A DNA stretch of 64,000 nt from Salinibacter grassmerensis. Its GTDB lineage: Bacteria; Bacteroidota; Rhodothermia; Rhodothermales; Salinibacteraceae. The stretch covers positions 372,001 to 436,000 of the forward strand of contig NZ_CAMTTF010000003.1 of NCBI RefSeq assembly GCF_947077765.1, written 5' to 3'. The notes under the pieces were generated by a model. The model was not told where the DNA came from. It did not search any database and saw only the letters and a list, made by a program, of their open reading frames with translations. The position numbers were made by a program, and so were the translations under genes. Below, one piece after another: positions 1 to 64,000 of the stretch; the first letter of the stretch is position 1, and every line of letters begins with the position of its first letter.

Positions 1-548
1 CTCTTGGAGGCGATGCCCAGCATGTACGCCGTGAACTTGCCGAGCTTGTCACGGTGCTTGTTGAACGCCTTCTCGGCGTTCATCCCGCCCTTCAGGTCGG
101 AGTTGAGGTCGCGGATCACCTGCTGGAGGCTCTTCGACGACACATCGTTCACCAGCATCTCCAGCACCTCGTCGAACGGCAGGTTCTCCCGGAGGAGATT
201 TGCCGCCAGCCGCACGAACATGATGAGGTCGTCCTGCGGCGGCGAGAACTCGAAGTCGAACCACTTCTTCTGCACCTTCACGACCTCCAGCCCCATGTTT
301 TCGAGGGCCTCCTCCACCTCTTCAGGCGAGAAGGCCTTCTGCTCCCCCGTCTTCACGTTGCCGTTCGGATGGCGCACCTTGTAGTAGAAGGTGCGGCGCT
401 TCTTCAGGTCCGACGGCTTGAACCCGTGCTCGTCCGACAGGTCCTCCACCTTCTCGCGGGCCTTGCTCTTGGAGGAGGCCATAACGGTGCCCTGGACCGA
501 CTGGCCGCCGGCCGCCACACCCTGAAACCGGTATTCGCGAGTAGCCAT
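1..548 (-). CDS. pilC: Type IV pilus inner-membrane platform protein PilC / GspF family (N-terminal part, cut by window edge)
   Basis: Reading the minus strand from the ATG at 548 gives 182 residues with no stop before the window edge. The start MATREYRFQG is followed by a soluble segment. From about residue 111 the T2SSF-type domain begins (FVRLAANLLRENLPF, then FDEVLEML), matching the first helical domain of PilC/GspF platform proteins, which sit in the inner membrane and link the assembly ATPase to the growing pilus. In full-length relatives this domain occurs twice with three membrane helices; those parts lie outside the window. The pilin gene and the Wzy_C protein on the same strand just upstream support a pilus role over type II secretion. 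A weak sigma54-like match lies at 648-662. Confidence 0.85.
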   Translation of the reverse strand, partial: MATREYRFQGVAAGGQSVQGTVMASSKSKAREKVEDLSDEHGFKPSDLKKRRTFYYKVRHPNGNVKTGEQKAFSPEEVEEALENMGLEVVKVQKKWFDFEFSPPQDDLIMFVRLAANLLRENLPFDEVLEMLVNDVSSKSLQQVIRDLNSDLKGGMNAEKAFNKHRDKLGKFTAYMLGIASK

Positions 549-896
549 CAGTTTGAAAGTGGAAATTTACTCAGTCGCGACGCATCGTTTTCAGGACAAC
601 AATTGGCTCATGTAGTCTTTCATCTGTCATCCACAGGATTATACCCTACAGAGACCGTGCCGCGTTCCGTCCTCACAGACAAGTTGGGGGACTTCAGGTA
701 CCACCTTTAGTTATCGGCGCTAGGAGGAAAATCTTCAGCGCGTCCGCCCATGTTCTCATCCGCGTGAAGATCTCCCCCCTTACACTCCCACAGGGAATTA
801 CATCTTGTAACCCACTTCTTTGGGTTTTGCCAGACGCGTCGACCACACGGATGGCTCCGTGTGCTGACCAAAAAGATTCAAGAGCTGCGCCCTCTC
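549..896. other. Intergenic region between pilC start and the Wzy_C gene stop
   Basis: No credible gene is seen; open frames here have no recognisable protein character. On the minus strand this is the 3' region of the Wzy_C gene and the promoter region of pilC. A perfect 8-bp hairpin with a 4-base loop (CACACGGA, TGGC, TCCGTGTG) lies at 844-863 and could end transcription of the Wzy_C gene, although no clear U-run follows. The minus-strand string CGGCACGGTCTCTGT at 648-662 has the -24 half and spacing of a sigma54 promoter but a poor -12 half (GT instead of GC). Base composition is lower in G+C than the metabolic genes further right. Confidence 0.4.
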
Positions 897-2372
897 CTAC
901 CGACTTCGACGCGCCTTCTCGATTACAGAAGAGTCGCGCACTCCAATGTACCCCTGTGTCCAGTATCGCGGAGAAAGAGTATTTCGTTCGACCGAGTTCA
1001 TAAAAGCTATGCGGCGCTCTGTCACCGTAGTTAAATCGCGAAGGCTACTCCCGACCACCAGTACGGCACTCACAAGGAGAGCACAGAAAATCGCGTGAGC
1101 ACGAAAAGAGCAGGCGTCATTAGAAAGGTTTCTTGAGAACTGGTATCGCCCCCACACCCATCCCCCTACTAGAGCAAGAAGCACTTGACTCAATGGGGCC
1201 AGTATGAGACCGCTTACCATCGAATGCGCCACTCCAGCCAATACAGCCGCCGCAAAACTCACCTGTATACAGCTCGATGTCTTCCCATTGCACTCAATGA
1301 TGCTCCTCTCTTGCAGTAGCCAAGACCAAATTCCCCAGATGGTGAGACTGGCCATGATGATGGTAGACGGGATGCCCCACTCTCCCAGCCACTGCATGAC
1401 CGCATTGTGCGGACTCGCCCCGGTCGCATAGTGATACGGAGGCCAGGCAAAGTGCATTGGTCCAGCTCCCAGAAAGGGGTGCGCCCAGGCCATTTCCAAG
1501 CATGTTCGCCAATATTGGAGACGTTGGGAATTATGACTCACATCAGTGAACCTATCAGCTACCGGAGGAACCGAATCGGCAGAAAACAAGAGGTAGTATA
1601 ACCCAAGCCCCAGAACCAGCCCCACTCCCTGAATAAGGATCCATTTTTTAGCCCCAGAACGGAAGAGAATGCCTACTCCTACCGCAGCAGTGGTCATTGC
1701 CAGAAGGGTTCCACGGACATCGGATGCGAAAATCAATGCCCACCACAGTATCACCAGCGCAAATATCGCCGCTTTGCTGAATCGCCATCGTCCGAAATAA
1801 CCTAACGCTCCACTCGCAAGGAGTGGAAGAGTCAGTGTCTGATACTGATTAAAGATGCGGACATTGGCGAAATTAGTTGGCCCGTCCGGCCAGGGATTAG
1901 CATTGGAGACGATCAGGTACTTAGCGTACCCGGCGGAGAAGTATACAGCGTACATCATCGCACTGACGACTACAGTACCCAGAATCATTTTCTCGGCTCG
2001 TTCGGGTGCTCGTCGCACGACTGATGCGATTACTCCTGCCAGAATGAACAGGAGGAGATAGTGCCCCATTTCCAGAAAGGCATGAAACGGGGAGGGCGCC
2101 AGCGTAGACGATGCTACGCCCAAGCTGAAGACAATGCCCAATCCCCACCGGGAGGACAGCGGTAAACGACGGAGGTTAGAAAGCCAGTCACGGCGATGTT
2201 TCTGAGATAAGATTAGCACACTGCCAATGATGACAAGGAGACTGACTTGAAGAGCTCTTTTCTCGTTGAAGGGACCCACAAACGGAAGTAGCGAGAGGCT
2301 CGGTACTAATATGATATATACTCCAGAGGCCCAAGTAAGACCCGATAAAGCCCAACCACCTACACGCTTCAT
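897..2372 (-). CDS. O-antigen ligase-like (Wzy_C) polytopic membrane protein, possibly a pilin O-oligosaccharyltransferase
   Basis: A 491-residue protein with about 10-12 hydrophobic helices. The Wzy_C hallmarks are visible: an Arg after a helix in SDVRGTLLA (about 220), a large periplasmic loop with RLQYWRTCLEMAWAHPFLGAG (about 289-304), and HNAVMQWLGEWG (about 322-333) before the next helix. This superfamily (WaaL, Wzy, PglL/TfpO) transfers or polymerises undecaprenyl-linked glycans in the periplasm. Substrate cannot be read from sequence. It sits next to the pilin on the same strand, the arrangement of Pseudomonas tfpO/pilO behind pilA, so pilin glycosylation is my inference; an O-antigen or exopolysaccharide role is equally possible. 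The gene is less G+C rich than its neighbours. Confidence 0.72.
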   Translation of the reverse strand: MKRVGGWALSGLTWASGVYIILVPSLSLLPFVGPFNEKRALQVSLLVIIGSVLILSQKHRRDWLSNLRRLPLSSRWGLGIVFSLGVASSTLAPSPFHAFLEMGHYLLLFILAGVIASVVRRAPERAEKMILGTVVVSAMMYAVYFSAGYAKYLIVSNANPWPDGPTNFANVRIFNQYQTLTLPLLASGALGYFGRWRFSKAAIFALVILWWALIFASDVRGTLLAMTTAAVGVGILFRSGAKKWILIQGVGLVLGLGLYYLLFSADSVPPVADRFTDVSHNSQRLQYWRTCLEMAWAHPFLGAGPMHFAWPPYHYATGASPHNAVMQWLGEWGIPSTIIMASLTIWGIWSWLLQERSIIECNGKTSSCIQVSFAAAVLAGVAHSMVSGLILAPLSQVLLALVGGWVWGRYQFSRNLSNDACSFRAHAIFCALLVSAVLVVGSSLRDLTTVTERRIAFMNSVERNTLSPRYWTQGYIGVRDSSVIEKARRSR

Positions 2373-2507
2373 ATTTTTAATTTCATATATAATACCACTT
2401 ACGCCTTATTGAATCTACGAACGATCTTGATTTTACTATTTAACCGACATATCCTTTCATAATCGACTCATGGGATATGGTTACCTTAAATATAGGAGTA
2501 GATATAC

Positions 2508-2550
2508 GTAAGGGACGACTCCTTCCGTCATCGAAGGAATCGTCCCTTAC
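2508..2550 (-). terminator. Long hairpin downstream of the pilin gene
   Basis: The arms GTAAGGGACGACTCCTTC and GAAGGAATCGTCCCTTAC pair over 18 positions with one mismatch around a 7-base loop. It lies 66 bp past the pilin stop, in AT-rich DNA, where a strongly expressed pilin mRNA would be expected to end or be stabilised. There is no good U-run on either strand, so it may be a 3' stabiliser or attenuator rather than a classic intrinsic terminator. Confidence 0.55.
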
Positions 2551-2615
2551 ATGATCTCTCCTGCTAAATTCCCTCTTCTAGCCCCAAGGGATGTGTAGTC
2601 GTGACATGCACTCAG

Positions 2616-3065
2616 TTACAGAGAACTCACACTACCTGCACTATAGCTAGAGCCAAAGTCTGTAGTCACCTCATCAGAAGAGGCGTTATACTTAACTTGT
2701 ACTCCTTGTGGTGCGTCATCGCTGGAGCACTGTATCGTCGCACTTGGCGAGCTGTACCCTATCACGCAAGTCGCTCCAGGACCAGCTCCCTGTGCTTTGA
2801 ACGGATTGTTTTCCAATCCAATCGCTCTGGCAATGGTGGTGGCACCATTATCAATTCCGCTACCATCATTAAGATCAACTCCGCCCAACTGCGTTGGTTT
2901 GCCCTGAAGACCTTTGATGTCCGAGGCAATCGAAGTACCCCGCTGCACGAGGGCATCCTGCGAGGCTTGCGCCTGGTTTTCGCTGAAGGCCTGAATACCG
3001 GCCACGGTGGCCAGGCCGACGATGACGGTACTCAAAACGAGAAGTAAAAGCTGCTGCTGTCCCAT
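2616..3065 (-). CDS. Type IV pilin-like protein with a minimal leader
   Basis: A 149-residue protein. A two-residue leader (MG) precedes QQQLLLLVLSTVIVGLATVAGIQAF, a continuous hydrophobic N-terminal helix as in class III signal peptides; prepilin peptidase would cut after Gly2. The mature residue 5 is Leu, not the Glu conserved in classical type IV pilins. Two cysteines near the end (about residues 99 and 112, in ATCVIG and IQCSSD) could form the C-terminal disulfide loop. The C-terminus is serine-rich (SYSAGSVSSL). I recall pilin-like proteins beginning MGQQQLLL in other Bacteroidota-related phyla, but no function is proven for them. The gene has no Shine-Dalgarno sequence, a sigma54-type promoter about 140 bp upstream, and a strong hairpin downstream. 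Pilin identity is good; the exact pilus type is open. Confidence 0.75.
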   Translation of the reverse strand: MGQQQLLLLVLSTVIVGLATVAGIQAFSENQAQASQDALVQRGTSIASDIKGLQGKPTQLGGVDLNDGSGIDNGATTIARAIGLENNPFKAQGAGPGATCVIGYSSPSATIQCSSDDAPQGVQVKYNASSDEVTTDFGSSYSAGSVSSL

Positions 3066-3597
3066 GGTATTGAGTGATTGTGGTTGAAAGTAGAGGGTCG
3101 CATGTCGCGGAACGTGCGCCGCGGAGACCGTCTTCCGATGCCCGAAAGCCCGTCTCCACGGCCGTGCTCAATGTCTGCCGTGTCTTCGCCTATTATATTG
3201 AGCATGAACTGTGCCAATTGACCACAGATGTCCAAACTCATGTTCTTAAAGATAACAATTCTCTGCTCCTAACCACTCTTCAGCCTATCTGGTGGGGCGA
3301 TCCGCCCTCCTGCTGGGACTTGAGCGAGATCCAGCCTTTCATTTGTATCCGCCGCCGGTACGATATGTAATCGGCCCGGTAGCATTCTCGCCCCTGTGCG
3401 GGGGCCGACACGCCTTCGGTCGCAGTCCCGGCTGCTTTTCGTCACAAGCGCCCTTTTTATCGGCGCATTTTACTTGCAATAACAGACATTAAGGGCGCCA
3501 GACTAGGACGTCTCTGACGCCTGCCTCGGCTGGAGAGAGCTTTCCGCTCCAGGCGGCTCCCGTCAGCCAACCTTCGGCCTGGATTTCCGTAGGGACT
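3066..3597. other. Divergent intergenic region, pilin / dehydratase
   Basis: No gene is supported. The left half carries the pilin promoter and leader. The right half, before the dehydratase, holds several potential hairpins: GGCG..CGCC enclosing AGAC..GTCT at about 3494-3521, and GGCTGGAG pairing with CTCCAG further on (about 3528-3556). They suggest a structured leader RNA, but no known riboswitch or T-box motif is recognisable and no U-run follows. Confidence 0.35.
3202..3216 (-). promoter_or_regulatory. Sigma54 (RpoN)-type -24/-12 promoter for the pilin gene
   Basis: On the minus strand the sequence is TGGCACAGTTCATGC. Against the consensus TGGCACG-N4-TTGC it keeps the full TGGCAC, the invariant GG and GC, and the exact 10-bp gap between these pairs; the mismatches are the G after TGGCAC and the first T of TTGC. 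Transcription would start near 3190, giving a leader of about 125 nt to the pilin ATG at 3065. Activator sites would be expected in about 3270-3370; I could not define one by eye. Confidence 0.6.
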
Positions 3598-3630
3598 GTG
3601 CATGATTCTCAAGTGTCTCCCATTCCATCA

Positions 3631-4626
3631 ATGCCGACCTCCCCGACCGCCTCTTCTCCATCCGTTGCCTACACCGACGTGGCCGCCGCGGCCCGGCGCC
3701 TCGACGACGTGGTGCACCGGACGCCCGTCATGACCTCCCGTACCGTCGACGCTCGGGTGAACGCCGAGGTCGCCTTCAAGTGCGAGAATTTTCAGCGCAC
3801 TGGTGCCTTCAAGATTCGCGGGGGCTACAACGCCGTGTCCCAGTTGCCGCCGGCGGCCAAGGAGCAGGGCGTCGTCACCTACTCCTCCGGCAACCACGCC
3901 CAGGCCGTGGCGCTGGCGGGCCACGAGCTCGGGGTCGACGCGACGATTATCATGCCGGAGACCGCGCCGCAGGTAAAGCTCGACGCGACCCGTGGGTACG
4001 GCGCGGAGGTCGTGGAGTACGACCCGAACGAGACGGTCCGCGAAGAACTGGGACGGCGCCTCGCGGAGGAACAGGGGCTGACGCTCGTGCCCCCGTACGA
4101 CCATCCGGACGTGGTGGCGGGGCAGGGCACTGTGGGCAACGAGCTGTTCGATCAGGTGGGGGCCCTCGACGTCCTCCTCGTGTGCTGTGGTGGCGGTGGG
4201 CTCCTGTCCGGCTGCGCCCTAGCCGCGCGGCACCACGCCCCCGACTGCACCGTCATCGGCGTGGAGCCGGAAGCCGGCGACGACGCGACGCGGTCGTTCC
4301 ACACCGGCGAACTGCAGACGGTTCAGAACCCCGACACAGTGGCCGATGGGGCACGCACGCCCTACCTCGGCGACGTGACGTTTCCCCTGGTGCTGGAGCA
4401 CGCGGACGACATGGTCACCGTCTCGGACGCCGCCCTCGTGCGGGCCATGCACCTGCTCTGGGAGCGGATGAAGATGGTGGTGGAGCCGACCGGCGCACTG
4501 GGCGCCGCGGCCCTGCTCGACGGGGTCGTGCCCGGCAACGACCAACAGATTGGGGTCGTCGTGAGTGGGGGCAACGTCGACCTCGCTCGGGCCAACACCC
4601 TGTTCGAGCGGTACGATCTCGAATGA
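3631..4626 (+). CDS. Threonine ammonia-lyase / serine dehydratase family protein (fold type II PLP enzyme)
   Basis: About 331 residues from the ATG at 3631; a GTG at 3598 would add 11 residues and cannot be excluded. Fold type II PLP motifs are clear: the Schiff-base lysine in RTGAFKIRGG (about residue 61), SSGNHAQAVA (about 85), and the phosphate-binding GGGGLLSG. It deaminates threonine to 2-oxobutyrate or serine to pyruvate. There is no C-terminal ACT/regulatory domain, so it resembles the catabolic TdcB or serine-racemase-like branch, not the isoleucine-inhibited biosynthetic IlvA. It stands alone between the pilin locus and metE, and the last base pairs are tail to tail with metE. Exact substrate is uncertain. 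Confidence 0.85.
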   Translation: MPTSPTASSPSVAYTDVAAAARRLDDVVHRTPVMTSRTVDARVNAEVAFKCENFQRTGAFKIRGGYNAVSQLPPAAKEQGVVTYSSGNHAQAVALAGHELGVDATIIMPETAPQVKLDATRGYGAEVVEYDPNETVREELGRRLAEEQGLTLVPPYDHPDVVAGQGTVGNELFDQVGALDVLLVCCGGGGLLSGCALAARHHAPDCTVIGVEPEAGDDATRSFHTGELQTVQNPDTVADGARTPYLGDVTFPLVLEHADDMVTVSDAALVRAMHLLWERMKMVVEPTGALGAAALLDGVVPGNDQQIGVVVSGGNVDLARANTLFERYDLE

Positions 4627-4759
4627 CGCCGGCGGGGCTCCCTCTTCCGCGTCTGGTCAGGCACGCTCCAACCTTCTCCCAACTAGCCTGCCGATCGGAG
4701 CGCGCGTAATGCTCCCCGTCCAGGCCACGAGAAGTTGTTCGGGACGGGCCAACCAAAAA

Positions 4760-4794
4760 GGGTGGGCCGACGCCGGATTTCGGCGGGCCCACCC
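4760..4794 (-). terminator. Intrinsic terminator of metE
   Basis: Arms GGGTGGGCC and GGCCCACCC pair perfectly, extended by an inner CGCCG/CGGCG around a short loop. On the minus strand the stem is followed at once by CTTTTTGG, a proper U-run, 36 bp past the metE stop. It may also stop transcripts coming from the dehydratase gene on the other strand. Confidence 0.85.
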
Positions 4795-4829
4795 TCGGTC
4801 TCTGACCTGTAGGAAAACGATATGGGGAG

Positions 4830-7139
4830 CTACGCCATCGCCCGCTCTCGGACGTTTTCGGCGGCCTGGACCATGTTTTCGAGCGAGGGGCGCACCTCTA
4901 CCCACCGGCGCGTCTTAAGGCCGCAGTCGGGATTGACCCACATCTGCGACGGCTCAAGCACGTCGAGCGCCGTCCGGATAAGCGACTCCATCTCCTCCAC
5001 CGACGGCACGCGGGGGGAGTGGATGTCGTAGACGCCCGGGCCAATCTCGTTCGGGTAGTCGAACGCATCGAACGAGTCGAGCAGCTCCATCTTCGAGCGC
5101 GACGCCTCGACGGAGATCACATCGGCGTCCATGTCGGCGATCGCCTCGATGATGTCGTTGAACTCCGAGTAGCACATGTGGGTGTGGATCTGCGTCTCAT
5201 CGCGGACCCCACTGGAGGCGAGCCGGAAGCACTCGACGGCCCAGTCGAGGTAGTCGTCCCACTGCTGCTCGCGGAGGGGCAGTCCCTCGCGGAAGGCGGG
5301 CTCGTCGATCTGAATGGCCTGTACACCCACGTCTTCGAGGTCGAGCACCTCGTCGCGGATGGCGAGCGCGATCTGGCGGCACGTCTCGGCGCGCGACTGA
5401 TCGTCACGCACGAACGACCACTGCAGCATCGTGACCGGACCGGTCAGCATGCCCTTCACCGGCTTGTCGGTCTGGTCGTTGGCGTAGGAGAGCCAACGGG
5501 TGGTCATCGGCTCGGGCCGGCTCACGTCGCCGGCAATGATGGGCGGGCGCACACAACGGCTTCCATAGCTCTGCACCCAGCCGTTCTCGGTGAAGAGGAA
5601 GCCGTCGAGCCGGCGGCCGAAGTGTTCAACCATGTCGCCTCGCTCCGCCTCCCCGTGAACGAGCACGTCGAGCCCAATCTCCTCCTGGGCAGCAATGGTG
5701 TCGGCAATCTGCTCCTCGATGAAGTCTTCGTATTCCGCCTCCGTGATCTCGTCCTTCTTATACTGGGCGCGCATGCGACGCACGTCGTCGGTCTGCGGGA
5801 AGGACCCGATCGTGGTAGTCGGCAGCGTTGGCAGGTCCAGGGCCTCGCGCTGGAGGGGACTGCGGCTCGAGTGCGGGGAATCGCGCTCGGTCATGTCGGC
5901 GTCGATGCCCGCGACGCGGTCCTGCACCGCAGCGTCGTTGATCCAGTCGGATTCGGCGCGGGCTTTGTGCGCCCGACGGCTCTTCGCAAAGAGCGGCTCC
6001 GTGGCGTCCTCGTGGCCGTCGGCCCGTTCGGCCAACGCCACAATCTCCTCGATCTTCTGCGTGGCGAAGGCGAACCAGGTCTTCATCTCGTCGCTCAGGC
6101 CCGGCTCCGTGTCGAGGTCGACCGGCACGTGCAAGAGCGAGCAGGACGGCCCCACGAGTACCCGGTCGGTGCCGAGGGCATCGATGGCCGTTTCCACGGT
6201 GCCGAGCAGATCGTCGAGGTCGGCCCGCCATACGTTGCGGCCGTCGATGACACCGAGCGAGAGGGCCAGGTCGCCGGGGACACCGTGGTCGAGGGCCTCC
6301 TCCAACTGCCCCTCGCCGCGCGTGAGGTCGAGGTGTAGCACATCGATCGGCAGGTCCAGCGCCGTGGGCAGGTTGTCCTGCAGGCCATCGAAGTAGGTAG
6401 CGACGTGGAGATCAATGTCGGCGGCGTCGGCAAGCGCCTCGTACGCCTGGCTGAGGGCGGCGCGCTCCGCGTCGCTCAGGTCAAGCACGAGATTCGGCTC
6501 GTCGAGCTGCACGGCCTCGCAGCCGGCGTCGGCCAGTTCCTGCAGCACCTCCGCGTAGACCGGCAGCAGGTCGTCGAGCAGATCGAGCGCGTCGAGGTCG
6601 TCCGCCTGCGTCTTGCCGAGCAGCAGGAACGACACCGGCCCGATCACGACGGGCCGCGTCTCTACGCCCTGGGCTTTCGCCTCCTCGTACTCGTCGATCA
6701 CCTTCGTCGACGACAGCGAGAACGTCGTGTCGCGGGAAAACTCGGGGACGATGTAGTGGTAGTTCGTATCGAACCACTTCGTCATCTCCATCGCCTGCAC
6801 GCCCGATTCCTCATCCTCCAGGTCTTTTTCCTGCAGGCCGCGCGCCATGGCGAAGTAGGTGTCAAGGTCGACCTCGGTGCCGTCCCACGGGAAGCGCTCG
6901 GGCACGGCGCCGACCATGGCGCAGGCGTCGAGCACCTGGTCGTAGTACGAAAAGTCGTTGGAGGGAACGATGTCGAGCCCCAACTCCTGCTGGGTGGCCC
7001 AGTGCGATTCGCGGAGCGCCTGGGCGGAGTCGCGAAGTTCTTCTTTCGTGAGGTCCCCCTCCCAATATCCTTCCACGGCCCGCTTCAGTTCGCGGTGCGC
7101 GCCGATTCGGGGGAAGCCAAGATTGGTTGCCGTCGCCAT
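4830..7139 (-). CDS. metE: Cobalamin-independent methionine synthase
   Basis: A 769-residue protein, the usual MetE length. It transfers the methyl group of 5-methyltetrahydropteroyltri-glutamate to homocysteine in the last step of methionine synthesis. Both halves of the double barrel are present: the N-terminal half starts TNLGFPRIGAHRELK, and the catalytic half carries the zinc ligands in HTHMCYSEF (His654, Cys656) and NPDCGLKTR (Cys739), with TTTIGSFPQT marking its start. No gene of the pathway is adjacent. I looked for SAM-I and cobalamin riboswitch cores in the 200 bp upstream and saw none. A strong terminator follows. The start is the first ATG matching the family N-terminus. Confidence 0.97.
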   Translation of the reverse strand: MATATNLGFPRIGAHRELKRAVEGYWEGDLTKEELRDSAQALRESHWATQQELGLDIVPSNDFSYYDQVLDACAMVGAVPERFPWDGTEVDLDTYFAMARGLQEKDLEDEESGVQAMEMTKWFDTNYHYIVPEFSRDTTFSLSSTKVIDEYEEAKAQGVETRPVVIGPVSFLLLGKTQADDLDALDLLDDLLPVYAEVLQELADAGCEAVQLDEPNLVLDLSDAERAALSQAYEALADAADIDLHVATYFDGLQDNLPTALDLPIDVLHLDLTRGEGQLEEALDHGVPGDLALSLGVIDGRNVWRADLDDLLGTVETAIDALGTDRVLVGPSCSLLHVPVDLDTEPGLSDEMKTWFAFATQKIEEIVALAERADGHEDATEPLFAKSRRAHKARAESDWINDAAVQDRVAGIDADMTERDSPHSSRSPLQREALDLPTLPTTTIGSFPQTDDVRRMRAQYKKDEITEAEYEDFIEEQIADTIAAQEEIGLDVLVHGEAERGDMVEHFGRRLDGFLFTENGWVQSYGSRCVRPPIIAGDVSRPEPMTTRWLSYANDQTDKPVKGMLTGPVTMLQWSFVRDDQSRAETCRQIALAIRDEVLDLEDVGVQAIQIDEPAFREGLPLREQQWDDYLDWAVECFRLASSGVRDETQIHTHMCYSEFNDIIEAIADMDADVISVEASRSKMELLDSFDAFDYPNEIGPGVYDIHSPRVPSVEEMESLIRTALDVLEPSQMWVNPDCGLKTRRWVEVRPSLENMVQAAENVRERAMA

Positions 7140-7338
7140 GGGCGTAAGGGAAATTGGTTGTAAGACGAGTTGAAGTCACAAGGTGTACGGAACGCCTCAC
7201 AATTGTTACCTCCGTTCGCCCCATTTTCCAGAACCTCCACAATTGGGTGCGGCGGCGCGCGCAAGCCTCGCGCGAACGGGCTGGTGGGACGCCCGTACAG
7301 CCCCAAGATCACCGTTTCCTGGACGCCCCCCCGCATCC

Positions 7339-8514
7339 ATGCATCCCGACCGGCTTCGCGCCGAGACGCCCGGCACCGATCACGTCCTGCACTTCAACAA
7401 CGCCGGGGCGGCCCTGCCGCCCCAGCCCGTCCTCGACGCGCAGATCACATACCTTGAGCGGGAGGCCACCATCGGCGGGTACGAGGCGGCGGCCGAGGCC
7501 GAGGGGCAGCTCCACCGCACGTACGAGTCTATTGCTCGGATGCTGGGGTGTGACACCGACGAGGTGGCCCTCGTGGAGAACGCGACGCGGGCCTGGGACA
7601 TGGCCTTCTACGGCCTTCCGTTCGACTCCGGCGACCGCATTCTGACCTCCGCCTCCGCCTACGCGAGCAACCACATCGCCTGTCTCCAGGTGGCGGAGCG
7701 GACGGGCGCGACCGTCGACGTGCTTCCCCACGACGAGCACGGTCGGGTGGACACCGGCGCGCTCCGATCGCGAATGGACGACGACGTGGCGTTGATCGCG
7801 CTCACGCACGTTCCGACCAATGGGGGACTCGTAAACCCGGCACAGGAAGTCGGGGCGGTGGCGGACGACGCGGACGTTCCCTTCCTGCTCGACGCGTGCC
7901 AGTCCGCCGGACAGATGCCCCTTCCGGTCGACGAGCTCGGGTGCACCATGCTCTCGGCGACGGGGCGCAAGTACCTGCGCGGGCCACGGGGCACTGGCTT
8001 CCTGTACGTGCAGGACGACTGGATCGAGCGCATCGAGCCGCCCCTCCTCGACCTCCACGCCGCGACCTGGACCGCCCCCGACGCGTACGAAATTCACCCG
8101 GACGCCCGTCGGTTTGAGAACTGGGAGAGCCACGTCGCCGGGCAGGTGGCCCTCGGGGTGGCGGTGGACTATGCCCTCGACCAGGGGCTGGACGCCATTT
8201 TCGACCGCAACCGGCATCTCGCCCGCACCCTTCGGACCGGGCTGGCCGACGTGGCCGGGGTAACGGTCCACGACCAGGGGGACGTCCGCTGCGGCATCAC
8301 CACGTTTAGCGCCGAGCAGAAGGACGCCTCCACAATCCAGGCGGGACTTCGAGAGCGGGACGTCAACACCGCGGTCTCCCCGCCCAGCTCCACCCGTCTC
8401 GACGCCGAAGCACGGGCCCTGCCGGAGCTCGTCCGGGCATCCGTCCACTACTACAACACAGAGGCCGAGGTTGACCGCTTTGTGGGCGCCCTCCGCTCGG
8501 TCCTCCGTGCATAA
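7339..8514 (+). CDS. Class V aminotransferase family PLP enzyme (cysteine desulfurase / isopenicillin-N-epimerase-like)
   Basis: 391 residues from the ATG at 7339, where homologous sequence begins (MHPDRLRAETPG, then HFNNAGAALPP); longer readings upstream look non-coding. Fold type I class V features: ENATRAW after the first helices, LLDACQSAGQMP carrying the PLP-ring Asp and His/Gln region, and the Schiff-base lysine in SATGRKYLRGPRGTGFLYV (Lys211). Relatives include SufS/CsdA-like desulfurases, EgtE and epimerase-like proteins; the GRKYLRGPRGTG form is more typical of the uncharacterised branch than of SufS. No Fe-S or ergothioneine gene is adjacent, so substrate is unknown. It diverges from metE. 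Confidence 0.8.
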   Translation: MHPDRLRAETPGTDHVLHFNNAGAALPPQPVLDAQITYLEREATIGGYEAAAEAEGQLHRTYESIARMLGCDTDEVALVENATRAWDMAFYGLPFDSGDRILTSASAYASNHIACLQVAERTGATVDVLPHDEHGRVDTGALRSRMDDDVALIALTHVPTNGGLVNPAQEVGAVADDADVPFLLDACQSAGQMPLPVDELGCTMLSATGRKYLRGPRGTGFLYVQDDWIERIEPPLLDLHAATWTAPDAYEIHPDARRFENWESHVAGQVALGVAVDYALDQGLDAIFDRNRHLARTLRTGLADVAGVTVHDQGDVRCGITTFSAEQKDASTIQAGLRERDVNTAVSPPSSTRLDAEARALPELVRASVHYYNTEAEVDRFVGALRSVLRA

Positions 8515-8666
8515 CGGTTTACTGAACCACGCCCGAGCCGTCCCTTGAAGACCCAAAGAGACTGGCCCGGGCCTTCCGGACGCGAGAATCATTTGAGGGG
8601 GGTGCTTACTTCATAGTGACGGTCTCACGTCTCGATGCTCCCCGAACACAACCAGCGACGCCACAA

Positions 8667-9620
8667 ATGCAGTCCATTTCATTCGCGAATGGCGACGAAA
8701 TGCCCATGATCGGCCTCGGCACCTGGAAGTCTCCACCGGGCGAGGTCTACGAGGCCGTGACGACGGCCCTGGAAGCCGGCTACCGCCACGTCGACTGCGC
8801 CCCCATCTATAAAAATGAAACCGAGGTTGGTGAGGCCCTGAGCGACACGTTCGAGGCAGGCGTGGCCCAGCGGGACGACGTGTGGGTTACCTCGAAGCTT
8901 TGGAACAACGCCCACCACCCGGACGACGTCCGGCCCGCCCTCGAGCAGACCCTGGAGGACCTCCAGCTCGACGCCCTCGACCTGTACCTCATCCACTGGC
9001 CGGTGGCCTTGCAGCCCGACGTGGACTTTCCGGAGTCGCCCGACGACTTCGTGTCGCCGGAGGAGGTGCCCCTGACGGAGACCTGGGCCGCGATGGAGGC
9101 GCTCAAGGAAGACGGCCTCGCCCGCCACATCGGCGTCTCAAACTTCAACGTGCCCAAGCTTCAGATGCTTCTGGACGAGGGTGAGGTCCGGCCGGAGATG
9201 AACCAGGTGGAGATGCATCCCTACCTGCCCCAGCCCGAGTTGGTGTCGTTCGCCGACGAGCACAACATTCCGATCACTGCCTACTCGCCGCTCGGCTCCG
9301 GGGACCGCCCCGACGCCATGAAGGCGGACGACGAGCCAACGCTCATGGCGAATCCCACGATCAACGAGATCGCGGACCATCACGGCGTGTCCCCGGCACA
9401 GGTGCTCCTCCAGTGGGGCGTGGATCGGGGGACGGTGGTCATACCAAAGTCGACCACCCCGGCTCACATCAAGGACAACCTGGCCGCCGCGGACCTCGAC
9501 CTGTCCACGGATGAAATCGAGACCATCGACAATCTCGACCAGAATTATCGCTATCTCGCAGGCGCCGCCTGGACCATGGAGGGGAGTCCGTACACGCAAT
9601 CTGGCCTCTGGGGTGAGTAG
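8667..9620 (+). CDS. Aldo/keto reductase
   Basis: 317 residues from the ATG at 8667, the standard family length; an in-frame GTG 51 bp upstream would add a proline/threonine-rich stretch unlikely to be real. The catalytic tetrad is complete: Asp43, Tyr48, Lys77 and His110 (in VDCAPIY, VTSKLW and LIHWP). The NADPH-binding IPKSTTPAHIKDN motif is present near the end. It reduces aldehydes or ketones in the cytoplasm. It lies 150 bp after the aminotransferase on the same strand with no obvious functional link. The natural substrate cannot be inferred. Confidence 0.9.
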   Translation: MQSISFANGDEMPMIGLGTWKSPPGEVYEAVTTALEAGYRHVDCAPIYKNETEVGEALSDTFEAGVAQRDDVWVTSKLWNNAHHPDDVRPALEQTLEDLQLDALDLYLIHWPVALQPDVDFPESPDDFVSPEEVPLTETWAAMEALKEDGLARHIGVSNFNVPKLQMLLDEGEVRPEMNQVEMHPYLPQPELVSFADEHNIPITAYSPLGSGDRPDAMKADDEPTLMANPTINEIADHHGVSPAQVLLQWGVDRGTVVIPKSTTPAHIKDNLAAADLDLSTDEIETIDNLDQNYRYLAGAAWTMEGSPYTQSGLWGE

Positions 9621-9706
9621 CGCCTCCGCCAGTGTGCGGCGCAGGGAGTGGCAGCATCACGCGAAGGCCCGTCCGGCCTCCAGGCCCACCATTTGACCGA
9701 TCCGAC

Positions 9707-10219
9707 ATGCCTCCTTCGTCCCTTTTCGATTTCTCGTCCGCCCCGCCCGACGACCCGGGCGAGTGGCGGAACGTCGACGACCCAGTGATGGGCGGCGTCT
9801 CCGAGAGTGCGTTCGTCGCCGCGGACGACCACGCTGTCTTCACCGGCACCGTGTCGCTGGATCACGGCGGGGGCTTCGCGTCGGTGCGGGCGCCAGAGGA
9901 CTCCTACGACCTGGGCGACCATGAGGGCCTACGCCTACGCCTGCGGGGCGATGACAAACACTACTGGTTCACGGCGTACACGGAGGCGGGCCGCTCGATT
10001 AGCTATCGGACCCGTCTCGCTCCACCAACGGAGTGGACAACTCTCGAGGTGCCGTTCAACACCCTGACCCCGTATCGCCGCGGCACGAAGGTCTCGGACG
10101 CCCCCTCGTTCGCCCCCACCCAGGTCCGGACGATCGGGTTTCTGATTGCCGACGAGCAGCAAGGCCCGTTTCGGCTGGAGGTGGCCTGGGTTCGCGCCGC
10201 CGCTCCCTCCTCGGCCTAA
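9707..10219 (+). CDS. CIA30 family protein (complex I intermediate-associated protein 30-like)
   Basis: 170 residues from the ATG at 9707, which begins the domain directly (SSLFDFSS). The conserved CIA30 opening is seen as WRNVDDPVMGGVSES, followed by a beta-sandwich pattern including GGGFASVRAP and a closing IGFLIADEQQGPFRLEV. The mitochondrial namesake is a complex I assembly factor; bacterial versions are jelly-roll proteins of unknown role, sometimes called NADH:ubiquinone oxidoreductase-associated by name only. No signal peptide or nuo gene is visible. An intrinsic terminator follows, so this gene ends its transcript. Confidence 0.8.
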   Translation: MPPSSLFDFSSAPPDDPGEWRNVDDPVMGGVSESAFVAADDHAVFTGTVSLDHGGGFASVRAPEDSYDLGDHEGLRLRLRGDDKHYWFTAYTEAGRSISYRTRLAPPTEWTTLEVPFNTLTPYRRGTKVSDAPSFAPTQVRTIGFLIADEQQGPFRLEVAWVRAAAPSSA

Positions 10220-10232
10220 CCTTCCCTCCGAG

Positions 10233-10287
10233 GCCTCGACGCGCCCGGCGCATACTCTTGTGCGTCGGGTCCGGCGAGGCGTTTTTC
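10233..10287 (+). terminator. Intrinsic terminator after the CIA30 gene
   Basis: An imperfect stem of about 22 bp begins GCCTCG at 10233 and ends CGAGGC at 10280, with three mismatches and a short TACTCT-type loop. It is followed immediately by GTTTTTC. It lies 14 bp past the CIA30 stop. Confidence 0.7.
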
Positions 10288-10405
10288 GGAGACTGGGGCC
10301 GTTCCTTGTCTTTGCACAAAAAAGATCGGGGCGCCGTGTCGATTTTGCCTCGGTCCTGCTAGATTGCTACGCGGTTCGATTGACTGAGGCACGACTTTTT
10401 CTTCC

Positions 10406-11065
10406 ATGAACGACACCCCCGCGGACGCACCCGCCGCTCCGAAGCACGTAGCCATCTCCGGCAACATCGGTGCCGGAAAGACGGCTCTCACCAAAGTACT
10501 CGGGGAGTATTACGGGTGGGAGACAGTGTTCGAGCAGGTCGACGAAAACCCGTATCTCGCCGACTTTTATAATGATATGCGTCGGTGGTCCTTCAACCTG
10601 CAGGTCTTCTTTTTGTCCAAACGGTTCGAGCAGCTGCAGCGGATTGAGGAGGGAGACACCTCCGTCGTGCAGGATCGATCCATCTACGAGGACGCGCACA
10701 TTTTTGCCCGCAACCTCTACGAGATGGGGCACATGAGTGCTCGGGACTACGACAACTACACGGACCTGTTCACGATCATGACGTCTTACCTCCAGCCGCC
10801 GTCGCTGCTCATTTACCTCCGGGCGTCGGTGCCCACCCTTGTCGACCACATCCAGGATCGGGGGCGGGAATTCGAGTCGACCATCCGCATCGACTACCTG
10901 GAGCGTCTACAGGGACACTACGAGGAGTGGGTCGCGAACTACGAGCGTGGCCCCAAGCTCATCATCGACGTGGACGAGCTGGACTTCGTGGGGGAGGAAG
11001 GAGACCGACGGACGGTGCTGAACCAGATCGAGAGCCGGCTCTTCGGCCTGTTTCCGGACGAGTGA
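10406..11065 (+). CDS. Deoxynucleoside kinase
   Basis: 219 residues. It phosphorylates deoxyribonucleosides to monophosphates in salvage. The P-loop GNIGAGKT is at residues 19-26, ENPYLADFY (about 47-55) follows as in the dCK/dGK family, and the DRS motif is at 90-92 (VVQDRSIYED). A later lid region carries RGREFESTIRIDYLERL. This is the dNK fold of animal and Bacteroidota-type kinases, not the thymidine kinase TK1 type. Substrate preference (dA, dG or dC) cannot be read reliably. The start is the first ATG; no Shine-Dalgarno sequence precedes it. The barrel protein starts 40 bp downstream and may be co-transcribed. Confidence 0.92.
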   Translation: MNDTPADAPAAPKHVAISGNIGAGKTALTKVLGEYYGWETVFEQVDENPYLADFYNDMRRWSFNLQVFFLSKRFEQLQRIEEGDTSVVQDRSIYEDAHIFARNLYEMGHMSARDYDNYTDLFTIMTSYLQPPSLLIYLRASVPTLVDHIQDRGREFESTIRIDYLERLQGHYEEWVANYERGPKLIIDVDELDFVGEEGDRRTVLNQIESRLFGLFPDE

Positions 11066-11105
11066 TCGGTCCCTCGGTCGTCCACGATTCTGATGCGTAG
11101 CGGTC

Positions 11106-13220
11106 ATGCCTTCCGCCCTCCGCCCGGCATTGCGCTCACTGTTCGGCCTCGTCGTCGTGGGCGTGGCGCTGGGGGCCGCGCTGATTCCGGTCCAGAGTGC
11201 ACGGGCACAGACGGACTCGACCGACGCCGCCCCACAGGATACGCTTCGGCGCCCAGCCGCCGACACAGCTACTGCGCGCCGCGTGCCCGACACGACCGCG
11301 ACCCGCCAGGAATCCCTTCGCCCCCTGCCGGATCCTGCCCCGCTGTACGGCCGAGTGCGCTCCGACTCTCTGCCGGGTCGGCGTCCTCAGGTAAGCGTGG
11401 AAATGATGCTCGCCGAGCAGCCGGGAAGTTTCCTCTACGACCTCGGGGAGTACGGATGGCCCCACGGATGGAGCCCACGCGGCCTTGCTCCCCACCGGGT
11501 GCACCTCTGGTCGGAGGGCTTCCCCTTTGACGATCCGCTCACGGGCCGCCCCCGGTTCGAGCTGCTGCCGCCCTCCTTCCTAGACCCGCCCCGGACGGGC
11601 CTCGATCCGGGGGGCGGTGCCGTCGGCGTGCACACTGCGTGGCGGACCTACGCCCCCAAGCGCCCGATCACCGAGCTGCGGTACCGGTTCGACCGGGACG
11701 GGCTTCACGCGATTGAGGTGGGGCATTCCCAAAAGCGACGCCTTGACCTCTTCGGGCCGCCCGGGGTGCTTCACCTGACGTTTGGGTATGGCGGCCGGAA
11801 GGCCGACGGGATCTACGACGGCAGCGCCCTGCGGACCGAGCGGCGCATTTGGGGACGCCTTCGCTACCTCACAAACGACTGGACCTTCGAGCTGTCGGAC
11901 CGGTCGACGCTCTACCGCATCGGGGCCCACGGCGGCGCTACCCAAACCTCCGGGAGGTCCATCTACGCGCTTCCACTCTCCGCCTCCAACGTGCGCCGGC
12001 CGGACGATCGACGGAAAACGACCCGCAACGACCTCACGGTGCGCCTACAGGGGCCGCTGGTGCCGGGGCTGTCCCGGCCCACAGACGTGTCGGCCCGCTG
12101 GACCTCTCACACCTTCGACGTCCGCTCCGCCGGGGGGAACACCGACACGACCTGGACTGCCCCGGTCACCGGCGGGCACGTCCAGGCCCGACAGTCGTTG
12201 CGGGCCGGCCCTCATCACCTGACGGCACACCTCCGCGGGTCTCTGTGGCGAGTTGGGGACACCAACCTGCCGTCCCTGAACGGACGGCGGGGCGCCGCCC
12301 ACGTCCTCCTCCGGGACTCCCTTCGCCTCGGGCGTTCCGACCTGATGCTCAACGTGGGCGGCCACCTCACGTCCCAGCAGCGCTACCCGTCCGTCACGGC
12401 CCGGGTCCGGCACCCGGCCGGGCCCGTCCGGCTGTCCGCCTCCGTGACGGCCACCGGACAGCGAAGTGCCTGGATCGAGGACGACGGGTTCGCGTCGCAC
12501 GTTCAGCCCTTGTCTGGAGAGCGCGGCGGGGTCGCCGACCGTGTACTGGCGGGCACGGTCGGGGCTCGCACGCAGTTCGGCCCCTTCAACGTCGGCGTGA
12601 CGGGGTTTGCCCATCGGATTCGGAACGCCGTTGACCTGTACGCCGCGCCGCCAGAGGAATCTGATCTCACGACGCTCACCGATGCGGTGGCCGCCCGCCG
12701 CACGTCTTCCCCCGTCCAGCGGGTGGGGGCCACGGCGTCGCTGGGATGGCGCGAGGACGCACGGCGGGGCCTATACGCCACCGGTCACGGCACACTCCTG
12801 CAGACCCTGAACGCCGACGCGTCTCGCCTCCACACTCGCCTCGCCCGCACCCTGCCCACGGCATTTGGCCGGGCACGGCTGGGGGCGCGGTTCGTCCTCT
12901 TCAACGACCTGACGACGGACCTCTACGTACAGGGCCGGGGATGGGGCGTCATGAACAGCCGATGGTTTCACCCTCCGACGGGGCGCCTCGTCGTGCCCCC
13001 TCGCACCTCCTCTCTCCCCACGACCTCCCGAGGGCGCATCGGTCCGAGCGGGACCGTCGATGTGCGGGCGGAGGTGCAGTTTCGCAGCGCGACGCTCTTC
13101 TTTACGTTCCAGAACGTACAGGCCGGCACCCAACTGCAGCCGGGGACGTTTGTGACGCCGGTCTATCCCCTTCCGCCCCAGCAATTCCGATTCGGCGTCT
13201 TCTGGCCGATCTTCAACTGA
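11106..13220 (+). CDS. Outer-membrane beta-barrel protein with TonB-receptor-like plug region
   Basis: 704 residues. A Sec signal peptide ends about residue 35 (SARAQ). A low-complexity Thr/Ala/Arg segment follows, then a stretch like a degenerate TonB plug (about residues 95-165: EMMLAEQPGSFLYDLGEYGW, with RVHLWSEGFPFDDPL). The rest is an alternating strand pattern rich in Tyr, Arg and Thr, ending FRFGVFWPIFN. The carboxy-terminal residue is Asn rather than Phe. I do not see a TonB box or a carboxypeptidase-like N-terminal domain. It is probably an outer-membrane channel or receptor-like barrel of unknown ligand. It opens an envelope gene block with YihY, TamA and TamB on the same strand. 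Confidence 0.65.
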   Translation: MPSALRPALRSLFGLVVVGVALGAALIPVQSARAQTDSTDAAPQDTLRRPAADTATARRVPDTTATRQESLRPLPDPAPLYGRVRSDSLPGRRPQVSVEMMLAEQPGSFLYDLGEYGWPHGWSPRGLAPHRVHLWSEGFPFDDPLTGRPRFELLPPSFLDPPRTGLDPGGGAVGVHTAWRTYAPKRPITELRYRFDRDGLHAIEVGHSQKRRLDLFGPPGVLHLTFGYGGRKADGIYDGSALRTERRIWGRLRYLTNDWTFELSDRSTLYRIGAHGGATQTSGRSIYALPLSASNVRRPDDRRKTTRNDLTVRLQGPLVPGLSRPTDVSARWTSHTFDVRSAGGNTDTTWTAPVTGGHVQARQSLRAGPHHLTAHLRGSLWRVGDTNLPSLNGRRGAAHVLLRDSLRLGRSDLMLNVGGHLTSQQRYPSVTARVRHPAGPVRLSASVTATGQRSAWIEDDGFASHVQPLSGERGGVADRVLAGTVGARTQFGPFNVGVTGFAHRIRNAVDLYAAPPEESDLTTLTDAVAARRTSSPVQRVGATASLGWREDARRGLYATGHGTLLQTLNADASRLHTRLARTLPTAFGRARLGARFVLFNDLTTDLYVQGRGWGVMNSRWFHPPTGRLVVPPRTSSLPTTSRGRIGPSGTVDVRAEVQFRSATLFFTFQNVQAGTQLQPGTFVTPVYPLPPQQFRFGVFWPIFN

Positions 13221-13334
13221 CCCCCAGTGGCTACACCGCCCGGCACATGCAGGAGGAATCACGACCGCGGCCTACCGGGTATAAACGGGCATTTTGACGC
13301 CTCCTCGTAGACCCTGCGCCCACTCTCGGCCCCC

Positions 13335-14444
13335 ATGCCCTCCTGGTCCGACCTTCCGGTCTCTGTGCAGGAGACGTTGTCGTCCCTCTGGACGGACGTG
13401 ATCTACTACGCCGTCGGCCTGTACCTGGAGCTCTCGGAGAAGAATGTCTTTCTGTGGGCCCAGGCCATCGCCTTCAAGGTACTGGTCACGATCGTTCCCA
13501 TCATCATTCTCGCCACGGGCATCGTCGGCCGGGTGTTGCAGGGAAAAGACGCATTCACGGCCGTCTCACGGTTCATCCGGGAGCTCCTGCCAGGCAGCCA
13601 GAGCCAGCAGCTCATCGACTTCCTGACCCAGCTTCAGGATGCCAGCGCGACGATTGTCGGGATCGGCGGCATCGGCCTGTTTCTGTCGGCGATGTCCCTC
13701 TTCATCACCCTGCGGATCGCGGTCAGCAACGCTTTCGAACAGGACTGGCACCAGGAGCGCTCACTCTTCTGGGGGTACCTGTTCGACGTCCGGATGGTCG
13801 TTCAGGTCGGGGTTCTCTTCCTCCTGAGCGTCGGGCTCTCCGTATCGCTTCCGTCGTTCGTGGACGAGGTAATCATCGGGCAGCTACTGGGCTCCGAGCA
13901 GTGGGCGCAGTGGCTCTGGGGGCGGGCCATCTGGATTACCGGCCTCTTGCTCCCCCTCCTGCTTACGACCGCTATGTTTTTCCAGCTCTACTACCTGGTG
14001 CCCCAGCCATCTCCCCGGAAGCGAAGCGCCCTCGCAGGGGCCCTCCTCGCCGCAGTGCTCTGGGAAACGGCCAAGCAGGCCTTCACCTACTACGCAACCT
14101 ACGTCGGGTACGGGACCGGGACCGAGGCACTGGGCAGCACGTTTGGACTCATCGTTGCATTCGTATTCTGGGTGTACTTTTCCGGCGTGGTGCTCATGAT
14201 CGGGGCCGTCGTGGCGTCCCTTCAGGAGCACCGGCACGTGACCGCCGGAGAGCTGCCCGGAACAGAACTGCCGACGCAACTGGGCCTGTCCCCCCACGAC
14301 GGGGCGGAGGAGGACTCCGCGGAGGAAAGCTCCCCCAAAACGAACCCCGACAGCTCCGCCCTTCCCTTCCCTCCGTCCCGGACCTCCGCGTCCGAATCCG
14401 CCCCCTCGGGATCTTCCCCCTCCTCCTCCCCGTCGACCTCGTAG
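13335..14444 (+). CDS. YihY / BrkB family inner-membrane protein
   Basis: 369 residues. About six membrane helices follow a short amphipathic N-terminus; NVFLWAQAIAFKVLVTIVPI marks the family's first conserved helix, and WETAKQAFTYYATYVG with GLIVAFVFWVYFSGVVLMIG the last. Early work called members ribonuclease BN, but that activity belongs to another gene (rbn/elaC); the family role is now given as a membrane transporter or lipid-related protein of unknown mechanism. In some Gram-negatives YhdP/TamB-like proteins and YihY have been discussed in envelope homeostasis. The last 80 residues are a low-complexity Ser/Pro/Glu tail ending SSPSTS. It lies just before the TamA-like gene. Confidence 0.88.
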   Translation: MPSWSDLPVSVQETLSSLWTDVIYYAVGLYLELSEKNVFLWAQAIAFKVLVTIVPIIILATGIVGRVLQGKDAFTAVSRFIRELLPGSQSQQLIDFLTQLQDASATIVGIGGIGLFLSAMSLFITLRIAVSNAFEQDWHQERSLFWGYLFDVRMVVQVGVLFLLSVGLSVSLPSFVDEVIIGQLLGSEQWAQWLWGRAIWITGLLLPLLLTTAMFFQLYYLVPQPSPRKRSALAGALLAAVLWETAKQAFTYYATYVGYGTGTEALGSTFGLIVAFVFWVYFSGVVLMIGAVVASLQEHRHVTAGELPGTELPTQLGLSPHDGAEEDSAEESSPKTNPDSSALPFPPSRTSASESAPSGSSPSSSPSTS

Positions 14445-14496
14445 GCTCCGTCCCTTCTGCCGCACTACCACCAACCGATCGTTTCATTCGACCACG

Positions 14497-16785
14497 GTGT
14501 TGTCTTCTTCCGTGACCGCCTCGGACACCGGGCGGTCTCTCGTGCCGTTGCTGCTGCTACTGCTCTCCGCCCTGGCCGCGGGCCCGCCCCGGACCCTCGC
14601 CCAGGCCCCGCTCCGCGCCGCCGACGTCAACACGTCGGTCGAAGAGATTTCCTTCCAGTTTGCGGACCAGCAGACCTTCGACCCGGAACGGCTTCGGGAA
14701 CAGATCGGGACCATGGCCCCCGGGACCCTCACGCGTTTGCGCAACCGGCTCTCGTTCCTTCCGGGCCTACAGACGCGTTATCCCCCCTTCGATCCGGTGG
14801 TGCTTCAGAAAGACGTCGTTCGCCTGCGGCAGTTTTACCAGCAGAACGGATTCCCGTCGCCGGACATCGACTATCCGGCCTCCCAACTCGACTCCTCGCG
14901 CAACCGGATCCACGTCATCTTCACCGTCCGGGAGGGGCCCTCTCTCCAGATCCGTGACACCGAATTCCTAGAAGCCACGAGCCGGGTCCCGTTCGAGACG
15001 ACCCTACCCAAGGACCTGCGGGGCGACTGGGTGGCGTTTCGGCGCGACGAGGCGGGCATCGGCGGACGGTACACCGACTTCGAGCGGACGCAAATCGAAG
15101 ACGAGGTACAGGGATGGCTCCGCAACCACGGATTTGCGTTCGCCCGGGTCCAGTCGTCCGCCTCGGTCGACACGACCGAGTACGCGGCGGACCTGCGCTT
15201 TTCGGTCGACCCGGGGCCCCGTGCCGTCTTCTCTGACATCCAGGTGGCGGGCAACGAGTCGGTCGACCGCTCCATCATCCTCCGGGAATTGCCGTTTTCC
15301 GTAGGCGATCGGTTTTCCGCCGACGCCGTGACGGAGGGGCAGCAGAAGCTGTTCGACCTGAACCTCTTTCGGGTTGCCCTGGCCGACGTGCCGGGCCAGC
15401 CTCGCGACAGCACGGCCACGGTCCGGTATCGGGTCCGGGAACGCGAGCTTCGGAGCTACTCCGGTGAGGTCGGATACGACACGCGCTCAGGGGTGACGGC
15501 GGAAGGAAGCTGGCGTCACCGCAACTTCTTCGGAAACGCCCGGACCTTTTTGGCAAGCCTGACCGCCGAGACCGGATACCCCGAAAACGTGCCGGAATTT
15601 CTTCCCAGCTTCCTGGCCCGATCGTCATCGCAGGAACTGAGCCGGCGGTTTCGGGCGTCGGTGACCCTCCGCCAGCCGTTCCTCTTCTCGGAGGACCTCT
15701 CCGGTTCCCTCTCCCCATTCGTGCAGGAGCGCCTGAACCCGGCCCTCGCCCCGAACCCCTCCCGGCCCCTGGATCTCAACGAACGCCAGTTTGGGCTCGA
15801 GTCGACGCTGGTGTACGACTTCCTACCCTACCGCACCCTCTCATTCCAACACTCGGTGTCCCGCACCCAGCAGTTTTTGGTGACGGGGACCGGGGATCCG
15901 GAGCGCCCGAACGCGGCCCTCACCGGTGAGGACGATCTCTTCAACAAGAGCATCTTCACGTTGAACGGGACGTTCGGCGACGCGGATGATTTTCTGAACC
16001 CGACGAAGGGATACATCGTCCGGCCCACCGTGCAGCTGGGCGGAGTCTTTCTGAGGTCCGGAGTCGAGTTCGCACAGGTAAGCACTGAACTGAGTGGATA
16101 CCTCCCGGTGTCCTCGTACGTGGAGCTGGCGGGCCGTGTCTTCGTGGGGGCGACCTGGCCATTCGGCGAGAGCCTCGACAACTTGACCGTGCCGGACACC
16201 CCGTCCGACACGGAGCAACGCGAAAACCTCATTTACCAGAACCGCTTCTCGGATAATTTCTTCTACGCCGGGGGGGGAAGTGACGTCCGGGGATGGTCCT
16301 CTCGTCTCGCGGGCGGGAAGGTTCTCCGGGAGTCCAGTGTCCTCCGCGAAGGCTTCGCGTACCGCCCAATTGGGGCCCAGAGCAAAGTGGGAGTGAGCCT
16401 GGAAGCTCGGTTCCCACTTCCCGGCCTTGGAGCGAACTGGCGCACCGCCGCTTTTCTCGACGGCGCCTACGTCACGTCGGGCTCTCTCGACCTCACGCCG
16501 CCCCCCAGTGCCCCGTCTATTATCTCGGGCCCGGATGGCACCCCGATCGGCACGGATCCGTCGCAGGTTTTAGTGGGGACGGGAGCGGGCCTCCGCTACG
16601 AGACCTCGTTCGGGTTCCTCCGGATCGACCTCGCGTACAAGCTCACCCCCGACGCGCTGGATCTGCGCGCGGCGGAGGACGTGGGCCCAGCGGTCACGGC
16701 TGAGGACCCGACGCCACTGTCGGAGATCGACACTCGCTCCCTCCGCCGGTTCCGCGTTCACTTCGGCATCGGCCGGTCGTTCTGA
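14497..16785 (+). CDS. TamA-like Omp85 outer-membrane assembly protein
   Basis: 762 residues from a GTG; a hydrophobic signal sequence (LVPLLLLLLSALAAGPP) ends near residue 36 at LAQA. POTRA-like repeats follow (about 45-330), e.g. VVRLRQFYQQNGFPSPDIDY, then VFSDIQVAGNESVDRSIILRE and a VRYRVRERELRSYSGEVGYDT junction. The rest is a 16-strand Omp85 barrel including the lid-lock region near GGSDVRGWSS (about 587, the family's VRGY/F motif) and a C-terminal GIGRSF with the terminal Phe recognised by the BAM machine. Its place directly before tamB makes TamA the best reading rather than BamA. It would insert or support outer-membrane proteins or lipid transfer together with TamB. Confidence 0.85.
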   Translation: MLSSSVTASDTGRSLVPLLLLLLSALAAGPPRTLAQAPLRAADVNTSVEEISFQFADQQTFDPERLREQIGTMAPGTLTRLRNRLSFLPGLQTRYPPFDPVVLQKDVVRLRQFYQQNGFPSPDIDYPASQLDSSRNRIHVIFTVREGPSLQIRDTEFLEATSRVPFETTLPKDLRGDWVAFRRDEAGIGGRYTDFERTQIEDEVQGWLRNHGFAFARVQSSASVDTTEYAADLRFSVDPGPRAVFSDIQVAGNESVDRSIILRELPFSVGDRFSADAVTEGQQKLFDLNLFRVALADVPGQPRDSTATVRYRVRERELRSYSGEVGYDTRSGVTAEGSWRHRNFFGNARTFLASLTAETGYPENVPEFLPSFLARSSSQELSRRFRASVTLRQPFLFSEDLSGSLSPFVQERLNPALAPNPSRPLDLNERQFGLESTLVYDFLPYRTLSFQHSVSRTQQFLVTGTGDPERPNAALTGEDDLFNKSIFTLNGTFGDADDFLNPTKGYIVRPTVQLGGVFLRSGVEFAQVSTELSGYLPVSSYVELAGRVFVGATWPFGESLDNLTVPDTPSDTEQRENLIYQNRFSDNFFYAGGGSDVRGWSSRLAGGKVLRESSVLREGFAYRPIGAQSKVGVSLEARFPLPGLGANWRTAAFLDGAYVTSGSLDLTPPPSAPSIISGPDGTPIGTDPSQVLVGTGAGLRYETSFGFLRIDLAYKLTPDALDLRAAEDVGPAVTAEDPTPLSEIDTRSLRRFRVHFGIGRSF

Positions 16786-16839
16786 CCTCTCCTTCGACCG
16801 TCCTGCACCCCGTCTTCTCTCCCCGCTTCCCCCCTCGTC

Positions 16840-19800
16840 GTGGCCCCCGACCCCGATTCGCCAGAGTCCGCATCCGACACGTCTGCCGATGCCCCCTCCG
16901 GCTCGCGCCTCCGCCGGTGGGGCCGCTACCTGCTCTGGGGCGTAGGCGGTGTGGCCGGCACGGTCGTGGTGGTCGTGGGCCTCGTGCTGATTGGACTGCA
17001 GACGGAAACAGGGGCCACCGCGGCGGCGCAGTTCCTTGCGCGCCAGGCCAACCCCCTGCCGCAGACCACCCTGACCGTCGAACGGGCGTCGGGCAACTGG
17101 GTGCAGTCGCTCCGTCTCACGGATGTGTCGCTCACGCGTCCGGACTCTGGCGGGGCCGCCCCCGTTTCGATGGCGCACGTCGACTCGTTGACGGCGGAGT
17201 ACCGCCTGCCGGCCCTGCTCCAGGGCCGGCTTCACCTGACGGCGGTGTCGGTCCACGGGCCCTCGGCCACCATGCGCCAGGCTGCCGATTCGACGTGGGA
17301 CTGGGCGCGACACCTGCCCGCCTCGGCGCCCGCCCCCGAAGACACGAGCGCGTCGCTCCCCGTCCAGGTGGACCAACTTCAAGTGTCGACGGGGGCTTTT
17401 GCGGCCCAGTTCTACGCCGAGGGGCGCGACTCAACGGCCCAGATTCAAGATTTCACGGTCCGCGCTCAGGATCTCTACTACGGGTTCTCGATGGGCGGAC
17501 GGCTCGACACGCTCGGACTGCGCGCCCGCCTGCCCACCGATACGACGGACCTGCAGCTGGCGGCCCGCGGGGCACTGTCGGAGGAACAGGTGACCCTCGA
17601 CACGCTGCGGCTGGCCTCCGCCCGCAGTGCCGTTCGGGGCGGCGGCACGGCGCGCCTGCCCTCCGCCCCCAGCGACTCGCTGGACGACGTGGCGCTTTCT
17701 CTCCGGGCCGACCCGCTCGTCCTGGGGGACCTCACGGCGTTCGCTCCGTTCTTGGAGGTGGACCCAGAGGAGGCCCTCGACCTTCGCGCCCGACTCACCG
17801 GCTCGGGGGAGCGGCTGACCCTCACGACGGACGTGGCGGTCCGGGACGGCGGGGGGCGCTTCACTGCCGAGGCGACGGCGACCCCCCACGTCACGTCTCC
17901 TCCCGGCGCGTCCTCGCTGAAGTATCGGATCGACGCGCAGGCACAGCGCCTCACGACGAGCCTGATTGGGGAATCCGACCCCGCGGAGAACAGGATTACG
18001 GCCACCGTTCTGGGCGCCTTGGAGGGGCCCGCGGTCGACTCCCTCGACGGGAACCTGTCCGCGTCGGTCACCGACACGCGCCTCTACGACGTGGAGGCCT
18101 CCGACGTAATCCTCGAATCCACCGTCCGGGACGGGACCGCCAACCTCGACCTACAGGGGTCGGTGAACGACATCGGGCTCTCGGTCAGCGGATCCGCCCG
18201 TCCTCTTGATGCAGCTCCCTCCATGAATCTGCGTGCGCAGGTGCGCGACCTGACACTGGCGGCCGTGGCCCCGGACGCAGGAATCGATGGATCCCTCACG
18301 GCCACGGCCCAGGTGCAGGGCCAGTCCATGACGACGGACACGGCCACGTACGACGCCGACGTGCGCCTTCAAGACGCCCGCCTCGGCACGCAGGTGATTG
18401 AGTCGGGGCGCCTCACGGCCGCACTGCGGCCGCAGGAGGTCCGCGCGGACGGGACGGTCCGGTTCCCGACGGGTCATCTTCGCGTGGCTGGGCATTCCGA
18501 CCTCGATGGGTCGGAGCGCTTCACTTTGGAAACCGGACGCCTTGAGGACGTGAACTTGGCCGCCCTGGTCGGCGATACGACCGACAGCCGCGTGACGGCC
18601 ACCCTGACGGGTGAGGGGCAAGGCTTCGCCCCCAGCACGATGGACGGGCGGGCCACCCTTGCCGTCCAAGAGTCGCACTACGGGCCGCATCAGCTTTCCG
18701 CGATCACGGCCAGCGCCCGCCTTCGCGGCGGCCAATTGACCGCGGACGCTTCCGCTCAACTGAATGGCAGTGCGTGGACGCTCGCGGCCAGCGCCCGCCC
18801 CTTCGCGTCCCGTCCGGCGTTTGCCCTCACCGAGGGCCGCTTCCAAAACGTGGACCTCGGCCCGTTCCTGCAGGACTCGACGCAGTCGAGTGCCCTCCAC
18901 GGGACGGTTCAGGGTCAACTTCGGGGCACGCGCCCCGACAGCCTCTCCCTGGACGTCGGACTCACCCTCGATACGTCCCGTGTGAACCGGCAGCCCATCA
19001 CGTCGGCGTCGCTGGATGCGTCGCTGCAGAACGGCGACCTCCGCTCCACCTTCGGTCTGGACACCCCAGCAGGAGCCGTCGAGATTCCCCTCCGGGCCCG
19101 CCCGTTCGACGATGTGCCTTCCTACCGAATCGAGGACGGGGGCTTTAAGAACCTAAACGTGGGCGCCCTCGCCGGGCTGTCGTCGCTGAACACGGCCCTT
19201 TCGGGACGCCTCGCCCTGGATGCTCGAGGCGCGCAGTTCTCCGAGCTTGACCTGGACTCGGAGTTGACGCTCCGCCCCTCCACCGTCAATCAGGCGTCCG
19301 CGGACGGGCGTCTCTCCGTGACGACGGAACAGGGCCGGGTGGCAGCGGACGGACAGTTCGGCCTCGCCGGCGGGGCCCTGCAACTTCGGGGGCACCTTGA
19401 CAGTCTCGCCCAGACCCCAACCTACGCGCTCCGGACGACCGCCCGGTCGTTGGACCTGAGCGCCCTCGCAGGAGTCGACTCCACACAGGCCCGCCTCAAG
19501 ACGGCTGACTGGCGGGTGCAAGGCCGGGGCCTCCGCCCGGACAGCCTGCAGGCATCGACCCGCTTCGCCGCCGATTCCATCCGCGTCGGCGACCTGCGCC
19601 TCAGCAGTGCGCAGGTGACGGGCCGCCTCGATCAGGGGCTCTTTCGGGTGGACACCCTCGGGGTGCAGTCCAACGTGGGTGCGGGACACGGCCAGGGTCC
19701 CATCGCCCTAACCCCGGGTGCGGGGTCGTCGGACTTTGACCTCGACGCCCGCGTGACGGACATCGCTCCCCTCCGCCGCCTGACCAGCCTGTCCTCCCTA

Positions 19801-22020
19801 AAACTCCGCACGGGGCGCCTGACGACCCACGTCTACGGCTCGGCCGAGGCGCAGCGGTTCGACGGCACCGTGGAGGTGGACGGGTTCATCTACGACGACA
19901 TGCGGCTCAGCGACGCCACAGCCCTGTTCGCCGGGCGGCGCGGCACCACTCAGCTCCTGGATCAGTTGACCGTCACGGGGACCGTCGGATACCTCTCGGC
20001 CTTCGATTTTGCGGCCACCCGGACCCGCATCGAGGCCGACTACGATGGCACCCACATCCATCTGTCGACGAACGCGCAGTTGGACGCCGAACGGCGCGTA
20101 CAGTTTGACACAGACATCCGCCCGACGGCCGACTCGACGACGATCGACCTCCAGACGCTGACGGCCCGGCTGGGCCCCGACCAGTGGGCACTGCGCCGAC
20201 CAACCTCGATCACGATCGGCGATGCGTACCGGGTGGGGGACCTGGCTCTGGAGAGCGGCACGCAACGCATCGAGGCCAGTGGTGTCGTGGACCCGAGCGG
20301 GACGCAGGAGTTCAACACCACGTTCGAGCAGGTCCGCCTCCGCGGCATCGCCCCGTTGCTGGGGCTGTCGGGCCTCGGCGGGGCGGCGACCGGGCGCCTT
20401 CAGCTGACCGGGGAGGCGTCCGCCCCGGTCCTCGACGGCTCGCTCGACCTCGACATTCGGTCCGAGGATCGGGAGGTCGGGACCCTTCAGCTGGACGTGG
20501 GCTACGAGGATCTGACCGCGGACCTCGATGCGCGCCTCACCCACCAGGACGGCAGCGTCCTGACGGTGAACGGCTCGGTCCCTACCGACCTGCGCCTCCA
20601 GGCCCCTACCCCTGCCTCTGTTTCCGACCGGCCCGTCCGCCTGGAGGCCTCGACCGACCAGTTTCCCCTCGACTGGGTGGACCCCTTCTTCGACCCCACG
20701 ACCATCCGCTCGGTGACGGGCACCCTTACCGCCGACGCTAGAGTGCAGGGCACCCTCGGCAGCCCGTCGCTCTCAGGGTCCGCCTCCGTGACCGGCGCAG
20801 GCGCCTCCATCCCAACCCTCAACACAACGTACGAAGGGGGCACCGCACGACTTCTGTTGTCGGACGACGAATTGACCCTTGAACGCGCTCGCCTCCGCAC
20901 CACCAACGGCGGCTCGATGCGGGCCGACGGCACCATCTCGCTCCCGGAGCTCACGGTCGGCGAGTACGACCTCACGCTAAACGCCTCCGAGTTTCTCGCC
21001 ATCAACACCACCGCCTACCGACGGGCCGTGATCAACGGCGACATGACCCTCCGCGGGACCGTGCGCCGGCCGGTGCTGTCGGGCGGCCTGCAGGTACAGG
21101 GCGCGAGTGTCTACTACGCCGAGGCCCTCGCCGAGAGCGCCGCCGCCATGGGCGCCGTGGAGCTGACGGCGCAGGACCAGCTGACCCTCGAAGAGCGATT
21201 TGGGCTCCGCCTCACCTCGGCCGACACGACCACCTTCGACGCCTACGACGCCATGGCCCTGGACCTGACCGTCCAGATCCAGAACAACACGTGGCTCCGC
21301 TCGAGCAGCAACCCGGAGATGAACGTGCAGTTTACCGGCGACCTGGACGTGCAGAAGTCTCCCCTCGAGGACCCTCAGGTCTTCGGGACCATCGACGTTC
21401 TCGAACGGCGGAGCACCCTCCGTCAGTTCGGACAGGAATTCCAGATTACAGAGGGCTCACTTACCTTCAATGGCGATCCGTTTACCCCGTACCTCGACTT
21501 GTCGGCGGTGTACGATCAGCGAGCGCGCGGTAGCCAGAGCTCCGAGGTGCGCATTACCCTTTCCCTCTCGGGCCGCCCCGACAACCTCGCTCCCTCCCTC
21601 TCGTCGGAGCCCACCATGAGCACGCGCAACATCTTTTCCTACCTGGCCACCGGGCGCCCGGCCGACGCGCTCCTCAGTGGCAATTCGGAGGGCGGAAGCC
21701 TCGCCACGCAGGTCGCCCTCGGGCAGGCGTCCAACTTCGTCGAAAACCTTGCGGCCAGCGAGCTGGGGCTGGACGTCGTTCGCTTAGATGTGCGCACCGA
21801 GGGCGCCTCGTACCTCACGGTGGGCCGCTACCTCACCCCACGCTTTTTCGCGTCGATCGAGCAGCCCGTGCTCGCCCCCACCTCGCAGACATCCACGCAG
21901 TCGACGGCCCTCATCCCGGACGTCACCCTCGAATATCAGCTCAACAACTACCTCCAGCTCCGCTCCCGGAGCAACCAACAGTCCCTGCAGTTCAACCTGC
22001 TCTTCGAGTACGCCTACTGA
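16840..22020 (+). CDS. tamB: TamB/AsmA-like translocation and assembly module protein
   Basis: 1726 residues from a GTG 54 bp after the TamA-like gene. One N-terminal membrane helix (about 33-52, LLWGVGGVAGTVVVVVGLVL) anchors it in the inner membrane. A very long beta-taco region of repeated segments follows, typical of bridge-like AsmA/TamB proteins that span the periplasm and are thought to guide phospholipid. The C-terminal TamB (DUF490) domain covers about the last 380 residues: SGGLQVQGASVYYAE, FGTIDVLERRSTLRQFGQEF, a MSTRNIFSYLATGRPAD segment, and an end LLFEYAY. It is longer than E. coli TamB (about 1260 residues). The pairing with an Omp85 gene immediately upstream is the usual TamA-TamB operon. 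Composition is Asp-rich, in line with a halophile. Confidence 0.92.
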   Translation: MAPDPDSPESASDTSADAPSGSRLRRWGRYLLWGVGGVAGTVVVVVGLVLIGLQTETGATAAAQFLARQANPLPQTTLTVERASGNWVQSLRLTDVSLTRPDSGGAAPVSMAHVDSLTAEYRLPALLQGRLHLTAVSVHGPSATMRQAADSTWDWARHLPASAPAPEDTSASLPVQVDQLQVSTGAFAAQFYAEGRDSTAQIQDFTVRAQDLYYGFSMGGRLDTLGLRARLPTDTTDLQLAARGALSEEQVTLDTLRLASARSAVRGGGTARLPSAPSDSLDDVALSLRADPLVLGDLTAFAPFLEVDPEEALDLRARLTGSGERLTLTTDVAVRDGGGRFTAEATATPHVTSPPGASSLKYRIDAQAQRLTTSLIGESDPAENRITATVLGALEGPAVDSLDGNLSASVTDTRLYDVEASDVILESTVRDGTANLDLQGSVNDIGLSVSGSARPLDAAPSMNLRAQVRDLTLAAVAPDAGIDGSLTATAQVQGQSMTTDTATYDADVRLQDARLGTQVIESGRLTAALRPQEVRADGTVRFPTGHLRVAGHSDLDGSERFTLETGRLEDVNLAALVGDTTDSRVTATLTGEGQGFAPSTMDGRATLAVQESHYGPHQLSAITASARLRGGQLTADASAQLNGSAWTLAASARPFASRPAFALTEGRFQNVDLGPFLQDSTQSSALHGTVQGQLRGTRPDSLSLDVGLTLDTSRVNRQPITSASLDASLQNGDLRSTFGLDTPAGAVEIPLRARPFDDVPSYRIEDGGFKNLNVGALAGLSSLNTALSGRLALDARGAQFSELDLDSELTLRPSTVNQASADGRLSVTTEQGRVAADGQFGLAGGALQLRGHLDSLAQTPTYALRTTARSLDLSALAGVDSTQARLKTADWRVQGRGLRPDSLQASTRFAADSIRVGDLRLSSAQVTGRLDQGLFRVDTLGVQSNVGAGHGQGPIALTPGAGSSDFDLDARVTDIAPLRRLTSLSSLKLRTGRLTTHVYGSAEAQRFDGTVEVDGFIYDDMRLSDATALFAGRRGTTQLLDQLTVTGTVGYLSAFDFAATRTRIEADYDGTHIHLSTNAQLDAERRVQFDTDIRPTADSTTIDLQTLTARLGPDQWALRRPTSITIGDAYRVGDLALESGTQRIEASGVVDPSGTQEFNTTFEQVRLRGIAPLLGLSGLGGAATGRLQLTGEASAPVLDGSLDLDIRSEDREVGTLQLDVGYEDLTADLDARLTHQDGSVLTVNGSVPTDLRLQAPTPASVSDRPVRLEASTDQFPLDWVDPFFDPTTIRSVTGTLTADARVQGTLGSPSLSGSASVTGAGASIPTLNTTYEGGTARLLLSDDELTLERARLRTTNGGSMRADGTISLPELTVGEYDLTLNASEFLAINTTAYRRAVINGDMTLRGTVRRPVLSGGLQVQGASVYYAEALAESAAAMGAVELTAQDQLTLEERFGLRLTSADTTTFDAYDAMALDLTVQIQNNTWLRSSSNPEMNVQFTGDLDVQKSPLEDPQVFGTIDVLERRSTLRQFGQEFQITEGSLTFNGDPFTPYLDLSAVYDQRARGSQSSEVRITLSLSGRPDNLAPSLSSEPTMSTRNIFSYLATGRPADALLSGNSEGGSLATQVALGQASNFVENLAASELGLDVVRLDVRTEGASYLTVGRYLTPRFFASIEQPVLAPTSQTSTQSTALIPDVTLEYQLNNYLQLRSRSNQQSLQFNLLFEYAY

Positions 22021-22030
22021 CGGCCCACGG

Positions 22031-22082
22031 CTCGTCGCACGGTGGACCTGCCTCATGTGGCAGGCGTCCCCTGAGCGACGAG
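22031..22082. terminator. Nested inverted repeat between convergent genes
   Basis: An outer perfect 8-bp stem (CTCGTCGC with GCGACGAG) encloses an inner 6-bp hairpin (CCTGCC, TCATGT, GGCAGG). It sits between the stops of tamB and the convergent HAD gene, a usual place for a bidirectional terminator, but no U-run is present on either strand. Confidence 0.4.
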
Positions 22083-22145
22083 GGCTTCGCGGCAATGCGA
22101 GTGGGGACCGACGCACACGCCGGACCGCGAGCATGCCAGTCGTCG

Positions 22146-22835
22146 TCAGCCAAGGAACTCATCGGCAAGCGTCGCGAGGTCGGGCACCGTGTGCACCGGA
22201 TCGGTCTGTGGAGCTGGCGGGTCGAACCGTTCGCCGTAGCGGCGGACCCGCACGCAGTCGACCCCAATCCGTCCCGCAGGGTTTACGTCGTAGTACACGC
22301 TCTGGGCGACGTGCAGAAGCCGGTTGGGCGGCACGCCGAGCCGGGTGAAGGCCGTCTCGAAGGGGTCGAGCGCCGGCTTGTAGGCCCGCACCTGTTCTCC
22401 CGTGATGATGTCGTCGAAGTCCACGGGGATGTGACGGGCCGTGTCGTGGAAGAGGTCGTCGTCCACGTTCGAGATCACGGCGAGCCGAACGGACTCGCTC
22501 AGCCGCTGGAGGGCGTCGTTCGTATCTTGGAAGAGGGGCCAGTTTCGTACCGACCCGACGAAGCGCTCCGTCTCCACGTTGGTCGGGGTAAATCCGAACC
22601 GGTCCCCAAACCGTCGCAGGACGCGCCCCAGCACCTCCCGGTACGGGACGTAGCTGCCGGACTCCACGTCCCGCTCGAACTCCTCGTGGTGCCGGAAGAG
22701 CTCGTCGTCGTCGAGCTCCACGTCATGGGCGCGGAGGATGGGCCGCAGCGCCGTGGAGATGCCATCGGCCCAGTCGACGAGGGTGCCGTAGCAGTCGAAG
22801 CTGAGAACGTCGTAGTCGTCGGGGTCAAGGGGCAT
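22146..22835 (-). CDS. Haloacid dehalogenase type II-like HAD hydrolase
   Basis: 229 residues. The HAD nucleophile motif is VLSFDCYGTLVDWADG (Asp at about 14), the form typical of L-2-haloacid dehalogenases; motif II is LAVISNVDDD, the lysine motif is in GEQVRAYKPALDPFETAF, and motif IV is near YYDVNPAGRIGVDC. The family hydrolyses 2-haloacids or, more often, phosphate esters; sequence alone does not say which. LLHVAQSVYYDVNPA matches the type II family well. It lies 98 bp after the MFS gene on the same strand and could share its transcript. Confidence 0.85.
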   Translation of the reverse strand: MPLDPDDYDVLSFDCYGTLVDWADGISTALRPILRAHDVELDDDELFRHHEEFERDVESGSYVPYREVLGRVLRRFGDRFGFTPTNVETERFVGSVRNWPLFQDTNDALQRLSESVRLAVISNVDDDLFHDTARHIPVDFDDIITGEQVRAYKPALDPFETAFTRLGVPPNRLLHVAQSVYYDVNPAGRIGVDCVRVRRYGERFDPPAPQTDPVHTVPDLATLADEFLG

Positions 22836-22933
22836 AGATCAACAGAGCAAAGAGGAATTGAATGCAGATGCGACCGGTCGTATGAGTTCCCCCCGCACAG
22901 GATGCACGGTCGTGTGCAGGAGCAGCCTGCTTT

Positions 22934-24130
22934 TTAGGACGCAACCCGCTGCGTCGTCTCCGTCTGAGAGCGTCGCATTCCGTACAGGAGCACCAGAAAC
23001 ATTCCCCCCAGTAGCCCCGCCAGGGCGAGAAAGGCCGGGCCCCACCCCAACAGGTCGGCCACCGCTCCGGTGACGACGCTGCCACTGGCCCCGAGCACCA
23101 TGTAGGCCGTCCGGATGAGCCCGAAGCCCGCGCTTCGCTCCTCCTCCCCCAAATGGTCCATGAACTTCGGCAGCAGGGCCGCCCCCCATCCCATCGCCAA
23201 TCCGGCACAGAGGGTCGCCCCCGCTATCACCCACAGCCCGCCTCCCAGGACGAGCCCGGTGTAGCCGAACACCCCGATCCCCACGGCGGCGGTGGCGGCC
23301 GGATACCGGCCCACTCGGTCCGAGAGGGTGCCCAGAAGCGGCTGGGTGAGCCCCTGCACCACAAAGTATGCCGAAAAAAGCGCCCCGGCAGCCGCCTCGC
23401 CGTAGCCCTGATGTTCGATGAGGAACGCGGGCAGAAACGAGGCAGTGGCCTGCCACACGAACGCCCCCACGACGGAGAGCCCCGCCGTGAGCGCGATGGG
23501 CGGACGGCTGAGCAGTTCGAGCAACGGCCCGAGGCGAAGGCGACTCCAGGGCGACTCGTCGGGGCGCACCGGGGCGATGGGGCGAACCACCATTCCGAAG
23601 AGGAGGGCACTCGGCAGCGCGATGACGGCCCCTACCGCCACGGCCCACCGCCAGCCCAGCCACACCCCAACACTTCCCGCGGCCAGCGGAACCAGCACCC
23701 CCGCCACCGGCGCCCCCGCGGTGTGGAGCCCAATCGCGGACCCGGTGTTCGGAATGGTTCGGGTCAGCAACGACGTGGCGACGCTGAAGTGAAGCCCAGC
23801 GACGCCCCCCAACACGATCGCACCAGCGAGAAAGACGGGATAGGTCGGGGCCATCGCCACCAGCGCGCTCGCCAGCGCCGTTCCCCCCACCGCCACGAGG
23901 ATGATCCGTCGCTCTCCGTATCGGTCGGCCAACAACCCGCTCGGAAACTGCGAGGCCGCGTACGCCATCCACATGCCCGTGAGGGCCAGGCCGATGGCAC
24001 TGTTGGACACTCCATACGCGTCGCCGATGGCAGGCACGACCGGGCTGATGGCCAGCCGAGCGGCCATCGTCGCGAAGAAGGCCAGGGTGCACGCCCCAAG
24101 GACGGCTCCCTGGTACGACCACAATTTCAC
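22934..24130 (-). CDS. Major facilitator superfamily transporter
   Basis: 398 residues with 12 predicted membrane helices. The MFS signature between helices 2 and 3 is seen in SGLLADRYGERRIIL, and its echo between helices 8 and 9 in LLGTLSDRVGRYPAA. Helix 1 carries FATMAARLAISPVVPAIG. From memory this opening is common among haloarchaeal MFS proteins, which would fit gene exchange between Salinibacter-type bacteria and haloarchaea; that is inference. Substrate is unknown. The PLP decarboxylase gene is upstream on the same strand with a 198-bp gap. Confidence 0.85.
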   Translation of the reverse strand: MKLWSYQGAVLGACTLAFFATMAARLAISPVVPAIGDAYGVSNSAIGLALTGMWMAYAASQFPSGLLADRYGERRIILVAVGGTALASALVAMAPTYPVFLAGAIVLGGVAGLHFSVATSLLTRTIPNTGSAIGLHTAGAPVAGVLVPLAAGSVGVWLGWRWAVAVGAVIALPSALLFGMVVRPIAPVRPDESPWSRLRLGPLLELLSRPPIALTAGLSVVGAFVWQATASFLPAFLIEHQGYGEAAAGALFSAYFVVQGLTQPLLGTLSDRVGRYPAATAAVGIGVFGYTGLVLGGGLWVIAGATLCAGLAMGWGAALLPKFMDHLGEEERSAGFGLIRTAYMVLGASGSVVTGAVADLLGWGPAFLALAGLLGGMFLVLLYGMRRSQTETTQRVAS

Positions 24131-24328
24131 GGTGGACTGGGAGTTAAGCGAGGAATTGATTTATCACCGGATAGGTACGGGCCCCTCTCCTATCGGTTTG
24201 AACGCAAGTGTGACGAAAGGGACCCCGCCCCCGTCCTTCGCGAAGTGTTCGCCCGTCGTGGCGCACACGTCTCGCAGGAGCATCCCCCGTGTCGGGACAT
24301 CAGATTTGCGTCTCGCGGAGGAACGCGA

Positions 24329-25747
24329 CTAGGCGTGCATCTCGGCCTGGAGGGCATCGAGCCGCGCAATCGTCTGCTCGAGGTCTTCCGCCGTCGTCCG
24401 GGGATTAATGGGACAGAGTCGGAGGACGGGCCGCCCGTCGAGCGTCGTCTGCGTCAGGAAGGCCTCCCCCTCTTCATTCATCGCCGAGATGAGGCGGCGC
24501 GTGAGCGCGTCGACCTGGTCGGGCGTACACCCGTCCGGCTCGCAGCGGAACGTGATGATGCCCATCTGGGCGGGGGTCACCACCGTCCACGCGGATCGAT
24601 CTCGGAGAAGCCGTTCGGCCTGCTCGGCCCGCTCGAAGCCAAGGTCGACCGCAGTGGCGACGTGCTCGCGGCCAAACACCTTGAGCGTCATCCAGAGCTT
24701 GAGTGCACGGAAGCTGCGCGTGAGCTGGATGCCGGAGCCCGAGAAATTGACCTCGTCCTCCTCCCCCACCGCGTCCTCCAGGTATTCCGCCTCCAGCCGG
24801 AAGGCGCGCCGCAGGTGCTGCTCGTCGCGCACGAGTACGCCCCCAATCTCGAAGGGCTGGAAAAGCCATTTGTGCGGATCCAGGGTCAGCGAATCGACCC
24901 GGTCGAGGCCGCCGAGCCGTTGCTGCCCCCGCTCGCAGACAACCGTCGGCGCCCCGTACGCCCCGTCCACGTGCAGCCACAGGTCTTCGGCGTCGGCCAG
25001 GTCCGCCAGTGCGGGCAGCGGATCGACGGCACCGGTATTGGTGGTGCCCGCGTTGGCGATGATGCAGAAGGGGCGTCGCCCCGCCGCCCGGTCGGACGCG
25101 ACGGCCTCCCGCAGTGCCACGGGATCAAGGCAATACTGATCGTCGGAGGGCACCCGGTGGAGCTGGTCGGGACTGAACCCGAGCAGCCGCAGGGCCCGGT
25201 CGACCGACGTGTGGGTCTGGTCCGAGCAGTAGGCGACGGCCCCCGTCACGTCGTCGTCCAGTTGGGCGTGGCGGGCCGCGGCCAGGGCCGTTACGTTCGC
25301 CATCGACCCGCCGCTCGTGAACAGCCCCCCGGCGGTCTCCGGAAGGCCACAGAGCTTGCGCAGCCACTCGATTACCACTAGCTCGATTTGGGCAGCGGCG
25401 GCGCCTGAAATCCAGGTCCCCGAAAACACGTTGAACCCCGACGCCAGCATGTCGGCGAGCACGCCGACGAAGTTGTTCGGGCCCGGCACGAAGCCGAAGA
25501 AACGGGGATGGTCCACCCGCATCGTGTTCGGCAATACGTCCGCCTCCACCTGATCGAGGACGGACTCGGGGGAGGCTCCCTCTTCCGGAAGGGCCTCTCG
25601 GAAGTGGCTCTCCAGTTCCTCCCGCGACGGCGCCTCCCCCAGCGATTCGTCGTCGCCGTTTGCGAAGTGATCTACCAGGAGATCCACCACCCGGTAGCCC
25701 AGCGTTCGCATTTTTTCGGGGGAGAGTTCAAGACGGTCAGGATCCAT
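24329..25747 (-). CDS. PLP-dependent group II amino acid decarboxylase
   Basis: 472 residues from the ATG at 25747 (MDPDRLELSPEKMRTLGYRVVDLLVDHF), the start that fits aromatic-amino-acid and glutamate-type decarboxylases; longer readings add non-family sequence. Key features: HPRFFGFVPGPNNFVGVLAD, GLFTSGGSMANVTAL, NAGTTNTGAVDPL, LHVDGAYGA and the Schiff-base lysine in TLDPHKWLFQP (Lys293). Members remove the carboxylate of aromatic amino acids, DOPA, 2,4-diaminobutyrate or similar substrates; which applies here is unclear. The downstream MFS gene might export or import the substrate or amine product, but this is only a neighbourhood hint. A second, more distant member of the same superfamily lies at 54708-56120. 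Confidence 0.88.
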   Translation of the reverse strand: MDPDRLELSPEKMRTLGYRVVDLLVDHFANGDDESLGEAPSREELESHFREALPEEGASPESVLDQVEADVLPNTMRVDHPRFFGFVPGPNNFVGVLADMLASGFNVFSGTWISGAAAAQIELVVIEWLRKLCGLPETAGGLFTSGGSMANVTALAAARHAQLDDDVTGAVAYCSDQTHTSVDRALRLLGFSPDQLHRVPSDDQYCLDPVALREAVASDRAAGRRPFCIIANAGTTNTGAVDPLPALADLADAEDLWLHVDGAYGAPTVVCERGQQRLGGLDRVDSLTLDPHKWLFQPFEIGGVLVRDEQHLRRAFRLEAEYLEDAVGEEDEVNFSGSGIQLTRSFRALKLWMTLKVFGREHVATAVDLGFERAEQAERLLRDRSAWTVVTPAQMGIITFRCEPDGCTPDQVDALTRRLISAMNEEGEAFLTQTTLDGRPVLRLCPINPRTTAEDLEQTIARLDALQAEMHA

Positions 25748-25933
25748 GGGCACAGCACGCGCAAAGGATGAAAGCGAAAGCAAGGGAGAAACGGGGCCTC
25801 GGTACACGAGTTGCCCGGGAACTGGGAAGCTCATGGATAAACTTCTTGTCGTGTCCCGGCGATCACCTGCCCGACTGGCACGTGTATACATGTACTTGAT
25901 GCTTTCACATAGACGCATCCAACTTTAGGTCTT

Positions 25934-26209
25934 ATGGTCACCCTCTACCGCCGTCCAGTTGACCCGTGGGCCGACAAGATCGAAGAGGCCCTCGACACGA
26001 TGGTTATCGCCCACGAGGTCGAGCACGTCGAAGAGACCGCCCTCTCCGGGACTATCTCTGAACTTCCCGCCCTGCACGACGACGGCGAGGTCGTAACCGG
26101 AGAATCGGCCCTTCGGTCACACCTGCAGAATCTACGGGATCTGATGGCCGACTGGAATCGATTTCAATCAGACGCCTGTTACGTCGAGGACGACGGTTCA
26201 ACGTGCTAG
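25934..26209 (+). CDS. Small thioredoxin/glutaredoxin-fold protein without active-site cysteines
   Basis: 91 residues. The order VTLYRRP (strand), DPWADKIEEALDTM (helix), AHEVEHVE (strand), SELPALHDDGEVVTGESAL (cis-Pro strand and helix start) follows a glutaredoxin or glutathione-S-transferase N-terminal domain. The place of the redox CxxC is RPVDPW, with no cysteine; the only cysteines are near the end (DACYVEDDGSTC). It therefore cannot act as a normal dithiol oxidoreductase. It lies 149 bp before gcvP on the same strand and diverges from the decarboxylase. I do not recognise a characterised family member. The spacer on its 5' side contains a TGTATACA palindrome (about 25883-25890) that could be an operator. 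Confidence 0.65.
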   Translation: MVTLYRRPVDPWADKIEEALDTMVIAHEVEHVEETALSGTISELPALHDDGEVVTGESALRSHLQNLRDLMADWNRFQSDACYVEDDGSTC

Positions 26210-26357
26210 CCCTTCCAGCACGAGCCTGTCTCCGGGCAGTCTGTTGCAGGCTTTTCAGCTATTCCGGACAACATCGCGCGCATGCAGGGCATATACCCGA
26301 CTGTCTATTTGACATCACGCCCTGGCTCTACCCTCTCACCCAACCTTTTGCCTTCAG

Positions 26358-29270
26358 ATGGCCATTGATCTCTCGTCCGCCAATACGTTCGACGAGCGTC
26401 ACCTCGGCCCCACGGACGCCGACGTGAACGCCATGCTCGACGCCCTCGGGGCCGAGTCGCTCGATGCCCTCGTCGACGCGGCCATTCCGGACTCCATCCG
26501 CACCGACGACCCACTCGACCTGCCGCCCGCCCTCACCGAGCAGCAGGTGCTCGACGCAGCCCAGGACGCTGGCGAAAAGAACGACACATGGCGCTCGTTC
26601 ATCGGCATGGGCTACCGTGGCACCCACACGCCGCCGGTGATCCAGCGCAACATTCTGGAAAACCCGGCCTGGTACACCCAGTACACGCCCTACCAGGCCG
26701 AGATTGCCCAGGGCCGCCTGCAGGCGCTCCTCAACTTTCAGGACATGACGATCGACCTGACGGGCATGGAGATCGCCAATGCGTCGCTGCTCGACGAGGC
26801 GACGGCCGCGGCGGAGGCGATGATGATGCTGAACCGGGTCGACCGCCGCAGCGACGCCTCCACGTTTTACGTGTCTGAGGACTGCCACCCACAGACCATC
26901 GAGGTGGTGAAGGGCCGCGCCGAGCCGATCGGGATCGACGTCATCGTAGAGGCCCCCGAGAACTTCGTCTTCGGCGAGGACACGTTCGGCTGCCTCCTGC
27001 AATACCCCACGACCGACGGCGCAATTCACGACCACCGTGACGTGGCCGACCGGGCCCACGAGGCGGACGCCTACGTGGCCGTGGCCGCCGATCTGCTGAG
27101 CCTTACGCTCCTGGAGGCCCCGGGCGAATGGGGGGCCGACGCGGTCGTCGGCTCTACACAGCGCTTCGGGGTGCCAATGGGCTACGGCGGGCCGCACGCC
27201 GCCTTCTTTGCAACCCGCGAACGCTTTCAGCGCCAGGTGCCCGGCCGCATGATCGGCGTCACGAAGGATGCCGACGGCGAAATGGCACTCCGCATGGCAC
27301 TTCAGACGCGCGAGCAGCACATCCGGCGGGGGCGCGCAACCTCCAACATCTGTACCTCCCAGGTGCTGCTGGCCGTGATGGCCTCAATGTACGCCGTCTA
27401 CCACGGCCCCGAGGGGCTCCGCGAGATTGCAACGCGGGTGCACGACCTCACGACGACGCTGGCCGAAGGGCTGGAGCGAACGGGCCACACGGTCCGCCAC
27501 GACGCGTACTTCGACACGTTGCGCGTGGACCTGGCCGAGACGACGCAGGCCCAGGTCCGCGAGCGGGCCGAGGCGCACGAGATCAACCTCCGGTACTACG
27601 ACGACGGATCGGTGGGCATCGCGCTCGACCAGACCGTCGGCGCCGAGGACCTCGACGCGCTCTTCACCGTCTTCGGTGCCACCAACGGCCAGAAGCTGTA
27701 CGCCGAGGACCTGGCCGCCGAACTCGACAGCGGCTACGACGGCCCCATGCGGCGGCAGACTTCGTACCTCGAGCATCCGGTCTTCAACTCGTACCACTCC
27801 GAGGGCGAGCTGACGCGCTACATGAAGTCCCTGGCGGACAAGGACCTGTCGCTCATCCACAGTATGATCCCGCTGGGGTCGTGCACCATGAAGCTGAATC
27901 CGACCGCCGCCCTTCAGCCAATTTCAAACCCGCAGTTTGCGGGCCTGCACCCCTTTGCGCCCCAAGAACAGGCGGAGGGATACGAGCAGGTGATCGACGA
28001 GCTCAGCGGCTACCTCACGGAGATCACGGGCTTCGACGACATCTCCTTCCAGCCTAATTCCGGGGCTTCTGGCGAGTACACCGGCCTCCTGGTCATTCAG
28101 GCCTACCACGAGGCGCGGGGCGACGAGCAGCGGGACGTGTGCCTCGTCCCCGAATCCGCCCACGGGACCAACCCTGCCAGCGCCAACATGGCCGGGATGG
28201 AGGTCATCACCATCGACTGCGACGAGAACGGAGACGTCGACCTGGACGACCTCCGCGAGCAGGCCGAGGCGAACAGCGAACGCCTCGCCGCCGCGATGAT
28301 CACGTACCCCTCCACACACGGCGTCTTCGAGGAGCACGTCGAAGAAATTTGTGACATCATCCACGAGCACGGCGGGCAGGTGTACCTTGACGGGGCCAAC
28401 GTGAACGCGCAGGTCGGCCTTTGCCGCCCCCGCGAGTACGGCGTGGACGTGTGCCACCTTAACCTGCACAAGACGTTCAGCATTCCGCACGGCGGCGGCG
28501 GACCGGGAGTGGGGCCCGTTTGCACGGCCGAACACCTGAGCCCCTTCCTCCCCGGTCACCCGGTGGTGGAGACGGGCGGCGACCAGAATATTCCCGCGAT
28601 TGCCGCGGCCCCGCACGGCAGTGCCCTGATTCTGCTCATCTCCTGGGCCTACATCAAGCTGCTGGGCCCCGAGGGCCTCACGAAGTCGTCGAAGACTGCC
28701 CTCCTGAATGCCAACTACCTGGCCGACCAGATGTCGAACCACTACGACATCGTCTTCCGGGGGCCCAATGACCGTGTGGCCCATGAGTTTATCCTCGACC
28801 TCCGCCCGTTCCGCTCTGAGCTCGACATCAACGAGCAGGACGTGGCGAAGCGGCTCATGGACTACGGCTTCCACGCCCCCACGATGAGCTGGCCGGTGGT
28901 GGGAACTCTCATGGTGGAGCCCACGGAGAGCGAGTCGAAGGCGGAGCTCGACCGCCTGGTCGACGCGTTCGCCGCCATTCGCAGCGAGATCGAGGCCGTC
29001 GAGAACGGAACGCTGGAGGCGGAGGAGAGCACGCTCAAGCAGGCCCCCCACACCGCCGAGATGGTCACCGCCGACGAGTGGGATCACGCGTACGGCCGCG
29101 AAACGGCGGCCTATCCGGTGGAGGCGGTGCGCGAGCACAAGTTCTGGCCCACCGTGCGGCGTGTAAACGACGCCTACGGCGATCGGAACCTCTACTGCGC
29201 CTGCCCTCCGACCGACGCGTACGACGCGGAGGAAGAGGAGGAGCTGAAGTCGGCCCTCCAAACCGCGTAG
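26358..29270 (+). CDS. gcvP: Glycine dehydrogenase (decarboxylating), P protein of the glycine cleavage system
   Basis: 970 residues, the fused single-chain P protein. It decarboxylates glycine with PLP and passes the aminomethyl group to the lipoyl arm of GcvH. The N-terminal half has GTHTPPVIQRNILENPAWYTQYTPYQ-type sequence from about residue 94; the catalytic half has the Schiff-base lysine in LNLHKTFSIPHGGGGPG (Lys705). GSCTMKLNPTAAL and ESAHGTNPASANMAG are further signatures. Other gcv genes are not in this window, so the system is split on the chromosome. No tandem glycine riboswitch is seen in the 148 bp upstream. An intrinsic terminator follows the stop. Confidence 0.97.
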   Translation: MAIDLSSANTFDERHLGPTDADVNAMLDALGAESLDALVDAAIPDSIRTDDPLDLPPALTEQQVLDAAQDAGEKNDTWRSFIGMGYRGTHTPPVIQRNILENPAWYTQYTPYQAEIAQGRLQALLNFQDMTIDLTGMEIANASLLDEATAAAEAMMMLNRVDRRSDASTFYVSEDCHPQTIEVVKGRAEPIGIDVIVEAPENFVFGEDTFGCLLQYPTTDGAIHDHRDVADRAHEADAYVAVAADLLSLTLLEAPGEWGADAVVGSTQRFGVPMGYGGPHAAFFATRERFQRQVPGRMIGVTKDADGEMALRMALQTREQHIRRGRATSNICTSQVLLAVMASMYAVYHGPEGLREIATRVHDLTTTLAEGLERTGHTVRHDAYFDTLRVDLAETTQAQVRERAEAHEINLRYYDDGSVGIALDQTVGAEDLDALFTVFGATNGQKLYAEDLAAELDSGYDGPMRRQTSYLEHPVFNSYHSEGELTRYMKSLADKDLSLIHSMIPLGSCTMKLNPTAALQPISNPQFAGLHPFAPQEQAEGYEQVIDELSGYLTEITGFDDISFQPNSGASGEYTGLLVIQAYHEARGDEQRDVCLVPESAHGTNPASANMAGMEVITIDCDENGDVDLDDLREQAEANSERLAAAMITYPSTHGVFEEHVEEICDIIHEHGGQVYLDGANVNAQVGLCRPREYGVDVCHLNLHKTFSIPHGGGGPGVGPVCTAEHLSPFLPGHPVVETGGDQNIPAIAAAPHGSALILLISWAYIKLLGPEGLTKSSKTALLNANYLADQMSNHYDIVFRGPNDRVAHEFILDLRPFRSELDINEQDVAKRLMDYGFHAPTMSWPVVGTLMVEPTESESKAELDRLVDAFAAIRSEIEAVENGTLEAEESTLKQAPHTAEMVTADEWDHAYGRETAAYPVEAVREHKFWPTVRRVNDAYGDRNLYCACPPTDAYDAEEEEELKSALQTA

Positions 29271-29338
29271 TGACATCGTTCAGGGTCCTGTTCCCGCGTA
29301 CTCCGCAGGGACGGCACGTTTAAACACCTTCAGCAGGA

Positions 29339-29367
29339 GGGTCGCGAGGCACGCCTCGCGGCCCTTT
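29339..29367 (+). terminator. Intrinsic terminator of gcvP
   Basis: A 12-bp stem, GGGTCGCGAGGC with GCCTCGCGGCCC (one G-U pair), with a two-base loop that in practice opens to four, followed by TTTCGC. It lies about 70 bp past the gcvP stop and separates it from the macro-domain gene. Confidence 0.65.
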
Positions 29368-29412
29368 CGCTGTGGCGCACCCATTGTGCACCCATTACGG
29401 TGAAGATCGGCC

Positions 29413-30480
29413 ATGGTCGAGATTGTACAGGGGGATTTGTTCGAGGCAGACGCGGCGGCACTCGTGAACCCGGTCCACTGCGCCGGCCTCATGAAACGCG
29501 GGCTGTGTCGCCAGTTCAAGACTCGGTTTCCCGACAACGTTGAGCAGTACAAGGCCGCCTGCGACGCCGGGGCCCTGACGCCGGGCGATGTGCTCGTCCA
29601 CGATCGCGGGGGGCTCTTCGGCGACGTCCAGCATCCCCGATACGTCTTGAACGTGGCCACGAAAGACCACTGGCGCGACGCCTCGTCCGCCACGCACATC
29701 AAGTCGGGGATGGCGGCCCTCGTCGATGAGGTGGCCGCCCACGACATTGCGTCGATCGCCGTGCCCGCGCTGGGGTGCGGCGGGGGCGGGCTCGACTGGC
29801 CCACGGTGCGCCCGCTGCTGACCGCTCCACTCAAGTCGCTCGTCGGCGTCCGGGCGCTCGTCTACGCCCCTCGGTCGGCGGACGCACGGAGCGGCTCCGA
29901 CGCAGACGACCGCCCCGCCATGACCCGGGGACGGGCCCTCCTCCTCTCCGTCCTCGACGCCTACGCCAAACCGGGCGACACCGTCAGCCCGCACGCGGCG
30001 CACAATCTCGCCTTTCTGTTGCAGGAAGCGGGCGAGGACCTGCACCTCACGTTCGAGCCGGGCAGGTACGGACTCCGCGCCGCGGGGCTCACGGCCGTGC
30101 TGCGTCGGATCGAGGAGGACTTTATCGCGGGGTACGACCCGTCGCACCAGGACTCCCCGTTTCGCCTCCGTCAGGCAGCAGTCGGTGTGGCCAAAGATGC
30201 TCTTTCGGACTACCCAGGTGCCAATGATCGTCTGGGCCGGGTGCGAACCCTCATCGAAGACTACGACGCGCCCGACGGGCTCGAATTGCTGGCCACGGTG
30301 GGCTGGATCACACGGCACGATGCGCAGGCCCGGCGCCGGCCCGAGGCGGTCGTGCGGGCCATGCAGGACTGGAGCCGTCGCAAGGCGGAGCGCTTCACGC
30401 CGGAGCAGATTACGGCGGCCTGGCAGCGGCTCCGCCAACACGAATGGTTCAGCACAGGGCAGCCCACGGATCCCGAGTAA
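29413..30480 (+). CDS. DarG-like macro-domain protein (DNA ADP-ribosyl glycohydrolase antitoxin family) without DarT
   Basis: 355 residues. Residues 1-150 are a macro domain of the DarG type: GDLFEADAAALVNPV, the lysine of VATKDHW (Lys84, matching the catalytic Lys of Thermus DarG as I remember it), and the ADP-ribose loop GCGGGGLDW (121-129). Residues about 190-350 match the DarG C-terminal antitoxin part: HNLAFLLQEAGEDLHLTF, GRYGLRAAGL, IEDYDAPDGLELLATVGWI and FTPEQITAAWQRLRQHEWF. DarG reverses DNA ADP-ribosylation by DarT. Here two substrate-loop elements differ from the usual NTVN..GKG: they read NPVH (Asn to His22) and KRG (28-30). No darT lies next to it: gcvP precedes and a K+ channel gene converges from the other side. 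Confidence 0.82.
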   Translation: MVEIVQGDLFEADAAALVNPVHCAGLMKRGLCRQFKTRFPDNVEQYKAACDAGALTPGDVLVHDRGGLFGDVQHPRYVLNVATKDHWRDASSATHIKSGMAALVDEVAAHDIASIAVPALGCGGGGLDWPTVRPLLTAPLKSLVGVRALVYAPRSADARSGSDADDRPAMTRGRALLLSVLDAYAKPGDTVSPHAAHNLAFLLQEAGEDLHLTFEPGRYGLRAAGLTAVLRRIEEDFIAGYDPSHQDSPFRLRQAAVGVAKDALSDYPGANDRLGRVRTLIEDYDAPDGLELLATVGWITRHDAQARRRPEAVVRAMQDWSRRKAERFTPEQITAAWQRLRQHEWFSTGQPTDPE

Positions 30481-30510
30481 CCACGGGGGTGTGTGGCAAA
30501 AGTACCGGCA

Positions 30511-32163
30511 CTACGTCGACCGCCCGTCCTCAAGCCGTGCCCGAAAGTGCTGGATTCCGTCTTCGGTTCCGGCAACGATCACCTCGTCGTCCGTCTCGAA
30601 GGTGAAGAGGGCCTCATCAGGATCGGTGAGAAAATCTCCCTCTCGGTACACGGCAAGCACCGTGTAGTTGGTCTGTGCATCCGGATCAACGTTCCTAAGC
30701 GTTTCGCCGACCAATGGAGAGGCGGGGAGGCGGACCACGTTGAGCTGACGGTCCCGGGATAGATGGCCTTCATCTTCAAGTACCGTGGCGGCCAGCATCC
30801 GTCCGCAGACCGTCGGCAGGGCCTGCACAAAGTCTGCACCGGCGCGGCGGAGGTTCTGGACAGCCGTTTCGTCGTGGGCCCGGACCAGAATTTGCAGGTC
30901 CGGATTCAGATCGCGCGCAATGAGTGTCGCAAATGTGGCGACGGTATCATCGTCTACGGCAATAATGAAGGCCGACGCACCTTCGATTCCGCAGGCCTGA
31001 AGTGCGTCGGGGTCTCGGACGTCCCCGACCACATCCACTCTCTCTCCGTCCCTGAGGTCCAGTACAGTTACATCAGCATGGACCGCCCGGAGAGATTCCC
31101 AGGCGGCCTGTCCCGAGTCGCCATGCCCGGCGAGAATAATGGACTGTGATGTAAAGGCCCGCACGTACGGGGCCATCTCGTCGCGAAGGGCGTCCAGCTG
31201 GTCTGGAGTGCCGGCGAGGAACAGGCGCGTCCCCGCCTCGAGGGGGGCGGCAGCGTCGACGGCCGTCTCGAACGTGCCGTCGAGCCAGGCTCCAACCACT
31301 CGTACCCCGAACCGCTCCGAAAGCTGGAGGTCACGGAGCGAATGGTTTTGGGACGGGCCGTGCCGACTCACGATGAGTTCCGCAAAGTCGACTTCAGGCT
31401 CCACCGTTGCTTGCTTTTCGACGTTGGCCGCCGCGGCCACAGGAACCTGCGCGGCGAGGCTCCGCCCGAGCAGTTGCCGGGGCGACAGCGCCACGTCCGC
31501 CCCCGCCGCCCGATGGTATCGGGTCGCCGAGGCATCCTCGGCGAGCGTGATGATACGGCGTTCTGGACTGGCCTCACGGGCCGCGAGCACGATACTGGCA
31601 TTTTCATCGTCGGCGACGTCGGCCACCAGGGCTTTCGCCGCCCCGACGGAGGCTCGCTCCAGGACGGCAGTCGACGTTGGGTCCCCCTCCATGACTTCGT
31701 AGTTCTGCTCGTGGAGCGACGCGGCCTGCTCCGTATTGGGTTCAATGAGCACGTACTCCTGCCCCCGCCCAATCATTTCGTCGATAAAGACCTCCACCCG
31801 GGGTGTGTAGCCGCACACGATGACGTGACCGGATCGACCCGGGAGCCCTTTTGGGGCCGTGGGCCGGAGGGCCTCGCGGAGCCAGGGCACCACGAACACG
31901 TCAACGGCACTGAGAATGAATCCGATGCCCGCGAGTTGGATGACGACCACAAGCAGATTCATCTGGGGACTGGTCCAGGGCGCGTCCTCGCCGTATCCGG
32001 TCGTCGTGAACGTCTGCACCACCACCTCCAGCGCCTGGTACCACGGCCGCGGCCGTCCCTCCCACACGCTCATGCCCAGGCTGTACGCCCCCGTTAGTCC
32101 CACGGTTGCGGCTACGAGCACCAGAAGGTAGTAGGCCGTGCGGCGGGTCAAGGACGTCATCAC
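30511..32163 (-). CDS. Potassium channel with two RCK (TrkA-N/TrkA-C) regulatory units
   Basis: 550 residues. One helix (about 10-30), a pore loop with selectivity filter TTTGYGED (about 52-59) and a second helix (about 68-90) make a two-helix channel. Two cytoplasmic TrkA-N units follow: HVIVCGYTPRVEVFIDE (about 113) and SIILAGHGDSGQAAWES (about 342), each with a TrkA-C-like part (VSRHGPSQNHSLRDLQLSERFGV; LNVVRLPASPLVGETL). It should gate K+ flow across the inner membrane in response to a nucleotide or ion. Salt-in halophiles keep molar K+ inside, which makes such channels central; similar architectures are common in haloarchaea. The filter has Glu after TTGYG where many channels have Asp. 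It converges with the DarG-like gene. Confidence 0.88.
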   Translation of the reverse strand: MMTSLTRRTAYYLLVLVAATVGLTGAYSLGMSVWEGRPRPWYQALEVVVQTFTTTGYGEDAPWTSPQMNLLVVVIQLAGIGFILSAVDVFVVPWLREALRPTAPKGLPGRSGHVIVCGYTPRVEVFIDEMIGRGQEYVLIEPNTEQAASLHEQNYEVMEGDPTSTAVLERASVGAAKALVADVADDENASIVLAAREASPERRIITLAEDASATRYHRAAGADVALSPRQLLGRSLAAQVPVAAAANVEKQATVEPEVDFAELIVSRHGPSQNHSLRDLQLSERFGVRVVGAWLDGTFETAVDAAAPLEAGTRLFLAGTPDQLDALRDEMAPYVRAFTSQSIILAGHGDSGQAAWESLRAVHADVTVLDLRDGERVDVVGDVRDPDALQACGIEGASAFIIAVDDDTVATFATLIARDLNPDLQILVRAHDETAVQNLRRAGADFVQALPTVCGRMLAATVLEDEGHLSRDRQLNVVRLPASPLVGETLRNVDPDAQTNYTVLAVYREGDFLTDPDEALFTFETDDEVIVAGTEDGIQHFRARLEDGRST

Positions 32164-32397
32164 GCCGAAGAGTCGTCGGGAGGAGGAAATCAGAGTCTGA
32201 GGTGGTCGGCCGAACCGGAACTGGCCCCGTGGCGATTGGGGTAGCGGACGGGTTTAACCTATGCTTCGGCGCCCCAAGGAACAACGTCCTCGTGAGGCCT
32301 CCGTCCGACCGGCCGTCTCTGGAGCCGTACGGAACGACGCGACGGGCGTACAAATGCAACCAGAGCATTCACTTGCACATCACTTCTCCTCTGGTCG

Positions 32398-33249
32398 ATG
32401 TCCGACGCCCCGGAGGCCCACCCCGAAGATCCTTCATCGAACCAAGGGGCTCCCTGCCAGAATTGCGGCGCGCCCCTCGTCGGCGAGTACTGCCACCAGT
32501 GTGGGCAACGGCACGTCTCTAAGCTTCGGGTGCTCTACCTGGTGCGGCGCTTCCTCGAATCCGCGCTGGACCTGGAGGACCTGGAACGGGGCGTCGGGCA
32601 GACGCTTCGTCGCGCCGCGCAGAATCCAGGCCGCGTGGCCCGCCGGTACGTGGACGGGGAGCGCCGGGAGTTCGTAAATCCCCTCGGCTATTTCTTGCTG
32701 ACCGCCACGGCCACGTTTCTCGTCTTCTCAGTCTTCCAGGAGGCGTGGGTACAGGGGCAGGCCGAGGCGTACGAGACGATGTGGCGTTCCCTAAACGTTA
32801 ATCCCGACGAGATCTTTCGAGCCGGATCCCCGCTTCGATCGTTCGGCTGGTCGTCCACTCAAGACCTGGCAAGGGGCCTTTTCCAGTGGTTTCAGCAATT
32901 ACAGACCTACGTTGGCCTCGTCAACTGCGTCGTAGCCGGCCTGCTTCTCCAGTGGTCGCTCTCGGGATGGTCTTTCGCCGAGACCCTCGTGTTCGAGCTC
33001 TACGTCACGGCCCAGGCTACACTGTTCCTGGGCGTCCTCGGCCCCCTCTTCTTCTGGGGAGCCCCCGCCTTCATCGGTGTCCTGCCCCTCCTATTGCAGG
33101 CTGGCCTCCGTGCCCACGGCGCCGGGGCTTTTTTTGGAACGCGGTGGACGAGGCGACTTCTCCCCGTCTGCACCTACATGGCGAGCACGGTCGTGCTCAT
33201 CGTCGCCTCAAGCCTTCTTACTGCAGAACTCCTCGCCTACTGGGCATGA
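32398..33249 (+). CDS. DUF3667 domain membrane protein
   Basis: 283 residues. An N-terminal zinc ribbon (CQNCGAPLVGEYCHQCGQ, about residues 20-37) is followed by the DUF3667 core (FLESALDLEDLERGVGQTLRRAAQNPGRVARRYVDGERREFVNPLGYFLL in overlapping pieces, about 48-100) and four or five membrane helices. The family is widespread in Bacteroidota and has no known function. It diverges from the K+ channel gene across a 234-bp spacer and converges with proA, 30 bp away. The ATG at 32398 is the first that keeps the zinc ribbon. Confidence 0.8.
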   Translation: MSDAPEAHPEDPSSNQGAPCQNCGAPLVGEYCHQCGQRHVSKLRVLYLVRRFLESALDLEDLERGVGQTLRRAAQNPGRVARRYVDGERREFVNPLGYFLLTATATFLVFSVFQEAWVQGQAEAYETMWRSLNVNPDEIFRAGSPLRSFGWSSTQDLARGLFQWFQQLQTYVGLVNCVVAGLLLQWSLSGWSFAETLVFELYVTAQATLFLGVLGPLFFWGAPAFIGVLPLLLQAGLRAHGAGAFFGTRWTRRLLPVCTYMASTVVLIVASSLLTAELLAYWA

Positions 33250-33279
33250 GGTTGCGGACATCCACACACCGGCCGGCCC

Positions 33280-34560
<1,281 letters not shown>

Positions 34561-34716
34561 AGGAATGGCTGAACCCAGATGACATGGTGTCGGCGTGAAG
34601 AAATCATACACAGAGCTGCGTGTGGTGCTCCACACAAGTCCGCGACAGGTCCGCGGTGCGCAAGGCATCCGGCGCAGGCGGCCTATGGCGCCCCTAAACA
34701 CATAGGGTGGAGGACC

Positions 34717-35847
34717 CTACGGCTCCACCACCAGATCGTCGCGGTGAATCACGTGGTCGGCGGGCACATTGTCGAGAACCTCGGCGATGGCAGAGCTCTG
34801 TTGCCCCTGAATCCGCTCCAGGTCGGCGGACCCGTACTGCGTGATGCCCTTCGCCACTCGAGTCCAACCCCCCTCCTCCCCGACCACAATCTCCACGGCG
34901 TCGCCTCGGGCAAAGCGGCCCTCCACCGCCACGATGCCCGACGGCAGCAGCGAGGCGCCATCGTGGCGCAGCGCGTTGGCCGCCCCGGAGTCGACCGTCA
35001 GGCAGCCCGCTGAGGGAAGCGCGTGGAGCATCCAGTGCTTGCGCGCCGAGAGCGGCTGCTCGGATCGTCGGACGAGCGTGCCTGGCATCTCGCCGCGCCC
35101 CAGCGCGTCGAGGTGGCTGCCCTTGGTCCCATTGACCAATACGGTATCGATCCCACGGTCCGTCGCTTTTTCCGCCGCCTCCACCTTCGTCTGCATACCA
35201 CCCGTGGCCACCGCACGGTGCGAGGGTCCGACCATGTCGTAGATCTCATCGGTGATTTCGTCGACCTCTGGCAGGCGCTCTGCGTCCGGGTCGTCGTGGG
35301 GATCGGCGGTGTAGAGGCCATCCACGTCCGAGCAGATCACGAGCAGGTCGGCCTCGGCCAGCACCGCCACGTAGGCGGCGAGGTTGTCGTTGTCGCCTAC
35401 CCGCAACTCCTCGGTGGCGACGGTGTCGTTTTCATTCACGATCGGAAGCGTGTCTCGGTCGAGCAGCTCGGCAATCGTGTTCTTGGCGTTCACGAAGCGG
35501 GACCGGCGCTGGAGGTCGTCGTAAGTGAGCAGGACTTGCGCGCAGGGCATATCGAAAAGACGGCGCCAGTGGGCCATCAGTAGCGGCTGGCCGAGCGCGG
35601 CGAGGGCCTGCCGCTCCGGGATGGTGAGGCCCGTGCCCGGTCCACTGCGGCCCTGTTCGGCAAGCCCGGCGGCCACGGCGCCGGAGGAGACCAGGATCAC
35701 TTCCTTGCCCTGCCGACGGCTCTCCATGATGAAGCGTGCAATGGGCAGCAGGTGCGCTGTGCTACAGCCCCGTTCATCGGGCGCAACGAGCGCGCTGCCT
35801 ACCTTCACGACGGCACGGGTCCAGTCCGAGAGCTCAACGGCGGCCAT
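34717..35847 (-). CDS. proB: Glutamate 5-kinase with C-terminal PUA domain
   Basis: 376 residues from the ATG at 35847 (MAAVELSDWTRAVVKVGSALV), matching family N-termini. It phosphorylates glutamate as the first, usually proline-inhibited step of proline synthesis. Motifs: VSSGAVAAGLAEQG, NENDTVATEELRVGDNDNLAA and GTGGMQTKVEAAEKA-like TGGMQTKVEAAEKA. The last 100 residues are a PUA domain (ARGDAVEIVVGEEGGWTRVAKGI in part). The proB stop codon lies inside a short hairpin (TAGGGT/ACCCTA at 34703-34719), and an alternative pair CCTATG/CATAGG (34682-34706) overlaps it, so the spacer to proA could fold in two ways. Confidence 0.96.
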   Translation of the reverse strand: MAAVELSDWTRAVVKVGSALVAPDERGCSTAHLLPIARFIMESRRQGKEVILVSSGAVAAGLAEQGRSGPGTGLTIPERQALAALGQPLLMAHWRRLFDMPCAQVLLTYDDLQRRSRFVNAKNTIAELLDRDTLPIVNENDTVATEELRVGDNDNLAAYVAVLAEADLLVICSDVDGLYTADPHDDPDAERLPEVDEITDEIYDMVGPSHRAVATGGMQTKVEAAEKATDRGIDTVLVNGTKGSHLDALGRGEMPGTLVRRSEQPLSARKHWMLHALPSAGCLTVDSGAANALRHDGASLLPSGIVAVEGRFARGDAVEIVVGEEGGWTRVAKGITQYGSADLERIQGQQSSAIAEVLDNVPADHVIHRDDLVVEP

Positions 35848-35964
35848 ACGCGTCAAGGCGGTCGAACAGCAGAAAGAAAGAGGCAGGTGCTCCAAATGTA
35901 CGGACGCCTCCGGATAACGTGAAGCCCTGCGGGCAGGGTCTCCCCCTTCGATCTTCGGACTTAT

Positions 35965-35993
35965 TTCACAGAAACACCGGCCTGGGATATAAT
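35965..35993 (+). promoter_or_regulatory. Near-consensus vegetative promoter for the Gld-type ABC operon
   Basis: TTCACA (35965-35970), a 17-bp spacer, and TATAAT (35988-35993): one mismatch in the -35 and none in the -10 against the sigma70 consensus. Transcription would begin near 36000, about 88 nt before the ATG at 36089. Confidence 0.65.
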
Positions 35994-36088
35994 ATCGCTT
36001 TCCTGGTCCTCGTTGCTTACCGATGGCATTCCGTTTTCCCCTGTAACTCCATGTCCACCATTCGTTTCACCCAACGGCGTTTCTCCTC

Positions 36089-37075
36089 ATGAGCATCGCT
36101 GCGTCGAACCTGAGCAAGGTCTACGGCACCCAAAAGGCCGTTGACGACGTGAGCTTTGAGATGAGTACCGGCGAGGTGCTTGGGTTTCTCGGCCCCAACG
36201 GGGCTGGCAAGACGACGACGATGCGCATCCTAACGTGCTACCTGGATCCGACCGCCGGCACCGCGACGCTCGACGGCTACGACATCCACGAGCACCCGGA
36301 GGAGGTGCGGCGTCGAATCGGATACCTTCCCGAGGACACGCCGCTGTACACCGACATGCCGGTGATTGAATACCTCCGCCTCTCGGCGCGGCTGCAGTCG
36401 GTCCCCCCCGCGAAGATCGACGGGCGTATTCAGACAATGATGGACGTGTGCGGCCTCGGCCCCGAACGCCACAAGCGGATTGGCGAGCTGTCCAAGGGCT
36501 TCCAGCAACGGGTCGGCCTTGCACAGGCCCTCCTCCACGACCCGCCGGTCCTCATTCTCGACGAGCCAACGACCGGCCTCGACCCCAACCAGATCGTCGA
36601 GATCCGAGAACTGATCAAGGAGATCGGTACGGAAAAGACGGTCATGCTTAGCTCCCACATCCTGAAGGAGGTGGAGATGACCTGTGACCGCATTCTCATT
36701 ATCGACCAGGGACGCGTTGTGGCCGATGCGCCCACCGAAGAACTGCGGGAGCAGTTTATGGGCGGCACGCGGCTGCGGGTATCGGTCGATGCCCCTGCGG
36801 AGGCCAACGTGGACGCGGCCTTCAGGGCCCTTGAGGGCGTGGCCTCGGTCCAGCACACGAACGGCACCTACGAGCTCTCTGCGTCGGGAGACGCCGATGC
36901 CGCCGCCCGCGTCTTCCACCTCTGTGCCGACCGCGACTGGGTGCTCACCGAGCTGACCCCCATCGAGTCGAGCCTCGAAGATGTCTTCCGGGATCTCACG
37001 GAGTCGCCAGAATCCCCCTCGGACACGACGTCCTCCCCCGACGCCCCGCCGGGAGCGCCAACAAACACGGTCTGA
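36089..37075 (+). CDS. ABC transporter ATP-binding protein, GldA/NatA-like
   Basis: 328 residues. Walker A GPNGAGKT is at 35-42, the signature is LSKGFQQRVGLAQALLHDP, Walker B is VLILDEPTTGLDP, and the switch His is in MLSSHILKEVE. The first 230 residues are the ATPase; a C-terminal domain (FMGGTRLRVSV...) and a Ser/Pro/Asp-rich tail follow. It is the first gene of a four-gene run with a one-domain permease, a GldG-type protein and DUF4340, the arrangement of the Bacteroidota GldA-GldF-GldG ABC set needed for gliding in Flavobacterium and of similar sets without gliding elsewhere. What it moves is not known. The strong promoter upstream suggests steady expression. Confidence 0.85.
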   Translation: MSIAASNLSKVYGTQKAVDDVSFEMSTGEVLGFLGPNGAGKTTTMRILTCYLDPTAGTATLDGYDIHEHPEEVRRRIGYLPEDTPLYTDMPVIEYLRLSARLQSVPPAKIDGRIQTMMDVCGLGPERHKRIGELSKGFQQRVGLAQALLHDPPVLILDEPTTGLDPNQIVEIRELIKEIGTEKTVMLSSHILKEVEMTCDRILIIDQGRVVADAPTEELREQFMGGTRLRVSVDAPAEANVDAAFRALEGVASVQHTNGTYELSASGDADAAARVFHLCADRDWVLTELTPIESSLEDVFRDLTESPESPSDTTSSPDAPPGAPTNTV

Positions 37076-37184
37076 GCCCGGAGGCGTGATGAACGGAGCC
37101 CAAGCAGGTGTGCGCGCCGCCCATTCATCACGCAGCCCACATCCCGATTACGCACCACTCATTCCGCACCACTCATCTGCGACC

Positions 37185-37910
37185 ATGTCCGCCGTCTGGA
37201 CAATTTGCAAGCGCGAGATCAGCGCGTTCTTCGACTCCCTTACCGCGTACGTGCTCCTGGTGATCTTTCTCGGGCTCAGCGGCACGTTTACGTGGCTCTT
37301 CGGACAGGGCGACATCTTCTTCGTTGGGGAGGCGTCCCTCGATGTCTTTTTTCAGGTGTCGTTCTGGACCCTCTTCTTCTTCATCCCCGCGGTGACGATG
37401 GGCATGATTGCCGAGGAGCGCCGCAGCGGCACCCTCGAGCTCCTGGCCACCAAGCCGATCGACGACCTCGAAATCGTGACCGGCAAGTGGCTCGCGGCGT
37501 GGGGACTCGTCGCCATCGCCCTCGCCTTCACGCTGCCCTACTACGTCACCGTGGCCCAGCTCGGCCCCATCGACCACGGCGCCACGGTCAGCGGCTACCT
37601 GGGGCTCCTGTTCGTCAGCGCGGTGTACGTGAGCATTGGCCTCTTCGCATCGAGCCTCACGGGGAATCAGATTGTCGCCTTTTTGCTGAGCCTCTTCGTG
37701 GCCGCGTTCCTGCACCTGCTATTCGGGCAGATGGCCGCCATTCTCCCCGGTCCCGTCGCCAACGTCGCCGAGTTCCTGGACCTACAGGGCCACTTTCGCA
37801 CGATGTCGCGGGGCGTGCTGGACGCGGCATCGGTGCTGTACGTGCTGACCCTCACGGGGCTCGGCCTGCTGGGGGCCACGGTGTCCCTGAAGAGCCGACG
37901 CTGGGGCTAA
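37185..37910 (+). CDS. ABC transporter permease, GldF-like (ABC-2 family)
   Basis: 241 residues from the ATG at 37185 (MSAVWTICKREISAFFDSLTAYVLLVIFL), the typical start of this permease type; in-frame upstream sequence is not family-like. Six membrane helices are predicted. TMGMIAEERRSGTLELLATKPIDDLEIVTGKW, in pieces, is the conserved coupling region after helix 2. It pairs with the upstream ATPase and the downstream GldG-type protein. The 109-bp spacer before it contains two copies of CGCACCACTCAT 14 bp apart (37151 and 37165), probably of no consequence. Confidence 0.85.
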   Translation: MSAVWTICKREISAFFDSLTAYVLLVIFLGLSGTFTWLFGQGDIFFVGEASLDVFFQVSFWTLFFFIPAVTMGMIAEERRSGTLELLATKPIDDLEIVTGKWLAAWGLVAIALAFTLPYYVTVAQLGPIDHGATVSGYLGLLFVSAVYVSIGLFASSLTGNQIVAFLLSLFVAAFLHLLFGQMAAILPGPVANVAEFLDLQGHFRTMSRGVLDAASVLYVLTLTGLGLLGATVSLKSRRWG

Positions 37911-37962
37911 CCTTCAGCCTCGCCCTGAATTCAAAACGCGAATCGATCCTCGGTCTTTTCCC

Positions 37963-39552
37963 ATGTCGAACGCATTCGCAGGCTTCCTTGCGAACCGGCG
38001 CGAAGCCCTCCTCCAAGTGCTGCTCATCGCGGGCAGTCTCGTCGCGCTCACCTATACGGCCAGCCAGTTTTTGTGGCGGGCCGACCTCACGGAAAACAAC
38101 CGCTACACCCTTGCGGGCGCGAGCCACGACGTCGCCCAGACCCTGGACGATCCGGTGACGGTCACCGCCTACTTCACGGACGACCTCCCGGCGCGCTTCG
38201 GGCGCACGAAAGAGGAATTTCGGGCACTCCTGCAAGAGTTTCGGGCTGCGTCGGACGGCAATGTGGAGTTTACGTTCGTCAACCCCAACGAGAGCGACGA
38301 CGCGGCGCAGGAGGCCCGGCAGGCCGGCATCCGTCCGGTGACCATCGACGTGCGGGAGCGCAACCAGATGACGCAGAAGCGGGCGTACCTCGGGGCGGTC
38401 TTTCAGTATCAGGACCGGCGCGAGGTGGTGCCGTTCGTCGAGCCGGGGTCGGCGATGGAGTACACCATCGCGAATACCATGCAGAAACTGACCCGCTCGG
38501 AGCGTCCCGTTCTCGGCGTGCTGCAGGGGCACGGGGAGCCAGGGCTCGACGCGATGACCCAGCTCCGAGACGCACTGTCGGGCCGCTACGACGTTCAGAC
38601 GGTTTCGGGCATCGACACCTCCGGGGTTCCGCCCGAGGTGGACGTGCTGCTCGTGGCTCGTCCGCAGGAGAAGCTCTCTGCGGAGGCGGCCCTGGCCGTT
38701 GATCAGTACGTGATGCGCGGCGGGCCGACCCTCTTTGCCCTCAACCGAGCCGAATCCAATATGCGCTTCGGCCAGGCCCGCCCAAAAACGACCGGCCTCG
38801 AACCACTTTTGGAATCCTACGGCCTGCCCATCCGCCCCGACCTCGTGCGCGACCGCAGCGCCAGCGCGGTGCGGGTGCAGCAGCAACGCGGCGGCTTCAA
38901 CGTGGTGAACCAGGTCCGATACCCCTACATTCCCCAGGTCGCCGACTTCTCCTCTCACCCCATCAGTGAGGGGCTTGACCAGGCCGTCTTCCGGTTCGTA
39001 TCGTCGCTGGACACGGCGCGGGCCGACACGACCGCGGACCTGACGGTGCTCGCCCGGTCGTCGGGACAGTCCGCTCGCGCCTCCCTCCCGACCAATATCC
39101 GCCCTCAGCAGGAGTGGACTGTCAGCGACTTTTCAGAGGGGGCCCTGCCGGTCGCCGGCCTGCTGGAGGGCACCTTCGCATCCGCGTTTGCGAGCTCGGA
39201 CACCCTTGCCGTGGAGCGAACCCGGAGCCCAGAGACGCGGCTCATGGTCGTGGGCGACGGCGACTTTCTCGTGAACGGGACCGGGCAGCGACAGCAGCGC
39301 CTGCCCAACGGCAACATCAACCTCGTGGCCAACAGTATCGATTACCTCGCCGGCGACACTGGCCTTCTTGCGCTCCGCACACAGCGGGTTACCAGCCGCC
39401 CCCTCATGCAACTCACCCCCACGACCCAGACGATCCTGAAGTACACGAACGTGCTGCTCCCCCTTCTGCTCGTCATCGGATACGGGCTGGTGCGATACCG
39501 ACGGAATCGAGCCCAACGGCGGCGCTGGAAGGAGGGCGGGCTAGACGCCTGA
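37963..39552 (+). CDS. GldG-like ABC-associated protein (auxiliary substrate-handling component)
   Basis: 529 residues. One membrane helix near the N-terminus (about 17-38), a large periplasmic part, and a second helix near the C-terminus (NVLLPLLLVIGYGLVRYRRNR) are seen. The start of the periplasmic part, FLWRADLTENNRYTLAGASHD, is the family signature (ADLTEDKRYSLS in others), followed by VTVTAYFTDDLPARF and the ABC-type auxiliary domain GEPGLDAMTQLRDAL. It is the third gene of the Gld-like set, 52 bp after the permease. In Flavobacterium GldG is required for gliding; here no gliding motor gene (gldK-N, sprA) is near, so an envelope role separate from gliding is likely. Confidence 0.85.
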   Translation: MSNAFAGFLANRREALLQVLLIAGSLVALTYTASQFLWRADLTENNRYTLAGASHDVAQTLDDPVTVTAYFTDDLPARFGRTKEEFRALLQEFRAASDGNVEFTFVNPNESDDAAQEARQAGIRPVTIDVRERNQMTQKRAYLGAVFQYQDRREVVPFVEPGSAMEYTIANTMQKLTRSERPVLGVLQGHGEPGLDAMTQLRDALSGRYDVQTVSGIDTSGVPPEVDVLLVARPQEKLSAEAALAVDQYVMRGGPTLFALNRAESNMRFGQARPKTTGLEPLLESYGLPIRPDLVRDRSASAVRVQQQRGGFNVVNQVRYPYIPQVADFSSHPISEGLDQAVFRFVSSLDTARADTTADLTVLARSSGQSARASLPTNIRPQQEWTVSDFSEGALPVAGLLEGTFASAFASSDTLAVERTRSPETRLMVVGDGDFLVNGTGQRQQRLPNGNINLVANSIDYLAGDTGLLALRTQRVTSRPLMQLTPTTQTILKYTNVLLPLLLVIGYGLVRYRRNRAQRRRWKEGGLDA

Positions 39553-39613
39553 CGTACTTTGCTGTTCTCGCTCACTGTCGCACGCTGCCCCTGCACTGTT
39601 TGAGACCCTCGGC

Positions 39614-40618
39614 ATGACGAACGCAACCAAGACCCTGGCCCTCTTTTTTGCCGCCACGCTCGTCTTCGCCCTCGCCACCACCTGGGGCGGGGGCACCGCG
39701 TCGAGCGCGGCCTTTCAGGACAAGCTGCTCGCCGTGGACACGAGCGCCGTACAGGCCATCCAGATCGAGCGTCCGAACGGCCCCTCGGTTCGACTGGAGC
39801 GGTCGAGCGGGAACTGGTCGGTGCAGTCCTCCAATGCCTCCACGGCCTACCCGGCCAGTGCGCAGACCGTCCGTCAGACGTTGAACACGCTGCCCTCCCT
39901 AGAGGTCGGCGCGGTGGCGACCCGGCGGCCGGACAAGCATCCCCAGTACGGCGTCGACTCGACCGGCACGGCCGTCACCCTGCTCGGCGCCGCGGACGAG
40001 CCCCTGGGGCGACTCATTGTGGGCCGGACCCGCGTTCGGCAGTCCCAACCCGAGGGCTCGTCCCCAAATCCAGTTCAGCGACGCCGCCGGGGCACGCCCG
40101 TCACGTACGTCCGCACTCCCGACCGGCCGGACGTCTACTCCATCGAGCAATCCCTCCGATCGGTGACGTCCCGAGACGTGGAGGACTGGCGCGACAAGCA
40201 AATTTGGGGCCTCACCCGCGCGGACATTCAGCGGATCGACTTCCGCTACCCCGCCGACAGTTCCTTTGCGATGCAGCGGGTCACCATGAGCGATACGATG
40301 GCGGCCTCAGGCGCGTGGGTGTCGGCGGGCGACACGCTGTCGCAAACCGAGGTCTCGTCGATGCTGCGCGTTCTCTCCTCACCCCAGGCCGACGGCTTCG
40401 CGGAGTCGACCGGGCCCGACGACTTCGGCGAGGCGCTGTACGAGGTGCGTCTTCGCCTAGCGGACGGTGCTCGGCGGTCCATTCGCCTGCGCCCCGCCCC
40501 CGACGCGCAGCGGTACCTCGCCGTAGCCGACAGTCTCCCGTACGTCGTTGAGCTTCAGGCGCCTACATGGGACCAATCGGTTCTTCGGGGCCGCTCGGCC
40601 CTCCTGGATTCCGGTTGA
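39614..40618 (+). CDS. DUF4340 domain protein
   Basis: 334 residues. A single N-terminal hydrophobic helix (TLALFFAATLVFALATTWGG, about 8-27) anchors a periplasmic DUF4340 region: VQAIQIERPNGPSVRLERSSGNW, AVATRRPDKHPQYGVDSTGTAVTLL and SRDVEDWRDKQI as pieces. DUF4340 proteins usually follow GldG-type genes, as here (61 bp), and are thought to belong to the same ABC machine, but the function is unknown. Repeated beta-strand segments of about 100 residues suggest two or three copies of the fold. Confidence 0.82.
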   Translation: MTNATKTLALFFAATLVFALATTWGGGTASSAAFQDKLLAVDTSAVQAIQIERPNGPSVRLERSSGNWSVQSSNASTAYPASAQTVRQTLNTLPSLEVGAVATRRPDKHPQYGVDSTGTAVTLLGAADEPLGRLIVGRTRVRQSQPEGSSPNPVQRRRRGTPVTYVRTPDRPDVYSIEQSLRSVTSRDVEDWRDKQIWGLTRADIQRIDFRYPADSSFAMQRVTMSDTMAASGAWVSAGDTLSQTEVSSMLRVLSSPQADGFAESTGPDDFGEALYEVRLRLADGARRSIRLRPAPDAQRYLAVADSLPYVVELQAPTWDQSVLRGRSALLDSG

Positions 40619-40751
40619 GAAGCACTCTCGTTTGGTCATTCACGAGGGGGGCTTCTTCGGTCGTTTAATCGCTTTGAACCGACGGTGCAACTCCAAGCGG
40701 GGCTTCCTGTTTTCCCATGGCGTGTTGTCCGTCATTCTTCCCTGTGCCTCC

Positions 40752-41588
40752 ATGGCCGCCCCCACGCAATACCGTGCGATTTGGATTTCCGATGTCCACT
40801 TGGGGACCCCGCAGGCCAAGGCCGCCTACCTGCTTGACTTTCTACGCAACCACGATGCCGACCGATACTACCTTCTCGGCGACATCATTGACGGGTGGGC
40901 GCTAAAGCGGTCCTGGTACTGGCCCTCGTCGCACAACGACCTGATCCGGGGCCTGCTCCAGAAGGCCGAGGGCACCAACGTCACCTACATCCCCGGCAAC
41001 CACGACGAGGTGGCGCGCGATTTCCCTGGCCTCCAGCTCGGCGGCATCACCGTTCAGCGGAAGACCCAGCACACCACGGCGGACGGGCGTCGCTTTCTGG
41101 TGGTGCACGGCGACGAGTTTGAGGGGGTCGTGCGCCACTCCAAGTGGATCGAGCTTCTGGGGAGCTGGGCGTACACCGGCGTCCTCGCGGCCGACCGCTG
41201 GTACAACCGTCTGCGACGTCTCCTGGATCTGCCCTACTGGTCCCTCGCCAATTACATAAAGGAGACCCGTCACATCCGACAAGTCATTGCGGAATTCGAG
41301 GAGACGGCCGCGCGGGAGGCAGACGGCGAGGGGTTCGATGGCGTGATTTGCGGCCACATTCACCGGCCCCGAATGCGGGCCGTCACTAACACCCAGTACG
41401 TCAACACCGGCGACTGGATCGAGAACTGTACGGCGTTGGTGGAGCACCGGGACGGGCGGCTCGAACTCCGCCAGTGGATTCCGGACGGGGTGGGCCCGCG
41501 AGGCGCGATCGCGACGGAAGCATCGGCACAGCAGAACGGCACCCCCTCACTGGTCTCGTCCCTCGACACCGACCCACGGGACGGATAG
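40752..41588 (+). CDS. UDP-2,3-diacylglucosamine hydrolase-like metallophosphoesterase
   Basis: 278 residues from the ATG at 40752 (MAAPTQYRAIWISDVHLG). Calcineurin-like metal ligands: SDVHLG, LLGDIIDGW, PGNHDE, VVHGDEFE and CGHIHRPRM. It belongs to the LpxH/YbbF group (COG2908), which removes UMP from UDP-2,3-diacylglucosamine to make lipid X in lipid A synthesis, although Bacteroidota often hold several such paralogues and not all are LpxH. It follows DUF4340 after 133 bp on the same strand and converges with the HMG-CoA lyase gene. An upstream in-frame extension to 40548 overlaps DUF4340 and is not family-like. Confidence 0.8.
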   Translation: MAAPTQYRAIWISDVHLGTPQAKAAYLLDFLRNHDADRYYLLGDIIDGWALKRSWYWPSSHNDLIRGLLQKAEGTNVTYIPGNHDEVARDFPGLQLGGITVQRKTQHTTADGRRFLVVHGDEFEGVVRHSKWIELLGSWAYTGVLAADRWYNRLRRLLDLPYWSLANYIKETRHIRQVIAEFEETAAREADGEGFDGVICGHIHRPRMRAVTNTQYVNTGDWIENCTALVEHRDGRLELRQWIPDGVGPRGAIATEASAQQNGTPSLVSSLDTDPRDG

Positions 41589-41627
41589 CTGTGCTCGGGG
41601 GGCGGCCGTCCACCGATTTCTTGCCCG

Positions 41628-42551
41628 TTATTCGGCGACGGTTTCGGCTCCCTCCGCTCGCTGCAGGAGCCGATGCAGCTTCCCCGGAAACTCCTTGTCC
41701 AGAACCGACTCCACACGGGCCGACGCACGTCCCACCTCATCCCGGTCGACGCCCGTCTCAATCCCGAGTCCGTCGAGTAGATAGGCGGTGTCTTCCGTGG
41801 CGATGTTGCCGGTGGCCCCGTCGATGAACGGGCACCCCCCCATCCCCGCCAGGGACGTGTCGAAGCGCTCCACGCCGCACTGCAGCGCCGCGTAGACGTT
41901 GGCGAGGCCGAGGCCGCGGGTGTCGTGGAGGTGCAGCACAAGGGGCGTGTCGCCGATGACCTTCTGCACGGCCCGGACTCGCTCTTTGATCATTCGGGGA
42001 TGCGCGAGGCCCGTGGAGTCGGCGAGGGACAGCGACTCGACGTTCAGGTCGGCGAAGTGGCGGCTCATGTCCACGACCTGGCCAAGCGGGGTGTCGCCCG
42101 GGGCCTCGTATCCGAATACAGTCTGGAACCCCATCTGCACGTTCAGCCCGTGCTCGTGGGCGTATCGCACCATGTCTTCCGCCTGCGCAACCGCCTCGCC
42201 GACTGTCCGGTTGGCGTTGTCTCGGCTGTGCTGGTCGTGCGTCGCAATCGAGAGGTCCACCTGTGACAGACCAGCCGCGTGGGCGCGCTCCAGCCCTCGC
42301 TGGTTGAGCGCGAGCCCAGTGTACGTCACGTCCTCACGGTCGGGCAGGCGGCTGCACACCTCCTCCGCGTCTTTCATCTGTGGGACCCACTTCGGATGGA
42401 CAAACGAGGTGACCTGGATGCGCGGCAGGCCGGCGTCGGCCAGTGCCGTGATGATGTCGACCTTGCGGTCGGTCGGAATGAACTGCTCCTCAAACTGGAA
42501 GCCATCGCGGGGCCCGACGTCGCAGAGCGCAACGGACTGTGGGAGGGACAT
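41628..42551 (-). CDS. Hydroxymethylglutaryl-CoA lyase family protein
   Basis: 307 residues from the ATG at 42551 (MSLPQSVALCDVGPRDGFQFE), the size of HMG-CoA lyase; sequence further upstream is not family-like. It would split 3-hydroxy-3-methylglutaryl-CoA into acetyl-CoA and acetoacetate in leucine breakdown. Metal-site motifs: DVGPRDGFQ near the start and LHLHDTRGLGLAN. The active-site loop is SLAGMGGCPFIDGATGNIATED with its cysteine. IQVTSFVHPKWVPQMKDAEEV is a further signature. No leucine catabolism gene is adjacent. A related acyl-CoA lyase activity cannot be excluded. Confidence 0.88.
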   Translation of the reverse strand: MSLPQSVALCDVGPRDGFQFEEQFIPTDRKVDIITALADAGLPRIQVTSFVHPKWVPQMKDAEEVCSRLPDREDVTYTGLALNQRGLERAHAAGLSQVDLSIATHDQHSRDNANRTVGEAVAQAEDMVRYAHEHGLNVQMGFQTVFGYEAPGDTPLGQVVDMSRHFADLNVESLSLADSTGLAHPRMIKERVRAVQKVIGDTPLVLHLHDTRGLGLANVYAALQCGVERFDTSLAGMGGCPFIDGATGNIATEDTAYLLDGLGIETGVDRDEVGRASARVESVLDKEFPGKLHRLLQRAEGAETVAE

Positions 42552-42659
42552 GGGGGGACACAACGCTGTGCACGAGAATGAACGGTACTCCAATGCCCCA
42601 GCGCGCCTGAACGTTCGGCCGGACGCTTCCTCTACACAATCAACCCAGAACGACGAAAC

Positions 42660-42689
42660 GCCCGAGGCTCTACGGAGAGAGCCCCGGGC
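42660..42689 (-). terminator. Hairpin terminator of the M16 operon
   Basis: GCCCGAGGCTCT pairs with AGAGCCCCGGGC (one mismatch) around a 6-base loop. On the minus strand it lies 33 bp past the stop of the second M16 gene and is followed by GTTTCGTCG, a weak U-run. An outer pair CGAAACGCC/GGCGTTTCG surrounds it on the plus strand. Confidence 0.55.
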
Positions 42690-42721
42690 GCTTGTGGCGT
42701 TTCGCTTTTTCTCTCGGGGCA

Positions 42722-44932
42722 CTACTGCGACGCACCGCCGCTCGACGAGGAGCCGAGCGTGAAGAGTCCGTCCTTCAGGTCCGCGTTGACATCGAGACTC
42801 TGGATGGTGGCCGTGACGGTGTTCTCACCGTCTCCCGTCGACTGGACCGTCTCGGTCGTGAACGGAAGCCGGACGCCACTGACGTCGCGGAAGTCGGTGA
42901 ACGTCTGGGTTACTTGCACCTGCTGGCCCGTCCGCGGGTTGGTTTGCTTGAGCGTGAGACGCTCCGGCCGCATCGTCTCGGCGCTGAGGTAGAGGGTATA
43001 CTCGGACCCGGCAGGGGGCTTCACGCGAGCCTGCTGGTAGCTCGTACCCCCCACGGTCGTGTCTCCCTGGGCCGTGACCGTCAGGCCGTCGTGGTCCAGG
43101 TTTGCCATGAGGTAGGGAAGACTGCGCCAGAGCTGACCCATGATCTGGCCACGGGCCGACGGCGGGGCGGTGCGGGTCCCCTGCGGGGTTTTCATCTTCA
43201 TGGTCTCGCCGTCGTTGACCACGGTGATGTTGCCCATGGCGGTGCTGACCTCCGTCCGCAATTGATCGGGGAGCCGAACGACGAGCGTGCTCTCAGTTCC
43301 CTTTTGCTTGGTGACGACCCGCATGTTCTGGATCTGGTCGAAGGCCGACCCGCCAAGGGCCTCCTTGGCGCCCGCCATCAGCTTCTGCCCCGCCATCGCA
43401 GCCTCCTCCTCGGCGGCCGTCATCTCGGCCTCGTCCTCGCCGGGGGCCTCGCGGGGAATCGAGATGTCGAGGGTATCGACCGTCCCGTCCTGGCTGAGCG
43501 TAGACAGGTTCTCGCTAAACTGATCGCCGTTCCCGACGACCAGGATATGCGACTCGTCGGGATGGAGGTACGTCTGCGCCGCCGACAGCACATCATTCGG
43601 CGTTACCTCTTCGATGGCCTCCCGGGTCCGCTGCAGAAAGTCGGCGGGATAGTCGTAGTACTCGTAGGTCGCCCGACGCCCCAGAATTTCCCGCTCCGAG
43701 TCGAAGTTGAAGACGAACGAGTTTAGGTAGCTGTCCTTGGCGAGCCCGAGCTCCTCCTCGGTGGGCGGCTCCTCCCGCATCCGCTCCACCTCCGTCATCA
43801 CTGCGTTCGTCGCCTCGACGGTGCTAGCACTCTGGGACGCGACGCCCGCGTAGAAGCGACCCGGCCGGTTGTAGCCCGCCGTGTAGGCCCCGCCGACGGA
43901 ATACGCCAGGCCCTTTTCGCGACGCACCTGCTGAAACAGGCGACCGGAGAAGCCCCCGCTAAGCACCTCGTTCATCATCTGCACCGAGGCGTAGTCGTCA
44001 CTCCGACGGGTCAGCTCCCCCGGGTGCCCCATGCGGATGTTGCTCTGGTTGACGTCGCTTTTCTGAACGAAGTTGACGGAATGGGCGCGCTCGGCATCCG
44101 GCTCCGGCGGGGTCGGCGGCTCAAAGTCGGCCGGGGCCTCCCAGTCTCCGAACTGCTCGCGGAGCTTCTGCTCCATCCGATCGGCCTCGAAGTCGCCCCA
44201 CACGCTCAGGATGACGTTGTTCGGGTGAAAGTACTGGTCGTGAAACTCAACCAGGTCCTGCCGCTCGATCCGATCCACCGTGTACAGTTCCGGGGTGCGG
44301 GCGTACGGACTGTCGTCCCCGTACAGGACCTTGTCGAACTCCCGCCCCACAATGGAGCTGGCGTTGTCGTTCCGGCGCGAGATGCCCGACTTGACCTGGC
44401 TCTTGGCCTGCTGCAGCCGATCCTCCGCGAAGGCGGGGCGGCGGAGCACCTCGGCGAACACGGGAAGGACCGTGTCGACGTGGTCGGCGAGGGTGGACAT
44501 GTAGGCCGACCCGGAGGTCTCACCGATGCTGGTCTCAACGGTGGCCGCGATGTTTTCGAGGACTGTGTTCAGGCTGTCCGGCGCCATCGATTCGGTTCCA
44601 CCGGTCCGCATGACGGTTCCTGTGATGGAGGCAAGGCCCCGCTTCTCGGCGGGCTCGTAGACGGAACCCACCCCGACCTGGGCCGCTGCGTTTACCTGAG
44701 GCAGCTCAGGGTCCTCCAGCAGAAAGACGATCATGCCGTTGTCAAGCTCTACACGCTCCGGCTCCGGAACCTCGAAGTCGCGAAGCTCCGGGTACGTAAG
44801 CTCCGTCACATCGTAGTCGGCCGTCTGGATGTCCATCTCTTGGGCCGAGGCCGAGTGCACAGCCCCCAGTCCCATCAAGAGGAGACCCAGGGCCATCACG
44901 GACAGCAGACGAGAAGGCGAAAAGCGATCCAT
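42722..44932 (-). CDS. M16-type peptidase partner subunit lacking the zinc motif, with LolA-like C-terminal domain
   Basis: 736 residues. A signal peptide ends SASAQ (about residue 31). Residues about 55-500 are the M16 pair of domains, but where active members have HxxEH this protein has SITGT (about 102-106, in EKRGLASITGTVMRTGG). The R/Y region used for substrate binding is kept (SGRLFQQVRREKGLAYSVGGAYTAG). Such inactive subunits pair with an active one as in mitochondrial processing peptidase and bacterial two-subunit M16B enzymes. Residues about 540-736 form an extra beta-rich domain (MKTPQGTR, YTLYLSAETMRPERLTLKQ, VSGVRLPFTTET) resembling LolA/outer-membrane lipoprotein-sorting folds. 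It is 61 bp after the active subunit gene on the same strand. Likely periplasmic. Confidence 0.85.
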   Translation of the reverse strand: MDRFSPSRLLSVMALGLLLMGLGAVHSASAQEMDIQTADYDVTELTYPELRDFEVPEPERVELDNGMIVFLLEDPELPQVNAAAQVGVGSVYEPAEKRGLASITGTVMRTGGTESMAPDSLNTVLENIAATVETSIGETSGSAYMSTLADHVDTVLPVFAEVLRRPAFAEDRLQQAKSQVKSGISRRNDNASSIVGREFDKVLYGDDSPYARTPELYTVDRIERQDLVEFHDQYFHPNNVILSVWGDFEADRMEQKLREQFGDWEAPADFEPPTPPEPDAERAHSVNFVQKSDVNQSNIRMGHPGELTRRSDDYASVQMMNEVLSGGFSGRLFQQVRREKGLAYSVGGAYTAGYNRPGRFYAGVASQSASTVEATNAVMTEVERMREEPPTEEELGLAKDSYLNSFVFNFDSEREILGRRATYEYYDYPADFLQRTREAIEEVTPNDVLSAAQTYLHPDESHILVVGNGDQFSENLSTLSQDGTVDTLDISIPREAPGEDEAEMTAAEEEAAMAGQKLMAGAKEALGGSAFDQIQNMRVVTKQKGTESTLVVRLPDQLRTEVSTAMGNITVVNDGETMKMKTPQGTRTAPPSARGQIMGQLWRSLPYLMANLDHDGLTVTAQGDTTVGGTSYQQARVKPPAGSEYTLYLSAETMRPERLTLKQTNPRTGQQVQVTQTFTDFRDVSGVRLPFTTETVQSTGDGENTVTATIQSLDVNADLKDGLFTLGSSSSGGASQ

Positions 44933-44993
44933 TGTACAAAGGGATTCTGGTCAGCGGGAGATACCAAAAGGGATGCGGAGGCAACAGGACGCG

Positions 44994-46550
44994 TCAGTTC
45001 GCGGCGGCCGTGGGCTGCTGCTCATCGTCGGTCGTTTTAATCATGGCGACGGTGCGGTTGCTCTGCTTGAACGTGTTCTGTGCCACCCGTTGCACATCGT
45101 CGGCCGTGATGGATTCGATGGCGTCGAGCCGCCGAAACACCGAGCGCCAGTCCCCCTTCAGCTCCTCCATCTGGGCAAATTGCAGGGCGAGTCCCTGATT
45201 GGAGTCGAGCTGTCCGATGAGATTGGACCGTGCCCGCGTCTTCGCCCGCTCGAGCTCTTCCTGCGTGATGCCGTTCTCCTTGATGGCTTCCAATTCATCG
45301 TAGATCATGTGCTCCACACTATCCGGCGAGACTCCCCGGTTGGGCACCCCGAAGATGCCGAACATGGTGTCGTACTTGCTACCCGGAAAAGCCGGCAGGG
45401 CCTGGACCTGAAGGGCCTTCTCCTCGGTCACCAGGCTCTCGTAGAGACGACTCGTGCGGCCGCCCGTCAGCACATCCGAAAGCACATCATAAACGGGCGC
45501 GTCCTCGTTCTGCATACTGCCACGATGAAACCCGACCATTACGAACGGCTGGGTCTGCTCGCGGATAACAGTCCGGCGTTCGCTAATCTGCTCCGGCTCT
45601 TCGGTCCGGACCGGAAGCGGCTCACCCCCACCGGTCAGGCTTCCAAAGTACTCCTCTGCGAGGGACCGCATCTGCTCCGGGTCGACGTCCCCGGCGATCC
45701 CGACAGTAAGGTTGCGCGGGCCGTAGTGCTTCTCAAAAAACTTCTTGGCGTCGGTCCGCGACAGCTTTTCGAGGTCCGACATGTGGCCGATGGTCGGATT
45801 GCCGTAGGGATGCGCCTTGAAGGCTGTGGTCAAGAACTCTTCGACCAAACGGCCTGTGGGACTCGACTCGGTGCGCTGGCGACGCTCCTCCATGACCACG
45901 TCGCGCTCAGTATAAAACTCGCGAAGGACCGGGTTCGCGAATCGGTCGGATTCGAGGGCAAAAAACAGCTCTGCCTTGTTGGCCGGCAGGCTGTAAAAGT
46001 ACCGGGTCGCGTCGGACGACGTACTGGCGTTGATTCCGCTCGCCCCATTCCGTTCCAGGATGTTTTCAAACTCTCCCTTCTCAATGTACGACTCGGCCTC
46101 TTGCGTGGCCTGCTCAAACTGTTCCTCTAGCTCCGTGATGCGGGACGAGTCGGCCTGCGGGCCTTTCGCCCGCTCCCGTCGAAGCTGCAGGTAGACCTCC
46201 TCCTGGCGCTCCAGAGCCTGCATTTCGTTCTCGATGTCCTTCGTGCTGATCGTGGTCGTGCCCTTGAACGCCATGTGTTCGAACATATGGGCGATGCCAG
46301 TCTTGCCCTCCGGCTCGTCGACCGACCCCACGTCGGCGTACGTCGCGAACGAGGCAACGGGCGCATCATGGCGCTCGATCACCACGAAGTCCAACCCGTT
46401 GTCCAGCGTGAAGGTGGTTACCTTGTCCTCAAATTGCTGCAGCAAGTCTTGCCCCTGCGCGGGCAGTGCCGCACCCGCCAGCAGGACCAGGAGTGCCGTG
46501 AACGTGAGGCCGATCCGCGACCCGTACTCGCGAAGCGAAGTCCAATCCAT
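44994..46550 (-). CDS. M16 family zinc metallopeptidase, active subunit
   Basis: 518 residues with a signal peptide ending about PAQGQ (34). The inverted zinc motif HMFEH is at 88-92 (KTGIAHMFEHMAFKGT), and the third ligand is the Glu in RDVVMEERRQR (about 221). A charged, probably coiled insert (about 103-165: NEMQALERQEEVYLQLRRER and onward) separates the motif from the rest of domain 1. It should degrade peptides in the periplasm together with the inactive partner encoded just downstream. The pair lies opposite to the DUF493 gene, which starts 206 bp away in the other direction. Confidence 0.9.
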   Translation of the reverse strand: MDWTSLREYGSRIGLTFTALLVLLAGAALPAQGQDLLQQFEDKVTTFTLDNGLDFVVIERHDAPVASFATYADVGSVDEPEGKTGIAHMFEHMAFKGTTTISTKDIENEMQALERQEEVYLQLRRERAKGPQADSSRITELEEQFEQATQEAESYIEKGEFENILERNGASGINASTSSDATRYFYSLPANKAELFFALESDRFANPVLREFYTERDVVMEERRQRTESSPTGRLVEEFLTTAFKAHPYGNPTIGHMSDLEKLSRTDAKKFFEKHYGPRNLTVGIAGDVDPEQMRSLAEEYFGSLTGGGEPLPVRTEEPEQISERRTVIREQTQPFVMVGFHRGSMQNEDAPVYDVLSDVLTGGRTSRLYESLVTEEKALQVQALPAFPGSKYDTMFGIFGVPNRGVSPDSVEHMIYDELEAIKENGITQEELERAKTRARSNLIGQLDSNQGLALQFAQMEELKGDWRSVFRRLDAIESITADDVQRVAQNTFKQSNRTVAMIKTTDDEQQPTAAAN

Positions 46551-46756
46551 AAAACACGGAGACGCTTTGAAATGAGAGTGACATCAAGCATGGTTAATAA
46601 CGGCCCTACTCTGCTGATTTGATACAGCCCCACCCCCGCCCGCACTGTCGTTTATTGACAATTTCACACTTTCCCTACGTCCTGCTCCGAAGAACGAACC
46701 GATACCGCGACGCGTAAATGGGTTACCAAGGGCTTTCAAACCAACCTTCTTCTTTG

Positions 46757-47050
46757 ATGCAGTTTATCAATCAGCCGGACGCCGAAAACGACGAGGCCTG
46801 GTGGGACCGTTTTGAGGAATTGCTCGACGACCAGAACGACTGGCCGACACAATACACCTTCAAATTTATCGCCCCGGCGGCCCGACTGGACGACCTGAAA
46901 GCCGTGTTCGACGACCACCCGGTCCGGGTTCGGGAGTCCAGCAAGGGAAACTACAAGAGCGTGACCGCCCACCTCCGCATGTCGTCCAGTGAGGAGGTCG
47001 TCGAGATCTACGAACGGGCCTCCGGCATTGAAGACGTGATCGCTCTGTAG
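46757..47050 (+). CDS. DUF493 (YbeD-like) protein
   Basis: 97 residues from the ATG at 46757 (MQFINQPDAENDEAWWDRF); an earlier in-frame ATG at 46718 is possible. The ACT-like ferredoxin fold of YbeD is seen in QYTFKFIAPAARLDDLKAVFDDH, VRESSKGNYKSVTAHLRMSSSEEVVEIYERASG and VIAL at the end. YbeD-type proteins are small cytoplasmic proteins of unknown role, linked by neighbourhood in E. coli to lipoate and cell-wall genes. It is 22 bp before the rhodanese lipoprotein gene. Confidence 0.8.
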   Translation: MQFINQPDAENDEAWWDRFEELLDDQNDWPTQYTFKFIAPAARLDDLKAVFDDHPVRVRESSKGNYKSVTAHLRMSSSEEVVEIYERASGIEDVIAL

Positions 47051-47071
47051 GCGTCCTCTTCTTTCTTCCGA

Positions 47072-47647
47072 ATGCCCTTCCCAACGATGCACAGGCTCTT
47101 CGCGTCGCTGCTGTGTGCGGTGGCCCTCCAGGCCGGTTGCTCAGAGGCACTGACCTGGCGGGCGGTCGACCACATGATCGCAACCGACTACCCAGATGTC
47201 ACCGCCCTCACCACCGACTCGCTCGCCGAACAGTTGGCCGACGATGCATCCCCTACTCCTGTCTTGTTAGACGCCCGCTCGCCCGAGGAATACGCTGTGA
47301 GCCACCTGCGGGGAGCACGGCGTGTGAGCCCGTCGGCGGAGGCTTACCCGGCACTGGACAGCCTCGCAGCGGACACGCCAATCGTGGTGTACTGCTCGGT
47401 CGGATACCGGTCCGCAGGCGTGGTGGCGGCGCTGCAGACGCAAGGCTTTTCCCACGTCTACAACCTAGAGGGCTCCATCTTCCGCTGGGCAAACCAGGGG
47501 CGACCGGTCTACCGGGACGGCAAGCCGGTGTCCGCCGTCCACCCGTACGATGCGTCCTGGGGCCAGCTGCTGACGGATTCCTTGCGGGCCTACCAGGCGC
47601 CCGGGGACCGTACACCGCAAGAGCAGGGGTCCCTCGACGAATTGTAG
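47072..47647 (+). CDS. Rhodanese-domain lipoprotein
   Basis: 191 residues. A lipoprotein signal with lipobox LQAGC puts the lipidated cysteine at 23. A single rhodanese domain covers about 45-160, with DARSPEEYAVSHLRGARRV and the catalytic loop CSVGYRSAG (Cys108). Rhodanese domains carry sulfur as a persulfide; an exported one may serve thiol or sulfur chemistry in the periplasm, but the substrate is unknown. RWANQGRPVYRDGKPV near the end is a common extension in bacterial exported rhodaneses. It may share a transcript with the DUF493 gene. Confidence 0.88.
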   Translation: MPFPTMHRLFASLLCAVALQAGCSEALTWRAVDHMIATDYPDVTALTTDSLAEQLADDASPTPVLLDARSPEEYAVSHLRGARRVSPSAEAYPALDSLAADTPIVVYCSVGYRSAGVVAALQTQGFSHVYNLEGSIFRWANQGRPVYRDGKPVSAVHPYDASWGQLLTDSLRAYQAPGDRTPQEQGSLDEL

Positions 47648-48212
47648 ATCAACCTGGGAGCTTCTATCCTTATCATAGCGCTATCACTGCAATAACAGAA
47701 GTAAGTGGCTCCCCTCGACGGGTACGCGAGGCCGCGGGGCGTTGGAGAGGGCCCTCAACTAGACGGCTTTCCCGACGGACAGTCCAGAGCTTTCGGAGAC
47801 TACCCGCAATACTATTGGTCACCGAGCAAGGCCGTTCGCAAAGCGAGATGCTCATGTGCGCAGCTTAGGAGATCTGCTCGGCCTCCGTACACAATTGGAT
47901 GCACAGCCCCCCGGACCCGGCGATGTAGTGAGGGTTCGGAGAACGGCGACGCCCGAATCGGGGACTGCAAGACCACCTTCAGCCAGTCGAAACGTAGAGA
48001 GAAGCTGCCCAGCTGACTGGCCCCGACCAATACAGTACGTTGAGCCCCGAAAGACGGGCTCATGGTGTAGACAGCGCTATTCGTCGGGCCCCGGTCGTTC
48101 AGACCTGTGAGGTTCGCTCGTGGAGGAGGCGAGGGCTCAGCGTATGTCCGTCTCGCGGATTGCATCGCCCTGGAAGCGTCTTCAGACTTCGCAGCGGGTG
48201 CGCATCCGGAGG
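47648..48212. other. 565-bp stretch with no recognisable gene
   Basis: It lies between the stops of two convergent genes (rhodanese and cyclase family), where a short gap would be normal. Frames of 60-120 codons exist on both strands but overlap each other and show no family resemblance. The plus frame ending at 47868 has a stretch (AILLVTEQGRSQSEMLMC) slightly like a transposase helix-turn-helix, not enough to call. It may be a decayed gene, an untranslated RNA, or unconstrained DNA. Confidence 0.35.
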
Positions 48213-49163
48213 TTACTGTTCTGAGTCCGCCGGGGCGGGGCGCATGACTCCATTCTCATCCCGCTGCAGCGGCTGGTCGTGTTCGGGGAGGGGCGCACCG
48301 GGCGCCTCGTCCATCGTTACGCCGTGCTCCCAGTCGGGCGGGCAGATGGCGACGTAGCGGGCATAGCCACCGGTGCCCCCCTTCGGCTTGGCAAACCCGA
48401 TGGCGATAAGGGCACCACGCTCCGGCACCTGGTCCAGGTTCGTCACCCCCTCGGCCTGCGCATAGTTGTTGTTGAGGATCCAGTCTTCGGTGACAAGGCC
48501 AGCGGTCGTATCTGTGTCGAGCGGCTCGTGGCCGTGGAAGAGAATGTCCCGCTCCTCGTGGAGATACTTGGCCGTCTCCAGAGCCACACCGGGGAACGGC
48601 GTCTGGTTGTAGCGGTCCGGCTCGGTCGTCCACCGCTCGTGCCAGTCGGACCGAAACATCACCACCGCCCCGGCCGGAATCTCTCCGTGCTCCTCCTCCC
48701 AGGCCTTCACGTCGTCCACTTTCGCGTGGTAGCCCGGCTCCTTGGCAACCTTCTCATGCACGTCTACCACCACGAGCGGACGGACCGCGTAGGTTGGGGG
48801 CAGGTCGCTGATCGTAGCACCGCGCTTGTTCCAGTGAGCCGGCGGGTCGAGTTGCGTGCCGTACTGATCGGTTGGCAGCACGTAGGAGGTGGCGACGAAG
48901 CCATGCTCGTCGTAGGTGTACGTCTCCCCCTCCTCCACGTACCCCGGGATGGCGTTTCCGGCCGCCGCGGCGCCAAACTTGGCGTTGTTGAACCCGGGCC
49001 AGACGGGACTCGTGGGTTCGAAGGCGAACGTAAGGTCCACGTACTTCGCTCCCTTCAGGTGGTGCTGATACATGGTCCAAAGCCCATGATCCTGGGCCTG
49101 CGCGGAACCGGCTAGAACGAACGCTAAGAGAAGCAATCCGCAGCGGCGCATGGAACGAGGCAT
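48213..49163 (-). CDS. Exported cyclase-family (kynurenine formamidase-like) protein
   Basis: 316 residues from the ATG at 49163; an ATG four codons later is also possible. A signal peptide ends SAQAQ (about 24). The cyclase domain (Cyclase superfamily, metal-dependent hydrolases such as KynB) is clear from YVDLTFAFEPTSPVWPG, SDLPPTYAVRPLVVVDV and GAVVMFRSDWHERW. The metal motif usually HxGTHxDxPxH reads QYGTQLDPPAH (100-110): both first histidines are Gln, while Asp106 and His110 remain. Either the metal site uses other ligands in this branch or activity is altered. Being exported also sets it apart from cytoplasmic KynB. Substrate unknown. Confidence 0.8.
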   Translation of the reverse strand: MPRSMRRCGLLLLAFVLAGSAQAQDHGLWTMYQHHLKGAKYVDLTFAFEPTSPVWPGFNNAKFGAAAAGNAIPGYVEEGETYTYDEHGFVATSYVLPTDQYGTQLDPPAHWNKRGATISDLPPTYAVRPLVVVDVHEKVAKEPGYHAKVDDVKAWEEEHGEIPAGAVVMFRSDWHERWTTEPDRYNQTPFPGVALETAKYLHEERDILFHGHEPLDTDTTAGLVTEDWILNNNYAQAEGVTNLDQVPERGALIAIGFAKPKGGTGGYARYVAICPPDWEHGVTMDEAPGAPLPEHDQPLQRDENGVMRPAPADSEQ

Positions 49164-49289
49164 CAGTCTGATGAGCGAGGATTGACCGAAGAGCAGAGGG
49201 CGGGAATCCTTGATTCTTAACGTAGTCCTCATTCCGCACAGGGTCAATTCCTCTTGCCTGAACGCCACGTCCACGGCCGACAAAGAAAA

Positions 49290-49318
49290 CCCCTCAGCCT
49301 CACAGGGAGACCGAGGGG
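49290..49318 (-). terminator. Intrinsic terminator downstream of tRNA-Arg
   Basis: On the minus strand CCCCTCGGTCTC pairs with GAGGCTGAGGGG over 12 positions (two G-U pairs), with a CCTGT loop, and is followed by TTTTCTTTG. It lies 21 bp past the tRNA 3' end. Confidence 0.85.
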
Positions 49319-49338
49319 GGACAGCAGATTAGAAAAGG

Positions 49339-49412
49339 CCTGCCCGGGAGGATTCGAACCCCCGGCCTCAGCCACCGCAAGGCTGCGCTCTGTCCAACTG
49401 AGCTACGGGCAG
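49339..49412 (-). tRNA. tRNA-Arg (anticodon GCG)
   Basis: A 74-nt cloverleaf on the minus strand. The acceptor stem is CTGCCCG/CGGGCAG (7 bp) with discriminator G73. The D stem is GCTC/GAGC, the anticodon stem CAGCC/GGCTG, and the loop TTGCGGT gives anticodon GCG, reading CGC (and CGU by wobble). The T arm is GGGGG, TTCGAAT, CCTCC. A20 and C35, arginine identity elements in E. coli, are present. CCA is not encoded. Most bacteria read CGC/CGU with anticodon ACG (inosine), so GCG is unusual. Confidence 0.93.
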
Positions 49413-49526
49413 GTATGGTGATCGCGTCGTCTCTTTGCAAGAAGCATCGTATACACGCCCCGTCAAACCCAAAAGATCCTTTCGTCGACGGTCTTACGAA
49501 GTGTTCATGCTGTCGAGGCCCAGCGG

Positions 49527-50369
49527 CTACGTCGACACGGCGGTTACATCGGTCTCGGCAAGGGCCGCCTCGGGGTCGAGGTGAAAAAAGTGGTTCGTGG
49601 GCCCCCGTCCGTGCCCGAGCGGCAGGGCGTGGCGGATGGCGCCGGTCACGTACCGCTTTGCCCGGTCCACGGCCGCGCCCAGGTCGTGCCCCTTCGCCAG
49701 GTGAGCGGCGATGGCGGAGGCGTAGGTACAGCCAGTGCCGTGGGTATGCTCCGTATCGATCCGTGGGGCCTGGAAGCGCCGGGTCGTCTCGCCGTCTGTG
49801 AGCACGTCCACCGCATCGTCGGCTCCGGACAGGTGCCCTCCTTTTACGAGCACGGCGTCCGGGCCGTGCTCCAGCAGCGCCTCCGCGGCCGCCCGCAGGT
49901 CATCAGGCGTTTCGATCTCCACGTCGGTGAGGTGCTCCGCCTCGTGGACGTTCGGCGTGACGAGGGTGGCCAGGGGAAGGAGATCGTTGACCAGCGTGTC
50001 AATGGCCTCGTCCTGTAGCAGCTTGAATCCCGTCTTTGATATCATGACCGGATCAACCACGAACGGGCGTAGGTCGTGGGTCGCCACTCGATCGGCCACC
50101 GCCTCGATAATTGGGGGCGCCGAGAGCATCCCGGTCTTGGTCACCTGGACGTCCATGTCGGTCACGACAGCGTCGATCTGGGCGGCCACGAGTGACGGCG
50201 GCAGGTCGTGCGCCTGCGCAACCTCTTCGGTGTTCTGCGCCGTGATGGCTGCGAGGGCCGACGTGCCAAAGACGCCGTTCGCCTCCAGGGCCTTGAGATC
50301 GGCCTGGATGCCGGCGCCCCCTCCAGAGTCGCTTCCGGCGATGGTGAGGGCTACTGGTTTCGTGGGCAT
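49527..50369 (-). CDS. thiD: Hydroxymethylpyrimidine / phosphomethylpyrimidine kinase
   Basis: 280 residues. It phosphorylates HMP and HMP-phosphate to HMP-PP for thiamine. Signatures are [26 protein letters not shown] at the start (in pieces), the substrate region [34 protein letters not shown] and the anion hole/catalytic cysteine in [19 protein letters not shown]. No ThiE domain is fused. It is the last gene of the thiOSG operon, 49 bp after the thiE/tenI-like gene. The start codon is the ATG at 50369. Confidence 0.95.
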
Positions 50370-50418
50370 AAGCGAGACGGATGTTGGTCAAGGCAGTGCG
50401 GTAGTGGTGGAGCGCCTC

Positions 50419-51060
50419 CTAGGCGTGCTCGGCGAGTGCGCGCAGGTAGGCACGAGCCGCGGCGCGGGGCGTGTCTACGTTCATGATTCCCGACAGCACG
50501 GCCACCCCACGGGCGCCGGCTGCCCGGCACACCGAAACCCGTTCGGGGGTGATGCCGCCGAGGGCAAATACAGGCACCGGGGCCGCGGCGCGACAAAAAG
50601 CGCGAAGCGGCCCTACACCCGCTGGGGGCTGATCCGGCTTGCTGGAGGTTGGAAAAACCGGACTAAAAAAGTAATAATCAACCCCCTGTGTGCGTCCCCC
50701 CTCCGCCTCAACATGTTCGTGGGCGGAGTAGCCGATGAGGGCCCCCGCCCCCAGCAGCTCACGGGTCTTTTCCACCGAGGGCCCTCGCCACCCGACGTGT
50801 GCCCCGCCTCCGAGCGCCTCCGCGACATCGACGCGACTGTTGACCGTAACGGTGACGCCGTCGGCCGCGGCCCGGAGACGATCCGCAAGAGTGTGCGCCG
50901 CCGTCGCGAATGCCTCTGGGCCCGCCTCATGATCCCGCAGGTGCACCCAGCGCACCCCCGCCCGCACCGCCTCGATCGCCCGATCAGCCCGGGCGTCGCT
51001 CGTAAAGCCGTCGGCAATGAGGGCCAGGCGGGGATATGGAAGGGCGCCCATGAGTGGCAT
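50419..51060 (-). CDS. Thiamine phosphate synthase / TenI family protein
   Basis: 213 residues (an ATG at 51051 is an alternative start). A ThiE/TenI TIM barrel: [78 protein letters not shown]. ThiE joins HMP-PP and thiazole phosphate; TenI tautomerises the thiazole. Two ThiE sites are changed: the Q-L-R of the diphosphate region reads HLR, and the Mg-binding NDR reads NSR. The SPVFPTSSK segment is ThiE-like, whereas B. subtilis TenI has a His here. Its place directly after thiG recalls the Bacillus tenI-thiO-thiS-thiG cluster. Either function is possible. Confidence 0.8.
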
Positions 51061-51153
51061 CGAAGAACTTAGGGTTCACTGCTGACGACACGTTCAGGGA
51101 GTACGCACCGGGAGGTCCGCAAAGGATGCACACCGGGAGCCCTGTTCTCCTTG

Positions 51154-51975
51154 TCACGTCCCAATCCGTCCCTCCATGGACGACGACGCATCGGCGTACA
51201 GACGCCGTGGCATGCGTCCGGCGTGGTGGGCCGTCCGCCCGGCCTCAACCGCCCGGCGCATGGCACGGCCCATGTCGACCGGATGCTGGGCCTGGGCAAT
51301 CGCCGTGTTGAGCAGGATGCCGTCGTAGCCCAGCTCCATCGCCGTCACGGCGTCGCTCGCCGTCCCAATCCCGGCGTCGACGATCAGGGGCGTGTCCTCG
51401 ATCATCTCACGGATGATGCGCAGGTTGTACGGATTGACGATGCCCATGCCACTCCCGATGGGCGATCCGAGGGGCATGACGGCCGCACACCCGAGGTCCG
51501 CCAGCTTGCGGCACGTAATGGGGTCGTCGTTGGCGTAGGCGAGGACCGTAAAGCCGTCGTCGACGAGCGTCTTTGCGGCGTCAAGCAGCTGCTCTACGTC
51601 CGGCATGAGCGTCTCGTCGTCCCCAATCACCTCCAGCTTGAGGAGGTCCGTGCCCAGGGCCTCTCGGGCAAGGCGCGCCGTCAAGACCGCCTCGCGGGCG
51701 GTGTAGCAGCCCGCCGTGTTCGGCAGGATCTCGTACCCGCCCCTGCGAAGAAGATCAAGGTGACTCTCGGGGGCCGGATTCTCGATGTTGACCCGCCGGA
51801 TGGCAACGGTGACCAGTTCGGTCCCCGTCGCCTCCAGGGCATCAAGCATGACCTGCGGGTTTGGGTAGCGGCTCGTCCCCACGATGATGCGGGACGAGAA
51901 GGAATGGTCGCCCACCACGAGGGCGTCGTCCGTCTCGTTCGCGACCGTTCCGTTGGCGTGCGTGGCGTCACTCAT
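51154..51975 (-). CDS. thiG: Thiazole synthase
   Basis: 273 residues from the ATG at 51975 (an ATG at 51990 adds five). ThiG forms the thiazole ring from deoxyxylulose-5-phosphate, dehydroglycine and ThiS thiocarboxylate. The Schiff-base lysine is in [29 protein letters not shown] at the start, [29 protein letters not shown] and [21 protein letters not shown] are the family signatures. It is third in the thiO-thiS-thiG-thiE/tenI-thiD operon, 49 bp after thiS, and acts with both upstream gene products. Confidence 0.96.
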
Positions 51976-52024
51976 AATCAGACTGTTCAACGCAAAAGAC
52001 CTCGGTGCTCTCGATCCCCCGCTC

Positions 52025-52267
52025 TTACCCGCCCGGCTGTGCCTGGATCACCTCAATCGAGTCCTCCTCGGCCAGCCGCACGTCCTCCCAATCCTGTCGG
52101 CGAACCACGCTCTCATTGAGCGCCACCGCAACCCCGGCGGTCTCGTCCTCATTATCGGGATCGATCTCCAGGTCCCGGAGCAGCTCGGTCAACGGATACT
52201 CCTCGGGCACAGTGCGCCCGTTCCCGTTGACCGTGATGGGAATGGAGGTGTCGGTCGGGGAACTCAT
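52025..52267 (-). CDS. thiS: Sulfur carrier protein ThiS
   Basis: 80 residues ending QAQPGG; the terminal Gly-Gly is the tail that is adenylated and turned into a thiocarboxylate to feed sulfur to ThiG. The ubiquitin-like fold is seen as [10 protein letters not shown] (first hairpin), [40 protein letters not shown]. It has a slightly longer N-terminus than E. coli ThiS (66 residues). The start overlaps the thiO stop by four bases (ATGA), showing translational coupling. No thiF adenylyltransferase is in the cluster; one must be elsewhere. Confidence 0.92.
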
Positions 52268-53403
52268 GCAGACCTTGTCGGGGACTTGGCATCGGAAAAA
52301 CGACGGGGAGAAAACGGCTGTAGCCAGTCCGAGGTTTCTCCGGTGCGAATCAGTCGCGCCATCTCTTCGGCCGTGATGGGCGTCAGCAGGATCCCGTGAC
52401 GATAGTGCCCAGTCGCCATGAGCACGCCGGGCGCCGCCGACCGTCCCAGGAGGGGGGCGTGGTCGCGGCTCGCGGGCCGCAATCCGGCCCATGTCTCGTC
52501 GACCGGCAGGTCTCGGATGCCCGGCACCACTTCCCATCCGCCCTCCAGGAGGTCGTAGAGCCCCCCCGCCGTCACCGTCGTGTCGAAGCCCATTTCTTCG
52601 CTCGTGGCCCCCATCACGATCCGCCCGTCACTCTTGGGAGCAAGGTATGCCTCCGGCCCCCGAATCACGTGCCGAAGGTCGAAGGGGCGTTTGCTGCGCA
52701 GTTGAATCGACTGTCCCTTCACGGGACGCACCGGCGGCGTCGCGTCGGGCGTGAGGCCGTCCAACTCGCGAGACCAGACGCCCGCCGCCACCACGACACG
52801 TTTTCCCTCGATGCGCTCGCCACCGGCCGTCCGGACCGCCGGGACCTCCCCGTCCGGCACGACGGCCTCAACGGGTGTGTCTTCGTGCAGCGTGCCCCCC
52901 TCCGCCTCGAACGCCGTCCGCAGGGCCTCCACGAGGCGGCGGTTGTCAACCTGGTGATCCGAGGGCGCGTACACGGCGGCGGCGAGGCTCGGGGACACGA
53001 ACGGCTCCACGTCGCGCGCTTCCTCCCCGGTGAGCCACTCCACGTCCAGGCCCTGGTCTCGCTGGAACTCGTAGAGCCGTTCCAGCGCCTCGGCGGCGTC
53101 GCGGTCGTCGGCCACGATGAGCGTCCCCTCGTCGCGGTAGTCGACCGACTGGCCGGACGCCGCCTCCACCCGATCGGCGAAGTCGGGCCAGCGCCGCAGG
53201 CTTTCCCGGTTGAAGTCGTAGAGTTCCCGCTCCTCGAATTCAATCTCGGCGTCGGGGGCCAGCATGCCCGCGGCCTGGTACGAGGTACCGCGCCCCGCCG
53301 TCTCCTTCTCGAGAACGGTCACGGGCGTTCCGCGGCGGACAAGCTCAAAGCCAATGCTCAGTCCGACGGTGCCCCCTCCAACGATCAGTACGTCTCGAGT
53401 CAT
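52264..53403 (-). CDS. thiO: Glycine oxidase
   Basis: 379 residues. An FAD-dependent DAO-family oxidase that turns glycine into dehydroglycine for the thiazole ring, in place of the radical enzyme ThiH. The FAD motif is VLIVGGGTVGLSIGFELVRRG at the start; YQAAGMLAPDAE follows, then KGQSIQLR and a C-terminal GLRPASRDHAPLLGRS and GHYRHGILLTPITAEEMA, the ThiO signature. First gene of the operon; no TPP riboswitch is visible in the 180 bp before it. Dependence on O2 would be implied. It diverges from a second DAO-family gene at 53586. Confidence 0.94.
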   Translation of the reverse strand: MTRDVLIVGGGTVGLSIGFELVRRGTPVTVLEKETAGRGTSYQAAGMLAPDAEIEFEERELYDFNRESLRRWPDFADRVEAASGQSVDYRDEGTLIVADDRDAAEALERLYEFQRDQGLDVEWLTGEEARDVEPFVSPSLAAAVYAPSDHQVDNRRLVEALRTAFEAEGGTLHEDTPVEAVVPDGEVPAVRTAGGERIEGKRVVVAAGVWSRELDGLTPDATPPVRPVKGQSIQLRSKRPFDLRHVIRGPEAYLAPKSDGRIVMGATSEEMGFDTTVTAGGLYDLLEGGWEVVPGIRDLPVDETWAGLRPASRDHAPLLGRSAAPGVLMATGHYRHGILLTPITAEEMARLIRTGETSDWLQPFSPRRFSDAKSPTRSA

Positions 53404-53585
53404 GGCAAAGCGAACGATTCGTGCAACGCGTCCAATGAAGTGTTCGGGAGGCTCTCCGTGAGGAGATGTGCTGGAGGGTACAGCAACACAGTTTTGAACG
53501 AGTCATTTTATAAAAGTGTCCCGAACGCAAAGGCACGGGACGCGTGTGGGAGGCGGCCGTTGCACAAATGTCTGCTGTTTTTCGT

Positions 53586-54662
53586 ATGCGTTACGACGCC
53601 GACATCATCGTCGTGGGGGCCGGCCTGGCCGGGGCCTGTGCGGCCTTTACCCTGAGCCGCAACCACGAGGTCCACGTGCTGGAGGCCGACGCCCCCGCGT
53701 CCGGGGCATCGGGGGCCGCCGCGGGCCTCGTCAACCCGTTCATGGGCCGCCGCGCCCGCCCCATCTGGCGCCTGCGGGAGGCCCTCGACGCCGTGCCGAC
53801 GCTCCTGGAGGCGGCCGGCGCCCCAACCCTCTTTCCCGACACCGGCGTGCTCCGACCCGCCGTGGAGCCGGATCAAGTCGAGCCATTCCAGGAGGCCGCC
53901 GAGACGCATCCAGACCTTGCCACCTGGCTCTCTCCGGCCACGGTTCGAGATCGACATCCCGCTGTGCAGCCCGACCACGGTGCGCTCTTCGTCCCCCAGG
54001 GCGGCGCCGTGAACGTCGGGGCGATGGTCCGGGAACTTCTGGACGGGGCGACGACCCGCGGGGCAACGGTCGAGACGCAGGCGCCCGTTCTATACTGGCG
54101 CGAGACGCCCGGTGCCGCGGTGGTGGAGGTCGATCGCGGCACCGACACTGAAGACCTCCGGGCCGACCGCGTGGTCCTCGCCCTCGGGCAGGGCTACCCC
54201 CCGTTCCCGGAATTGCGGCGACTGGGACTGGGCGGCGTAAAGGGCCAGACCGTTCGCATCCGCCGCCCCGAGGCCCCCTCGGGTTCTCTTCCGCCGATGT
54301 CAGGGCGGGGCTACATCGTGCCCGAGGGCGACACGTTCGTCCTCGGTAGCAACTACGAAAACAACTTTGAAGACCTCACGCCCACTCCGGACGCGACCGA
54401 ATACATCCAGGGGAAAACCAGCGACATGATCCCAGGCGTGCAACACGCTGAGGTGCTGGACGAGGTGGCGGGCGTCCGGGTAAAACACTCCGAAACGAAC
54501 CTGCCGCTCCTCGGCCCCCTCCCCCGTCGCGATCGGCTCTGGACGTTTACCGCCCTCGGATCGAAGGGCCTCCTCACCGCCCCCCTTCTCGCCCTTGATC
54601 TGCCCACCTACCTCAACGCTCCTGGCAAAATCCCCGATCCTGTCTCCACGCTGAAGGGGTAG
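53586..54662 (+). CDS. FAD-dependent oxidoreductase (DAO family)
   Basis: 358 residues from the ATG at 53586 (MRYDADIIVVGAGLAG). The dinucleotide-binding motif is VGAGLAGACAAFTLSRNHEV, ending at an acidic residue (LEAD). LVNPFMGRRARPIWRLREALDA recalls the MnmC2/glycine-oxidase-like branch, as does GVRVKHSETNLPLLGPLP and the closing LGSKGLLTAPLLALDL. MnmC2 demodifies cmnm5U in tRNA in enteric bacteria when fused to a methyltransferase; here it is a stand-alone protein, so an amine or tRNA-base oxidase role is uncertain. It diverges from the thi operon with a shared 182-bp control region. Confidence 0.8.
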   Translation: MRYDADIIVVGAGLAGACAAFTLSRNHEVHVLEADAPASGASGAAAGLVNPFMGRRARPIWRLREALDAVPTLLEAAGAPTLFPDTGVLRPAVEPDQVEPFQEAAETHPDLATWLSPATVRDRHPAVQPDHGALFVPQGGAVNVGAMVRELLDGATTRGATVETQAPVLYWRETPGAAVVEVDRGTDTEDLRADRVVLALGQGYPPFPELRRLGLGGVKGQTVRIRRPEAPSGSLPPMSGRGYIVPEGDTFVLGSNYENNFEDLTPTPDATEYIQGKTSDMIPGVQHAEVLDEVAGVRVKHSETNLPLLGPLPRRDRLWTFTALGSKGLLTAPLLALDLPTYLNAPGKIPDPVSTLKG

Positions 54663-54707
54663 CCACCGGGGTCCGACCGCTACCATTCCAACCGTCAAGC
54701 TTCCAAC

Positions 54708-56120
54708 GTGTCCACGCAACCCTCCCCCACCGCCGACGCCCTCCTCCGTCGCGCCCTCCAACACGTCGAGGACTGGGAGCAGTCCTGGGGCGCATTCGAC
54801 CGCCACGACTCCCTCGACGTCCACTCGGACCGCCTTGACAGCGCCCTCGATGAATACCTGGAGCGCCTGGAGGGGAACTACCCGTTTCACCACCCGCGCT
54901 ACGCGGGGCAGATGCTGAAGCCGCCCCATCCCGTTGCCCTGGCGGCGTACGCGGCGGCCCAGCGCATCAACCCCAACAACCACGCGCTCGACGGCGGGCC
55001 GCCCACCAGCCAGATGGAAAAGGAGGTCGTGGCCGACCTGGCCGGCATGCTCGGGCTTCCCGACACCAGCCTCGGCCACCTCACCGGCGGCGGCACCGTG
55101 GCCAACCTGGAGGCGCTCTGGGTGGCGCGCGAACTGCACCCGGACCAGGCGCTCGCCGTGGCGGAAAGCGCCCACTACACCCACGGGCGCATGAGCGACG
55201 TGCTGGACATGGAAGTGGTGCCCGTGCCGGCGGACGCCCACGGCCGGATCGACCTGGACGCCCTCGACCGCGTTCTGGACCAACACTCGATCGGGACCGT
55301 CGTGCTCACGGCCGGGACGACCGGGCTCGGCACGGTGGATCCGATCGACGACGCGATTCCGCTGTGTGAGGCGCACGACGCCCGCGTTCACGTAGACGGC
55401 GCCTACGGAGGCTTTTTTCGGCTGCTGACGGAGGACGCGGCACCCGAGATTCCGGGCTTTCCGGCGGAGCGATTTCGCGCGATCGAGGAGGCCGACTCCG
55501 TGGCGATCGATCCGCACAAGCACGGGCTCCAGCCGTACGGCTGCGGATGCATTCTCTTCCGCGACCCGGCGGTCGGGCGCTTCTACCAGCACGACTCGCC
55601 CTATACCTACTTCACGTCCGACGACCTGCATCTCGGCGAGATCAGCCTGGAGTGCTCACGTGCCGGGGCGGCGGCCGGGGCGCTCTGGTGCACGCTGAAG
55701 GCTCTGCCCCTGGAGCCGGACGACGGGCTCGGCCCCATCCTTGCCGCCTGCGTGCGGGCGGCCCGCACATGGACCGACGCGGTAGAGGACACCGATGCCC
55801 TCGACGTCGTGGCCCCCCCGGAGACCGACATCGTCTCGTACGTGCCCGCGACAACGGAATCGTCCCTCTCCGCCGTCCACGAGGCGAGCCAGGCCCTCTT
55901 CGACGCGGCCATGAACGACCCGGACGATCCCATCTTCACCAGCGTCTACCGGCTCTCTGCGGACGTGCTGACGGCCCTTCGCCCGTCTCTCACCGCCGAT
56001 CGGGACGAGGCCGCCGTCCTGCGCAGCGTGCTAATGAAGCCGGAGCACGAGACGTACGCTCCCGATCTGGTGGACCGGCTCGCGACCAAGGCCCAGTCGC
56101 TCAAGCCCTCGGCGTCGTAG
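54708..56120 (+). CDS. PLP-dependent decarboxylase / aspartate aminotransferase family protein
   Basis: 470 residues from a GTG. Fold type I group II decarboxylase signatures: [65 protein letters not shown] and the Schiff-base lysine in [16 protein letters not shown] (Lys271). It is in the same superfamily as the decarboxylase at 24329-25747 but distinctly different: the [11 protein letters not shown] form is that of a branch seen in several phyla with unproven substrates, related to tyrosine and glutamate decarboxylases. It follows the FAD enzyme by 45 bp on the same strand. Product and role are unknown. Confidence 0.82.
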
Positions 56121-56150
56121 TGCGCCCATCGCGCCCTTGCTTCTTCACCG

Positions 56151-56693
56151 TTACCTCGTCACCGTCACCGTGCCGCGGGAGATGAAGGCATTCGGATACG
56201 CGCTTCTGACGAACGCAAGCGCCTCCTCAGCCGCGTCGCGCCCGGCAAAGGCCCCCATCCGCACCCGGTAGTACGGCTGCGAGTACTGAACGACGATGGG
56301 CGGCTCCTCCCCCAGCACCGAGGTTGGGGCCTCCGCCTTGTGGTTCTCCCACCACTGCCGCACCTTCACCTGAAAGTCCTGCGCCGCCTGCTTGTCCCGC
56401 GCCGAGAACACCTGAACCCGAAACCCCTCGACGGTTTGCTGCACGCCCTCGTCCGCCCGCCCCTGTAGCAGCCGGTCGGGCACCTGGTGGGTTACCCCCA
56501 CGGTGCGCTCCGGCGGGCGGGCGTCGTACGCCGACGGATCGAACGTCTCGTACTCGGCCACCGACGACGCCTTGTCCGTGGGCTCCGGCGCAGGCTCGGC
56601 GGGGCCGCCCTGCCCGGAGGTCTGCGACGTCCCGGTACAGGCACCCAGCACGACGGCTAGCGCGAGGACGGCGAGGGGTGAATAGAGACGCAT
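56151..56693 (-). CDS. SPOR-domain lipoprotein
   Basis: 180 residues from the ATG at 56693. The lipoprotein signal ([19 protein letters not shown]) has its lipidated cysteine at 19. An acidic, Pro-rich linker follows. The last 80 residues are a SPOR domain ([54 protein letters not shown]), which binds denuded peptidoglycan glycans at division sites. It should sit in the outer or inner membrane facing the periplasm and take part in cell-wall or division processes. It converges with the decarboxylase gene and is 46 bp downstream of the second ALDH gene on the same strand. Confidence 0.88.
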
Positions 56694-56739
56694 GACGGAA
56701 CGGAAATTGGCGAAGGAATGCATCAGGGGACGTCCGACA

Positions 56740-57630
56740 CTATCGCCCGACCGGGTGCCAGGTGGTCTTGAACTCCACAAACGGCGTGATCCAGTAGGGC
56801 GACTGACTCTCGTCGGCCCGCCACTCAGCGGGCGAGCGATCCGGGCGAAACTCCATCCGCGTGACGCTCTCCGCTCCTTCTCGCTCCAGGATGGTCCGCT
56901 CCTCGGTCGACGCGCCGACGCTCAGTATGGCATCCACGTCGCGGTGCCCCCCCACGTGCCCCCGTAGCTCCTCCCGGTGGCCGGTGAGAATGTTTACGAC
57001 CCCACCCGGCAGGTCACTCGTGTCGAGCACCTCCGCCAGATCGAGGGCCAATGCCGGGGCGTCGTTCTCCACGACCAGGACGACGGCGTTGCCGGGCACG
57101 ATGATCGGGGCCATGCAGGAGACGAGCCCCAGGAGCGGCGCGGTCTCTGGACAGAACGCGGCGACGACGCCCGACGGCTCGGGCACGGAGAAGTCGAAGT
57201 GCGAGCTCGCCACGGGATTGATGCTCCCGAACACCTGCGCGAATTTGTCGGTCCAGCCCGTGTAGTAGACGAGCCGGTCAATCGCCGCGTCCACCTCCGC
57301 CGCGGCCGCGTCGGGGTCGTATCCGGCGGTGTCGACCAGGGCGTCGACGAATGCCTGTCGACGAGACTCTAGCATCTCGCCCATGCGGTACAGGATCTGC
57401 CCACGGTTGAAGGCACTGCGCGCGCCCCAGCCCTCCTGGGCATCGCGGGCCGCGACCACCGCATCCCGAAAGTCCTTGCGCGACGCGCGACAGATGTTGG
57501 CCACGAATTCGCCGGTCTGGTCAGTGGCGGTTATGTATCGTCCGCTTTCGGTTCGGGGGAAGTCCCCGCCGATGTAGAGCTTGCGGGTCTTGTAGACGGG
57601 GAGCCGTTCGTGGGCGTCTGTGCCTGCCAT
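56740..57630 (-). CDS. Short aldehyde-dehydrogenase-fold protein without catalytic cysteine (second subunit of an ALDH pair)
   Basis: 296 residues from the ATG at 57630. The sequence matches only the first two-thirds of the ALDH fold: YKTRKLYIGGDFPRTESGRYI, ICRASRKDFRDAVVAARDAQEGW, AFNRGQILYRMGEMLESRR, PEPSGVVAAFCPETAPLLGLV, NAVVLVVENDAPALALDLAEVLDTSDLPGGVVNILTG (in pieces). It ends before the catalytic Cys and oligomerisation strands. This short form follows a full ALDH in many actinobacteria beside deoC, and the two together resemble the double-domain ALDH16. It overlaps the upstream ALDH gene by 100 bp in another frame. A non-catalytic, scaffolding role with the long subunit is likely but unproven. 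Confidence 0.85.
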   Translation of the reverse strand: MAGTDAHERLPVYKTRKLYIGGDFPRTESGRYITATDQTGEFVANICRASRKDFRDAVVAARDAQEGWGARSAFNRGQILYRMGEMLESRRQAFVDALVDTAGYDPDAAAAEVDAAIDRLVYYTGWTDKFAQVFGSINPVASSHFDFSVPEPSGVVAAFCPETAPLLGLVSCMAPIIVPGNAVVLVVENDAPALALDLAEVLDTSDLPGGVVNILTGHREELRGHVGGHRDVDAILSVGASTEERTILEREGAESVTRMEFRPDRSPAEWRADESQSPYWITPFVEFKTTWHPVGR

Positions 57631-59120
57631 GACTGCGATGGACGTTCGAGGTACGGAAGAAGACCGTGGACACCCCCCTCGCGGCCGAAGCCGCTTTCTT
57701 TGTAGCCGCCGAAGGGGCTGGCGGGATCGAACTTGTTGTAGGTATTGCCCCAGATCACGCCGCTTTTGAGCGCCTGCGAGATCGAGAAGAGCTTCGAGCC
57801 CTTGTCGCTCCAGATGCCGGAGGCGAGGCCATACTCGGTGTTGTTGGCACGCTCGACCGCCTCCTCGGGGGTGCGGAACGTGGTGACCGACAGGACGGGC
57901 CCAAAGATCTCCTCCTGCGCAATCCGGTGGGACTGCGTCACGTTGGTGAAGAACGTGGGCGGAAACCAGAAGCCGTCGTCCGGCAGATCGCACTCCGGCT
58001 GGAACTTGTCGGCGCCCTCCCGCTCTCCGACATCCACGAGGCGGCGAATTTTCTCCAGCTGCTGCCTCGAGTTGATTGCCCCGATGTCGGTGTTCTTGTC
58101 AAGCGGATCGCCCACCCGGAGCGTCGCGATGCGCTGCCGCAGCTTCTCGGTCACCTCGTCGGCGACGCTTTCCTGAACCAGCAGTCGCGACCCCGCGCAG
58201 CAGACGTGCCCCTGGTTGAAGTAGATGCCGTCAACGATGCCCTCTACGGCCTGGTCGATGGGCGCGTCTTCGAAGACGATGTTGGCCCCCTTCCCCCCCA
58301 GTTCCAGCGTGAGGCGTTTCTTCGTCCCCGCGAGCTGCTTCTGGATGTGTTTGCCCACCCCGGTGGAGCCGGTAAATGCAACCTTGTCAACGTCCGGGTG
58401 CTCCACGAGGGCCGCCCCCGCCTCGCCCGCGCCCTGTACAATGTTGACGACCCCGGGCGGCAGGCCCGCCTCCTGGATGACCTCCGCGAGCTTGAGGGCC
58501 GTGAGGGGGGTGGTCTCGGCCGGCTTGAGCACGACCGTGTTGCCCGTGGCGAGGGCCGGGGCCAGCTTCCACGCCGCCATCAGGAGCGGAAAGTTCCAGG
58601 GGATGATCTGGCCACAGACGCCCAACGAGCGGGGACGGCCCGGACCCGGCAGGGCGTACTCCAGCTTGTCGGCCCATCCGGCGTAGTGGAAGAAGTGGGC
58701 CGCCACGAGCGGGATGTCCATGTCGCGCGACTCCCGGATCGGCTTGCCCCCATCCATCGACTCCAGCACCGCAAACTCGCGGGACTTCTCCTTGATCATC
58801 CGCCCGATCCGGTAGATGTACTTCGCCCGCTCTTTTCCGGGCAGGTCGCGCCAGTGCGACTCGTACGCCGTCCGGGCGGCCCCGACCGCCTCGTCGACGA
58901 CGGTCTCGTCGGCGAGCCCCACCTCCGCGATCGTCTCCTCCGTCGCCGGATTGATCGATGGGAAGTATTCGTCCGTGTCCCGGAACGCCCCGTCGACGAA
59001 CGCGCCGTAGCGATCCTCCAGGCGCACGTGATCGGCGGACTGCGGCGCGGGGGCGTACTCCCACTCGTCGCCAAAGAGCAGCTCGCGGGCGGTATCGGGG
59101 GCGGCTCCTAACTCAGCCAT
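57531..59120 (-). CDS. Aldehyde dehydrogenase (active subunit of the pair)
   Basis: 529 residues from the ATG at 59120 (MAELGAAPDTARELLFGDEW). The NAD(P)-dependent ALDH fold is complete: IIPWNFPLLMAAWKLAPAL, GEAGAALVEHPDVDKVAFTGSTGVG, the general base Glu in LELGGKGAN (Glu273) and the nucleophile in FNQGHVCCAG (Cys307). EIFGPVLSV and PFGGYKESGFGREGG close the family motifs. After YLERP the protein changes to a Ser/Thr/Pro tail that lies over the next gene. With deoC 50 bp upstream it probably oxidises the acetaldehyde released from deoxyribose-5-phosphate to acetate. Other aldehydes are possible. Confidence 0.92.
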   Translation of the reverse strand: MAELGAAPDTARELLFGDEWEYAPAPQSADHVRLEDRYGAFVDGAFRDTDEYFPSINPATEETIAEVGLADETVVDEAVGAARTAYESHWRDLPGKERAKYIYRIGRMIKEKSREFAVLESMDGGKPIRESRDMDIPLVAAHFFHYAGWADKLEYALPGPGRPRSLGVCGQIIPWNFPLLMAAWKLAPALATGNTVVLKPAETTPLTALKLAEVIQEAGLPPGVVNIVQGAGEAGAALVEHPDVDKVAFTGSTGVGKHIQKQLAGTKKRLTLELGGKGANIVFEDAPIDQAVEGIVDGIYFNQGHVCCAGSRLLVQESVADEVTEKLRQRIATLRVGDPLDKNTDIGAINSRQQLEKIRRLVDVGEREGADKFQPECDLPDDGFWFPPTFFTNVTQSHRIAQEEIFGPVLSVTTFRTPEEAVERANNTEYGLASGIWSDKGSKLFSISQALKSGVIWGNTYNKFDPASPFGGYKESGFGREGGVHGLLPYLERPSQSWQAQTPTNGSPSTRPASSTSAGTSPEPKADDT

Positions 59121-59170
59121 ATCGGAAAAGTCGTTATCCACAAAGATGCAGAACAGTCCGCGCTGGGCCG

Positions 59171-60088
59171 TCACCCGAGCGACAGGTATCGCTTCGAGTG
59201 GTAGCGTCCGTGCCGCTCCTTCTCCAGTTGCAGGAGCAGGTCGTTGAGCAGCGACGAGGCCCCAATCCGGAACCGCTCGGGCGTGAGCCACGCGTCGCCG
59301 AGCACCTCCTTGACCATGACGAGGTAGCGCAGCGCTGGCTTTGCCTTCCGGATGCCCCCGGCCGGCTTCATCCCCACTTTTCGCCCCGTCTCACGGTAAA
59401 AGTCGCGAATCGCCTCCAGCATCACGAGCGTCACCGGCATGGTGGCGGCGGGCATCACCTTGCCGGTGGACGTCTTGATGAAGTCGGCCCCGGCGTCCAT
59501 CGCGATGCGGCTTGCGAGGCGGACCGCGTCGTAGGTCTCCAGCTCGCCGGTCTCCAGGATTACCTTCAGGTGCTTCTCACCGGACGCTTCGGCCAGCGCG
59601 CTGATCTCCCGGTGCACCCGCCCGTACTCGCCGGACAGGAACGCGTTGCGGTTGATCACGACGTCGATCTCGTCGGCCCCAGCGTCCCGCACCCGTTCCA
59701 CCTCGGCCACTCGCTCATCGAGGGCGGCCTGCCCACTCGGAAAGTAGCTCGCCACCGACGCGATCTGGATGTCCGTGCCCTCCACGTGCTCGCGGGCCAC
59801 CGGCACCATCGGCGGGTACACGCAGACGGCCCCGACGGACAGGTGGTCTCGACTGCCACCGGGGGCGGGCGTGCGGGCCTTCTGGCAAAGCGATTTCACC
59901 TTGCCCGGCGTATCGGCACCCTCCAGCGTCGTGAGGTCGAGCATGGCGATGAGCCGTTTCAACCCCTCCACCTTCGCCTCCTTCTTGATGCTGCGACTGG
60001 CGAGACGAGAGGCGCGCTCCCGGGCGGCCACCTCGTCGACGGTGGGCACCTGCGGCGGGCGGTATGCAGCGGCGGGAGACTGTGGCAT
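59171..60088 (-). CDS. deoC: Deoxyribose-phosphate aldolase
   Basis: 305 residues from the ATG at 60088 (MPQSPAAAYRPPQVPTVDEV); a further 91 residues open upstream look non-coding. It splits 2-deoxyribose-5-phosphate into glyceraldehyde-3-phosphate and acetaldehyde. The Schiff-base lysine is Lys205 in ADFIKTSTGK, the proton-relay lysine is Lys241 in VGMKPAGGIR, and Asp142 is in EIDVVIN. The longer N-terminus (about 70 residues more than E. coli's compact types) is that of the larger bacterial/archaeal class. It is first in an apparent operon deoC-ALDH-ALDH. No deoR or phosphopentomutase gene is in the window. Confidence 0.93.
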   Translation of the reverse strand: MPQSPAAAYRPPQVPTVDEVAARERASRLASRSIKKEAKVEGLKRLIAMLDLTTLEGADTPGKVKSLCQKARTPAPGGSRDHLSVGAVCVYPPMVPVAREHVEGTDIQIASVASYFPSGQAALDERVAEVERVRDAGADEIDVVINRNAFLSGEYGRVHREISALAEASGEKHLKVILETGELETYDAVRLASRIAMDAGADFIKTSTGKVMPAATMPVTLVMLEAIRDFYRETGRKVGMKPAGGIRKAKPALRYLVMVKEVLGDAWLTPERFRIGASSLLNDLLLQLEKERHGRYHSKRYLSLG

Positions 60089-60191
60089 GGGGCGGGCCGG
60101 ATGGGGCCGAAGCAATGCTGGTGGAGAGACTTCAACGGGGAACCAAAACGAATGGGATTCCGGACCGATCCCAGCCCGGACGGAACCGTGG

Positions 60192-61586
60192 CTACCGATC
60201 CACGACTTCGTCGAGGTCGTAGCGTTTGCGCTTGTCCCACAGCGTCTTCTTGGAGATGCCGAGGTCGTTCGCAATGTCGGCGTAGCTGTCGTCCGCCCGC
60301 GTCTCGAGCGTGCGCCGGATGTAGGCCTTTTCCACGTCCTTGAGCGTCTGTCCCAGGGCAAACTGAAACCCGTTGTTGCCCACCGGCTGCGCCTGGTCGT
60401 CGAGGCGACTGGGCGGGGCGAGCGTCAGGTCGTCGGCCTTGATTTGATCGCCGTCTACAAAAATCATGGCCCGCTCGATGACGTTCCGGAGTTCACGGAC
60501 GTTTCCGGGCCAGGTGTGGTTTAGCAGCTTCTCTCGTGCCGGATTCGTGAAGCCGCTCACGTCGCTGCCGAACTCCCGGTTGAACTCGGAGACGATATGC
60601 TTGCCAATTAGCAGCACGTCGTCCCCCATGGACCGCAGCGGCGGCATCTTGACGTTCACGACGTTGATGCGAAAAAACAGGTCCTTTCGAAATTCCTCCT
60701 CCTGGACGCTCTTTTCGAGATTGGAGTTGGTGGCGCAAAGAATCCGCACGTCTGCGCTCTTGTCTTCCACCCCGCCAAGGCGCCGGAACTCTCGGCTTTC
60801 CAGAAACGAGAGCAGCTTCGCCTGCAGGGCAAGGCTCATCGAGTCGATCTCGTCAAGAAACAGGGTGCCCCCGTCGGCCACCTCGATCAGTCCCTCCTTC
60901 GAGTCCCGTGCGTCGGTGAAGGCCCCCTCCTCATAGCCAAACAGCTCGGCCTCAAGCAGGTTGTCGGGCAGGGACGCGCAGTCGATGTCGGTGAACGCCT
61001 CTTCGGCCCGTGGGGAGTTGTAATGAAGCGTCTGGGCCGCGAGGTTTTTCCCGGTTCCTGTTTCGCCGGTAAAGAGCACCGTCGTGTTGGACGCGTTGCA
61101 GAGCGTCTCAAGGGTTTCTCGGACCTTCATGACCGGCTCACTCTCGCCCAGGATCCCCTCGATGGGATACTGCTTCTGCTTTTCGGTCTTGATCTGCTTG
61201 AGCTCCTGCTGCGCCCCGTAAAGCTCAATGGCCTTCTCCAGGAGGGCCCGCATCTCCTCCAGGTTGACGGGCTTCTCTAGATAGTGAAACGCCCCCTGCC
61301 GCATGGCCTCCACGGCCGTCTGCACCGACGAGTGGGCCGTCATGATGATGATGGGCACATCGAGGTCTCGCTCGTTCAGGTTCTCCATGAGCTCCACCCC
61401 ATCCATCTGCGGCATGATCATGTCGGTCACGACCACGTCCGGATCTTCACTGCTCTCGTCGAGCGCCTCCAGGAGCGAGTTCGGATTGACGAAGGCATTG
61501 ACGTCATAGCCGTCCCGCTCCAGCACGTTGCTGAACAAGTTTCCAATTTTCGGCTCGTCGTCGACAACGAAAATTCGCTTGCTCAT
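60192..61586 (-). CDS. Sigma54-dependent response regulator, NtrC family
   Basis: 464 residues from the ATG at 61586. Receiver domain 1-120 with phospho-acceptor Asp55 (VVVTDMIMPQ), Thr83 (MTAHSS) and Lys105. AAA+ domain 140-375: Walker A GETGTGK (174-180), sigma54-contact loop GAFTDA (221-226; classical form GAFTGA) and Walker B GGTLFLDEID (239-248), NHTWPGNVRELRNVIERA near the end. A Fis-type helix-turn-helix closes it (ADIANDLGISKKTLWDKRKRY). It binds enhancers and opens sigma54 promoters when phosphorylated. No histidine kinase is adjacent, and its target genes are not known; the pilin promoter at 3202-3216 is a possible one only by class. It diverges from the btuF-like gene. Confidence 0.94.
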   Translation of the reverse strand: MSKRIFVVDDEPKIGNLFSNVLERDGYDVNAFVNPNSLLEALDESSEDPDVVVTDMIMPQMDGVELMENLNERDLDVPIIIMTAHSSVQTAVEAMRQGAFHYLEKPVNLEEMRALLEKAIELYGAQQELKQIKTEKQKQYPIEGILGESEPVMKVRETLETLCNASNTTVLFTGETGTGKNLAAQTLHYNSPRAEEAFTDIDCASLPDNLLEAELFGYEEGAFTDARDSKEGLIEVADGGTLFLDEIDSMSLALQAKLLSFLESREFRRLGGVEDKSADVRILCATNSNLEKSVQEEEFRKDLFFRINVVNVKMPPLRSMGDDVLLIGKHIVSEFNREFGSDVSGFTNPAREKLLNHTWPGNVRELRNVIERAMIFVDGDQIKADDLTLAPPSRLDDQAQPVGNNGFQFALGQTLKDVEKAYIRRTLETRADDSYADIANDLGISKKTLWDKRKRYDLDEVVDR

Positions 61587-61851
61587 GGGAATCCTGGGGT
61601 CTCTGCACCGATAATGGACCGCGGCGGCTGTGCCCGTTTCCGCCCGCAACGGCTGATTTGGTTTGCAAGAAGAGATAACTAATGTAAAGAGCGTTCTCCT
61701 TCCTGTCCAACTCCCTGGAAGATTCTTCCATTTTGCGTCGCCCGGTCCGTAAATATGTAGATATTTTGCCTCGCCCCCCGCTCTGCCAACACCTCTTTCC
61801 CCCCGGAGTACAAGCGGGGCGATCGTCACTTGTCCCACTCCACACCGCTCT

Positions 61852-62817
61852 ATGGCGCACCGTTCTCTCGGTCTACTGCTCTTCATCGTCGTGCTCATGG
61901 GCGGGTGTGGAGACACTGCCCCCGACGACGGGTCCCGAACCGTCACCGACGACCTTGACCGGACGGTCGCCCTTGATCCTGCCGTCCAGCGGGTGGTGTC
62001 CCTCGCCCCCAACCTCACCGAGATCGCCCACGCCGCCGGCGCTGGGGACCGGCTGGTGGCAATCACCTCGTCGGGCGACTACCCGCCCCCGGTGGACACA
62101 CTGCCTCACGTGAGTGCCCTGCCCGTCGACTTTGAAGCCGTGGCGGCGCAGGAACCGGATCTCGTGCTGGCCACCGACCAAATCAACGCGCCCGGCGACA
62201 CAGACACATTTGAGGCCCTCGACATGCCGATCTACTTCTTCTCGTTCGGGTCGGTCGACGACATCCTGACCAGCATCGAGACCATGGGGCAGCTTCTGGG
62301 GACCGAGGCCGCCGCCGCAGACAGTGCCGCGGCCCTGCAATCTTCCCTCGATGCCCTCCGCGCCCGAACAGACTCCATCCCGGACGCTGAGCGGCCTCGT
62401 GTGCTGGTGCTGGTTGGGGACGATACGCTCTACAGCTTCGGACGTGGGAGCTACGTGCACACCCTGGTCGACATGGCCGGCGGACGAAGCATCACGGCCG
62501 ACGTCGACAACCAGGCCCCCACCCTCAGCGACGAGTACGTCCTTCAGGAAAAGCCGGACGTGATTCTCGGGTTGTGGGGCAGCGACTACGACCCGGATCG
62601 CCTGCTCGACCTTCATCCGACGTGGGACGTGGTGCCGGCCCTCAAGAACGACCGTGTCCTGAGCGTCCCCACGTCCCTCATCGCCCGCCCCGGCCCTCGC
62701 GTCCTGCGGGGCACCCGGCGACTGGCGCGTGAGCTCCATCCCGGTCGCTTTCCGGCCCCGTCGGACTCCGCCGAGCACGTCCTCTCTTCCTCGATGTCGT
62801 CCCCCGCGGCCCCATGA
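61852..62817 (+). CDS. BtuF/FhuD-type periplasmic binding lipoprotein of a metal-chelate ABC importer
   Basis: 321 residues. Lipobox LMGGC puts the lipidated cysteine at 19. A TroA/BtuF-type two-lobe fold with long helix is seen: RVVSLAPNLTEIAHAAGAGDRLVAITSSGDYPPPV, EPDLVLATDQI, FFSFGSVDDILTSIETMGQLLG, VLVLVGDDTLYSFGRGSYVHTLVDMAGG, in pieces. Such proteins bind cobalamin, haem or siderophores. It shares a 4-bp overlap with the permease. I looked for a B12 riboswitch core in the 265 bp upstream and saw none. Cobalamin is the favoured but unproven ligand. Confidence 0.85.
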   Translation: MAHRSLGLLLFIVVLMGGCGDTAPDDGSRTVTDDLDRTVALDPAVQRVVSLAPNLTEIAHAAGAGDRLVAITSSGDYPPPVDTLPHVSALPVDFEAVAAQEPDLVLATDQINAPGDTDTFEALDMPIYFFSFGSVDDILTSIETMGQLLGTEAAAADSAAALQSSLDALRARTDSIPDAERPRVLVLVGDDTLYSFGRGSYVHTLVDMAGGRSITADVDNQAPTLSDEYVLQEKPDVILGLWGSDYDPDRLLDLHPTWDVVPALKNDRVLSVPTSLIARPGPRVLRGTRRLARELHPGRFPAPSDSAEHVLSSSMSSPAAP

Positions 62818-63839
62818 AGCGCCCCTGGCTCGTCGGTTTGGGGCTAACGGCGGTCTTGATCGTCACGGTCGGGGCGGCCGTGGCGGTGGGCAGCACCACC
62901 ACGGCCTGGGTCGACGTGTACCGGGTCCTTGCCCACCGGCTCTTCGGCCTCGGCCCGGCCCCGGACCCGACGGTCGATCGCATCGTGTGGCGCCTGCGCC
63001 TCCCGCGGGCCGTCCTGGCCTGTGTCGTCGGCGGTGGGCTCTCCATCATCGGGGTGGCGATGCAGACGCTCGTGCGCAACCCGCTCGCGGAGCCCTACAT
63101 TCTGGGCATCTCTAGCGGCGCCTCGGCCGGGGCGTCGTTTTTCTACCTCGGCTTCCTGCCGCCCCTGCTTAGCAAAACCCTGACGATGCCCCTAGCTGCC
63201 TTCATCGGCGGACTGGCCTCCATCACGATCGTTTATCTCGTGGCCCGCGATGGCCTTCGCGTGTCGGTGGCCCGGCTGCTACTGGCCGGGGTGGCGATGT
63301 CTGCCCTCATGGCCTCCCTGACCTCGTTCGTCACTTTTTCCTCCCCGGAGCCGGACAAGCTGCGGGCGGTGCTCTTCTGGCTGCTCGGCTCGCTGAGCGG
63401 GGCGCGGTGGGAAATTCTCCCCATCCCGGCCGTCACAACCGCCCTCGGCCTCGGGGCGATGATGGTCCTCGCCCGCCCGCTCGACACCATGCTCGTGGGC
63501 GAGGAGCCGGCACAGAGCCTCGGGATGCCGGTCGAGGCCCTCAAGCGCGGCCTCATTGTCCTGGCGACGTTGGTTACGGGCACACTGGTGGCCGTCTCCG
63601 GCGCCATCGGATTCGTCGGGCTCATCGTGCCACATGCCGTCCGCCTGCTCGTGGGCGTGCCGCACCGGCGCCTCGTGCCCCTGAGCTTCGTCGGCGGGGC
63701 CATCTTCCTCTGCTGGGCCGACCTCGCCGCCCGCACGGTCTTGCCAGGCCAGGAGCTGCCCGTGGGCATCCTCACCGCCCTGTGCGGGGTGCCCTTCTTC
63801 CTGGTGCTGCTCCGCCGCCGCGCCTACCACTTTGGGTGA
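62814..63839 (+). CDS. FecCD/BtuC-type ABC importer permease
   Basis: 341 residues with about ten membrane helices. FecCD signatures: WRLRLPRAVLACVVGGGLSIIGVAMQTLVRNPLAEPYILGISSGAS in pieces, LFWLLGSLSGARW, and SGAIGFVGLIVPHAVRLLVG with PHRRLVPLSFVGGAIFLCWADLAART after it. It forms the membrane channel for cobalamin or iron-chelate import with the binding protein encoded just before (ATGA overlap). The ATPase gene is expected to follow and probably starts at 63982, past a 142-bp spacer. Confidence 0.93.
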   Translation: MKRPWLVGLGLTAVLIVTVGAAVAVGSTTTAWVDVYRVLAHRLFGLGPAPDPTVDRIVWRLRLPRAVLACVVGGGLSIIGVAMQTLVRNPLAEPYILGISSGASAGASFFYLGFLPPLLSKTLTMPLAAFIGGLASITIVYLVARDGLRVSVARLLLAGVAMSALMASLTSFVTFSSPEPDKLRAVLFWLLGSLSGARWEILPIPAVTTALGLGAMMVLARPLDTMLVGEEPAQSLGMPVEALKRGLIVLATLVTGTLVAVSGAIGFVGLIVPHAVRLLVGVPHRRLVPLSFVGGAIFLCWADLAARTVLPGQELPVGILTALCGVPFFLVLLRRRAYHFG

Positions 63840-63981
63840 CCGGCCATTTCGAGGAACTGGATCGCCGATCGCGGGACGAGCCCCAGTCCTCTTCTCACAG
63901 GCCCCGCAATGCCCCTAGCAAACCTTTTCCCGGGCCCCGACGTATCGCAGACAGACGCCTTGTTCTAAACTGAATCCCCAG

Positions 63982-64000
63982 ATGCCCGACGCCTCGTCCG
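63982..64000 (+). CDS. Possible start of the ABC importer ATPase gene (cut by window edge)
   Basis: An ATG at 63982 is followed by six codons (MPDASS) to the window end. The position after a FecCD permease suggests a BtuD-type ATPase, but there is too little sequence to show it. Confidence 0.3.

Follow-up and report, generated by a model that had tools for sequence, protein, structure and literature searches.

A DarG antitoxin homologue conserved without DarT in Salinibacter: a candidate domesticated ADP-ribosyl hydrolase

The solo darG gene, its protein and its neighbours

The window, a stretch of 64,000 nucleotides from Salinibacter grassmerensis, carries on its forward strand a gene (29413..30480, stop included) encoding a 355-residue protein whose reading frame begins at DarG Met1 and which is intact in six Salinibacter species. 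The gene had originally been predicted to encode a full-length DarG, and profile matching agrees: the NCBIfam DarG equivalog NF048014 was matched over all of its positions (1–338 of 338) with 300 bits against a cut-off of 250 (E 2.3e-89), and the PADLOC DarG match (1e-93) covers 1–343. The N-terminal macrodomain (29413..29880, +; residues 1–156) is of the ALC1/TARG1/DarG class, matches Pfam Macro at 8.8e-15 and shares 41–42% identity with the structurally determined macrodomains of Thermus aquaticus and Mycobacterium tuberculosis DarG. The C-terminal domain (CTD; 29920..30447, +; residues 170–345) has the fold of the DarT-binding domain and was matched by phmmer to the M. tuberculosis DarG CTD (7yk3_B, 8e-12).

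An AlphaFold2 model of the protein (five sequences; mean pLDDT 76.5, pTM 0.54) superimposed well on known DarG structures. Its macrodomain aligned with T. aquaticus DarG (5m31) with a VIA Z of 23.6 and an rmsd of 2.0 over 149 residues, and its CTD aligned with 7yk3_B with a VIA Z of 17.8 and an rmsd of 2.7 over 172 residues. Loss of the CTD fold in a predicted structure had been named in advance as evidence against the assignment; the fold is present. The low-confidence stretches of the model (residues 85–90, 124–126 and 232–246) include pocket-adjacent loops, and we therefore make no claim at atomic level.

The neighbours are housekeeping-type genes. Upstream lies gcvP, encoding glycine dehydrogenase (26358..29270, +), separated from darG by a 142-bp gap; downstream, a convergent gene of the TrkA_N/TrkA_C potassium-channel type (30511..32163, −) ends 30 bp beyond darG on the opposite strand. 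Both flank darG in all six solo-bearing species. Between gcvP and darG, at 29340–29370 of the window, is a terminator-like hairpin, GGTCGCGAGGC-AC-GCCTCGCGGCC followed by CTTTCG, and a similar one occurs in several of the six species. This hairpin suggests that darG may have its own promoter in the 40–50 bases left after it.

DarT, the defining toxin of the system, is absent from directly upstream of darG, where gcvP stands instead, which confirms the predicted lack of an adjoining DarT. No DarT homologue was found anywhere in the window. The Pfam DarT model, which detects DarT in many other genomes, gave no match in the window genome (99.7% complete) at E ≤ 1, and an 8-row DarT alignment, searched without a positive control, gave none at E ≤ 10. 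Using the Pfam model, DarT was undetected in all six solo-bearing genomes, four of which are at least 99% complete. The whole-genome search called for by the original prediction thus returned no DarT, and an unlinked DarT in the window genome is rejected at the sensitivity of these searches. The suggestion that the protein acts with such a partner is disfavoured by the result from the six genomes. A DarT remnant upstream was likewise rejected, as only chance matches to DarT were found in the six solo loci and the window. The statement that no DarT-sized frame exists needs qualification: no frame matches DarT, but long antisense open reading frames do overlap darG; none is DarT-like, so a toxin hidden on the antisense strand is also rejected. 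The window genome contains a single DarG. By family the protein is a DarG; as a system the locus is not DarTG, because the defining toxin is missing.

Altered residues and selection in the two domains

Seven residues are invariant in all members of a reference set of 40 non-redundant DarT-paired DarGs: T20, N22, G28, A32, P82, K198 and P221. All seven are changed in all six solos, five in the macrodomain (T20P, N22H, G28K, A32C and P82A) and two in the CTD (K198N and P221L), whereas all seven are kept in the five other orphan full-length DarGs (L002, L071, L078, L079 and L093). Three of the changes, T20P, N22H and G28K, fall in the ADP-ribose pocket segment NPVHCAGLMKRGL (29467..29505, +; residues 19–31), for which the canonical form is NTVNCVGVMGKGI. 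The original prediction had pointed to His22 and to Lys28-Arg29-Gly30 in two pocket segments. Both segments are indeed changed and differ from every DarT-paired DarG examined; the real change in the second is G28K, because Arg29 keeps the charge of the canonical Lys29 or Arg29, and the alterations extend further, to T20, A32, P82, K198 and P221.

Other parts of the active site are unchanged. Lys84, in the motif TKDHW (29662..29664, +), was correctly recognised from the outset; it aligns with the catalytic Lys80 of T. aquaticus DarG and is a lysine throughout the DarT-paired DarGs and in each of the six solos. Thr83, Trp87 and the glycines of the ligand-binding loop PALGCGGGGLDW (29764..29799, +; residues 118–129) are also kept; in this loop, assigned by alignment and from the T. 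aquaticus contacts, Asn120 of the T. aquaticus protein is replaced by Gly. The substitution at position 22 bears most directly on activity. It is His in six of six solos and Asn in 40 of 40 DarT-paired DarGs, and the literature describes conservation of Asn22 across DarG and almost all active macrodomains (PMC5179494, PMC9411070). Asn22 does not enter into how NCBIfam defines the family, but it belongs to the functioning enzyme. Among T. aquaticus DarG mutants, K80A has no activity, N22A is the next most damaged, and K29E and G119E show impairment (PMC5179494); SCO6735 likewise depends on the corresponding Asn27, and N27S nearly abolishes its activity (PMC9411070). Because N22A and N27S are so damaging, the solo protein may have kept ADP-ribose binding and lost hydrolysis. 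Halophilic composition was considered as a cause of the changes and rejected: the DarT-paired Salinibacter DarG L062 keeps T20, N22, G28, K198 and P221.

In the CTD, residue 198 (30004..30006, +) is Lys in 40 of 40 DarT-paired DarGs and Asn in all solos, and residues 220–222 (30070..30078, +) read Gly-Leu-Arg where DarT-paired DarGs have Gly-Pro-Tyr/Phe. Pro221 is found in 40 and Tyr222 in 38 of the 40, and both are replaced, by Leu and Arg, in all six solos. The C-terminal antitoxin motifs, predicted to be recognisable, are therefore only partly intact (K198 and P221 changed, GPY to GLR), although the fold is retained. The CTD of DarTG systems is described as an acidic mimic of single-stranded DNA that binds DarT. 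The net charge of the solo CTDs is −1 to +4; that of DarT-paired DarGs averages −2.4 (range −9 to +6), and it is −14 in the DarT-paired Salinibacter DarG L062. The organism is salt-loving and the proteins neighbouring the solo DarG are strongly acidic, and the near-neutral CTD beside them is notable. Since the solo values lie inside the paired range, loss of DarT binding is something that we infer from them.

Selection has maintained the gene. The six solo darG genes are intact at 355–358 codons over a dS of up to 0.87, with dN/dS of 0.18–0.32 for the whole gene, 0.09–0.21 for the macrodomain and 0.22–0.44 for the CTD; the neighbours gave 0.07–0.10 (gcvP) and 0.08–0.22 (channel gene) across the same species. 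Both domains are under purifying selection, which is weaker on the CTD. The ratio of CTD to macrodomain dN has a median of 2.2 in the solos versus 1.3 (range 0.2–4.5) in other DarG pairs, a tendency rather than a sharp difference.

Distribution and descent of the solo clade

The order gcvP–darG–channel gene is common to six Salinibacter species, represented by the window and by loci L033 (S. altiplanensis), L034, L036, L057 and L058, whose proteins are 68–85% identical to that of the window. Not every member of the genus has the gene: two near-complete genomes (L059 and L060) carry gcvP and the channel gene and lack darG, and in L059 other genes occupy the gap. One Salinibacter species (G009) has a genuine DarTG pair adjoining a methylase-type gene; its DarG shows only 30% identity. 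A typical DarTG pair in a Salinibacter genome (L062:5434-7174, −) adjoins a large DNA-methylase-like gene, and its surroundings are likely a defence island.

A 2020 review placed DarG strictly within a two-gene toxin–antitoxin operon (PMC7050489). In a sample of 392 genomes from the phylum, DarG was above cut-off in 36, and 26 of these also had DarT; the ten without it comprise four Salinibacter and six others. Five of those six were readable, and in four of the five the orphan DarG groups closely with DarT-paired copies, so DarT loss there looks recent. One orphan full-length DarG (L002:1498-2550), which keeps all canonical residues, adjoins small antitoxin-like and toxin-like genes and is close to the DarT-paired copies of its own genus; it looks like recent DarT loss. 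In viral and phage collections (viral_contigs loci L095–L174; phage loci L175 and L176), DarT lies directly upstream of full-length DarG in 28 of 28 cases (26 viral contigs and 2 phage records) and of macrodomain-only DarG-like genes in 0 of 54; these macrodomain-only phage forms are candidates for counter-defence against DarT. From these surveys, a full-length DarG kept without DarT across species is an exception.

The solos form a single clade in both the macrodomain tree (support 100/99) and the CTD tree (100/100), on long stems of 0.51 and 1.55 changes per column, respectively. The check proposed at the outset, whether solo members group together with the His22/KRG change, thus came out positive. 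Their nearest relatives are macrodomain-only Salinibacteraceae proteins, L065 (100/96) and then L069 (92/79). The former (L065:3823-4356, −), from another genus of the family, adjoins obgE and has His22 and an Ile in place of the catalytic Lys. A fusion joining a phage macrodomain-only protein to a DarG CTD was considered, as Pro20, Leu31 and PAL are common to phage forms and the solo macrodomain; it is unsupported, the tree placing the solo macrodomain with the Salinibacteraceae proteins (92/79). A second, MacroD-like macrodomain gene is present in all other Salinibacteraceae genomes of 90% completeness or more and undetected in the window genome, either truly lost or lying in an assembly gap. 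The solo DarG is the only recognised macrodomain of the window genome, which does not extend to a general rule, since the relatives carry the second one.

Proposed domestication, its rivals and known systems

A toxin-less gene held at the same locus in six species, with otherwise-invariant residues altered, probably has a cellular job of its own. We judge it narrowly probable that the solo DarG is a domesticated former antitoxin, now a stand-alone, Lys-dependent protein of the ADP-ribosyl hydrolase type, probably with a shifted substrate. The DarT partner would have been lost long ago, leaving a vertically inherited chromosomal gene of Salinibacter. The macrodomain would bind ADP-ribose and, by means of Lys84, take an ADP-ribosyl group off a substrate that differs from, or extends beyond, the thymidine of single-stranded DNA marked by DarT. 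The CTD, no longer acidic, would no longer cap DarT and might make another contact, for example with nucleic acid or a protein partner. The loss of invariant pocket and CTD residues and of CTD acidity tilts the sequence evidence towards a changed role over direct DarT capture. The fuller proposal, that the lineage has left toxin–antitoxin life altogether and been domesticated as an enzyme or reader of ADP-ribose, its substrate new and its CTD turned to another use, is plausible and advanced more tentatively. Counting against the hydrolase are the sister protein L065, which has His22 and has lost the Lys, the two near-complete genomes without the gene, and the solo CTD charge, which falls within the full DarT-paired range (−9 to +6).

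The main rival to domestication is a stand-alone guard that still strips ADP-ribose from thymidine in DNA, protecting the cell against DarT arriving from plasmids, phages or neighbours. The retained Lys, Trp87 and glycine loop fit this, as does the occurrence of DarTG in the genus, at the G009 locus beside the methylase-type gene. Precedents exist as well: the stand-alone macrodomain SCO6735, whose site is more divergent, undoes the marks left by DarT and rescues E. coli (PMC9411070), and in T. aquaticus DarG the macrodomain is enough by itself to neutralise DarT (PMC5179494). A guard should, however, favour the canonical residues, which the five other orphans keep and the solos do not; Asn22, second in importance only to Lys80 in T. 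aquaticus DarG, is His, and T20, G28 and P82 are changed too. We consider a guard unlikely, while taking it seriously.

A non-catalytic reader, which would sense ADP-ribose or ADP-ribosylated nucleic acid and relay the signal through the CTD, is improbable. N22H at a position needed for turnover, the additional loss of the Lys in the His22-bearing sister L065 and the near-neutral CTD all agree with it, but Lys84 is strictly kept in six of six species. That the protein serves as antitoxin to an unlinked or unrecognised toxin, such as a DarT that has diverged beyond the reach of the models or an enzyme of another kind, is highly improbable: although both antitoxin-type domains are kept under selection, neither the Pfam model (E ≤ 1) nor the 8-row alignment (E ≤ 10, without a positive control) found a DarT, genes for metabolism or transport flank it in all six species, and viral and phage full-length DarGs have DarT directly upstream in 28 of 28 loci. 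We give hardly any credence to a decaying relic of a DarTG locus, for the loss of seven invariant residues and the greater rise of dN in the CTD (median ratio 2.2 vs 1.3) are outweighed by frames that stay intact at 355–358 codons across the six species, where dS reaches 0.87, by a dN/dS far under 1 in each domain and by a Lys84 that is never lost.

Our literature search found no paper on a DarT-less DarG and none on a Salinibacter macrodomain. That several species keep a DarG under selection while lacking its toxin offers a natural experiment in antitoxin domestication, in which evolution separates the hydrolase from the toxin-binding function. The case suggests that extreme halophiles may have uses for ADP-ribosylation, whether of DNA, RNA or protein, that go further than defence against phages. 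For annotation it serves as a warning, since both the NCBIfam DarG model and PADLOC would label the gene as the antitoxin of a DarTG system although no such system was found. If the lineage has indeed left toxin–antitoxin life, it would be a new functional branch of ALC1-like macrodomains.

Compared with known systems, the solo protein shares with the DarG of DarTG (DarTG2) from T. aquaticus and M. tuberculosis the two-domain layout, the folds, the catalytic Lys, Trp87 and the glycine loop; it differs in lacking DarT, in the seven residue changes, in its near-neutral CTD and in its metabolic neighbourhood with conserved synteny. The other orphan DarGs (L002, L071, L078, L079 and L093) are likewise full length with no DarT in locus or genome, and differ in keeping all canonical residues. 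Phage and metagenomic macrodomain-only DarG-like proteins (54 of L115–L174) also have no DarT beside them, and many share Pro20, Leu31 and the PALGCG loop with the solos; unlike the solos, they have no CTD and keep Asn22. Human TARG1 (C6orf130) resembles the solo protein in its ALC1-like macrodomain (Z 16.8 to the model), its catalytic Lys84 and its independence of a toxin, and differs in lacking the DarG CTD and in sharing only 22% identity. SCO6735 of Streptomyces coelicolor, a stand-alone ALC1-like protein that cleaves thymidine-ADP-ribose, is also a chromosomal macrodomain without DarT, and the solo DarG is likewise a probable de-ADP-ribosylase. SCO6735 is a single macrodomain and is not known to carry a DarG CTD. 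At the position of the Lys it has Gln, and where the solo protein has His22 it retains Asn (N27) (PMC9411070). What sets the solo DarG apart from stand-alone hydrolases of the TARG1 and SCO6735 type is a CTD that is present and under purifying selection.
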